Below, piece after piece: positions 1 to 40,200 of a DNA stretch of 40,200 bases. Numbering within the stretch: position 1 is the stretch's first letter; every line of letters begins with the position of its first letter. A program made the position numbers and the translations under genes. The notes below the pieces were generated by a model, which did no database searches, was not told the origin of the DNA, and saw nothing but the letters and a program-made list of their open reading frames with translations. The stretch is from Rhodospirillales bacterium (GTDB lineage Bacteria; Pseudomonadota; Alphaproteobacteria; ATCC43930; CGMCC-115725), in contig JADGGZ010000009.1 in the NCBI GenBank assembly GCA_019689675.1, positions 1-40,200 of the forward strand. Reading direction: 5' to 3'.

Positions 1-459
1 GTCACGGGCTGCCGCTACCTCGACGACGAGGAGCGGCAGAAGCAGTACGTCTCGAACGGCTGGAATCTCACCGGCGACGCCTACCGCCGCGACGGCGACG
101 GCTACTTCTGGTTCGAGGCGCGCACCGACGATCTCATCATCTCGGCCGGCTACAATATCTCGGGGCCGGAGGTCGAAGCCGTCCTCCTCGACCATCCCGC
201 CGTCGCCGAGTGCGCGGTCGTCGGCGCCCCCGACCCCGAGCGCGGCGCGATCGTCAAGGCCTACGTCGTTCCACGCGAGCCCGGAGCGGAACCCGAAGGG
301 CTCGCCCGCGAGCTGCAGGATTGGGTCAAGCGACAGATCGCGCCTTACAAGTACCCGCGGGCTATCGCCTTCGTCGACGCCTTGCCGAGGACCGAGACCG
401 GCAAGGTCCAGCGGTTCAAGCTGCGCGAGCGGGCGCGCCGGGAAGCAGGAATCCTTTAA
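1..459 (+). CDS. Acyl/aryl-CoA ligase, C-terminal part (gene starts outside the window)
   Basis: Frame 1 is open from the first base to TAA at 457-459, giving 152 residues. They form the C-terminal end of an ANL-superfamily ligase, which activates a carboxylic acid as acyl-AMP and then moves it to CoA. Visible motifs are the hinge and A8 region (ARTDDLIISAGYNISGPEVE, about residues 41-60) and the A10 catalytic lysine in LPRTETGKVQRFKLR near the end. The GPEVE and YKYPRAIAFVDALPRTETGK wording resembles benzoate- or 2-aminobenzoate-CoA ligases more than acetyl-CoA synthetases, but the substrate-binding N-terminal part is missing, so the substrate is an inference. A perfect 16-base palindrome follows at 474-489, without a T-run. 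Confidence 0.85.
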   Translation, partial: VTGCRYLDDEERQKQYVSNGWNLTGDAYRRDGDGYFWFEARTDDLIISAGYNISGPEVEAVLLDHPAVAECAVVGAPDPERGAIVKAYVVPREPGAEPEGLARELQDWVKRQIAPYKYPRAIAFVDALPRTETGKVQRFKLRERARREAGIL

Positions 460-509
460 CGGCTTCGGCCTAGCTTGCCGCGCGGCAAGATAACGCACTC
501 CCACGCGCG

Positions 510-695
510 ATGCCCGCTTCCCGTTCGACTCAGCCCCGCCGCCAGCTCGCGGCCGCATGGGTGTTCGCTCTCCTGGTCGCCGCGGCGAGCGCCGGACTCC
601 TCGTGGTCGCGAAGGCCGACCCGCCCGAGCCCGGCTCCGTCGAGCAGATCCTGAAGCTGCGCCGGCCCGCTCCGACGATCGACGACCTGCCCTGA
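510..695 (+). CDS. Small single-pass membrane or exported protein, unknown
   Basis: A 61-residue ORF with a basic N-terminus (RSTQPRRQ), one hydrophobic segment of about 20 residues (AAAWVFALLVAAASAGLLVV) and a short proline- and acid-rich tail. The topology fits a signal anchor or an uncleaved signal peptide. Its stop codon directly abuts the stop of the converging Tim44-domain gene. I do not recognise the family and see no strong Shine-Dalgarno sequence, so it could be a chance ORF, although the hydrophobic segment and tight packing favour a real gene. Confidence 0.45.
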   Translation: MPASRSTQPRRQLAAAWVFALLVAAASAGLLVVAKADPPEPGSVEQILKLRRPAPTIDDLP

Positions 696-1643
696 TCAGG
701 CCTGCTGGATCGCGGAGAGGAGCCAGTTGCCGCCGCGCGAGCGCACGAAGGTCCAAACCTCGGTCGCTTCCGTGGGCACCTCACGATTGCCCTCGACGAC
801 CTCGCCGGTGTCGATCCGGACCGTGTAATCGAGCGCGCGCCAGCGCAGCCGGGCGGTGACGTACTCCATCTCGCCCTCCGACCACGCTTCTTCGACGTCG
901 CCCTTCAGAAGCTCGACATTCTCGATCCGGTTCTCGACGCCGCGGCTCGCGAGCGCGCTGAGCTCGTCCGAGAAATAGCCGAGCATCTCCGGCGTCACGC
1001 AGCGGCGCAGGGCGGCGAGGTCGCCGCGGCTCCACCCCTCCTGGATGGCGAGGAGAAGCTTGCTCCATGCGTCGTAGTCGCTCTCCTCGACCGGAATTTC
1101 GATCGGATCAAGTGGTCTTGCCGACGGCACCGCACCGCCGCCGAAGCCGCCGATCCCGGGTAACGGGCCGGTTGTCCGCGCATAAGAGGACGCGCCCGCG
1201 GCCGCCGGCGCTGGCTCGCGCATCGAGCGCCAGATCCGGAGGGCGAGATAGGCGAGCCCCGCGATCAGGGCGAGCTGCAGGAGAAGCCCTAGCGCCCCCG
1301 CGAATCCGGCCGCGCCGCCGAAGGCGCCGCCGAACAGCATCCCGAAGAGGCCGGCGCCCAGGAACCCGCCGAGCATGCCGGTAAGGAAAGGATTGCGCTG
1401 GAAGAAGCCGGTCTGGCCCATCGGGGTCGCCGCCGGACGCGCGGCCGATTGCGCGGGAGCCGGCGCCGGCTGCACCGAACGCTGCATCGGCTGCGCCTGA
1501 TTGGACTGATAGGTGCGCGCACCGCGGCTGCCGAAGCTCTTGCCGCCCCCGGCGCGTGCCTCGGCGAGAGCGGGAGCGAGCGCGAAGAACGCGGCAATCG
1601 CGAGGACCAAGAACGAGCGGAAACCTGAGATCAAGACTGTCAC
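696..1643 (-). CDS. Tim44-like domain membrane protein
   Basis: A 315-residue protein of the bacterial Tim44/TimA-like family, predicted lipid-binding or membrane-associated proteins. Residues 1-30 are a signal peptide or anchor (FLVLAIAAFFALAPALAEARA). A low-complexity Gly/Ser/Gln/Pro stretch follows, then a Gly/Ala-rich hydrophobic region (about 85-140) with NPFLTGMLGGFLGAGLFG and a second membrane segment. The C-terminal 140 residues look like the Tim44 fold (WSKLLLAIQEGWSRGDLAAL, RCVTPEMLGYFSDEL, EVWTFVRSRGGNWLLSAIQQ). In mitochondria Tim44 tethers Hsp70 to the import channel; the bacterial role is not settled. It lies 60 bases downstream of accD on the same strand and may be co-transcribed. 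Confidence 0.82.
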   Translation of the reverse strand: MTVLISGFRSFLVLAIAAFFALAPALAEARAGGGKSFGSRGARTYQSNQAQPMQRSVQPAPAPAQSAARPAATPMGQTGFFQRNPFLTGMLGGFLGAGLFGMLFGGAFGGAAGFAGALGLLLQLALIAGLAYLALRIWRSMREPAPAAAGASSYARTTGPLPGIGGFGGGAVPSARPLDPIEIPVEESDYDAWSKLLLAIQEGWSRGDLAALRRCVTPEMLGYFSDELSALASRGVENRIENVELLKGDVEEAWSEGEMEYVTARLRWRALDYTVRIDTGEVVEGNREVPTEATEVWTFVRSRGGNWLLSAIQQA

Positions 1644-1703
1644 CTCGAGCGAAACCCTCCCTCTTTCAGTATGGCGATGCCGACCTCCGTGCGAAAGCGC
1701 CCC

Positions 1704-2600
1704 TCAGGCAGCGGGCTGCGGCAGCGGCACGACCTCCGCGCTCGGGTGCGGCCGGCGCAGGAGATCGATCAGCCTCGCCAGCGTCTCGTGCAACTCCTTG
1801 CGGTGGACGACCATGTCCACCATGCCGTGCTCGAGAAGATATTCGGAGCGCTGGAATCCCTCGGGCAGCTTCTCGCGGATCGTCTCCTCGATCACGCGCT
1901 GCCCGGCGAAGCCGATCACGGCGCCGGGCTCGGCGAGCGTCACGTCGCCGAGCATCGCGAAGCTCGCCGAGACTCCCCCGGTCGTGGGGTCGGTCAGAAC
2001 CACGATGTAGGGGAGCCCCGCCTCTTTCACCTCCTCGACCGCGAGCACGGAACGCGGCATCTGCATCAGCGAGAGGATTCCCTCCTGCATGCGCGCGCCG
2101 CCCGACGCGGGAACGACGATCAGCGGCGCCTCCTGCAGCACGGCAAGACGTGCCGCGGCGATGAGCCCCTCGCCCACCGCGATTCCCATCGAGCCGCCCA
2201 TGAACGAGAAGTCGAACACCGCTGCCACCGCCGGATGCCCGCCGATCCGGCCGTGCGCGACCACGAGCGCATCGGAACCCGGCCCGCTTTTCGCCTGCGC
2301 TTCCTTGAGACGCTCGGAATAGCGCTTGCGGTCGCGGAACTTGAGCGGGTCCTGGACCGTCTTCGGAAGCTCGATCTTCGTGTATTGCCCGTCGTCGAAG
2401 AGAATCTTCAGGCGGCGCGCGGGATCGAGCCGCATGTGGTGGCCGCAGTTGTGGCAGACGAAGAGGTTCTGCTCCAGCTCGCGATGGAACAGCATCTGCT
2501 CGCACTTCGGGCACTTGTCCCAGAGATTGTCGGGGACCTCGCGCTTCGGCGTGACGACCGCGCGGATCTTCGGCAGCACGAAGTTCGTGAGCCAGCTCAT
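1704..2600 (-). CDS. accD: Acetyl-CoA carboxylase carboxyltransferase subunit beta
   Basis: 298 residues. With AccA it moves the carboxyl group from carboxybiotin to acetyl-CoA to form malonyl-CoA, the first step of fatty acid synthesis. An N-terminal zinc ribbon is formed by C30-x2-C33 and C49-x2-C52. The crotonase-like carboxyltransferase core carries FSFMGGSMG and [12 protein letters not shown], which bind acyl-CoA and form the oxyanion pocket. The start ATG overlaps the trpA stop (ATGA, 2597-2600), so the genes are translationally coupled. The trpB-trpA-accD order is common in alphaproteobacteria. The often following folC is absent here. Confidence 0.97.
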
Positions 2601-3412
2601 CGCCGCGCCTTCCTCACCCCTGCCGCGAGCGCACGCACGTCGGCGAGCACCGCGGCGGCGACGTCGCCGCCTTTCGCCGCCGTATCGGCGATCTTCTGGA
2701 CGAGGGCCGAGCCCACGACGGCGGCGTCGGCAAGACGCGCGACCTCGGCCGCCTGCTCCGGCGTCTTGATGCCGAAGCCGACCGCGACGGGAAGCGTGGT
2801 ATGGCGGCGCAGCCGCGTCATCGCCTCCGCGACCGCCTCCACACTCGCCGACTTGGTGCCGGTGATGCCCGCGATCGACACGTAGTAGACGAAGCCCGAA
2901 GCGTCCCGGAGCACGACCGGCAGGCGCTTGTCGTCGCTCGTCGGAGTCGCGAGGCGGATCCAGTCGAGCCCGCCCTTCAAGGCCGGCTTCGCCAGCTCCT
3001 CGTCCTCCTCGGGCGGGAGATCGACAATGATGAGCCCGTCGATTCCGGCGGCTTTCGCATCGCGCACGAAGGCTTCGACGCCGTAGATGTAGATCGGGTT
3101 GTAGTAGCCCATGAGCACAATCGGCGTCGTGTCGTCCCTGGTGCGGAAATCGCGCACGAGGCCGATCGTCTTGCGCAGGGTGATCCCGGCCTTCTGGGCG
3201 CGCAGCCCCGCGGCCTGGATCGCCGGCCCGTCCGCCATTGGATCGGAGAACATCATGCCGAGCTCGATGAGATCGGCGCCCGCCTCCGGCAGCGCTTCGA
3301 AGATCTTCGCGAAGGTCGGGATGTCGGGGTCGCCCGCCATGAGATACGTGACGAGCCCTGCCCGCCCCTCCTCCTTCAGCGCCGCGAAGCGACGCGCGAT
3401 CCGACCGGTCAA
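2597..3412 (-). CDS. trpA: Tryptophan synthase alpha chain, TTG start
   Basis: 271 residues. It cleaves indole-3-glycerol phosphate to indole and glyceraldehyde 3-phosphate and passes indole to TrpB. Counting from the chosen start, the catalytic residues are Glu50 ([12 protein letters not shown]) and Asp61 (PMADGPAIQ), matching Glu49 and Asp60 of the E. coli enzyme. The phosphate-binding end has the usual [10 protein letters not shown] chose TTG at 3410-3412 because it gives the family's usual length and overlaps the trpB stop as TTGA. The frame remains open far upstream inside trpB, but that stretch has no TrpA sequence. Its stop overlaps the accD start. Confidence 0.96.
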
Positions 3413-4620
3413 AGCTTCACCCCGAGCCGCTCGGCGACGGCGAAGACGTCCTTGTCGCCGCGCCCGCACATGTTCATCACGAGGAGATTGTCCTTGGGCA
3501 GCGTCGGCGCGGTCTTCATGACCTGCGCCAAAGCGTGGCTCGGCTCGAGGGCGGGAATGATTCCCTCGAGCTTGGAGCAGAGCTGGAAGGCCTCGATCGC
3601 CTCGTCGTCGGTGATCGCCGTGTACTCGACGCGTCCGGTGTCCTTGAGCCAGGCGTGCTCGGGGCCGACGCCCGGGTAATCGAGCCCGGCGGAGATCGAA
3701 TGCGCGTCCTTGATCTGACCGTCCTCGTCCTGGAGGAGATAGGTGCGGTTGCCGTGGAGGACGCCGGGCCGCCCACCGTTCATCGATGCGGCGTGAAGGC
3801 CCGTCGAAAGGCCTTTGCCGGCCGCCTCGACGCCGATCATCCGCACGGAAGGCTCGTCGAGGAAGGGATGGAAAAGCCCCATCGCGTTGGAGCCGCCGCC
3901 GATCGCGGCGACGAGCGTATCGGGAAGCCGGCCTTCGAGGCGCTGCATCTGCGCCCGCGTCTCGTTGCCGATGACGCACTGGAAGTCGCGCACCATCGCC
4001 GGGTAGGGGTGCGGACCGGCCACCGTGCCGATGATGTAGAACGTCGTGTCGACATTCGCGACCCAGTCGCGGAGCGCGTCGTTCATCGCGTCCTTGAGGG
4101 TCGCGGTGCCCGACGTCACCGGCCGCACCTCGGCGCCGAGAAGCTTCATGCGGAAGACGTTGGGCTTCTGCCGCTCGATGTCGGTGGCGCCCATGTAGAC
4201 GACGCAGGGTATGTCGAAGAGCGCGCAGACCGTGGCGGTCGCGACGCCGTGCTGACCCGCGCCGGTCTCGGCGATGACCCGGCGCTTGCCCATGCGGCGC
4301 GCGAGCAGCGCCTGGCCGAGGACGTTGTTGATCTTGTGCGCGCCGGTGTGGTTGAGCTCGTCGCGCTTGAAGTAGATCTTCGCGCCGCCGAGATGCTCGG
4401 TCAGCCGGGCGGCGTAATAGAGCGGGCTCGGCCGCCCGACATAGTGCTCGAGATACCAGTCGAGCTCGGCCTGGAAGGACGGGTCCTTCTTCGCCGCCTC
4501 GTAGGCCTTCTCGACCTCGAGGACGAGCGGCATCAGCGTCTCGGCGACGAAGCGTCCGCCGTAGATCCCGAAATGGCCGCGCTCGTCGGGGCCGGCGCGG
4601 AAAGTGTTGCGGGTCGTCAT
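3409..4620 (-). CDS. trpB: Tryptophan synthase beta chain
   Basis: 403 residues; a pyridoxal-phosphate enzyme that joins indole and L-serine to make tryptophan. The PLP lysine is Lys96 in [10 protein letters not shown], the catalytic Glu lies in [13 protein letters not shown], and the cofactor phosphate loop is [10 protein letters not shown]. The C-terminal end shows [10 protein letters not shown], part of the monovalent-cation and allosteric region. ATG at 4618-4620 is preceded by AAGGGCGG, whereas the further open N-terminal stretch up to 4830 has no TrpB similarity. It overlaps trpA by 4 bases. trpF, which often precedes trpB in this group, is not in the window. Confidence 0.97.
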
Positions 4621-5003
4621 GCGCCCGCCCTTGAAACCCGATGCGGCCCGAGCTTGCAAGGAAATTGCACCCCCGCAGTCGCGGCGGGGAGCCCGCGAGG
4701 GCCGTCTCGCCTGCAAATGCAGGGAAAATGCAGGGACATGTCCTAATCGGAAAGCAAGTTCATGCTTGGTTCCAGAGGTTACCGGGAATTGTATATCGGA
4801 ACGGTCATTTTGATGCCTAACACGGAACAAATATGACCGAACCCGCCAAGGATCGCAACAGCCTTCATCGGTAAAAACGCAACATATTGATATCGTTCGC
4901 GGAACGTCCCGGGTCCGACTCGCGTGGTCGGACCAGATCTTGGGGCCAGGGTCGCAGTGCCTCGCACAGGAACCGCCGGTTCAGGACCGACGTTGCCTCC
5001 GTC
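4621..5003. other. Intergenic region between divergent trpB and the sensor kinase
   Basis: A 383-base gap with no convincing gene. Bases 4740-4890 are clearly richer in A+T than the surroundings and probably hold both promoters. Reading plus, GGAAC at 4901-4905 is followed after 17 bases by CGTG at 4923-4926. This is one mismatch from the EcfG general-stress promoter (GGAAC-N16/17-CGTT) and would transcribe the kinase. I see no Trp leader peptide or terminator-type attenuator in front of trpB. Confidence 0.4.
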
Positions 5004-6194
5004 ATGGCGGGGCCATCAGACGCCCTCGAGCGCTGCCGCACGCACAACCGGATCCTCGCCGAGTTCGGAAGGCACGCGCTTTCCGAGTGCGATCTCGCCT
5101 CCCTCCTCGACGAGGCTTGCGAACTGGCTGCCGGCGGCACCGGCGTGACCCACGCCAAGGTCCTGCGCTACCGCCCGGAGCGCGACGACCTCCTGATCGT
5201 CGCCGGACTCGGCTGGCGTACCGGCGTCATCGGAACGGCGCTCCCGGCCGGGATGCGCTCGCCCGCCGGTCGATGCATTCGCAATCTCGAGCCGGTGTCG
5301 GTCGCCGATCTGCCGAGCAGCTCGGAGTACGAATATCATGACGTCCTGCGCGAGCACGGGATCCTCTCGCTTCTCGACGTGCCGATCGCCTTCGAGACCG
5401 AAGCATGGGGCGTGTTCGAGGTCGACAGCGAGCGGAGCGACGGCGCGGCGAGCCAGGAAACGCCGTTCCTGATGGCTTTCGCGAACCTCATCGCGCATGC
5501 GATTCGGCAGCGGAGCATCGCCGCGGAGCGCGCCGCGCTGTCGCTCGACCGCGAGGTGCTGCTGCGCAAGCGCGACGTGTTGTTCCGGGAGCTGCATCAC
5601 CGGGTCAACAACAACTTCCATGCGATCGCCGGCCTCATCGAGATGGAGGCGCGGCGCGTACCTCCCGAAGCGCGCCAGGGCTTCGAAAAGCTGGCCGCGC
5701 GCGTCGCCTCGATCATCGACGCGCACGAGCATCTCGCGGCCCACGACGTGGCGCGAAACGTCAGCCTCTCCTTCTATCTCGAGAATCTCGTGAGCGCGCT
5801 CCACGGACCCGACAACGTGGCCGTCGTGCGGCGCATCGCGCCGGCGACGGTGCCGCTCCGGGTCGCCGTTCGGCTCGGCATGATCGTCAACGAGATGGCG
5901 ACCAACAGCTTCAAGCACGCCTTCTCTCCCGAGCGCGGCGGCACGGTCGAGGTGAGGCTGGACGTGGATGCTGCGGCCGGAACCGGGCGCCTCGTCGTCG
6001 CCGACGACGGCAAGGGCCTCGCACCGGAAACGCGCCGGCGCTCGGGCCTCGCGCTCGTCGAATCCCTGGTCGAGCAAATCGGCGGCAGGCTCGAGCGCAC
6101 CAACAGAACGGGCGGAGGGCTCAAGAGCGCGATCGTCTTTCCGTTGAACGGCGGCGACCAAGCCGATTCCGACTTCCTTCCAAGAGTAGCGTGA
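5004..6194 (+). CDS. GAF-domain sensor histidine kinase, HisKA_2 type
   Basis: 396 residues from ATG 5004; an in-frame ATG at 4887 would add 39 residues of unlikely composition. Residues about 10-165 form a GAF-like sensor domain, including the phrases SPAGRCIRNLEPVSVADLP and LLDVPIAFETEAWGVFEVDS. The dimerisation and phosphoacceptor segment contains LFRELHHRVNNNFHAIAGLI, whose His is the expected phosphorylation site. The ATPase part has the N box IVNEMATNSFKHAF, the G1 box VADDGKGL and SGLALVESLVEQIGG. No transmembrane segment is visible, so it is probably cytosolic. HisKA_2 and HWE kinases often feed the alphaproteobacterial PhyR general-stress pathway, but no partner regulator is adjacent, so its target is unknown. 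Confidence 0.85.
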   Translation: MAGPSDALERCRTHNRILAEFGRHALSECDLASLLDEACELAAGGTGVTHAKVLRYRPERDDLLIVAGLGWRTGVIGTALPAGMRSPAGRCIRNLEPVSVADLPSSSEYEYHDVLREHGILSLLDVPIAFETEAWGVFEVDSERSDGAASQETPFLMAFANLIAHAIRQRSIAAERAALSLDREVLLRKRDVLFRELHHRVNNNFHAIAGLIEMEARRVPPEARQGFEKLAARVASIIDAHEHLAAHDVARNVSLSFYLENLVSALHGPDNVAVVRRIAPATVPLRVAVRLGMIVNEMATNSFKHAFSPERGGTVEVRLDVDAAAGTGRLVVADDGKGLAPETRRRSGLALVESLVEQIGGRLERTNRTGGGLKSAIVFPLNGGDQADSDFLPRVA

Positions 6195-6262
6195 TCCCGA
6201 CGGCCGGCCCCTGCCGGAACCCGGGCGCGACACTTGCCGCTTCCCCTTCCTCGCGCTATCGC

Positions 6263-8131
6263 ATGCCGGGCATGCGCCAGCTCCGGATCGAGACCTTCTC
6301 AAACGCCAAGGGGGGCAACGCCTTCTACAAGGCGGTGACGCACCCCAAGACGGCGCCGGCGGCACGCGCGCTGCTCGCCCGCCTCGCACGCGGCGGGCCC
6401 GTCGCCGTCTATGATCCGCTCGGATTCGCCGAGGGGTTCGCCGCGGTCTGGGACCTCGGCGGACTCGATCTCGCCGGCTGCTTCGTGCAGGACGTCGAAC
6501 GCATCGGGGAGATGCTCCTCGGGCAAGCGGCGCGGCCTGTCACCGAGCTCGCGGGAAGCGGCGTCGCCACGGTTTTCGTCGCCGCCTTCGACGCCGAGCG
6601 GCTCGTCCAGCACATCGCGCATCTCGTGCCCCGGGGTGCGGCGGTGCTGACGCTCGACGAGATGCGGCTGCCCGCGGAGTGGCTCACGAATCGGCGCCTC
6701 TACCTCGACCCGCTCAACTTCGCGACCAATTTCGCCTTCTTCCGCGACGAAGGCGGGCTTCACACCCGGCTCGTCACGGCGAACTACTGGCCCGGCTACG
6801 GCGGCAAGGGCACGGAGGTGCGCTGCCTCCTCTTCGACGCGCGCGGCGACGTCGTTGCCGAATGGGCGGAAAGGCCGGAAGGGGTGCTCGTCCTCGACAG
6901 TCGCGAGATTCGCGCCCGCTTCGATCTTCCCCCGTTCACGGGACAGCTTTTTCTCCACATCGTCGGCGCTGCGGGACACGACATCGTCAAGTACGCGCTC
7001 GACACTTGGGGCGGGGAGAGCCTCTCCTGCACCCACGACGCCAATTCCTGGCCGGCCGACTTCTATGCGGGCCTGCCTGCGCCGCGCGACGACGAGCGCG
7101 TGGTGCTGTGGCTACAGAACAGCCATCCGGTCGCGATTCCGAAGGGTGCCATCGGTCTCAATCTCATGGGGCGCGACACGGTGAAGACCCTCGATCGCGA
7201 GGTGCCGCCCTTCGCCAGCCTGCCGCTCGACGTTGCCGCGTTCTTTCCCGGGGCGCGCTGGCCGCAGCAGCTCGAGATCGAGGCCGGGCGCTGGATCGTG
7301 CGGCCGCGTTACGAGATCGAGCGCGCCGGGCGAACGCGCATTTCGCACCCGAACGTCGAGCGCACGGATCTCCGGGCCGAGCCGCGCATAGCCGAGCTCC
7401 GAAATCACTTCGGCAAAGGCTTTCTCCTTCCGGCCCCCGTGTTGCCGCAGCGAGAGTGGCGCTCGGCCCTGTTGCCGACGCCCATGGCGCGGGGACAGAA
7501 GGAGTTGCCGATCGCCGCCATCTGGTACGACGCGAGCGGAAAGGAGGCGGGGCGGCGGGTGCTCGGACGGGTGCCGCGCGCCGAATGCCCGCTCGTCGAC
7601 GAAGCGCCGGCGCTGCCCTCCGGCTACGGTCATGTCGAGCTCGTCTACGATTTCTCGGACGGCGGCGAAGCGGACGGCTGGCTTCACGCGCTCTTCCGCT
7701 ACGAGCGGAACGAGTCGGGGCACGCAGCCGAGACGAGCTTCGGCGCGCACATCTTCAACACCGTCCTCACCTGGAAGGGCGAGCCGCAATCCTACGCCGG
7801 GCGCCCGCCCGGGCTTTCCACGCGCCTCTTCCTCCGCATCGGGGAGGCGCCGAACGACACGATCTGCCACCTCATCTATCCGGTCTCCTCGACCTGGAAC
7901 GAGTCGAGCGAAACCGAGCTCGTGCTTTTCGATTCGCGGGGCCGGGAGCAGGCACGCGAGCGCGTCCGCATCCCGCGCTCGGGCAGCATCTTTTTTCGTG
8001 TTTCGGAGATTTTCCCGGGGAAGTCAGGCGCCTACGCGATGGTCCGCGACACGACCTGCCGCCTTTTCGGCTACCATGGCTTGATCGACCAGGAGGGGCG
8101 CTTTAGCCTCGACCACATGTTCGGGTTCTGA
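6263..8131 (+). CDS. Conserved-looking 622-residue protein, family not recognised
   Basis: Starts at ATG 6263 or 6272; the frame upstream of these is only a shadow of the kinase gene. I do not recognise the family. The N-terminal part, residues about 35-135, alternates hydrophobic strands and helices like a Rossmann-type fold (GPVAVYDPLGFAEGFA, LAGCFVQDVERIGEMLLG, VATVFVAAFDAERLVQHI). The remainder is rich in aromatic and Asn/His motifs: YLDPLNFATNFAFFRD, THDANSWPADFYAGLP, LWLQNSHPVAIP, SFGAHIFNTVLTWKGEPQSY, RDTTCRLFGYHGL, FSLDHMFGF. Repeated beta-rich segments suggest several beta-sandwich domains. There is no signal peptide or membrane segment. Codon use and GC match the neighbours. It lies 51 bases before trxB. 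Confidence 0.8.
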   Translation: MPGMRQLRIETFSNAKGGNAFYKAVTHPKTAPAARALLARLARGGPVAVYDPLGFAEGFAAVWDLGGLDLAGCFVQDVERIGEMLLGQAARPVTELAGSGVATVFVAAFDAERLVQHIAHLVPRGAAVLTLDEMRLPAEWLTNRRLYLDPLNFATNFAFFRDEGGLHTRLVTANYWPGYGGKGTEVRCLLFDARGDVVAEWAERPEGVLVLDSREIRARFDLPPFTGQLFLHIVGAAGHDIVKYALDTWGGESLSCTHDANSWPADFYAGLPAPRDDERVVLWLQNSHPVAIPKGAIGLNLMGRDTVKTLDREVPPFASLPLDVAAFFPGARWPQQLEIEAGRWIVRPRYEIERAGRTRISHPNVERTDLRAEPRIAELRNHFGKGFLLPAPVLPQREWRSALLPTPMARGQKELPIAAIWYDASGKEAGRRVLGRVPRAECPLVDEAPALPSGYGHVELVYDFSDGGEADGWLHALFRYERNESGHAAETSFGAHIFNTVLTWKGEPQSYAGRPPGLSTRLFLRIGEAPNDTICHLIYPVSSTWNESSETELVLFDSRGREQARERVRIPRSGSIFFRVSEIFPGKSGAYAMVRDTTCRLFGYHGLIDQEGRFSLDHMFGF

Positions 8132-8182
8132 TCCCAGATCTTGTGATTCTGGTCCCGAATCCCATCTATTCTCGGCTTTCCC

Positions 8183-9154
8183 ATGACGCAGCGGCATCAC
8201 GCGAAGGTCCTCATCATCGGCTCGGGGCCAGCGGGCTACACCGCGGCGATCTATGCCGCGCGCGCCAATCTGGAGCCGATTCTCGTCCAGGGGCTGCAGC
8301 CCGGAGGACAGCTCACCATCACCACCGACGTCGAGAACTACCCCGGCTTCGCCGACGTGATCCAGGGCCCATGGCTCATGGAGCAGATGCAGAAGCAAGC
8401 CGAGCACGTCGGCACGCGGCTCTTCCACGACATCGTCACCGAGGTCGACCTCTCGCGCCGGCCCTTCGTCGCCAAAGGTGATTCGGGCGACGTCTATGTC
8501 GGCGAGACCCTCATCATCGCGACCGGAGCGCAGGCGCGCTGGCTCGGGCTTCCATCCGAGGACGCCTTTCGCGGCTTCGGCGTCTCGGCTTGCGCGACCT
8601 GCGACGGATTCTTCTTCCGCGGCCGCGAGGTCGCCATCGTCGGCGGCGGCAACACGGCAGTCGAGGAAGCGATCTATCTCACCAATCACGCCTCGAAGGT
8701 GACGCTGATCCATCGCCGCGACAGCTTGCGCGCCGAGAAGATCATGCAGGATCGCCTGTTCCGGAACCCGAAGATCGAGGTGATATGGAATCACGTCGTG
8801 GACGAGATCCTGGGCGAGCAGAACCCGCCGCGCGTGACCGGCGTCAGGATCAAGGACGTGCGAAGCGGCGAGACGCGCGTTCTGCCTGTCGACGGGCTCT
8901 TCGTGGCGATCGGACACAGTCCGGCCAGCGAACTGTTCCGTGGCCAGCTCGAGACCGATGCCGAGGGCTATATCAGGACCCGTCCCGATTCGACCGCGAC
9001 CAGCGTGCCCGGCGTCTTCGCCGCAGGCGACGTCAAGGACAAGGTGTTCCGCCAGGCCGTGACGGCGGCCGGGATGGGATGCATGGCCGCGCTCGAGGCA
9101 GAAAAGTTCCTCGCCGCGGAGGAGGCTGCGCCGGTATTCGAGGCCGCGCAGTAA
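8183..9154 (+). CDS. trxB: Thioredoxin-disulfide reductase
   Basis: 323 residues. This FAD enzyme uses NADPH to reduce thioredoxin in the cytosol. Visible features are the N-terminal FAD-binding IIGSGPAGYTAAIYAAR, the redox pair Cys137-Ala-Thr-Cys140 followed by DGFFF, the NADPH-binding VAIVGGGNTAVEEAIYL and the C-terminal FAD motif GVFAAGDVKDKVFRQ. Length is typical. It is followed after 52 bases by a LysR regulator gene, an arrangement seen in several alphaproteobacteria. A GC-rich palindrome at about 9164-9180 lies between the two genes without a T-run. Confidence 0.96.
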   Translation: MTQRHHAKVLIIGSGPAGYTAAIYAARANLEPILVQGLQPGGQLTITTDVENYPGFADVIQGPWLMEQMQKQAEHVGTRLFHDIVTEVDLSRRPFVAKGDSGDVYVGETLIIATGAQARWLGLPSEDAFRGFGVSACATCDGFFFRGREVAIVGGGNTAVEEAIYLTNHASKVTLIHRRDSLRAEKIMQDRLFRNPKIEVIWNHVVDEILGEQNPPRVTGVRIKDVRSGETRVLPVDGLFVAIGHSPASELFRGQLETDAEGYIRTRPDSTATSVPGVFAAGDVKDKVFRQAVTAAGMGCMAALEAEKFLAAEEAAPVFEAAQ

Positions 9155-9206
9155 CGCAACAGGACGGGGGCGTGCCCCCGAGAAGGATTGGGGAGGCTTG
9201 CACCCG

Positions 9207-10100
9207 ATGGATTGGGACAAGCTGAGGGTGTTCCACGCTGTCGCCGAAGCGGGGTCGTTCACCCATGCCGGCGAATCTCTGAACCTCAGCCAGTCGGCGG
9301 TGAGCCGACAGATCAGCGCGCTCGAGGAGAGCCTCAACGTGCCGCTGTTCCATCGGCACGCCCGCGGCCTCATCCTCACCGAGCAGGGCGAGCTCCTCTA
9401 CCGGACGGCGCGCGACATTTTCGGCAAGCTGGCGATGACGGAGGCCCTTCTGTCCGAGTCGAAGGACCGGCCGTCGGGACCGCTCAAGGTGACGACCACG
9501 ATCGCTTTCGGCTCGACGTGGCTCACCCCGCGTCTCAGGGAGTTCAAGGAGCTCTACCCCGAGATTCAGCTCAGCCTTCTCGTCGACGACAGCGAGCTCG
9601 ACCTCTCGATGCGCGAGGCGGATGTCGCGATCCGCATGTCGGCGCCGCGCCAGCCCGACCTCGTGCAGCGCCACCTCGTCACGATCCATTTCCACGTCTA
9701 CGCGATGCCGGAGTACCTCAAGAAGTACGGCACGCCGCGCCGGCCCGAGGATCTCGACGACCATCGCATCATCATCTACGGCGAGGGCATCCGGGCGCCG
9801 ATCGCGAACCCGAACTGGCTCATCGAAGCGGGCGCGAAGCCCGAGAGGCCGCGCCGGCCGATCCTCGAGGTCAACAGCACCTACGGCATCTACCGCGCCT
9901 GCCTTTCGGGGCTCGGAATCGCCGCCCTGCCGGATTATCTGGCGCAGGAGTCTGGTCAGCTCGTCCGCATCCTCCCGGAGCTCGACGGCCCGCCGATCGA
10001 CGCGTTCTTCGTCTACCCGGAGGAGCTGCGCAACTCGAAGCGCATCGCGGTCTTCCGCGATTTCCTCATTCGCAAGGTCGCCGAGGGAAAGCTGGGCTGA
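9207..10100 (+). CDS. LysR-family transcriptional regulator
   Basis: 297 residues from ATG 9207, preceded by GGGAGG at 9191-9196 with 10 bases between. An in-frame TTG at 9198 is too close to that site. Residues about 1-60 are the winged helix-turn-helix (FHAVAEAGSFTHAGESLNLS, SAVSRQISALEESLNVPLFH). The rest is a LysR substrate-binding domain (PLKVTTTIAFGSTWLTPRLR, ADVAIRMSAPRQPDLVQRHL). The effector is unknown. A position next to trxB hints at a link to redox control, but nothing in the sequence proves it. A 7-bp hairpin, GGGAAGG/CCTTCCC at 10135-10154, follows and may act as a weak terminator. Confidence 0.92.
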   Translation: MDWDKLRVFHAVAEAGSFTHAGESLNLSQSAVSRQISALEESLNVPLFHRHARGLILTEQGELLYRTARDIFGKLAMTEALLSESKDRPSGPLKVTTTIAFGSTWLTPRLREFKELYPEIQLSLLVDDSELDLSMREADVAIRMSAPRQPDLVQRHLVTIHFHVYAMPEYLKKYGTPRRPEDLDDHRIIIYGEGIRAPIANPNWLIEAGAKPERPRRPILEVNSTYGIYRACLSGLGIAALPDYLAQESGQLVRILPELDGPPIDAFFVYPEELRNSKRIAVFRDFLIRKVAEGKLG

Positions 10101-10185
10101 GCCGACCGCGTCCGCTCCCTCGCGGCCTCCGCCGGGGAAGGAAAACGCCTTCCCACTTGCGCTGCCGGCGCTCGCCTGCTCAATT

Positions 10186-10270
10186 GTGTCTCGCCTGGGG
10201 TGCCGTCCCGCAAGGGACGGCTGAGATCACACCCATCGAACCTGTCTGGGTAATGCCAGCGAAGGGAGAG
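10186..10270 (+). promoter_or_regulatory. TPP (THI-box) riboswitch
   Basis: The conserved thiamine pyrophosphate aptamer elements appear in order: GGGGTGCC at 10197-10204, the variable P3 stem CGTCCC/GGGACG, GGCTGAGATCACACCC, GAACCTG and CTGGGTAATGCCAGCGAAGGGA. It sits directly before thiO. The 3' end of the aptamer (AAGGGAGAG, 10262-10270) is also the only purine-rich ribosome-binding site for the ATG at 10273. Ligand binding, which closes P1, should therefore hide the ribosome site when TPP is plentiful. The aptamer call is from sequence; the translational mechanism is inferred. Confidence 0.95.
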
Positions 10271-10272
10271 CG

Positions 10273-11430
10273 ATGCACCAAGCTCCTGCCACGCACCACT
10301 CCCGTCCGAGCGTCGCGATCGTCGGCGCCGGAGTGATCGGGCTTTCGATCGGCTGGCGCCTCGCAGCCGCCGGCTGCGCGGTCGATGTCTACGAGAAGGG
10401 CGAGGCCGGGCGCGGCGCGAGCTGGGCAGCCGCGGGAATGCTCGCAGCCGGCGTCGAGAGCGAGCCGGGCGAGGAGGCGCTCTTGCCGCTGACGCAGGCG
10501 AGCCAGGCGCTCTGGCCGAGCTTCGCCGCCGAGCTCGAGGCGGCCTCCGGCATCGAGGTCGGGTACCGAGACGAGGGCACGCTCGTCATCGCGCTCACCC
10601 GTGACGACGTCGAGCGGCTCCGCTTCACGTTCGAGCTGCAGCGACGGCTGGGGCTCGAGATCGAATGGCTCGGGGGCGCCGCCGCGCTCGCACGCGAGCC
10701 TCATCTCTCGCCCCGCGTCGCCGCCGCCTGCTTCAGCCCGCGCGACGTGCAGGTCGACAACCGTTCGGTCGCGCGCGCGCTCGCCGCGGCGTTCCGGCGC
10801 GCCGGCGGGCGGCTTCACGAGAACACGCCGGTGGAAGCGATCGACATCGAAGGGAACGTCGCTCGCGGCGTGGTCGTGGCAGGGACGCTGCGCCGGGCCG
10901 ACGTCGTCGTGCTCGCCGCCGGCGCGGCCTCGCCGGACGTTCCCGGCCTGCCGGAAGCGGTGCGGCCGCCGGTGCGCCCGGTGAAGGGGCAGATGCTGGC
11001 GCTGCGAATGGATCCTTCGGCGCCGCTCCTGCGCCACGTCGTCTGGGCGCCGAACGCCTATCTCGTCCCCCGGCGCGACGGCCGCCTTCTCGTCGGCGCG
11101 ACGGTCGAGGAGCGCGGCTTCGACGACTCGCTGACCGCAGGCGGCATTCTCGCCCTCCTCGACGGAGTCTGGCGCGCCCTGCCGGGCGCCGAGGAGCTGG
11201 CGATCGACGAGATGTGGGTCGGCTTCCGCCCCGGCTCGCGCGACGACGCGCCGATCCTCGGGCTCTGCGCCATCGACGGCCTCGTCATGGCGACCGGCCA
11301 TCATCGGAACGGAATTCTGCTGGCGCCGATCACGGGCGATGCGCTGAGCGCGCTCATCCTCGACGGAAAGACGCCGGAAGCGATCCGCCCCTTCGCGCTC
11401 CAGCGCTTCGAGAGGAAGGAGCCGGCATGA
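10273..11430 (+). CDS. thiO: Glycine oxidase ThiO
   Basis: 385 residues. This FAD-dependent amine oxidase turns glycine into iminoglycine, which supplies carbon and nitrogen for the thiazole ring of thiamine in aerobes. The N-terminal dinucleotide-binding motif is [18 protein letters not shown] at about residues 14-31. The [10 protein letters not shown] segment and the C-terminal [16 protein letters not shown] and [15 protein letters not shown] are typical of ThiO and related D-amino acid oxidases. It is the first gene of the riboswitch-controlled operon and its TGA overlaps the thiS ATG. Confidence 0.95.
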
Positions 11431-11624
11431 AGGTGAACGGCGCGATCGAACCCGAGCCGGCCGCGACCGTCGCAGCGCTTCTCGAGCGGCACGGCATCGC
11501 GGCCTGGACGAAGTTCGTCGCCGTCGCGGTGAACGGCGTGGTCGTCCGCCGCGACGCGTGGGAGACGACGGCGCTCGGGCCCGACGACGAGATCGAGATC
11601 ATCAGGCCGCTCGAGGGAGGCTGA
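11427..11624 (+). CDS. thiS: Sulfur carrier protein ThiS
   Basis: 65 residues with the ubiquitin-like fold pattern (an early [28 protein letters not shown]). It ends in the essential Gly-Gly, whose C-terminus is adenylated and converted to a thiocarboxylate that donates sulfur to ThiG. The ATG overlaps the thiO stop (ATGA, 11427-11430), so translation is coupled. ThiF, the adenylating enzyme, is not in the window and must be encoded elsewhere or replaced by a paralogue. Confidence 0.95.
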
Positions 11625-11629
11625 AGCGA

Positions 11630-12409
11630 ATGGCGCCTTCTTCCGACCCGCTCCGCCTCGCCGGCGAGAGCTTCGCTTCGCGCCTCCTCGTCGGCAGCGC
11701 GGGGTATCCCAACCAGCAGGTGCTGCTCGACGCGCTCGAGACGAGCGGCGCCGAGATCGTCACCGTCTCGATTCGTCGGATGCGGCTCGACGGCGGCCGC
11801 GAGAGCCTCGCCGAGCTCCTCGGGAGCCGCTGGCGCCTCCTTCCGAACACCGCCGGCTGCGCGACCGTCCGCGACGCGGTCCTCACCGCGGAGCTCGCGC
11901 GCGAGGCGCTCGGCACGTCCTGGATCAAGCTCGAGATCATCGGCGACCGCGAGACGCTTTACCCCGACGTCGAGCAGCTCCTCGCCGCCACCGAGACTCT
12001 CGTCAGAGAGGGCTTCGTCGTCCTTCCCTATTGCAACGACGATCTCGTGACATGCCTCAAGCTCGCCGACCGCGGCGCGGCGGCGGTGATGCCGCTCGGC
12101 TCGCCGATCGGTTCGGGCGGCGGCATCGCCAACCCTTCCGCCATCGAAAGGATCGCGGCGCGCAGCTCCGTGCCGGTAATCCTCGACGCCGGCATCGGCA
12201 CCGCGTCCGACGCCGCGCTCGCGATGGAGCTCGGCTGCGCGGCCGTTCTGACCAACACGGCGATCGCGAAGGCAGGCAACCCGCCCCTCATGGCACGCGC
12301 GATGCGGGCTGCCGTCGAAGCCGGCCGCGCGGCGCATCTTGCCGGCCGCATTCCGAAGCGCAATCACGCCGAGCCGTCGAGCCCTCAGCTGGGACTCGTC
12401 GGCGCCTGA
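11630..12409 (+). CDS. thiG: Thiazole synthase ThiG
   Basis: 259 residues from ATG 11630; the frame is open further upstream only as a shadow of thiS. ThiG joins deoxyxylulose 5-phosphate, dehydroglycine and ThiS-thiocarboxylate sulfur into the thiazole phosphate. Lys100 in [11 protein letters not shown] is the expected Schiff-base lysine. [36 protein letters not shown] and [20 protein letters not shown] are family signatures that form the phosphate-binding end of the barrel. It begins 5 bases after thiS. Confidence 0.97.
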
Positions 12410-12415
12410 CCGTTG

Positions 12416-13084
12416 ATGCGCCCGCTTCCGCGCCCGCCGCTCCTCCTCGTCACCGATCGCCGGCAGACAAGCGGCAGGCCGCTCGAGGTTGTCGTCGCGA
12501 AGGCGGTCGAGGCGGGCGTGCGCTGGATCAGCCTCCGCGAGAAGGATCTTCCGCCGGCCGAGCAGCAGGCCCTTCTTCGCCGCATCGCAGCGCATGCGCC
12601 CGCGCCGCTCGTGCTCCTCGTCCACGGCGAGGCCGCGCTGGCGGCCGAGCTCGGCGTCGCGGGCGTCCACCTCCCGTCCGGCGCCGATATCGCCGCAGCG
12701 CGACGGCGGCTCGGACGCGAGGCGATCATCGGCGTCTCGACGCACAGCGTCGCCGAGGCCGCGGCCGCCACGGGAGCCGACTACGTGACGCTGAGCCCGA
12801 TCTTCGCGAGCCCGAGCAAGCCGGGATACGGCCCGGCGCTCGGGCTTTCGGCCCTGACCGAGGCGCAGCGTCGCGCGCCCTGCCCCGTCATCGCCCTCGG
12901 CGGCGTCGAGACGGCCTCGATCCCCGGCGTCATGCAGGCGGGTGCGGCCGGAGTCGCGATGATGGGCGCCGTCATGCGCGCGGCGGCGCCCTACGACACG
13001 GCCCGCGCGGCGCTCGACGCGCTGAGGGCGGCGTCAGCTCAGCGGAGCTGCGCCGAAGACGGCGCCCCGGGCCCGTTGCCGTAG
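12416..13084 (+). CDS. thiE: Thiamine-phosphate synthase ThiE
   Basis: 222 residues from ATG 12416; a TTG three bases earlier is also in frame. It couples the pyrimidine diphosphate HMP-PP with thiazole phosphate to form thiamine phosphate. Motifs of the TIM-barrel fold are LLLVTDR, the ISLREKDL strand, GVAGVHLPSGAD, GVSTHS, DYVTLSPIFASPSKPGYGP and the phosphate-binding VIALGGV. The last 46 bases overlap the end of the converging gene, so its final residues (about QRSCAEDGAPGPLP) are a poorly conserved tail. thiC and thiD are not in the window. Confidence 0.93.
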   Translation: MRPLPRPPLLLVTDRRQTSGRPLEVVVAKAVEAGVRWISLREKDLPPAEQQALLRRIAAHAPAPLVLLVHGEAALAAELGVAGVHLPSGADIAAARRRLGREAIIGVSTHSVAEAAAATGADYVTLSPIFASPSKPGYGPALGLSALTEAQRRAPCPVIALGGVETASIPGVMQAGAAGVAMMGAVMRAAAPYDTARAALDALRAASAQRSCAEDGAPGPLP

Positions 13085-13725
13085 GAGAGCAGCGCCATGC
13101 CGCCGAGAAGCGCGGCCAGCACGATCACCGCGAGCGCCATCCCGGTCCAGGAGAGGGCGCCGCCTTCGCGCCCGGTCCCCGCCGCAACGGCGTGCTCCTC
13201 CGGCGCGACGGCGGCGCCGACGGGCGCCATCGGCTTCGCCTCCCGGCTGACGCGCCAGGCGTCCTCGCGGTCGACATGGAGCACTGGAGGCGCGTTGGCC
13301 AGGCGCGCCGTTCGCGGCGGCTCCGCCTCGAACAAGGCCGCGACGCGCTGGGTCCAGCGGGTGCGGACGCCGATCGGCGGCTCCGCGAGGAAGGCGCGGC
13401 GGAGCGCACCCGCAGGATCCCGCGCGCGCTCGGGATCGATCGCGAGCCCTACGACGGGGAGATAGCCGCCGAGCGCGCGCGTCACCCCGAGCGAGTCGAG
13501 CATGTGACGGAACGCCGCAGCCGCCTCGGCGGGCGAGGCTTCGGCGACGCGACCGAGCGCAACGACGATGGCCGCTCCATGGCGCTCGCCGAGCACGACC
13601 GCAACGACCTCTCCCGCGCCCTCGATTTGCGGGGCCGGGACCACCGTCCAATCCTCGCCGAGCCCGCTGCGCAGCCGCTCGACGAGCACCGCCGCGCTCT
13701 CACCGCTGTCCAGGATACGCGCCAT
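13039..13725 (-). CDS. Unknown protein with a C-terminal membrane anchor
   Basis: 228 residues from the ATG at 13723-13725, which has a perfect GGGAGGAGG ribosome site 6 bases upstream. I do not recognise the family. Residues about 1-125 look like a soluble alpha/beta domain (EVVAVVLGERHGAAIVVALG, LGGYLPVVGLAIDPERARDP). A Pro/Ala-rich linker follows, and a single membrane helix (about 195-215, MALAVIVLAALLGGMALLSY) lies close to the C-terminus, giving a tail-anchored layout. The 3' end overlaps thiE by 46 bases in convergent orientation. Confidence 0.7.
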   Translation of the reverse strand: MARILDSGESAAVLVERLRSGLGEDWTVVPAPQIEGAGEVVAVVLGERHGAAIVVALGRVAEASPAEAAAAFRHMLDSLGVTRALGGYLPVVGLAIDPERARDPAGALRRAFLAEPPIGVRTRWTQRVAALFEAEPPRTARLANAPPVLHVDREDAWRVSREAKPMAPVGAAVAPEEHAVAAGTGREGGALSWTGMALAVIVLAALLGGMALLSYGNGPGAPSSAQLR

Positions 13726-13754
13726 CTGTCGCCTCCTCCCGCGGGGCGAGAACG

Positions 13755-13999
13755 ACTCTGGAACAGAGTTGCGGTTTTTGCAATGGAGCCCACCGCAAAT
13801 CGGGGTGGCTAAAGCAGGCCTGCTTGGCCATCTTCCGGGGCGCGGAAGCTGTTGCACCGCAAGAGTTTCGCCGGGGTTCCGGCACACGAGCTTTCCGGGG
13901 ATGAACTCCCGGGAAGAGGGTCTTCGGACCCTCACGTCTCCCAGACGTGAAGCCTCCCTGTTCACCACTGGGCCGGAGCCTCGTGCTCCGGCCTTTTTC
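13755..13999 (+). ncRNA. Candidate structured RNA: serial hairpins ending in a terminator
   Basis: A 342-base gene-free gap (13726-14067) holds a chain of near-perfect hairpins: ACTCTG/CAGAGT (13755-13769), TTGCGGT/ACCGCAA (13769-13798), AAGCAGG/CCTGCTT (13812-13825), CTTCCG/CGGAAG (13832-13848), GCCGG/CCGGC (13870-13883), a 9-bp stem at 13891-13916, GAGGGTC-TTCG-GACCCTC (13916-13933) and ACGTCT-CCC-AGACGT (13934-13948). An intrinsic terminator that works only on the plus strand closes the chain. No plus-strand coding gene lies within 880 bases upstream, so the terminator needs another transcript. C-rich single-stranded pieces (TCTCCCAG in a loop, GCCTCCCTG) resemble anti-Shine-Dalgarno sites of alphaproteobacterial small RNAs. 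The 5' end is unknown. It could instead be read-through leader or trailer of the thi operon. Confidence 0.4.
13971..13998 (+). terminator. Strong intrinsic terminator, plus strand
   Basis: GGCCGGAGC (13971-13979), loop CTCGT, GCTCCGGCC (13985-13993), then TTTTT. The 9-bp perfect stem followed by a T-run is directional: the minus strand has no T-run after the stem. It closes the candidate RNA above or thi read-through. Confidence 0.85.
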
Positions 14000-14067
14000 T
14001 TGCCGCCCGCTCCTCGGTGGTCTCGTGTTCCGGCCGTTGCCCGGACGACTGTTCCCGGCAAAGATGA

Positions 14068-15084
14068 TCAGGATCGCTCCGATCGGCGGGCTGCGGAAGT
14101 TCGGCTGCCGCGCGGCATGCTTCGTCGGCGCGGCTCCCGGCGTCCGCCGGTTTCCCCGCCCGTCGCTTCTTCACGGTCACCCGGCAGCGCTTCCCTGCCG
14201 TTTCCGTGCCTCCCGTCCACCCAGTAGACGCCGAACCCTTCGCGGCGCGCGAACTCGTCCTTCACCCGTTGCACCGTCTTCTGGCCGCCTTTGGCGGCGA
14301 GGTAACAGACGAAGCTCTCCAGGAGCGCGATGGTAGGAATCATCGATTGGTAGAACGACGTGCTCGTCGTCGGCACGACGAAGAGGTGATTCGCCCGAGC
14401 GGCTACGGGCGAAACGGTGCTGTCGGTCAACGCAACGATGCAGGCCCCTGCGTCGCGCGCGTAGTCGACGGCCTTCACGGCGTTCAGCGCATAGGGCTCG
14501 TAACTGATCACCAGCAGCACGTCCTTCGCACCGATCTCGCCCAACTCGTCGATCAGCATCCCGAGCCGGTCTTCGAGAAGAAAGACGTTCGTGGTGAAGG
14601 TGCGCATGACGTAGTGGAAATAGAACGCGGGCGAGTAGTTGCTCCTCATGCCGAGGAGATAGATGCGGCGAGCCCGGGCGAGCGCGCGGCCCGCCTCCTC
14701 GACCCGTTGCGCCGGAATCATCGCGAAAGTCGTGCGGATGCTTTCGGCCAAAATGTCGCCGGCGTCACGATACAGAACCTCGAATCCGCCCCGTGCGCGC
14801 TGCCTGACGAGTTGCTCGGCACCGGTCGCATACCGTCCGGCGCCGGAGCGCAGCGTGTCGCGGAACGCATCGCGGAAGGCCTTGTAGCTGCCGAACCCGA
14901 TCTGCTCGGCAAGACGGACCAGGGTCGTCGGCGCGACCTCTGCCCGTTCGGCGACGCTTCGCAAAGGGTAGAGTGCGATTTCGGCCGGCGCACGCAGCAC
15001 GAACCGTGCCGCCCGGCGCAGTTGCGGACCGAGCTCGGGATAGGCTGCCTCGATCCGCTTCTCGATTTCTTCCAGACTGCCCAT
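14068..15084 (-). CDS. RpiR/MurR-family transcriptional regulator
   Basis: 338 residues. Residues about 1-80 are the RpiR helix-turn-helix (PLRSVAERAEVAPTTLVRLA, IGFGSYKAFRDAFRD). Residues about 120-270 form a SIS sugar-phosphate-binding domain (RIYLLGMRSNYSPAFYFHYV, DVLLVISYEPYALNAVKAVD). Such regulators sense phosphosugars or other small acidic metabolites. It is the last gene of an eight-gene operon, 21 bases after the permease gene, and probably controls that operon through the operators at 21937-21983. Oddly, about 50 residues after the SIS domain are a disordered Arg/Gly/Glu/Ser tail, which makes the protein longer than the usual 280-300. AGAGG lies 8 bases before the ATG. Confidence 0.9.
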   Translation of the reverse strand: MGSLEEIEKRIEAAYPELGPQLRRAARFVLRAPAEIALYPLRSVAERAEVAPTTLVRLAEQIGFGSYKAFRDAFRDTLRSGAGRYATGAEQLVRQRARGGFEVLYRDAGDILAESIRTTFAMIPAQRVEEAGRALARARRIYLLGMRSNYSPAFYFHYVMRTFTTNVFLLEDRLGMLIDELGEIGAKDVLLVISYEPYALNAVKAVDYARDAGACIVALTDSTVSPVAARANHLFVVPTTSTSFYQSMIPTIALLESFVCYLAAKGGQKTVQRVKDEFARREGFGVYWVDGRHGNGREALPGDREEATGGETGGRREPRRRSMPRGSRTSAARRSERS

Positions 15085-15105
15085 CCCTGAACCTCTTTCC
15101 CGGCT

Positions 15106-15909
15106 TCAGTCGGGCGGCCGCGCGCCGCTGCCGAACCGCGCGACCACCAGGAGTATCGCCGAGACGAGAACGATCTGCAGCACCGAGACCGCAGCGATGA
15201 CCGGGTCGATCTCGTTGACGATGTTATCGAACATCTTCTTCGGCAGCGTCATGTTCGAGCCGCCGAGGAACATCGCGATTACGAGCTCGTCGAAGGATGA
15301 GATGAAGGCGAGAAACATCGCGGAGACGATGGCCGGCCGGATCTGCGGGAGGGTCACCCGCCAGACCGCGCGGAGCCGGCTCGCCCCGAGCCCCATCGCC
15401 GCATGCTCGAGCGAGACGTCGAAGGTCCGCAGCGCCGCAGCGACGATGATGACGACGAAAGGCAGTGCGTGCACGGTATGGGCGAGCACGATGCCGCGCC
15501 AGTCCCCGATCAGCTTCAGCGTCGCGAAGAGGCTGTAGACCGCGATCGAGTAGATGATCGTCGGGAGGATCAAGGGAGTCGCCGCGATCTGCGCGACGAG
15601 CTGCTTGCCCGGGTAGCGCCCGCGTACGAGGCTGAAGGCGAGAAGCGTCCCGAGAACGGTCGAGAGGAGCGTCGCCGAAACGCCGACCTGGAAGCTGCGC
15701 CATGCGGCGCCCATCCAGACCGGATCGTCCGCGAAGGCGCGATACCAGCGTAGCGACCACCCGGGCGGCGGGAACTGCAGGTACGACGACGAGCTGAAGG
15801 AAATCGGCACGACGACGACCAGGGGCAGCATGAGAAAGACGCAAAGGAACGTCGCGTAGACGCCGAGCGCCAACCGCATCGCGCCGCCGCGTCTCAGTTT
15901 CAGCTCCAT
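15106..15909 (-). CDS. ABC transporter permease, PotC-like
   Basis: 267 residues with about six membrane segments (for example YATFLCVFLMLPLVVVVPIS, PLILPTIIYSIAVYSLFATL and the C-terminal VLQIVLVSAILLVVARFGSG). The EAA loop that docks on the ATPase is EHAAMGLGASRLRAVWRVTL. It resembles the second inner-membrane permease of spermidine/putrescine-type importers. The start overlaps the end of the first permease gene by 10 bases; an in-frame ATG ten codons later is an alternative. It forms a heterodimeric channel with the next gene product. Confidence 0.93.
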   Translation of the reverse strand: MELKLRRGGAMRLALGVYATFLCVFLMLPLVVVVPISFSSSSYLQFPPPGWSLRWYRAFADDPVWMGAAWRSFQVGVSATLLSTVLGTLLAFSLVRGRYPGKQLVAQIAATPLILPTIIYSIAVYSLFATLKLIGDWRGIVLAHTVHALPFVVIIVAAALRTFDVSLEHAAMGLGASRLRAVWRVTLPQIRPAIVSAMFLAFISSFDELVIAMFLGGSNMTLPKKMFDNIVNEIDPVIAAVSVLQIVLVSAILLVVARFGSGARPPD

Positions 15910-16766
15910 TCGAGCTCGCTTCGCATGAGGCGACGAAGAAGGAAGTAGACGAACAGCACGGCCCCGAGGAGGACGATCGAGAGCGCCGCCGCGAATCCCC
16001 AGTTGAGGAGCTCGCGCACCTGCTTTTCGATGAGGACGGCGACCATGATCACGCGCCCGCCGCCGAGAAGCGCGGGCGTGATGAAGAAGCCGGCGGAGAG
16101 AATGAAGACGAGGCTGCTTCCCGCGAGGACGCCGGGGAGCGTCAGCGGAAAGAACACGCGCCTGAACACCTGCCAGCCCGACGCGCCCAGCCCTTCGGCG
16201 GCGAGCAGCAGGCCGGGATCGACGCGCCGTATCGCGCTGTAGAGAGGGAAGACCGCGTAAGGAAGAAGGACGTGAACCATGCCGACGAGCACGCCGGCAA
16301 GATTGTTCAGCATCGGTATCGGGTCGGACACGAGGCCCGTATCGAGCAGGAAGCGGTTAATGATCCCGTTCCTGCCGAGGATCACCATCCATGCGTAGGT
16401 TCGCACGAGGATGCTGGTCCAGAACGGGAGCAGCAGAAAAACGAACCCGATCGTTGCCCAGAACGGCGTCGCAGTGGCGAGAAAGTACGCGAACGGATAG
16501 CCGAGCACGAGGCAGAGAACGGTGACGTAAGCCGCGATTTCGAGAGTCCGCAGCAGCACCGCGACGTACAGCCCGTCGGTCAACGCTTTCTCGAAATGCG
16601 CCGTCGTCCCGCCCTCGACGCTGAGGAGCATCAGGCGGAAGACGGGATAGAGGAAGAAGACGAGAAGGAACAAAAGCGGAGCCGCCGCGAGAAGAGCGGG
16701 CCCGGAATGCGGGCTCCACCACCTGCGGGGCACGGCCGTTCCGGGAAGGACAGCGGCTTCGGCCAT
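15900..16766 (-). CDS. ABC transporter permease, PotB-like
   Basis: 288 residues from ATG 16764-16766; the frame is open further upstream only as a shadow of the ATPase gene. Six membrane segments are visible, the first being PALLAAAPLLFLLVFFLYPV. The EAA motif is AAEGLGASGWQVFRRVFFPL. The loop LLLPFWTSILVRTYAWMVIL is characteristic of PotB-type permeases. The TGATG junction with the ATPase gene (16764-16768) implies coupled translation. Substrate specificity cannot be read from the permease. Confidence 0.93.
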   Translation of the reverse strand: MAEAAVLPGTAVPRRWWSPHSGPALLAAAPLLFLLVFFLYPVFRLMLLSVEGGTTAHFEKALTDGLYVAVLLRTLEIAAYVTVLCLVLGYPFAYFLATATPFWATIGFVFLLLPFWTSILVRTYAWMVILGRNGIINRFLLDTGLVSDPIPMLNNLAGVLVGMVHVLLPYAVFPLYSAIRRVDPGLLLAAEGLGASGWQVFRRVFFPLTLPGVLAGSSLVFILSAGFFITPALLGGGRVIMVAVLIEKQVRELLNWGFAAALSIVLLGAVLFVYFLLRRLMRSELEWS

Positions 16767-17854
16767 CACCAGCTCACGACATGCGCGTCCTCGGCGGACC
16801 AGCCGATCGCGACTCGGTCCCCGACGCCGAGGCGGGAGCCGGTCTCGCGGAAGGGCCACCGCACGAGGAGCTCGAGCCCGTCGTCGTCGCGCAGACGGTA
16901 CTTCAGCGACTCCCCGACATAGACGATCTCGGAGACGACGCCTTCCATGACGAAGTCGGCATCCTCCCCCGCCTCGATCCGGCGCGGCCGCTCCGGCCGG
17001 ATCACGATTGCGATTTCGCTGCCTGGAGCGAATCCCGTTCCTCTCGGCAACGGCATCGGGCGCCCGTCGTCGAGGACCGCGGTGACGTTGTCTCTCACGC
17101 GGGCCCGGAAGAGGTTCGACTCGCCGATGAACTGCGCGACAAACCGCGTGCTCGGCCGCGCGTAGATCTCCTGCGGCGTTCCGAGCTGCTCAATCCTGCC
17201 CCGATTCATGACGGCGATACGGTCAGAAAGGACCAGCGCCTCTTCCTGATCGTGGGTGACGAACAGCGCCGTCAGTCCGAGACGGCGCTGCAGCCGCTTC
17301 ACCTCGAGCTGCATCTGTTCTCGGAGCTGGCGATCGAGCGCACCGAACGGTTCGTCGAGCAATAGCAATCCGGGATCGAACACCACCGCCCGAGCGAGGG
17401 CGACCCGCTGCTGCTGGCCTCCGGAAAGCTGTTTCGGCAGGCGCTCCCCGTAACCGGCGAGATCGACAAGACGCAGGGCCTCGTCCACCCGGCGGCGCGC
17501 CTCGGCCCGCGGCACGCGCCGCATTTCGAGGGGAAAGGCGACGTTCTGCGCCACCGTCATATGCGGGAAAAGGGCGTAGTTCTGAAACACCATCCCGATG
17601 CCGCGCTGGGCGGGCGACGACCAGGTGATGTCGCGGCCTTTCAGGAGCACGCGCCCGCGGTCCGGACGCTCGAACCCCGCGATCACTTTCAGAAGCGTCG
17701 TCTTGCCAGACCCGCTCGGCCCGAGAATGGTGAGGAGCTCGCCGGCACCAACCGCGAGGTCGATCCCAGCGAGCGCCTCGACCGTGCCGAACCGGCGCAC
17801 CGCACCCGCAACCTCGAGATCCGGGGCGCGCGCTTCGACCTTCGAAACGTGCAT
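16766..17854 (-). CDS. ABC transporter ATP-binding protein, PotA-like
   Basis: 362 residues. It powers the importer formed with the two permeases. Walker A is GPSGSGKTT (45-53), the Q-loop is FQNYALFPHMTV, the signature is LSGGQQQR, Walker B is LLLLDEPFGALD and the switch His lies in FVTHDQEEAL. The C-terminal 110 residues form a TOBE/OB regulatory domain (FAPGSEIAIVIRPERPRR, SEIVYVGESLKYRL), as in PotA and related proteins. Start ATG 17852-17854 overlaps the stop of the binding-protein gene in a TGATG junction. Confidence 0.95.
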   Translation of the reverse strand: MHVSKVEARAPDLEVAGAVRRFGTVEALAGIDLAVGAGELLTILGPSGSGKTTLLKVIAGFERPDRGRVLLKGRDITWSSPAQRGIGMVFQNYALFPHMTVAQNVAFPLEMRRVPRAEARRRVDEALRLVDLAGYGERLPKQLSGGQQQRVALARAVVFDPGLLLLDEPFGALDRQLREQMQLEVKRLQRRLGLTALFVTHDQEEALVLSDRIAVMNRGRIEQLGTPQEIYARPSTRFVAQFIGESNLFRARVRDNVTAVLDDGRPMPLPRGTGFAPGSEIAIVIRPERPRRIEAGEDADFVMEGVVSEIVYVGESLKYRLRDDDGLELLVRWPFRETGSRLGVGDRVAIGWSAEDAHVVSW

Positions 17855-18906
17855 CAGTTCTGGAGCATCCAGCGCTGCCAGCGCTCGTTCATCGCCGCGG
17901 CGTTCTTGTTCCACCAGGCGATATCGACCCAGTATTGCTTCGACAGGTTGTCGGGATGCGTCGGCAGGTACGGCGCCACCTTGGGGTCGGTGTAGTTGAT
18001 CGCCTCGAGATTGAGCCCCGGGTACCCGATGATGTCCGCGTAGAGGCCCTGAAGCTTCGCATCCGTGGCGAGCGCCAGGAACTTTTGGCCCCAATATGCG
18101 TCTTTGGCGCCTTTCGGAATGGCGAAGGCGGATTCCTTGATGCTGCCGCCGTTCCACTCGATGGCAATCGGGGCGCCCTGCTTGATCGCCGAGTAGTAGC
18201 GACCGTTCCATGCCGTGCCGAGAACAGCCTCCTTGTCGACCAGCAGCTGGGCCGACTGCGCGCCGGTCGTCCACCAGACCGTCACGTGCTTCTTGATCTG
18301 GTCGAGCTTGCGGAAGGCCCGGTCCACGTCGAGCGGATAGAGCTTCTCAGGCGGCACGCCGTCCGCGAGCAGCGCGAACTCAAGGTTGTCGTACGGGGCG
18401 TTGCGCATCGTGCGCGGGCCGGGAAAGCGCTCGACATCCCAGAAGTCCGCCCAGGATTTCGGCCGCTTGCCCTCGGGGAAAACGTCGGTGCGATATCCCA
18501 TCACCGTCGAATAGACGGATTTCGGGAAGACGTACTGACGATTCTGCAGATGCTTCGGAAACTTCGACAAATCGATGATCGACAGGTCGAGCTTCTCGAG
18601 GAGGCCGGACTCCTCCGCGCGCTGGGCATCCTCGCCGCCGATCTCCGTGACCGTCCATTCGACGTTGCCGGACTGAACCATCGCACGCAGCTTGCCGAGA
18701 TCGACGGGGCTGGTGTTCACCACCCGGATGCCGTATCGCTTCTCGAACTCGCTGTAGAAGACCTTCCGCATCGTCGCCTGCATATCGCCGCCGGAATCGT
18801 TGATCACGATCTTGTCCGGCTTCGGCGGCTCGTTCTGCGCGAAGACGAGGGAACTGCCGAGCAGGGCGGTCACCGCAAATGCTGCTTTCAGAATACCTGG
18901 ACGCAT
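17854..18906 (-). CDS. ABC transporter periplasmic binding protein, PotD-like
   Basis: 350 residues with a signal peptide of about 23 residues (ILKAAFAVTALLGSSLVFA, then QNEPP). It belongs to the extracellular solute-binding family that includes PotD-type polyamine and related amine-binding proteins (KIVINDSGGDMQATMRKVFY, YGIRVVNTSPVDLGKLRAMV, KRPKSWADFWDVERFPGPRT, GYPGLNLEAINYTDPKVAPY). It captures the substrate in the periplasm and hands it to the permeases. The ligand is unknown; operon context points to an organic acid that can be CoA-activated and probably carries an amine. It lies 51 bases after the amidohydrolase gene. Confidence 0.93.
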   Translation of the reverse strand: MRPGILKAAFAVTALLGSSLVFAQNEPPKPDKIVINDSGGDMQATMRKVFYSEFEKRYGIRVVNTSPVDLGKLRAMVQSGNVEWTVTEIGGEDAQRAEESGLLEKLDLSIIDLSKFPKHLQNRQYVFPKSVYSTVMGYRTDVFPEGKRPKSWADFWDVERFPGPRTMRNAPYDNLEFALLADGVPPEKLYPLDVDRAFRKLDQIKKHVTVWWTTGAQSAQLLVDKEAVLGTAWNGRYYSAIKQGAPIAIEWNGGSIKESAFAIPKGAKDAYWGQKFLALATDAKLQGLYADIIGYPGLNLEAINYTDPKVAPYLPTHPDNLSKQYWVDIAWWNKNAAAMNERWQRWMLQN

Positions 18907-18957
18907 TCCTTTCCTCCCGTTTTTGTGCGATCGCTCCCGGCGCGGTGCCGTAACCTT

Positions 18958-19815
18958 TCAGTCGAGTCCGAGGAACCGCGCCGCATTGTCGTGAAACCAT
19001 TTCCGCTTCACCTCGGGCTTGAGCCCGAGCGCCTCGACCTCCGACACGGCCCGTTCGACCGGCTGCATCGGAAATGCCGAGCCGAAGATGACCCTGTCCT
19101 GCAGGATCGAGTTGCCGTACTGCAGCAGCGGCTCGTAGCCCGAGTTTGCGACGCCGAGGTACTTCGGGCGCACCGCCACGAGCCCGATGAAGACGTTCAC
19201 ATGACGCCACGCGACCCCGATGAGCTCGTGCACCCACGGCCACCCGGGCGGAGAGGCGCAGACCCGGAGTTCCGGAAAGTGCACCATGACCTCGTCGAGA
19301 AATCGGGGGTGCCCGTACTCCATCAGCACGGACGTGGAAAAATTGATCGAGCAGTGAAGGTTGACCGGAATGCCGAGCTCGATGCATTTCGCGTAAAGCG
19401 GATACATCTTGGCGTCGTTGATCCGCAGCTTGTGCTCGAAGCATTGGAGATTGAGACCGCGAAGCCCCAGCTCCTTCACGGCGTGCTCGAGCTCGCGGAT
19501 TGCGACCATCCCCTTGTTCGGATCGACGCCGGCGAAGCCGATGAAACGGGGGCCGTGTGCGCGGCAGAACGCTGCGACGTCCTCGTTGGAGACGCGGAAG
19601 CCGAACGTCGTCTCGACATCGCGCGCTTTGACGACGACGTGCCGCACGCCGAGGCGCTCGTATGTACCGAGATACTTGGCGAGTGCGTCGGGCCCGATGT
19701 CCGATCGCGCGGCGGCCTGCTCGCTCGCCTCGTAGACGCGCCGATAATTGCTGAGGTGCGGACCCGTCTTCCTGAACTCGGGAACCGGAGGGACGCTTCC
19801 GTAGTCTATCAGCAT
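18958..19815 (-). CDS. Amidohydrolase-2 family protein without the usual metal ligands
   Basis: 285 residues of the amidohydrolase-2 TIM-barrel family (RHVVVKARDVETTFGFRVSN, FIGFAGVDPNKGMVAIRELE, LGLRGLNLQCFEHKLRINDA, FHDNAARFLGLD). Active members hydrolyse or decarboxylate with one divalent metal. Here the N-terminal HxH after strand 1 is replaced (MLIDYGSVPPVPEF). The strand-6 His position reads CASPPGWPWVHEL, and the strand-8 Asp is Ala in FGSAFPMQP. Only the His of VNLHCS remains. It is therefore metal-free or catalytically different. It lies in the operon between the CoA ligase and transporter genes, with 10- and 51-base gaps, so a role in the same pathway is likely. Reaction unknown. 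Confidence 0.85.
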   Translation of the reverse strand: MLIDYGSVPPVPEFRKTGPHLSNYRRVYEASEQAAARSDIGPDALAKYLGTYERLGVRHVVVKARDVETTFGFRVSNEDVAAFCRAHGPRFIGFAGVDPNKGMVAIRELEHAVKELGLRGLNLQCFEHKLRINDAKMYPLYAKCIELGIPVNLHCSINFSTSVLMEYGHPRFLDEVMVHFPELRVCASPPGWPWVHELIGVAWRHVNVFIGLVAVRPKYLGVANSGYEPLLQYGNSILQDRVIFGSAFPMQPVERAVSEVEALGLKPEVKRKWFHDNAARFLGLD

Positions 19816-19825
19816 CGACGTTCCT

Positions 19826-21466
19826 CTACTCCGTGATCCATCTGCCCTCGAGCCGATCCCAGCTGCCCCGGCGGAGGTCGGAAGACTCGGCCTTGAGAAC
19901 GTGCTTGGCGATCTTTTCGGACGGCGTCTTCGGCAGCGATGCGCGGTATTCGAGGTAGCGCGGCACCTTGAAGGTCGCCAAACCCGCGCTGCAATGCGCG
20001 ATGACGCGCTCCGGCGGCACGTCCCGCGGCGTCAAGCCCGGCTGTAGGACGATGTACGCCTTCACCTCCTCGCCGCGCGTATCGTCGGGAACCGGCACAG
20101 CCGCCGCCTCGGCGATCTCGGGGAGCTGGCAGAGCACCGCCTCGACCTCGCGCGCCGCGATGTTCTCGCCGGCGCGACGGATCATGTCCTTGACCCGTCC
20201 GACGATGTAGTAGTAGCCGCGCTCGTCCTGCCTGAAGAGGTCGCCGGTCCGGAACCAGTCGCCGTGGAAGGCGGCCGCGGTCGCTTCGGGCTTCCGATAG
20301 TAGCCGAGAAGGATTCCGGGCCCGCGCACGAGCAGTTCGCCGACCTCGCCGGGCGGCAGCGTGTTGCCGTGCATATCGGCGATGCGGCATTCACGGAAAG
20401 GCGCGGGAATTCCGCAGGACCCCGAGCCGACCATGTCGGTCGCCTCGATCGGCATGAACAATCCCGAGCCGATCTCGGTCATGCCGAAGGCCTCGCGTGC
20501 GACGAAGTCGAACCGGCGCTCGATGTCGGCGTGGAACTCCTTTCGCACGCCGTACATGTTGACCCGAATGATCTCGTTGTCGGCGTCGTGTGGGGTCGCG
20601 GGCTGCTTGTAGACGAGCTCGGGGAAGAGCGTGAAGTTGATGCGGTACCGCCGCACCCAATCCATGAAGCGCGAGGCGCTCTGCCGCGCGGCGACGTAGA
20701 GGGTGGCGCGCTGATAGAAGGCCATCAGCATCAGCCATTGCGGATCCATGTAGAAGAAAGGCGTCGCCGCAAGGATCCGCTTGTAGACACGGCCGTCCCG
20801 ACGCGCATTGACCTTGCCGATCGTCAGCCAATAGCGCTGCGTGAGCATGCACCCTTTCGGAAAGCCAGTCGTTCCGGACGTGTATTGAATGTTGAGCAGG
20901 TCGTCTCGGGCCGGCGCATCCCCTGAGAACTCCGCGGCCTGCCCCTCGAGAAGAGAAGACCAGGACCGCTCGCCGGCACGCGGGCTTCCGCGCACGACGA
21001 CCCGCCCCGCCCCCAGTCGCGGCAGTCGGGCGGCCACCTCGTCGAACGCCGGGAGAAACGTCTCGTCGATGACGAGGAAATCCGCCTCTCCGTCGTCGAG
21101 CACATAGTGCAATTCACGGCCGGTGTAGCGCGCGTTGACGGGGATCATGACGGCGCCGATCCGCGCGATCGCAAGCCACGTGATGGGAAACGCGGCGACG
21201 TTCGGCAGCATCACGCCGAGGTGCGTTCCCTTCCGCACCCCGATCGAGCGCAATCCGTTGGCCAGTCGGTTGACCTTCTCCCGAAGCGCCGCATAGGCGA
21301 TCGTCTCGTCGCTGTCGAAGAAAACCAACGCCGGCTCGTCCGGCACGGCCGCGGCAGCCTCGTCGAGGAGCGCGCCGAGGTTCTCCGGCAGCGGCTCGCT
21401 CTCGATCTGACGCCGCCGTTCTTCGACAGGCGGCACCTTCTCGGCAAGAACCTTCTCGCGCAGCAC
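19826..21466 (-). CDS. Acyl-CoA ligase, CaiC-like
   Basis: 546 residues, a full-length ANL ligase that adenylates a carboxylate and forms its CoA thioester. The P-loop is YTSGTTGFPKGCML (195-208), the AMP-binding segment is REAFGMTEIGSG, the ribose Asp lies in GDWFRTGDLF, and the hinge is GRVKDMIRRAGENIAAREVE. The catalytic lysine is in LPKTPSEKIAK near the C-terminus. The overall wording resembles crotonobetaine/carnitine-CoA ligases (for example GKVNARRDGRVYKRILAATP and FTLFPELVYKQP), but family similarity does not fix the substrate. It lies 9 bases after the hotdog gene and probably makes that enzyme's CoA substrate. Confidence 0.92.
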   Translation of the reverse strand: MLREKVLAEKVPPVEERRRQIESEPLPENLGALLDEAAAAVPDEPALVFFDSDETIAYAALREKVNRLANGLRSIGVRKGTHLGVMLPNVAAFPITWLAIARIGAVMIPVNARYTGRELHYVLDDGEADFLVIDETFLPAFDEVAARLPRLGAGRVVVRGSPRAGERSWSSLLEGQAAEFSGDAPARDDLLNIQYTSGTTGFPKGCMLTQRYWLTIGKVNARRDGRVYKRILAATPFFYMDPQWLMLMAFYQRATLYVAARQSASRFMDWVRRYRINFTLFPELVYKQPATPHDADNEIIRVNMYGVRKEFHADIERRFDFVAREAFGMTEIGSGLFMPIEATDMVGSGSCGIPAPFRECRIADMHGNTLPPGEVGELLVRGPGILLGYYRKPEATAAAFHGDWFRTGDLFRQDERGYYYIVGRVKDMIRRAGENIAAREVEAVLCQLPEIAEAAAVPVPDDTRGEEVKAYIVLQPGLTPRDVPPERVIAHCSAGLATFKVPRYLEYRASLPKTPSEKIAKHVLKAESSDLRRGSWDRLEGRWITE

Positions 21467-21475
21467 GGCTCCCCC

Positions 21476-21907
21476 TCAGTCGCGCCGCAACGAAGCCGGC
21501 GTGATCCGCTGCAGCTCCTTCGGCGTTACCGTGACGCCGATCGCGCGCGCCACGAGAAGCGGAGGGTCGAGGATCTCGCCGTGGGACGGCTCCGTTCCGA
21601 CGCCGTAAGTTCTGGCGACGACGTGAGCTTCGTATTGCCTGCGGCGCGACGTGCGGCCGACGGCAAGAAGGCGCGCCGTCGCCCGGACGTAGTCGCCCTG
21701 ATACACGGGTGCGAGAAACTCGAGGCTCTCGAAGGCGCGCATGAAGCCGCCGTCGCCGTCCAGCATGTAGGAGAGCTTGCCGCCCGCCATCCCGAAGAGC
21801 TCGGTGATGATGCCGAGCGAAACCACTTCGTTCGCATAGTGGCTGTCGACGCGGGTCTCGATCGTCGCAACGTATTTCGAGAGATCCACCTCGCCCGCAT
21901 CGCTCAT
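21476..21907 (-). CDS. Hotdog-fold protein resembling 3-aminobutyryl-CoA / beta-alanyl-CoA ammonia-lyase
   Basis: 143 residues, first gene of the operon. The core pattern (VVSLGIITELFGMAGGKLSY, DGDGGFMRAFESLEFLAPVY, QGDYVRATARLLAVGRTSRR, RQYEAHVVART) matches small hotdog enzymes such as the 3-aminobutyryl-CoA ammonia-lyase of lysine fermenters and beta-alanyl-CoA lyase. These remove ammonia from a 3-aminoacyl-CoA to give an enoyl-CoA. Thioesterases and dehydratases share the fold, so the reaction is inferred from the EFLAPVYxGD and VGRTSR wording and from the ligase next door. About 30 residues after the core (GEILDPPLLVARAIGVTVTP) are longer than in the short lyases. Confidence 0.72.
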   Translation of the reverse strand: MSDAGEVDLSKYVATIETRVDSHYANEVVSLGIITELFGMAGGKLSYMLDGDGGFMRAFESLEFLAPVYQGDYVRATARLLAVGRTSRRRQYEAHVVARTYGVGTEPSHGEILDPPLLVARAIGVTVTPKELQRITPASLRRD

Positions 21908-21936
21908 CGTTCGTCCTCCTGCCGGCAGAGTAGCAG

Positions 21937-21983
21937 TGTAGGAACAAAATTTCCAACAACGATTCGACTGGAAGTTTTGCTCC
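21937..21983. promoter_or_regulatory. Tandem inverted repeats, probable RpiR operators
   Basis: Site 1 (21937-21958) is TGTAGGAA-CAAAAT-TTCCAACA, an 8-base inverted repeat with one mismatch whose core is exactly GGAA-N6-TTCC. Site 2 (21970-21983) is GGAA-GTTTTG-CTCC, one base off the same core, inside CTGGA/TCCAG. The centres are 29 bases apart and begin 30 bases upstream of the first operon gene. GGAA-N6-TTCC is, from memory, the motif reported for the RpiR-type repressor IolR of Sinorhizobium meliloti. The RpiR gene at 14068-15084 is the natural candidate to bind here. Confidence 0.65.
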
Positions 21984-22102
21984 AGAAGACCCTTTGCGGC
22001 GATGCCGTAGCGGGCGAGACCGGCCCGCCGGCAGAGCGGAGCCGCAATCTCGACGCGGCGCGGGCTGCCGCCGCAGAGCGTTCGATTCGCGCTTCTGGAG
22101 AA

Positions 22103-23110
22103 ATGCGAGCCGATCTACTCTCTTCCTCAGCACTTTTCGGGGGGAGCGATCTGCAGGAAATCGGGCGAGGATTTCGCGTCGGCGAAACGCTGATTCCATG
22201 GGGGACGACGCTCGCGGACGCTGCCCGGATGCTCGGGCAGAGCCCGGGCAAAGGCGGCTCTGCGCTCGCCGTGCCGTGTGCTCACGCCTACGGCCTCCCG
22301 ACGCTTTTCGCATGCCCGAGCGGTCCGCGCCCGGATCGGCCGGTTCTGAGCGTCCGTTACGATCTCGCCGACATCGGGCGGAACGAGGCGGAATGGGCTG
22401 CGGCCGCCATCGGCGCATTCGGCCCGCCGCAGAGATCCGAGCGACGCCCATTGCCCGAAGCCGCGCGCCCTGAGGACCGCGTGGTGTTCAATGCAGACTG
22501 GTCAGCCGGGGACTTCGGCATCGCCTTGTCCGTCTACGGCGCGCCGAGAAGGATCGGCGACGTGCGCTCGAGCGGAGCCCTCTGGATCTCATGGTCGGAC
22601 GATGCCGCCGCCGCACCCTATCTCGACGAATGGCGCCGCCGCTCCGAACGACTGGCCGAGGCCGCATCCGGAATAACGGAGCTGCGGACATACGCGCTCG
22701 CCTGGCCCGGGGACCCGATCTACGGTTCGGGGGAGGACGGGTCCGAAGACGCCGATGCGAGGCTGCGTCGTCACCGGCGGCTCTGCCTTCACGCGCCGGA
22801 ACTGCTGGCGACGCCCGACCTCGTGTCGCGACGGCTCGACCCCTCCTCGTTCGCGATCTGGATCAACGCGACGGCCGGGCTCTGGTGCGCGTCGACTTTG
22901 TGGGAGTCCTGCGCGCATGCGCTCGGAACGAAGGTCGTGGCCGAGTGGGTCGAGCTGCTTCCCGCCAAGGGCGCAGGCTATTCCCTGCTTCAGCTCGGCC
23001 GCTGGCGAGTCATGAGCCGTCAGGGCTCGGCCGAGATCGCGGCCGCGGTGGAGATGCTTCGGCGGCTTCCCCGAGTCCGAATCGATCGGCACGAGGGCTA
23101 TGATTGCTGA
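22103..23110 (+). CDS. Unknown protein, 335 residues
   Basis: The start is placed at ATG 22103 just after GGAG; spacing is short (2 bases), so a nearby alternative start is possible. The frame is open much further upstream, but that part is a shadow of the CoA-ligase and hotdog genes. I do not recognise the family. The N-terminal FRVGETLIPWGTTLADAARM, middle SVYGAPRRIGDVRSSGALWI and C-terminal SLLQLGRWRVMSRQGSAEIA segments read as a globular alpha/beta protein. No signal peptide or membrane helix is seen. Two small unrecognised genes follow closely on the same strand. Confidence 0.6.
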   Translation: MRADLLSSSALFGGSDLQEIGRGFRVGETLIPWGTTLADAARMLGQSPGKGGSALAVPCAHAYGLPTLFACPSGPRPDRPVLSVRYDLADIGRNEAEWAAAAIGAFGPPQRSERRPLPEAARPEDRVVFNADWSAGDFGIALSVYGAPRRIGDVRSSGALWISWSDDAAAAPYLDEWRRRSERLAEAASGITELRTYALAWPGDPIYGSGEDGSEDADARLRRHRRLCLHAPELLATPDLVSRRLDPSSFAIWINATAGLWCASTLWESCAHALGTKVVAEWVELLPAKGAGYSLLQLGRWRVMSRQGSAEIAAAVEMLRRLPRVRIDRHEGYDC

Positions 23111-23121
23111 GAGGGGCGAGC

Positions 23122-23721
23122 ATGCTCGGTAAGGTCAAGAACCTCATTCCCGCGCTCGTCGCCGCGGGCACTCTCCCCACCGGCGCGGCGCATGCCGATC
23201 GAATCGACGTTGCGGTTCAGCTCGTGCGTCACGACGGCACGCCGATCGCCGAAAGGCCGGTCCGGCTGGTCGTCGGCAGCGAGCCGGAATCGCGGTCGCG
23301 CCGGGCCGGCGAATCGCTCACGACCGATGCAGAAGGCAGGGTTCGCAGAATTGTCGACGCTCCCGTCCGGAGCCGGCGCATCACGCTCGACAACGCCTTC
23401 ATTCCGCACAAGGTGAAGAGCATCGCGGTCGGCATCGAACTCGACCTCGCAGGGCGGCCCGTCCTCTACTGGGCCGAGCTCGATTCGCATCGCGAAGGGA
23501 CGCTCGGCCGCCTAGTCGCCTACGTTCCCGGCCGCGAGGGGAACTTCGACGCCATGCTCCAATTCCATCCGCGAGAGTTCGTGTGGAGCTTCCCGGGAGA
23601 GCCTGACGGCCCCCGCCTCATCAGCATCGGTGCCGAGCTGCGCTCTCACGCGATGGAAGGCGGAGACGGCTCCTGGAGGGTCGATCTCGTCATCGAGAAG
23701 CACGAATTCCAGATGCGCTGA
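23122..23721 (+). CDS. Secreted protein, unknown, probably beta-rich
   Basis: 199 residues from ATG 23122, with GAGGGGCGAG just upstream; a TTG at 23104 is less likely. A signal peptide of about 28 residues ends at GAAHA. The mature part has alternating strands (DVAVQLVRHDGTPIAERPVR, RRITLDNAFIPHKVKSIAVG, RPVLYWAELDSHREGTLGRL) and resembles a carboxypeptidase-regulatory or Ig-like beta-sandwich in style only. It starts 11 bases after the preceding gene, so the two are probably co-transcribed. Function unknown. Confidence 0.65.
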   Translation: MLGKVKNLIPALVAAGTLPTGAAHADRIDVAVQLVRHDGTPIAERPVRLVVGSEPESRSRRAGESLTTDAEGRVRRIVDAPVRSRRITLDNAFIPHKVKSIAVGIELDLAGRPVLYWAELDSHREGTLGRLVAYVPGREGNFDAMLQFHPREFVWSFPGEPDGPRLISIGAELRSHAMEGGDGSWRVDLVIEKHEFQMR

Positions 23722-23747
23722 CAAGCAATCCCCTGCGAGGAGTCGTC

Positions 23748-24002
23748 ATGCTGCGCGTCGTCGCGAGATCTCTTCTATGCGGGCTCATCGGGCTCGTCGT
23801 CTTCCCCACCCTCGCTTTTGCTCTCGTCCTGACGCTCGGCTATCTCTTCGATCCTCACTGCGGCACACCCGGCGATTCCGGAGGATGCGAGATGGGCGCG
23901 GCGTCGATCGGCTTCGCCGCGATCATCCCAGGGTTCCTTGCCGGGATCGTAATCGATCTCGTCCGCCGGCGCCGGCAAAGCCGTTCCGCCCATCGTTCTT
24001 AA
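23748..24002 (+). CDS. Small two-helix membrane protein, unknown
   Basis: 84 residues, preceded by GAGGAG 5 bases before the ATG. Two membrane helices (LLCGLIGLVVFPTLAFALVL and GAASIGFAAIIPGFLAGIVI) flank a short loop with two cysteines (DPHCGTPGDSGGCEMG) that may lie in the periplasm and form a disulfide. The C-terminus is strongly basic (RRRRQSRSAHR), which places it in the cytosol. It is the third gene of the unrecognised trio. Confidence 0.6.
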   Translation: MLRVVARSLLCGLIGLVVFPTLAFALVLTLGYLFDPHCGTPGDSGGCEMGAASIGFAAIIPGFLAGIVIDLVRRRRQSRSAHRS

Positions 24003-24092
24003 GCCATCCCCCGAAGACGCCACGTCCGCGCGAGCCCTGGGAGCCCCTCTCGCAGACGCGCTATTCGACGATCCCGCCGGCGCGTGCGGCGG

Positions 24093-24809
24093 TCAGCCGC
24101 CGAGCGGCGGCACGCCGAGTTGGTGGTGGATCGACGCTCTCGTTTGCGCGTCGAGCCCGATCCTGTCCGCAAGGTAGCGCAGGTAGGATTGCTCGGCAGG
24201 CGTGTCGGCGGTCACAGCGACGAGCGAGGCGCCGTAGACCTGCTGCGCGAACTCCGGCGTTCGCACGGATTTCGCGATCTCTTCGACGCCAACGGGATTG
24301 CTCAGCTCGCGGCGGAGGAACTCGCGCTCCTCCGCGCTTGCACCGGTCTCCTCTAGCCGGCCCATGATGCGCTGTTCCTCATCGGGATCGATGCGGCCGT
24401 CCGCGTTCGCCGCCGCAACCATCGCCCGGACGATCACGATCGCTTGCTCATCGCCGATCGCGCCGGCAGCCTCCTCCGCTTCCTCCGGCACGTCCGCTCT
24501 CTGCGGTTCGCCCTGTTGCTCCTGGTAGTTCTTCAGCGCGTGGAGCGCGAGCCCTCCGAGCGCAGCGAGCCCTGCGCCTCTGCCGAGCCGGCCGCCTACG
24601 CCGAGAAGCCCCGCCAGCCCGCCCAGGGTCGCGAGGCCCGAGCCGGCGCCGCCGCCCGACAGTCTGCCGACCGACTCCAGAATGTTGCCGAAGCCGCTGC
24701 CGCTCTCCTCGCCCGCGCCGCGATCGGCGCCGGGGGATCCGGACCGCCGGTTCATGCCGCCCATCCCGGTCCCGAGAAGCGTGCCGAGGAGATGCCTGGC
24801 GTCGAACAT
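24093..24809 (-). CDS. DUF533 / TerB-like protein (YebE family)
   Basis: 238 residues from ATG 24807-24809, with AGGAGGGAG 3-5 bases upstream; the frame is open six codons further. Residues about 35-100 are Gly/Ala/Leu-rich (GLATLGGLAGLLGVGGRLGR), typical of the N-terminal part of YebE/DUF533 proteins. Residues about 115-235 form a helical TerB-like domain (AIVIVRAMVAAANADGRIDP, DEEQRIMGRLEETGASAEER, SLVAVTADTPAEQSYLRYLA). The ADGRIDPDE motif could bind a metal ion, as in TerB. Function in the cell is unknown; homologues appear in envelope-stress regulons. Confidence 0.85.
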   Translation of the reverse strand: MFDARHLLGTLLGTGMGGMNRRSGSPGADRGAGEESGSGFGNILESVGRLSGGGAGSGLATLGGLAGLLGVGGRLGRGAGLAALGGLALHALKNYQEQQGEPQRADVPEEAEEAAGAIGDEQAIVIVRAMVAAANADGRIDPDEEQRIMGRLEETGASAEEREFLRRELSNPVGVEEIAKSVRTPEFAQQVYGASLVAVTADTPAEQSYLRYLADRIGLDAQTRASIHHQLGVPPLGG

Positions 24810-24939
24810 TGCTCCCTCCTGTCGCATGCAGACCGAGGGACAACAGCGCGAAGGTCGTGAAGTCCCGACGCTCGCGCGGAACGCGCGGCGAAGGGAAGGA
24901 TCTATGCCGAAGCGCTCATCATCGGCGTGTGGAAGCCAG

Positions 24940-24964
24940 CCCCGCCTCGCGCGGCGGGGGTTTT
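24940..24964 (+). terminator. Possible intrinsic terminator, plus strand
   Basis: CCCCGCC (24940-24946), loop TCGCGC, GGCGGGG (24953-24959), followed by GTTTT. The shape is right for plus-strand termination, but no plus-strand gene ends near it; the closest ends at 24002, with the opposed DUF533 gene between. It may be chance in GC-rich DNA. Confidence 0.3.
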
Positions 24965-24973
24965 CCGAAACGA

Positions 24974-24998
24974 AACGGGCCCGTCAGGCGGGCCCGTT
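24974..24998 (-). terminator. Hairpin downstream of the cytochrome c gene
   Basis: AACGGGCCCG (24974-24983), loop TCAGG, CGGGCCCGTT (24989-24998): a perfect 10-bp stem 26 bases past the cytochrome c stop. On the minus strand it is followed by TCGTTTCGG, a weak T-rich tract, so termination or 3'-end protection of the cytochrome mRNA is likely. Confidence 0.65.
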
Positions 24999-25023
24999 CG
25001 AGCGAAGCGCAACGTGCCGGCGC

Positions 25024-25395
25024 TTAGGACTTCTGCTCCTTGAGGAAGTCGATGAGCGCCTTGCGCTCCTCCTCCTTCTTGATGCCGGCAAAGACCATCT
25101 TCGTGCCGGGCATGAACTTCTTCGGGTTTTCGAGGTACTCGTTGAGCTTATCCTCGTCCCAGACCACGCCCGAGTTCTTGTTCGCGTCCGAATAGGCGAA
25201 GCCGGGAACGCTGCCGGCCTTGCGTCCGACAATACCCGCGAGGCTCGGGCCCACCCTGTTCTTGCCCGCTTCGACCGTGTGGCAGGCAGTGCAATATTTC
25301 TTGAACACTTTTTCGCCAGCGTCATTTGCGTAGGCCGATCCGGCGACAGAGAAAATGGCGACGAGGCTCGCCGCAGCGATTGTCGACAGGCGCAT
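25024..25395 (-). CDS. Periplasmic class I cytochrome c (c2/c550 type)
   Basis: 123 residues with a 23-residue signal peptide ([19 protein letters not shown]). The haem site is Cys35-Thr-Ala-Cys38-His39, and the axial methionine is Met100 in [12 protein letters not shown]. It shuttles electrons in the periplasm, typically from the bc1 complex to an oxidase or other acceptor. Length and the [20 protein letters not shown] wording match soluble cytochrome c2/c550. It is divergent from the oxidase-subunit-like gene at 25573, and an FNR/FixK-type site lies between them. Confidence 0.95.
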
Positions 25396-25522
25396 GACGG
25401 TTCCTTTCGGACCTCCCTAAACTGGAAGTATTTTGAAGAGCGGGCGTCCCGGGGGTTGTTTGCCCCGCCCCGGCCGGAGACGCAAGCACCGATTGCTCGG
25501 ATCGAGCCCCGGTATGCGCGCT

Positions 25523-25536
25523 TTGCGCTGGATCAA
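25523..25536. promoter_or_regulatory. FNR/FixK-type binding site
   Basis: TTGCGCTGGATCAA fits the FNR/FixK dyad TTGAT-N4-ATCAA, with the CGC variant common for alphaproteobacterial FixK (TTG(A/C)GC...GATCAA). A class II site at -41.5 would put the cytochrome c start point near 25488 with a leader of about 93 bases. For the plus-strand gene it would fall almost at the ATG (25573). Direction is therefore open; both neighbours are respiratory-type genes. Confidence 0.55.
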
Positions 25537-25572
25537 AGAGTCGCGCGGCGGCATGTCGCAGGCTGTCCGCAA

Positions 25573-26082
25573 ATGTCCATCGCCGCAGAAAACGAACCCC
25601 CGCCCAGGGCCGAGCTCGCCTGGATCGGGCTTCTCCTCGGCTGGGCGGGAGTGATGCTCTTGATCTTGCTGGCCTGGCGCGCCGGAGCCGACCGGCCGCT
25701 TCTCAACGAGGCCTATCGGGTCGACCCCGCCGCCTACGCCAGCAAAGTCGCGGCGATGACGGAGCGCTATCAGGCGGGAATCGATTTCGCGACCGGCGTG
25801 CCGGTCGCGCGCGTGCCGGCCGGGGCGGACGTCTACCTCCTCGCGCGCGAGGGCCGCTGGTACCCGTTCGTCGAGCTCGACGCCGGCAGCTCCTATCGCC
25901 TTCATCTCTCGGCCGCCGACGCGCCGAGTCGTTTCGCGGTCGCCGGATCCGGCCTCTCGGTCGAGGTTCATCCCGGATTCGAACTCGTGCTCGCACTGCG
26001 ATTGCCTCTTTCCGCGGAGGCCGGTGGAGGCGCGGTGCGCGCCATCGTGCAAGAGCCATCTTTCATCGCGGGCGCTCCTTGA
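25573..26082 (+). CDS. Cytochrome oxidase subunit II-like protein lacking the CuA site
   Basis: 169 residues from ATG 25573, with no clear Shine-Dalgarno. One N-terminal membrane helix (WIGLLLGWAGVMLLILLAW) is followed by a periplasmic cupredoxin-like domain. ADVYLLAREGRWYPFVELDA, SSYRLHLSAADAPSRFAVAG and LSVEVHPGFELVLALRLPL align well with single-helix (ba3/B-family) oxidase subunit II. Where those proteins have the CuA loop CNEYCGIGHH, this one reads VRAIVQEPSFIAGAP and stops. Neither of the other forward frames supplies the missing Cys/His residues, and the converging lipoprotein gene begins 2 bases later. No subunit I gene is in the window. It may be a non-electron-transferring accessory protein or a decayed subunit. 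Confidence 0.65.
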   Translation: MSIAAENEPPPRAELAWIGLLLGWAGVMLLILLAWRAGADRPLLNEAYRVDPAAYASKVAAMTERYQAGIDFATGVPVARVPAGADVYLLAREGRWYPFVELDAGSSYRLHLSAADAPSRFAVAGSGLSVEVHPGFELVLALRLPLSAEAGGGAVRAIVQEPSFIAGAP

Positions 26083-26083
26083 G

Positions 26084-26788
26084 CTAGCGACGCCGCGCCG
26101 TGAGCGCATTGACGCGACCTTCGCAGATCGTCGTGACGCGCGCGTACTCCGCCGGGGTGTCGATCTCCGCGCGGTGGCGGCGAAGCCGCATCGCTTCGAA
26201 CCCATCGTAGATCTGCCGCACCTCGGCGCGAAGCCGGCGCGACAGCTCGGCCTTCGCGGCTTCGGCATCGAGGGCGAGGGCGGGAGCGAGATTGCGCCCG
26301 AGCTCGCCCACGCGCTGCTCCAGCACCGGGCGGAAGTCCGCGATCATCGCATCGTCCAGCGCGACGTGCCGCTGCTCGTGGGTCTCCACCTCTCGCTCGA
26401 GGCAGGCGTCGCCGCGAGCCTCGCTGGCGACGCGCAGCTCGCGACGGACGAAGCGTAAAACGACATCTATCCGTTGCGGCACCGCGCACACGCTGCCGTC
26501 GGGCAGCACCGACTCTGAAGTCGTGAGACGTGCGTCGAGACGAGTCTTCGTGAGGCTCTGACCGACGTAGCGTCGCAGCGCCGGCCGCACGAGCCCGCCC
26601 GGCTCGAGGAGGCGCACCGCCTCCTCGCGCATCTCCGCCATGCCGAGATCGCGCCGCAGCACCTCTCCCGGCTCGATCCGCGCGGTGACGACCGGGACGG
26701 CGGTAGGGCAGGAAGGCGCCTCGGGCAGCGCAACGGTACAAGCGCCGAGAAAGCTCGCCCCGAGAAGCGAGAGCAGCGGGCGCGTCAC
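26084..26788 (-). CDS. Putative lipoprotein with an HExxH motif
   Basis: 234 residues. The N-terminus LLSLLGASFLGAC is a lipoprotein signal with the lipidated cysteine at about residue 17. The central part contains CLEREVETHEQRHVALDDAM, in which HEQRH is an HExxH zinc-protease-type motif, with a following long helix (ADFRPVLEQRVGELGRNLAP). The layout is reminiscent of predicted secreted zinc proteases such as DUF922, but a third metal ligand is not obvious. The C-terminal helices are charged. It converges on the subunit II-like gene with 1 base between stops. Upstream lies the GGAAC/CGTT palindrome at 26795-26821. Confidence 0.65.
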   Translation of the reverse strand: MTRPLLSLLGASFLGACTVALPEAPSCPTAVPVVTARIEPGEVLRRDLGMAEMREEAVRLLEPGGLVRPALRRYVGQSLTKTRLDARLTTSESVLPDGSVCAVPQRIDVVLRFVRRELRVASEARGDACLEREVETHEQRHVALDDAMIADFRPVLEQRVGELGRNLAPALALDAEAAKAELSRRLRAEVRQIYDGFEAMRLRRHRAEIDTPAEYARVTTICEGRVNALTARRR

Positions 26789-26794
26789 CGCGCA

Positions 26795-26821
26795 GGAACG
26801 GGCACCCGCGGCGGCCGTTCC
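26795..26821 (-). promoter_or_regulatory. Palindromic match to the EcfG promoter
   Basis: GGAACGG...CCGTTCC reads GGAAC-N16-CGTT on both strands. On the minus strand the -10 ends at 26797, placing the start point near 26790, two bases before the lipoprotein ATG, so the mRNA would be nearly leaderless. The symmetry also allows a dyad operator or a chance hairpin. Confidence 0.3.
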
Positions 26822-26862
26822 CTTCTCGCGCTTTACGCGAAAAGCCTCGTCCTATCCGCTCG

Positions 26863-27720
26863 TCAATCGCCCTCGACTTGCGTCACTTCCTTTCTGAGCG
26901 GGTGGCCGGCATAGACGCCGAAAATGTGCAGCTCCTTCGAGAAGAAGCGGAGTTCCTCGAGCGCGAGCTTCAGGGGGCGCTCGTCGGGGTGCCCCTCCAC
27001 GTCGGCCCAAAACTGGGTGGCGGCGAAGAAGCCGTCGACCATGTAGCTCTCGAGCTTCGTCATGTTGACGCCATTCGTGGCGAAGCCGCCGAGCGCCTTG
27101 TAGAGCGCGGCCGGGACGTTGCGCACGCGGAACACGAAGCTCGTCACGACGAGCCCGCCGGGCGAAACCCGCTTTTCCTCGCGCGAGAGGATGAGAAAGC
27201 GCGTGGTGTTGTGCGCGGCGTCCTCGATGTTCCGCCGCAGCGACTGGAGGCCGTAGATCTCGCCCGCGAGCTCGGAAGCGATCGCCGCCTGGGACGGATC
27301 GTTCAGCCTGGCGACCTCTGCCGCCGCGCCCGCTGTATCGGCCGCGACCACGGCCTGGAGCCCGAGCTCACGGATGATGTTGCGGCATTGGGAGAGGGCG
27401 TGCACATGGCTCCTCACCACCTTCACCGTGTCGAGACTGGCGCCCTTCGGCGCGAGAAGGTGATGGTGCACGCGCTCGTAGTGCTCGCCGACGATGTGCA
27501 GCCCCGAATTGGGCAGGAGATGGTGCACGTCCGCGACGCGACCGGCGACCGAGTTCTCGACCGGAATCATCGCGCAGCGCGCTCGGCCATCGCGCACCGC
27601 CGCAAACGCGTCCTCGAAGGCAGCGCAAGGCAACGTACGCAGCTCCGGAAAAACGCGGCGGCAGGCGAGATCGGAATAGGCGCCCGGGGCGCCCTGGAAG
27701 GCGATCGTGTTTTCAGGCAT
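26863..27720 (-). CDS. pheA: Prephenate dehydratase
   Basis: 285 residues from ATG 27718-27720. It decarboxylates and dehydrates prephenate to phenylpyruvate in phenylalanine synthesis. Residues about 1-185 are the catalytic domain, with [51 protein letters not shown] and the NTTRFLIL threonine-arginine motif. A C-terminal ACT domain ([32 protein letters not shown]) provides phenylalanine feedback control. There is no chorismate mutase domain, as usual in alphaproteobacteria. It overlaps the kdsB end by 8 bases. Confidence 0.95.
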
Positions 27721-28459
27721 GGCTCGCTTCGAGGAGAGCGCGGGCGCGCGCGAGATCGGCGGGCGTGTCGACGCCGAGGGGAACCGTTTCGACGAGAACG
27801 GCATCGATCCGCATCCCGGCCTCGAGCGCGCGCAGCTGCTCGAGGCGCTCGCGCTGCTCGAGGCGCCCCGGCGGCAGGGCGACGAACCGGTCGAGCGCGT
27901 CGCGGCGATACGCGTAAAGTCCGATGTGGTGATAGTGCGGGCCCGCGCCGGAGGGCACCGTGGCGCGGCTGAAGTAGAGCGCCCGCGCCCGCGTCCCCGG
28001 GCGGTCCTCCGGGAACGCGGCGACCAGCTTCACGACGTTGGGGTCGGCGCGTTCCGCCTCTTCCCGGATCGCCGCGGCGAGCGTCGTGATATCGACCGCC
28101 GGTTCGTCGAAGGGGGCCAGGGCCGCGCGGACGAGCGCCGGATCGAGCGTCGGGAGGTCGCCCTGGACATTGACGACGATGTCGTGGCGGCGCTCGGGGT
28201 CCACTGCCTCGACCGCCTCGCGAATCCGGTCCGAGCCCGACGGGTGCTCGGGGCGCGTCAGCACCGCACGGCCGCCGGCGCGGGCCACCGCCTCCGCGAT
28301 CTCGGGCTCGGCGCAGGCGACGACCACCGGGCCGACCCCGGCCTCGACTGCGCGGCGCCAGACCTGCACGATCATCGGCGCCCCCGCGATGTCGGCGAGC
28401 GGTTTTCCAGGCAGGCGCGTCGAGGCGAGGCGCGCCGGGATGGCGACGATGGGGTTCAT
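27713..28459 (-). CDS. kdsB: 3-deoxy-manno-octulosonate (KDO) cytidylyltransferase
   Basis: 248 residues. It activates KDO as CMP-KDO for lipopolysaccharide inner core synthesis in the cytosol. Nucleotide-binding [20 protein letters not shown] lies at the N-terminus, followed by [15 protein letters not shown] and [13 protein letters not shown], the family's CTP and metal-binding signatures. Length is normal. It is transcribed with pheA and diverges from cycM; this cycM/kdsB/pheA neighbourhood is widespread in alphaproteobacteria. Confidence 0.95.
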
Positions 28460-28504
28460 CGAGGACGAGGGTGCCGTACGGCCCGGGCTTTGATCACATT
28501 CCGT

Positions 28505-28533
28505 TTGTCTTGTCAGGAAAAATCGGCTTTATC
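28505..28533 (+). promoter_or_regulatory. Possible sigma-70 promoter for cycM
   Basis: TTGTCT (28505-28510), 17 bases, TTTATC (28528-28533), in the locally A+T-rich gap 28460-28562 between kdsB and cycM. The start point would be near 28540, leaving a leader of about 23 bases that contains AAAGAGG. Confidence 0.35.
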
Positions 28534-28562
28534 TGCGCTCCGCGCAAGGAAAGAGGATTTGG

Positions 28563-29084
28563 ATGGCGGGTTCGCTCGAGTTCAACAAGATCGCCGCTGC
28601 CGTGCTCACCGCCGGCGTGCTCGCGAGTTTGTCGGGATTCATCGCGCGCGAGTTGGTGCACCCGAAGCACCTCGAGCAGAACGTCTACCCGGTACCGGGC
28701 GTGGAAGCGACGGCCCCCGCCGAGGAGAAGGGTCCGGCCGGGCCCGAGCCCATCGCGCCGCTCATGGCCTCCGCGAGCGCCGACGCCGGCAAGAAGCTCG
28801 TGAGCAAGTGCTCCGCCTGCCACACCTTCGAGCAGGGCGGCGCCAACAAGGTCGGGCCGAACCTCTTCGGGGTTTTCGACGAGTCGATCGCCTCCGCCGA
28901 ACGCAACTACCCCTTCTCGGATGCGCTCAAGGCCAAGTCGGGCGAGAAGTGGACGGTCGAAAACCTCAACGTGTGGCTCTACAAGCCGCAGGACTTTGCC
29001 AAAGGGACGAAGATGACCTTCGCCGGCCTGCCGAAGGCGCAGGACCGCGCGGACCTGGTCAAGTATCTCGAAACCCTGAAATAG
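28563..29084 (+). CDS. cycM: Membrane-anchored cytochrome c (CycM type)
   Basis: 173 residues. An uncleaved N-terminal anchor (AAAVLTAGVLASLSGFIA, about residues 11-28) and a Pro/Glu-rich linker (about 40-68) precede the haem domain. Haem binds at Cys83-Ser-Ala-Cys86-His87 with Met151 (FAKGTKMTFAGL) as axial ligand. In Bradyrhizobium, CycM carries electrons from bc1 to the aa3 oxidase; the same role is likely here. AAAGAGG lies upstream of the ATG. hisN follows after 10 bases. Confidence 0.93.
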   Translation: MAGSLEFNKIAAAVLTAGVLASLSGFIARELVHPKHLEQNVYPVPGVEATAPAEEKGPAGPEPIAPLMASASADAGKKLVSKCSACHTFEQGGANKVGPNLFGVFDESIASAERNYPFSDALKAKSGEKWTVENLNVWLYKPQDFAKGTKMTFAGLPKAQDRADLVKYLETLK

Positions 29085-29094
29085 GCAGGCGGCG

Positions 29095-29877
29095 ATGACG
29101 GCGACCGTCGCCGACGCGCTCGTCGCCTTCGCCCATCGCCTCGCCGACGCCGCCGGAGCGGCGATCCGGCCCTACTTCCGCACGCCGGTAGCGGTCGACG
29201 CCAAGCCCGACTCGACCCCCGTGACCGCCGCCGACCGGGCCGCCGAGGAAACGATCCGGCGGCTCGTCGAGAAGGAGCACCCAGCGCACGGGATCATCGG
29301 GGAGGAGTTCGGGCGCATTCGCGATGACGCGCCGTTCGTCTGGTCGATCGATCCCATCGATGGCACCAAGGCGTTCATCAGCGGCATTCCGACCTTCGGC
29401 ACGCTCATCGCCCTGATTCGGGACGGAACGCCGGTCCTGGGCATCATAGACCAGCCGATCAGCGGCGAGCGCTGGGTCGGCATCGCCGGACGCCCGACGA
29501 CGCTGAACGGCAGGGAGATCCGCACCCGCGAATGCCGGCTGCTCGCCGAGGCGAGCCTCTTCGCGACGGCCCCCTCGATGTTCGCAGGCAGCGACGAGGC
29601 CGCATGGGCGCGGCTCGCCGGCGCGGTACGGATGGTCCGCTACGGTGCCGATTGCTATGCCTATGGTCTCCTCGCGGCGGGCTTCATCGACCTCGTCGTC
29701 GAGGCCGATCTCAAAGTGTGGGACTGGGCGCCGATGGCGCCCATCATAGAAGGCGCCGGCGGGCTCGTGACCGGGTGGGACGGCCGCCCGATGCGGCTCG
29801 ACGGCGACGGGCGCGTCATCGCCGCCGGCGACAGGCGCGTCCACCGCGCCGCCGTCGAGCGGCTCGCGCAAGGGTGA
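29095..29877 (+). CDS. hisN: Histidinol-phosphatase of the inositol-monophosphatase family
   Basis: 260 residues. The IMPase fold carries its metal ligands in GIIGEEFG (Glu70 region), WSIDPIDGTKAFISG (Asp86, Asp89) and the C-terminal LKVWDWAPMAPIIEGAGG. The TKAFISGIPTFGTLIAL wording is typical of HisN-type histidinol-phosphate phosphatases, which complete the last phosphatase step of histidine synthesis in most alphaproteobacteria. Another sugar-phosphate phosphatase activity is possible. It probably shares the cycM transcript. Confidence 0.88.
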   Translation: MTATVADALVAFAHRLADAAGAAIRPYFRTPVAVDAKPDSTPVTAADRAAEETIRRLVEKEHPAHGIIGEEFGRIRDDAPFVWSIDPIDGTKAFISGIPTFGTLIALIRDGTPVLGIIDQPISGERWVGIAGRPTTLNGREIRTRECRLLAEASLFATAPSMFAGSDEAAWARLAGAVRMVRYGADCYAYGLLAAGFIDLVVEADLKVWDWAPMAPIIEGAGGLVTGWDGRPMRLDGDGRVIAAGDRRVHRAAVERLAQG

Positions 29878-29884
29878 GCCCGGT

Positions 29885-30748
29885 TCACCCGTTCACGATC
29901 GAGCCGCCGTTCGGGTGCAGAACCTGGCCGGTGAGGTAGGAGGCGTCCTCGCTCGCGAGGAAAAGGAAAGAGGAGGCGACCTCGTCCGGCTGACCGGCGC
30001 GGCCGAGCGGCACGTCGGTGCCGAACTCGGCGACCTTGTCGGCCGGAAACGTCGAGGGGATGAGCGGGGTCCATATCGGCCCGGGCGCGACGGCGTTCAC
30101 GCGGATCTTCCGAGCCGCGAGGGCCAGCGCGAGCGAGCGCGTGAAGCTCACGATGGCGCCCTTCGTCGCCGAGTAGTCGAGCAGCACGGGATTGCCCTTG
30201 TAGGCCGTCACCGAGGTCGTGTTGACGATCGCGGCCCTCTCGCCGAGGTGCGGAAGCGCCGCCTTCGTCAGGTGGAACATCGAGAAGATGTTGGTGCGGA
30301 AGGTGCGCTCGAGCTGCGCGGCCGAAATCTTCTCGATCGAGTCCTGCGGGTGCTGCTCGCCGGCGTTGTTGACGAGGATGTCGAGGCGGCCGAAAGCGTC
30401 GACCGTCCGCTCGACGAGCTCGCGGCAATGCGCCTCCTCTCCGACGTCGCCGGCGACGAGGAGACACGCGCCGCCAGCTTCCTCCTCGACGAGCCGCTTC
30501 GTTTCCTCGGCATCCTGATGCTCGTCGAGATAGGCGACGACGATCTTCGCGCCTTCGCGCGCGAAGGCGATAGCGACGGCGCGCCCGATGCCGCTGTCGC
30601 CGCCGGTCACGATCGCGACCTTGCCCTCGAGCTTGCCGGTGCCTTCGCGGCGCGGCGCGGCTGCCCGCGGCCGGGGCGTCATGTCGCGCTCCAGTCCAGG
30701 CTCGCGCTCCTGATGCTGGGGTGGCTGCCCGCGCTTCTTTTCGGCCAT
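29885..30748 (-). CDS. Short-chain dehydrogenase, YghA/YhdF stress type
   Basis: 287 residues. The N-terminal 45 residues are a charged, Pro/Gln-rich extension typical of the YghA/YhdF group, which is annotated as glucose, ribitol or general-stress oxidoreductases. NAD(P) binds at IVTGGDSGIGRAVAIAFARE. LVNNAGEQHPQ is the NNAG motif, and the catalytic Tyr and Lys are in DYSATKGAIVSF. The C-terminus (LTGQVLHPNGGSIVNG) is intact. The true substrate is unknown. Its own EcfG-type promoter at 30787-30812 suggests expression in the general stress response. SD GAGG precedes the ATG. Confidence 0.92.
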   Translation of the reverse strand: MAEKKRGQPPQHQEREPGLERDMTPRPRAAAPRREGTGKLEGKVAIVTGGDSGIGRAVAIAFAREGAKIVVAYLDEHQDAEETKRLVEEEAGGACLLVAGDVGEEAHCRELVERTVDAFGRLDILVNNAGEQHPQDSIEKISAAQLERTFRTNIFSMFHLTKAALPHLGERAAIVNTTSVTAYKGNPVLLDYSATKGAIVSFTRSLALALAARKIRVNAVAPGPIWTPLIPSTFPADKVAEFGTDVPLGRAGQPDEVASSFLFLASEDASYLTGQVLHPNGGSIVNG

Positions 30749-30757
30749 TGGCGTCCT

Positions 30758-30785
30758 CGGGTGGGTGGAAGGGGGTACCCACCCG
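30758..30785 (-). repeat. Stem-loop in the leader of the dehydrogenase gene
   Basis: CGGGTGGGT (30758-30766), 10-base loop, ACCCACCCG (30777-30785): a perfect 9-bp stem between the EcfG-type promoter and the start codon. No T-run follows on either strand, so it is not a typical terminator. It would sit at the 5' end of the stress mRNA, directly beside the ribosome site, and may affect stability or translation. Confidence 0.5.
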
Positions 30786-30786
30786 A

Positions 30787-30812
30787 AACGGAGCCGCGCA
30801 GCGCGCGGTTCC
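30787..30812 (-). promoter_or_regulatory. EcfG-type general-stress promoter for the dehydrogenase
   Basis: On the minus strand GGAAC (30812-30808), 17 bases, CGTT (30790-30787): an exact match to the alphaproteobacterial EcfG consensus. It lies in the 66-base gap before the dehydrogenase gene and would start RNA near 30780, about 32 bases before the ATG. Confidence 0.7.
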
Positions 30813-30814
30813 GC

Positions 30815-31531
30815 CTACTCGACCTCGACCTGCGGCGTGAAGATGTACCCGGTCCCGCGGACCGTCTTGATGATGCTCGGCCGCTCCGGATCTTCCTCGA
30901 GCTTGCGTCGGAGGCGCCCGACCTGGACGTCGATGGTGCGGTCGAAGGGCCCGGCCTCCCGATTCCGCGCGAGGTCGAGGAGACGGTCACGGCTCAGGAC
31001 TTGGTTGGCGTTGTTGACGAAGGCCGCGAGGAGGTCGAACTCGCCGGTCGTGAGACGCACCTCCTCGCCCTTCGGCGAGACCAGCTCACGCGTCGCCAGG
31101 TCGAGGTTCCAGCCTGCGAACTTCGCCTTGGTCCGCTGCTTCGGCTTGTCGGCGCCGGTGCGGGCCGAGACGCGCCGGAGGACGCTCTTCACCCGCGCCA
31201 GCAGCTCGCGCAGGTGAAACGGCTTCGGCAGGTAATCGTCGGCGCCCATCTCCAGGCCGATGATGCGGTCGACCGTCTCGCCGCGGCCGGTGAGGATGAT
31301 GATGCCGACATCCGACGTCTCGCGCAGCGAACGGGCGAGGGTGAGACCGTCCTCGCCTGGCAGCATCAGGTCGAGGATGACGAGGTCGATCTCGGCCTGC
31401 CCCATGACGCGGCGCATGCCCGAGCCGTCATGCGCCACGCTGACCTTGTACCCCTCGCCGGAGAGGTACTCCTGGACGACCTCGCAGATCTCCTTCTGAT
31501 CGTCGACGACGAGGATGTGCCCGGTGTCCAT
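30815..31531 (-). CDS. OmpR-family response regulator
   Basis: 238 residues from ATG 31529-31531; a TTG at 31552 would add seven residues. The receiver domain has Asp10-Asp11 (LVVDDQ), phosphorylatable Asp54 (VILDLMLPGEDG) and Lys103 (YLPKPFHLREL). The DNA-binding domain is a winged helix of OmpR type (VRLTTGEFDLLAAFVNN, FDRTIDVQVGRLRRKLEEDP, IIKTVRGTGYIFTP). No histidine kinase gene is adjacent, so it is an orphan here. It is transcribed away from the ECF sigma gene; the shared 240-base gap (31532-31771) is A+T-rich and must hold both promoters, but I could not fix them. Confidence 0.93.
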   Translation of the reverse strand: MDTGHILVVDDQKEICEVVQEYLSGEGYKVSVAHDGSGMRRVMGQAEIDLVILDLMLPGEDGLTLARSLRETSDVGIIILTGRGETVDRIIGLEMGADDYLPKPFHLRELLARVKSVLRRVSARTGADKPKQRTKAKFAGWNLDLATRELVSPKGEEVRLTTGEFDLLAAFVNNANQVLSRDRLLDLARNREAGPFDRTIDVQVGRLRRKLEEDPERPSIIKTVRGTGYIFTPQVEVE

Positions 31532-31771
31532 GGCACGAATGTGTCGTAACAACCTCGCCGATGCAATATCGCGCTGGTAGTACGCATAAATCGCTACCGA
31601 AAGCGTGACGTTTGTATCCCCCCGATTACAGACAGTTACAATTGCTTACTAAAAACCCTCCACCGAGTCATAAGCGGATTACATCGCGCGGCTACAGTCC
31701 GTCTGTCAGCGCGTCGCCGTTGAGCGATCGACACAGGACTGACGGACAACGCAAGAGGAGCGAGCTGCGCT

Positions 31772-32335
31772 ATGACCGACAGCGTTTATCGGCAAATTGA
31801 AGAAGAAATTCCGCGTTTGCGGCGCTACGCGCGAGCGCTCACCCGGGATTTCAACACCGCCGACGACCTCGTACAGGACTGCCTCGCCCGCGCGCTCGGC
31901 AAGGTCCATCTCTGGCAGCGGGGCTCGGATCTGCGCGCCTGGCTGTTCACGATTCTCCATAACCAATTCGTTAATCAGGTCCGCCGCTCCGCCCGGGAGG
32001 GTACCGCGATCGCGGCCCAGGAGAACTCGCGCAATCTCTCTTCGGGGCCGAGCCAGAGCACGCGGCTGGAGCTGCGCGACCTCCAGCGCGCTATGGCCAA
32101 GCTGCCGGAGGAGCAGCGGGCGGTCATTCTCCTCGTCGGCCTCGAGGGGATGCGCTACGAGGAGGTGGCGACGGTTCTCAACGTCCCTGTGGGTACGGTA
32201 CGTTCCCGCCTCAGCCGCGGCCGGGACATGCTGCGTCAGCTCATGGGCATGAACCCCGACGAGGAGGTTTTGCCGCCCTCGAAGGGTGCCGCCCCGAGGC
32301 TTCGCCTCGCCTATGCCGAGGCCGCGGCGGGCTGA
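31772..32335 (+). CDS. ECF-type RNA polymerase sigma factor
   Basis: 187 residues. Region 2 (RYARALTRDFNTADDLVQDC, RAWLFTILHNQFVNQVRRS) binds core polymerase and the -10 element. Region 4 (LPEEQRAVILLVGLEGMRYE, VATVLNVPVGTVRSRLSRGR) is the -35 helix-turn-helix. A short extension follows. It is in the size range of EcfG-type sigma factors, but nepR and phyR, which normally flank ecfG, are absent, so it may be a stand-alone paralogue or another ECF group. AGAGGAG lies upstream of the ATG. EcfG-type promoters lie directly downstream and on the other side of the neighbouring regulator gene. Confidence 0.93.
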   Translation: MTDSVYRQIEEEIPRLRRYARALTRDFNTADDLVQDCLARALGKVHLWQRGSDLRAWLFTILHNQFVNQVRRSAREGTAIAAQENSRNLSSGPSQSTRLELRDLQRAMAKLPEEQRAVILLVGLEGMRYEEVATVLNVPVGTVRSRLSRGRDMLRQLMGMNPDEEVLPPSKGAAPRLRLAYAEAAAG

Positions 32336-32352
32336 AATCGCCCCAGGCTGCC

Positions 32353-32377
32353 GGAACGGCGGCATCGCCCCGCTGTT
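32353..32377 (+). promoter_or_regulatory. EcfG-like promoter of a candidate small RNA
   Basis: GGAAC (32353-32357), 16 bases, TGTT (32374-32377), one mismatch from GGAAC-N16-CGTT, starting 18 bases after the sigma-factor stop. RNA would begin near 32384 and meet an intrinsic terminator at 32509-32544 before the next gene. Confidence 0.5.
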
Positions 32378-32383
32378 GTGCAG

Positions 32384-32544
32384 CGAGAGCACCGCCTTGG
32401 GGCGGTGCTTCGGACAGCAGGTTGCCGGGCGCCTGCCTCCGCGATTCGACCTCCCCCCAGCCCGGCATGGCAAAGTCTCCCTGTACGCGGGTTTGCCACC
32501 CGCAAACTCGCCGGGCCGGACCCCCTCCAGGCCCGGCGATTTTT
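32384..32544 (+). ncRNA. Candidate stress-induced C-rich small RNA
   Basis: About 160 bases between an EcfG-like promoter and a strong terminator. The folds seen are: AGCACCGCC-TTGG-GGCGGTGCT (32388-32409, 9 bp); GCAGG/CCTGC (32417-32436); an unpaired C-rich run ACCTCCCCCCAG (32449-32460); a 10-bp stem at 32487-32511 with loop CACCC; and the terminator, whose loop is GGACCCCCTCCA. C-rich exposed segments that pair with Shine-Dalgarno sites are a hallmark of alphaproteobacterial small RNAs. The sigma-T-dependent GsrN of Caulobacter is a comparable, C-rich-loop example. No ORF with a ribosome site lies inside. It could instead be an attenuated leader of the DUF2188 gene. Confidence 0.5.
32509..32544 (+). 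terminator. Intrinsic terminator after the sigma gene / small RNA
   Basis: CGCCGGGCC (32509-32517), 12-base C-rich loop, GGCCCGGCG (32530-32538), then ATTTTT. The stem is a perfect 9 bp. Its first three bases are shared with the preceding 10-bp hairpin, so the two folds compete at the edge. Confidence 0.85.
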
Positions 32545-32600
32545 CGAGCCGGCCTGCCCGCCGCAAGCGTTTGTGGGGGAGAGCCGCAAGAGGAGGAGAG

Positions 32601-32831
32601 ATGTTGGGACGCCACGTCTACCGCATCACGCCGGACGAGGAAGGGCTTTGGGTCGTGAGCAAGGACGGCGTCACAGCGCCGCTGGGGCGCAAGGACACCC
32701 GCGACGAGGCGCTGCGGCTCGCCTGCGATCTCGCCGAACGCGACCAGCCGAGCAGGGTCGTGGTCGAGCCCGGGGACGGCACGATCTCCGAGGAACGAAC
32801 CTACGGGGCAGACACGGCGGACGTTCGCTGA
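32601..32831 (+). CDS. DUF2188-domain small protein
   Basis: 76 residues from ATG 32601, with AGGAGGAG just upstream. The pattern HVYRITPDEEGLWVVSKDG, then DTRDEALRLACDLAERDQPS and RVVVEPGDGTI, matches DUF2188: a short three-stranded domain with a helix, found alone in many proteobacteria and of unknown function. The frame is open upstream without a ribosome site. It is followed after 2 bases by the EcfG-type promoter of the carbohydrate operon. Confidence 0.8.
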   Translation: MLGRHVYRITPDEEGLWVVSKDGVTAPLGRKDTRDEALRLACDLAERDQPSRVVVEPGDGTISEERTYGADTADVR

Positions 32832-32833
32832 GG

Positions 32834-32858
32834 GGAACGAACGCTGCGGCGCTTCGTT
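32834..32858 (+). promoter_or_regulatory. EcfG-type general-stress promoter for the trehalose/glycogen operon
   Basis: GGAAC (32834-32838), 16 bases, CGTT (32855-32858): an exact consensus match in the gap before the GlgE-fusion gene. It is directed toward glgE-treS-glgB and would start RNA near 32865. Trehalose synthesis genes are classic members of the EcfG regulon in alphaproteobacteria. Confidence 0.7.
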
Positions 32859-33170
32859 GTTGACCCGCGTCCATTTCGCGGTGGTGTGCCTGGAGGGAAC
32901 GTCGCGGCGGCGAGGGCGTTTGCCGTGCGGTCCCTGTGGCAGGAGGCGGCTCGCCTCCCCTGCCGCCCCCAATTCCGTGCGGCGGAACGCGGCGCCGCAG
33001 CGTCGGACCGATCCTAGGCAAGCGGTCCGTTGGCGCAGCCGAGAGCATCTCGGGCCACAGGTGCCTTGCTCGATCCTGCTGGCGGATGGTCGCAGAAGGC
33101 CGTCGATCCTATTATCACTGCGGAACCGGACCGGCCTTGTTTGGGTGACGACCGCTCGCCCAAGGTGGTG
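32859..33170 (+). other. Long leader before the GlgE-fusion gene
   Basis: About 305 bases between the predicted start point and ATG 33171. A frame open from 33030 joins the gene but has no GH13 similarity and no ribosome site. I see scattered GC hairpins, no riboswitch that I know and no terminator. Either the leader is truly long or a second promoter lies nearer the gene. Confidence 0.4.
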
Positions 33171-36100
33171 ATGCAAGAGGCGCCGCGCATCTACAACCTC
33201 TTCCCGCTCCTTGCCGGCGACATAGCCGGGTGGACGCGCGAGCTGCCCCGCATTGCCGAAATGGGGTTCAACTGGGTCTGGGTTAACCCGTTCCACTATC
33301 CCGGGTTCTCCGGAAGCCTCTACGCGGTCAAAGACTATTTCCGGCTCAATCCCCTGTTCCGCGACAGTGCCGGCAAGAGCGACGACGAGCTCCTCGCCGA
33401 CTTCGTCGCGGCGGCCGGCCGGCACGGGCTCCGGGTGATGATGGACCTCGTGGTCAATCACACCGCGCGCGACAGCGAGCTCGTCGCCCGGCATCCCGGC
33501 TGGTTCGTGCGCGGGGACGGGGGCGATCTCGTGTCCCCCGCGGCAATGGACCCCGCGGATGCGAGCAACGTCACCGTCTGGGGCGATCTCGCCGAGCTCG
33601 ACTGGCAACGGCCGGACGTGCAGGAGGAGGCCTCCCGCTTCTTCGTGGACGTGACGCGGCACTATCTCGAACTAGGGTTCCGTGGCTTTCGCTGCGATGC
33701 CGCGTACAAGGTACCGGCCGGGGCGTGGCAGCGCCTCATCGGCGAGGCCAAGCGCGTCGCGCCAGAGTCGATCTTCGCCGCCGAGACCCTCGGCGCCCCG
33801 TTGGAGGCGGTCCGTGGCCTCGCGCCCGCGGGGTTCGACTACTTCTTCAACAGCGTCAAGTGGTGGGACTGGAAGAGCCGCTGGCTGCTGGAACAGTACG
33901 AGGCGTTTCGTCACCTCGCCCCGTCAATCGGCTTTCCGGAGAGTCACGACACCGAGCGGCTCGAAGGCGACGAGGCGGAGCATCGGCGCGCCTACGCGTT
34001 CGCCGCCGCCTTTTCGTCCGGCGTCATGATGCCGATGGGATTCGAGTACGGGGCGCGCAAGCGTCTCGACGTCGTGACGACGCGCCCTTCCGACCGGGAG
34101 GAGCCGCGCTTCGACCTCACGCCCTGGATCACCGGGATCAATCGGATGAAGGCGGCGCTGCCCGCGCTCAACGAGGAAGGGCCCCAGCAGCGCCTGACGC
34201 CTGGCCACGACCCCGTCGTGGCGCTCGCACGGCGCACCGAGGACGGCAGCGATTGGGCCTTCGTTCTCGTCAACGCCGACAAGACGCAGAGCCGAGAGAT
34301 CGAGGTCGATGCGCTCCTCGCCGCCGCCGGCGGCGTCAATCTTGCCCTCGAGGAGGTGACGCCCGGCGAGCTGGAGGGCGGGGTCGGTCACCGCGTGTTC
34401 CTCGAGCCCCTGCAGGTCCGGGTCCTTCACGGCCGCCCGGCGCGCCCGGCGCCCCGGCCGGCGCAGGTGACGAGCCGGCGCCAGCACCCGGAATGGAGCC
34501 CGACCGCGCGCATCATCATCGAGGCGGTCTATCCGGAGCTCGACGGCGGAAGATTTCCCGTGAAGCGAGTCCGCGGCGACACGATCGAGGTCTGGGCCGA
34601 CATTTTTCGTGACGGGCACGACAAGCTCGCGGCGGTCGTGAAATATCGGCCGGTGAAGGAGCCGCAATGGCGCGAGGCGCCGATGCGCTTCTTCGACAAC
34701 GACCGCTGGACCGGCCGGTTTACGGTCGACCGGCTCGGGCTGTGGGTGTTCACGATCGAGGCCTGGACTGACCATTGGGCGAGCTGGCGCGACGAGGTCG
34801 GCAAGAAGCGGACGGCAGGCCAGAGCCTCGCGCTCGAGCTCCTCGAAGGCCGCGCGCTCGTCGAGGAGGCGGCGAACCGCGCCACGGGCGAAGAGAAGCG
34901 GCGCCTCGCCCGCATCCTCGCCGAGTTCGATGCCTCGGACGAAACGGCGCGCGCCGACCTTTTCCTCTCCGAGTTGGTCCGCCAGCTCATGGAACGCTGC
35001 CCCGACCGCTCCGATGCGGTGACCTACCGGCGCGAGCTCGAAATCTACGTCGATCGGGAGGCCGCCCGGTTCGCCGCCTGGTACGAGATGTTCCCGCGGA
35101 GCCAGGGGACCGTCCCGGGGCGCAGCGCGACCTTCGACGACTGCATTCGCCGGCTGCCCGAAATCAGGGATCTCGGCTTCGATGTCGTCTACTTCGTGCC
35201 GATCCATCCGATCGGACGGGTGCATCGGAAGGGACGCGACAACAGCCTCGTCGCGGGCCCCGGCGATCCGGGGTCGCCCTACGCGATCGGCGCCGCCGAA
35301 GGCGGACACACGGCCATCCATCCCGAGCTCGGCACGCTCGACGACTTCCGGCGCGTCGTTGACGCGGCACGCGCGCTCGGCATGGAAATCGCGCTCGATT
35401 TCGCCATCCAGTGCGCGCCCGACCATCCATGGCTCGAGCAGCACCCGTCATGGTTCCGCTATCGGCCGGACGGGACGATCAGATACGCGGAGAACCCCCC
35501 GAAGAAGTACCAGGACATCGTCAACGTCGATTTCTACTGCCGCGACCGCGACGCGCTCTGGGCCGAGCTCCGCGACGTCGTACTCTTCTGGTGCGACCAG
35601 GGCGTCAAGACGTTCCGCGTCGACAACCCGCACACGAAGCCGGTGCCATTCTGGGAGTGGCTCATCCGCGAGGTCCAGGACCGCCACCCGGACACGATCT
35701 TCCTTTCCGAAGCCTTCACGCGGCCGAAAATGCTCCGTCATCTCGCGAAGGCCGGCTTCACCCAGAGCTACACCTATTTCACCTGGCGCAACGGCAAGCA
35801 GGAGCTCACCGAGTACCTCGTGGAGCTCACTCAGAGCTTCTGCCGCGAGTATCTTCGGCCGAACTTCTTCACCAACACGCCCGATATCCTGCCGGAGATC
35901 CTGCAGAAGGGTGGCCGGCCGGCTTTCCGGTCGCGTTTCGTGCTCGCGGCGACGCTGTCGAGCGTCTACGGCATCTACAACGGCTACGAGCTGTGCGAGA
36001 ACGCGGCCATCCCCGGCAAGGAGGAGTACCTCCACTCCGAGAAGTACGAATACAAGGTCTGGGATTGGGACCGACCGGGCAACATCAAGGAGGACATTCG

Positions 36101-36416
36101 CAAGCTCAACCGGTTCCGGCGGCAGAACCCGGCCCTGCAGCAGCTCTGGAACCTGCGATTCTGCCCGGCGCACGAGGACAACGTCCTCTTCTACGCCAAG
36201 TGGGCCGGGGACAACCTCGTCTTCTGCGCCGTCAATCTCGATCCGTTCGCCGCCCACGAGGCCTGGCTCGAGTTTCCTCACGACCTCGTCCCCGAGCGCT
36301 TCCGGCTCGAGGAATGCTTCACCGGAGCGGTCGAAGAGCGCCAGGGCCGGCACCACCATATCCGGCTTGATCCGCACGAGAATCCCGCCGCGGTCTGGCG
36401 GGTGATGCCGCTCTGA
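33171..36416 (+). CDS. glgE: GH13 alpha-amylase-like domain fused to GlgE maltosyltransferase
   Basis: 1081 residues from ATG 33171, after AAGGTGG. Residues about 1-425 are a complete GH13 module with its own likely triad: Asp176 (FRCDAAYKVP), Glu205 (FAAETLG) and Asp260 (PESHDTERL). Residues about 440-1081 are GlgE, which transfers maltosyl units from maltose 1-phosphate to alpha-1,4-glucan. It has an N-terminal beta domain (ARIIIEAVYPELDGGRFPVK), Asp818 (FRVDNPHTKP), Glu847 (LSEAFTRPK) and NTPDILPEIL. GlgE alone is about 650-700 residues, so the N-terminal module is extra; its substrate is unknown. The gene leads the operon with treS-maltokinase and glgB, the trehalose-to-glucan GlgE pathway. 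Confidence 0.93.
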   Translation: MQEAPRIYNLFPLLAGDIAGWTRELPRIAEMGFNWVWVNPFHYPGFSGSLYAVKDYFRLNPLFRDSAGKSDDELLADFVAAAGRHGLRVMMDLVVNHTARDSELVARHPGWFVRGDGGDLVSPAAMDPADASNVTVWGDLAELDWQRPDVQEEASRFFVDVTRHYLELGFRGFRCDAAYKVPAGAWQRLIGEAKRVAPESIFAAETLGAPLEAVRGLAPAGFDYFFNSVKWWDWKSRWLLEQYEAFRHLAPSIGFPESHDTERLEGDEAEHRRAYAFAAAFSSGVMMPMGFEYGARKRLDVVTTRPSDREEPRFDLTPWITGINRMKAALPALNEEGPQQRLTPGHDPVVALARRTEDGSDWAFVLVNADKTQSREIEVDALLAAAGGVNLALEEVTPGELEGGVGHRVFLEPLQVRVLHGRPARPAPRPAQVTSRRQHPEWSPTARIIIEAVYPELDGGRFPVKRVRGDTIEVWADIFRDGHDKLAAVVKYRPVKEPQWREAPMRFFDNDRWTGRFTVDRLGLWVFTIEAWTDHWASWRDEVGKKRTAGQSLALELLEGRALVEEAANRATGEEKRRLARILAEFDASDETARADLFLSELVRQLMERCPDRSDAVTYRRELEIYVDREAARFAAWYEMFPRSQGTVPGRSATFDDCIRRLPEIRDLGFDVVYFVPIHPIGRVHRKGRDNSLVAGPGDPGSPYAIGAAEGGHTAIHPELGTLDDFRRVVDAARALGMEIALDFAIQCAPDHPWLEQHPSWFRYRPDGTIRYAENPPKKYQDIVNVDFYCRDRDALWAELRDVVLFWCDQGVKTFRVDNPHTKPVPFWEWLIREVQDRHPDTIFLSEAFTRPKMLRHLAKAGFTQSYTYFTWRNGKQELTEYLVELTQSFCREYLRPNFFTNTPDILPEILQKGGRPAFRSRFVLAATLSSVYGIYNGYELCENAAIPGKEEYLHSEKYEYKVWDWDRPGNIKEDIRKLNRFRRQNPALQQLWNLRFCPAHEDNVLFYAKWAGDNLVFCAVNLDPFAAHEAWLEFPHDLVPERFRLEECFTGAVEERQGRHHHIRLDPHENPAAVWRVMPL

Positions 36417-36594
36417 CCGCGGACCGCGCACGCGAAGGTCGTAAGGCGCGCCAGCGCCGCGGCCGCGCCGCTACGAAACCGTGTCCGGGTGGCACGCTTT
36501 TCCGGCCAAGCATCCACCTCATACGGATCTGGTAAGGACGCGGGCTTCGCGCCATTTCATGCGGACGGACTCCATAGCCTCCGAGGTCGTCACG

Positions 36595-39763
<3,169 letters not shown>

Positions 39764-39780
<17 letters not shown>

Positions 39781-40200
39781 CGACGGCGCTATCCTCGCCA
39801 TTGTCGAGGCGCGGCACGGCGACCCGTTCGGCTTTCTCGGACTGCACGAAGACGAGGACGGGCTGGTGCTGCGGACATTCCAGCCCTGGGCCGAGCATGT
39901 CGAGGTGCTCGACCGGGCGACGGGCGAGGTCGTCGCCGATCTGCCGCGCGTTCACTCGGCCGGCTTCTTCGCGGGCCCGCTGCCGTCGTCGCGCCGGCGC
40001 CGCTTTCCCTATCGCCTGCGCGCCTACAGCAGCGGGGGGCTCAGCCACGAGTTCGAGGACCCCTACCGCTTCGGACCGACCCTCGGCGAGGTCGACATCC
40101 ACCTCCTCGCAGAAGGCAGCCATCTGCGGAGCTACGAGAAGCTCGGCGCGCACCCGACCGAGCTGGAGGGTGTCTCGGGAGTCGCCTTCGCGGTCTGGGC
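39764..40200 (+). CDS. glgB: 1,4-alpha-glucan branching enzyme, N-terminal part
   Basis: ATG 39764 lies inside the end of treS, with GAGGAGGAGAG upstream, and the frame runs off the window (145 codons). The product begins MPLGRDDGAILAIVEARHGD and continues PFGFLGLHEDEDGLVLRTFQ, then FPYRLRAYSSGG, FEDPYRFGPTLGEVDIHLLA and EGSHLRSYEKLGAHP. This is the N1/CBM48 region of GlgB. The enzyme introduces alpha-1,6 branches into the glucan made by GlgE. Catalytic residues lie outside the window. Confidence 0.93.

Follow-up and report, generated by a model that had tools for sequence, protein, structure and literature searches.

The window analysed here, a stretch of 40,200 nucleotides from an uncultured soil alphaproteobacterium, carries 3' of an ECF sigma gene a predicted small RNA gene of ~160 nt. 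The usual order of the locus is a divergent response regulator gene, the sigma gene and the RNA; the RNA thus adjoins an EcfG-like sigma gene, with no nepR or phyR at the locus. The neighbouring genes in the window are the following.

30815 to 31537, minus strand: OmpR-type response regulator, a syntenic neighbour
31772 to 32335, plus strand: ECF sigma factor of the EcfG/PhyR-sigma2 type (Pfam PF22029, 77.5 bits)
32601 to 32831, plus strand: downstream DUF2188 small protein of 76 residues, found in 10 of 17 other loci

The wider surroundings look like a stress/trehalose-glucan island. Perfect matches to GGAAC-N16/17-CGTT are in surplus in the window (6 found against 0.65 expected), one lying ahead of an SDR gene (30787-30812, minus strand) and two ahead of a GlgE-type gene (32834-32858 and 32896-32920, both on the plus strand), and it is this surplus that makes the window resemble a stress island. 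A trehalose-synthase-like gene is present further along (36481-39780), and a TPP riboswitch is found at 10186-10285 on the plus strand (64.2 bits, gathering score 54.3). Regarding the partner proteins, a PhyR-like protein was not found in the host genome (G000, 98% complete). A NepR-like frame of 61 residues (L051, 1384-1569) gives a weak match to PF18557 and is preceded by GGAAC-N16-CGTT, with neither ecfG nor phyR adjoining. EcfG paralogues and their promoter boxes have been reviewed elsewhere (PMC8103513).

The sigma gene ends with a stop codon at 32333-32335 and, 17 bases further on, the RNA promoter begins.

32353 to 32377, plus strand: EcfG-type promoter GGAAC-N16-TGTT, made of GGAAC (32353-32357), a 16-nt spacer and TGTT (32374-32377), found in 18 of 18 homologues with unrelated spacers

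With the N16/17-NGTT form of the pattern and both strands counted, the 40-kb window holds 8 sites against 1.2 expected, a number reached by none of 100 shuffles, so that a promoter arising by chance in the short gap downstream of the sigma gene is very unlikely. GGAAC-N16/17-NGTT is present in all 18 homologues, 73-119 bases upstream of the core described below; these promoters were chosen by pattern, the chance rate of which is just ~1.2 per 80 kb of strand. Between genera, the spacers share 29% identity, which is near random, and GGAAC and GTT are identical in 18/18, the -10 elements being CGTT (9), TGTT (6) or AGTT (3). Judging from these boxes, the sigma factor reading the promoter would be of the EcfG type.

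Downstream of the promoter, the following elements of the RNA have been delineated, all on the plus strand.

32384 to 32544, plus strand: predicted small RNA transcript of ~160 nt, from promoter and terminator positions, the start being placed ~7 nt past the -10 element
32388 to 32409, plus strand: 5' hairpin P0, AGCACCGCC-UUGG-GGCGGUGCU, accessory
32417 to 32422, plus strand: helix A, 5' strand GCAGGU, in 18/18 and pairing better than all 5000 partner permutations
32424 to 32430, plus strand: helix B, 5' strand GCCGGGC, covarying
32431 to 32436, plus strand: helix A, 3' strand GCCUGC, pairing with 32417 to 32422
32437 to 32459, plus strand: long putative pseudoknot loop with the C-rich stretch ACCTCCCCCCA, C-rich in some lineages only
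32460 to 32466, plus strand: helix B, 3' strand GCCCGGC, covarying
32469 to 32503, plus strand: near-invariant core, from the homologue alignment
32469 to 32474, plus strand: core strand C5, GGCAAA
32475 to 32484, plus strand: pyrimidine stretch of the core and candidate seed, GUCUCCCUGU, the same in 18/18
32487 to 32491, plus strand: core strand D5, GCGGG
32492 to 32497, plus strand: core strand C3, UUUGCC
32499 to 32503, plus strand: core strand D3, CCCGC
32509 to 32544, plus strand: intrinsic terminator with a 9-bp stem, a 12-nt loop and a U-run, covarying in homologues

P0 is regarded as accessory since the RNAs of genus g11, which are shorter, lack it. The terminator stem is formed by CGCCGGGCC and GGCCCGGCG (32509-32517/32530-32538), which enclose the 12-nt loop GGACCCCCTCCA and are followed by the U-run (32540-32544); because of the length of this loop, a simple terminator scan fails to detect it. 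All the features announced by the first-pass annotation, i.e., an EcfG-like promoter, a 5' hairpin, stems, a C-rich stretch and a terminator, were thus located where it had placed them.

Homologues were found by DNA search, in single copy, in 18 of the 39 genomes of the host's family, distributed over five of its 11 genera (g1, g4, g5, g6 and g11). When relatives were searched for a conserved promoter and terminator, as initially proposed, both were found to be kept in 18/18, as was the core, which stays the same across genera even though their promoter spacers have become random. The covariance model R1, trained on the homologues, recovered the same 18 family genomes, one copy each and no second copy. 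Extended to 385 genomes sampled over the class, the R1 search returned the RNA's own genome only, under strict filters and with 10 candidates scored per genome, so that weak relatives could be missed. In 84,980 species genomes, the exact core pattern was found in 18 stretches, corresponding to 17 contigs of uncultured alphaproteobacteria, which agree with the loci found in the family, and one Chitinophaga contig; the latter, which carries none of the locus neighbours, is taken as a chance match. From these searches within and beyond the family, the RNA is limited to one family as far as seen, and the sample consists of related genomes, mostly uncultured MAGs. A coding function was also considered and rejected: the most conserved stretch bears one-base indels and a start codon is not kept, and the RNA gene is hence non-coding.

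The comparison of loci also bears on whether the RNA is an independent gene. The first-pass annotation had singled out homologous loci losing the promoter or the hairpins while keeping the neighbouring genes as the case that would speak against it. Among relatives, promoter and RNA are either jointly present (18 loci) or jointly absent (6 loci), an outcome that favours the independent gene. Neither a promoter of the GGAAC-N16/17-NGTT form nor the core was found in four loci with both response regulator and sigma gene (G001, G004, G011 and G037) or in two that have the regulator alone (G009 and G032), implying that promoter and RNA are gained or lost together. L035 has a single promoter-like match, with an 18-nt spacer and no core downstream. 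Conversely, in G010 (L088) and G028 (L086), no sigma gene separates the RNA from the response regulator, and both the RNA and its promoter are kept. A cis-acting element, either a 3' UTR or terminator of the sigma mRNA or a leader of the DUF2188 gene, could have been suspected from the position of the RNA between these two genes in many genomes. It would have to account for these two sigma-less loci, for the absence of DUF2188 in 7 of 17 loci (L076, L077, L081, L085, L086, L088 and L093) and for the RNA's own terminator preceding DUF2188, and we regard it as very unlikely; being at odds with loci missing one or the other neighbour, the cis-leader/3' UTR reading was rejected. The RNA of L086 is followed not by DUF2188 but by a macro-domain-like frame and, in several relatives, GGAAC...GTT also precedes the DUF2188 gene. 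Taken together, a promoter conserved amid unrelated spacers, sigma-less loci and joint absence argue that the small RNA is an independent unit equipped with an EcfG-type promoter. Such an RNA of ~160 nt, as first suggested, is predicted from the 18 conserved loci, and its persistence where the neighbouring sigma gene is lost makes it a probable stress-induced regulator with a role of its own.

Structurally, the folding energy of the single sequence is unremarkable (z -1.91, 8 of 200 shuffles being as good), as would be expected of a chance assembly of GC-rich hairpins; with a conserved promoter, a conserved core and covarying helices found in 18 genomes, the probability of such an assembly is, in our opinion, negligible. 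In alignment A4, in which helix B and the terminator are counted with C and D, 92.4% of the cells are paired versus 87.9% in shuffles, and 10 pairs show changes on both sides, a number matched by none of 500 shuffles. The slid control yields at most 45% paired cells, a comparison favouring any consensus-derived structure, so the double changes carry most of the weight. Covariation in helix B and the terminator goes beyond both shuffled and slid controls. Helix A, with 5-8 pairs, is present in 18/18; its own-partner score of 12.8 lies above all 5000 partner permutations (mean 9.6) and far exceeds the within-sequence shuffles (mean 4.8, maximum 6.6).

The two helices follow the order A5-B5-A3-B3; loop L1 spans 0-2 nt and loop L3 9-24 nt, lengths that are compatible with H-type pseudoknots. 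Two interleaved conserved helices, compatible loop lengths and covariation are therefore combined in 18/18, and the 5' domain is best read as an H-type pseudoknot in which A and B would form simultaneously, alternating hairpins leaving the same sequence record. In the core, C and D are likewise interleaved, and a single base separates C3 from D3; as this is judged too short to span C, the two hairpins are read as alternatives. With A/B and C/D each interleaved, the middle of the molecule cannot consist of plain nested hairpins. Of the 'four hairpins' first described, what stands is a structured RNA, the middle of which is made of two pairs of interleaved helices. Helices C and D are both nearly invariant, which demonstrates constraint and leaves too little variation for a covariation proof of either. 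Nested folding, a method that cannot represent a pseudoknot, favours C or D depending on the genome and makes no consistent choice. A more elaborate possibility is that the core flips as a bistable switch, GUCUCCCUGU being constrained in hairpin C and free in D; the 5' pseudoknot would tip the balance, and target pairing would be gated by folding in addition to the amount of RNA. We hold this for a tentative and rather doubtful proposal.

Regarding known families, the covariance search against Rfam suggested by the first-pass annotation, run with Rfam 15, gave no family at its gathering score for the RNA, and no family fits the RNA at relaxed thresholds either. The best sub-threshold match to the window, ar7 (RF02342; 24.4 bits for a gathering score of 60), resembles the RNA by its C-rich loops and C-rich terminator loop, and ar15 (RF02345; gathering score 40) reaches 25.8 bits at one homologue; over the nine homologous loci searched, ar7 was found at the RNA in none and ar15 in one. 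The trans-encoded RNAs of Rhizobiales bearing the CCUCCUCCC motif (PMC3927594) are also small RNAs with anti-Shine-Dalgarno-like C-rich loops, but CCUCCUCCC is absent from the RNA described here, which is single copy and has another architecture.

The most instructive comparison is with GsrN of Caulobacter crescentus (ccna_R0081), an RNA of ~100 nt discovered via a consensus SigT promoter, which carries a run of six cytosines in a 5' loop and owes its protective effect to katG activation (PMC5869019). Here, as in GsrN and GsrN-like RNAs (PMC5869019), an EcfG/SigT-type GGAAC...CGTT promoter, an intrinsic terminator and a C-containing motif come together, often with an EcfG-type sigma gene nearby, and this promoter type, in the form GGAAC-N16/17-NGTT, is present in 18/18 homologues here. 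However, the 5' C-run loop of GsrN is lacking: the P0 loop is UUGG, P0 itself is absent in g11, and the C-runs are internal and non-conserved. The invariant C-containing motif, GUCUCCCUGU, lies internally, behind the putative pseudoknot. Moreover, the C-rich elements initially designated as the business end do not hold up, ACCTCCCCCCAG (32449-32460), situated in the long putative pseudoknot loop, being clearly C-rich in just 6/18 homologues and the terminator loop in the host genome only. The analogy with GsrN stands in concept, through the stress-sigma promoter, the C-containing motif and the terminator, and not in its katG arm, as katG was not found in the host genome. Compared with GsrN by its published description, the RNA would work like it in concept.

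The RNA could alternatively be a divergent GsrN, i.e., the same ancestral EcfG-dependent RNA as that of Caulobacteraceae and Rhizobiaceae, diverged beyond recognition. The shared promoter, terminator, C-containing motif and EcfG-like sigma neighbour would fit GsrN-like criteria (PMC5869019), but an internal UCUCCC motif behind a pseudoknot is far from the 5' six-cytosine loop of the ~100-nt GsrN, and KatG was not found in the host (G000) nor in G003, G046, G005, G035 and G010, all RNA-bearing and several of them near-complete. The exact core, the only part of the RNA used in the whole-collection scan, gave no named Caulobacteraceae record. We consider common descent with GsrN improbable.

The identity of GUCUCCCUGU in 18/18 homologues suggests that it is likely the target-pairing seed. 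Among candidate sites, ACAGGGAGAC before ATG is found at 17 sites in the 18 RNA-bearing genomes (the RNA's own loci being left out) versus 13 in the 21 genomes without the RNA, hence no clear enrichment of this pattern near ATG in RNA-bearing over RNA-less genomes. The only recurring candidate target is a hydroxylase-like gene, which has ACAGGGAGAC shortly ahead of it in L117 and L119, two close g11 relatives. Where katG exists, pairing of its leaders with the RNA is not above shuffles. Without ACAGGGAGAC enrichment or katG-leader signal, no target is supported. This outcome would also suit an RNA acting through its core or pseudoknot, either as the ligand of an RNA-binding protein or as a sponge for another small RNA, as would the conservation of the core in sequence and structure over ~35 nt, which exceeds a typical seed. 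Yet the RNA shows no repeated protein-binding motif and has no Rfam match of this kind, and such a sponge or protein-binding role appears unlikely to us.

We consider it probable that the locus is a gene for an EcfG-transcribed, trans-acting small RNA of a family outside Rfam, with a pseudoknot, a core of mutually exclusive hairpins, the seed GUCUCCCUGU and a terminator. As a mechanism, stress would release an EcfG-type sigma factor and, as its promoter suggests, the RNA would be transcribed from GGAAC-N16/17-NGTT as far as the terminator that it carries itself. An H-type pseudoknot would form in the 5' domain and protect the 5' end, and the near-invariant core would adopt one of two exclusive hairpins, C or D. 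GUCUCCCUGU, which would be freest with C open, may then pair with mRNA leaders at purine-rich, AGGGAG-like sites and thereby block or remodel translation, ribosome-site blocking being the action we infer; the U-tailed terminator suggests that Hfq is probably involved.

With promoter, putative pseudoknot, core, terminator and species range in hand, the RNA is defined well enough for modelling, homology searches and testing. Its host lineage lives in soil and is known mainly from metagenomes. While GsrN is the alphaproteobacterial general-stress small RNA worked out in the cited literature, the RNA described here would be a second and structurally different one. If true, this suggests that stress sigma factors in the class have acquired small RNA arms more than once.
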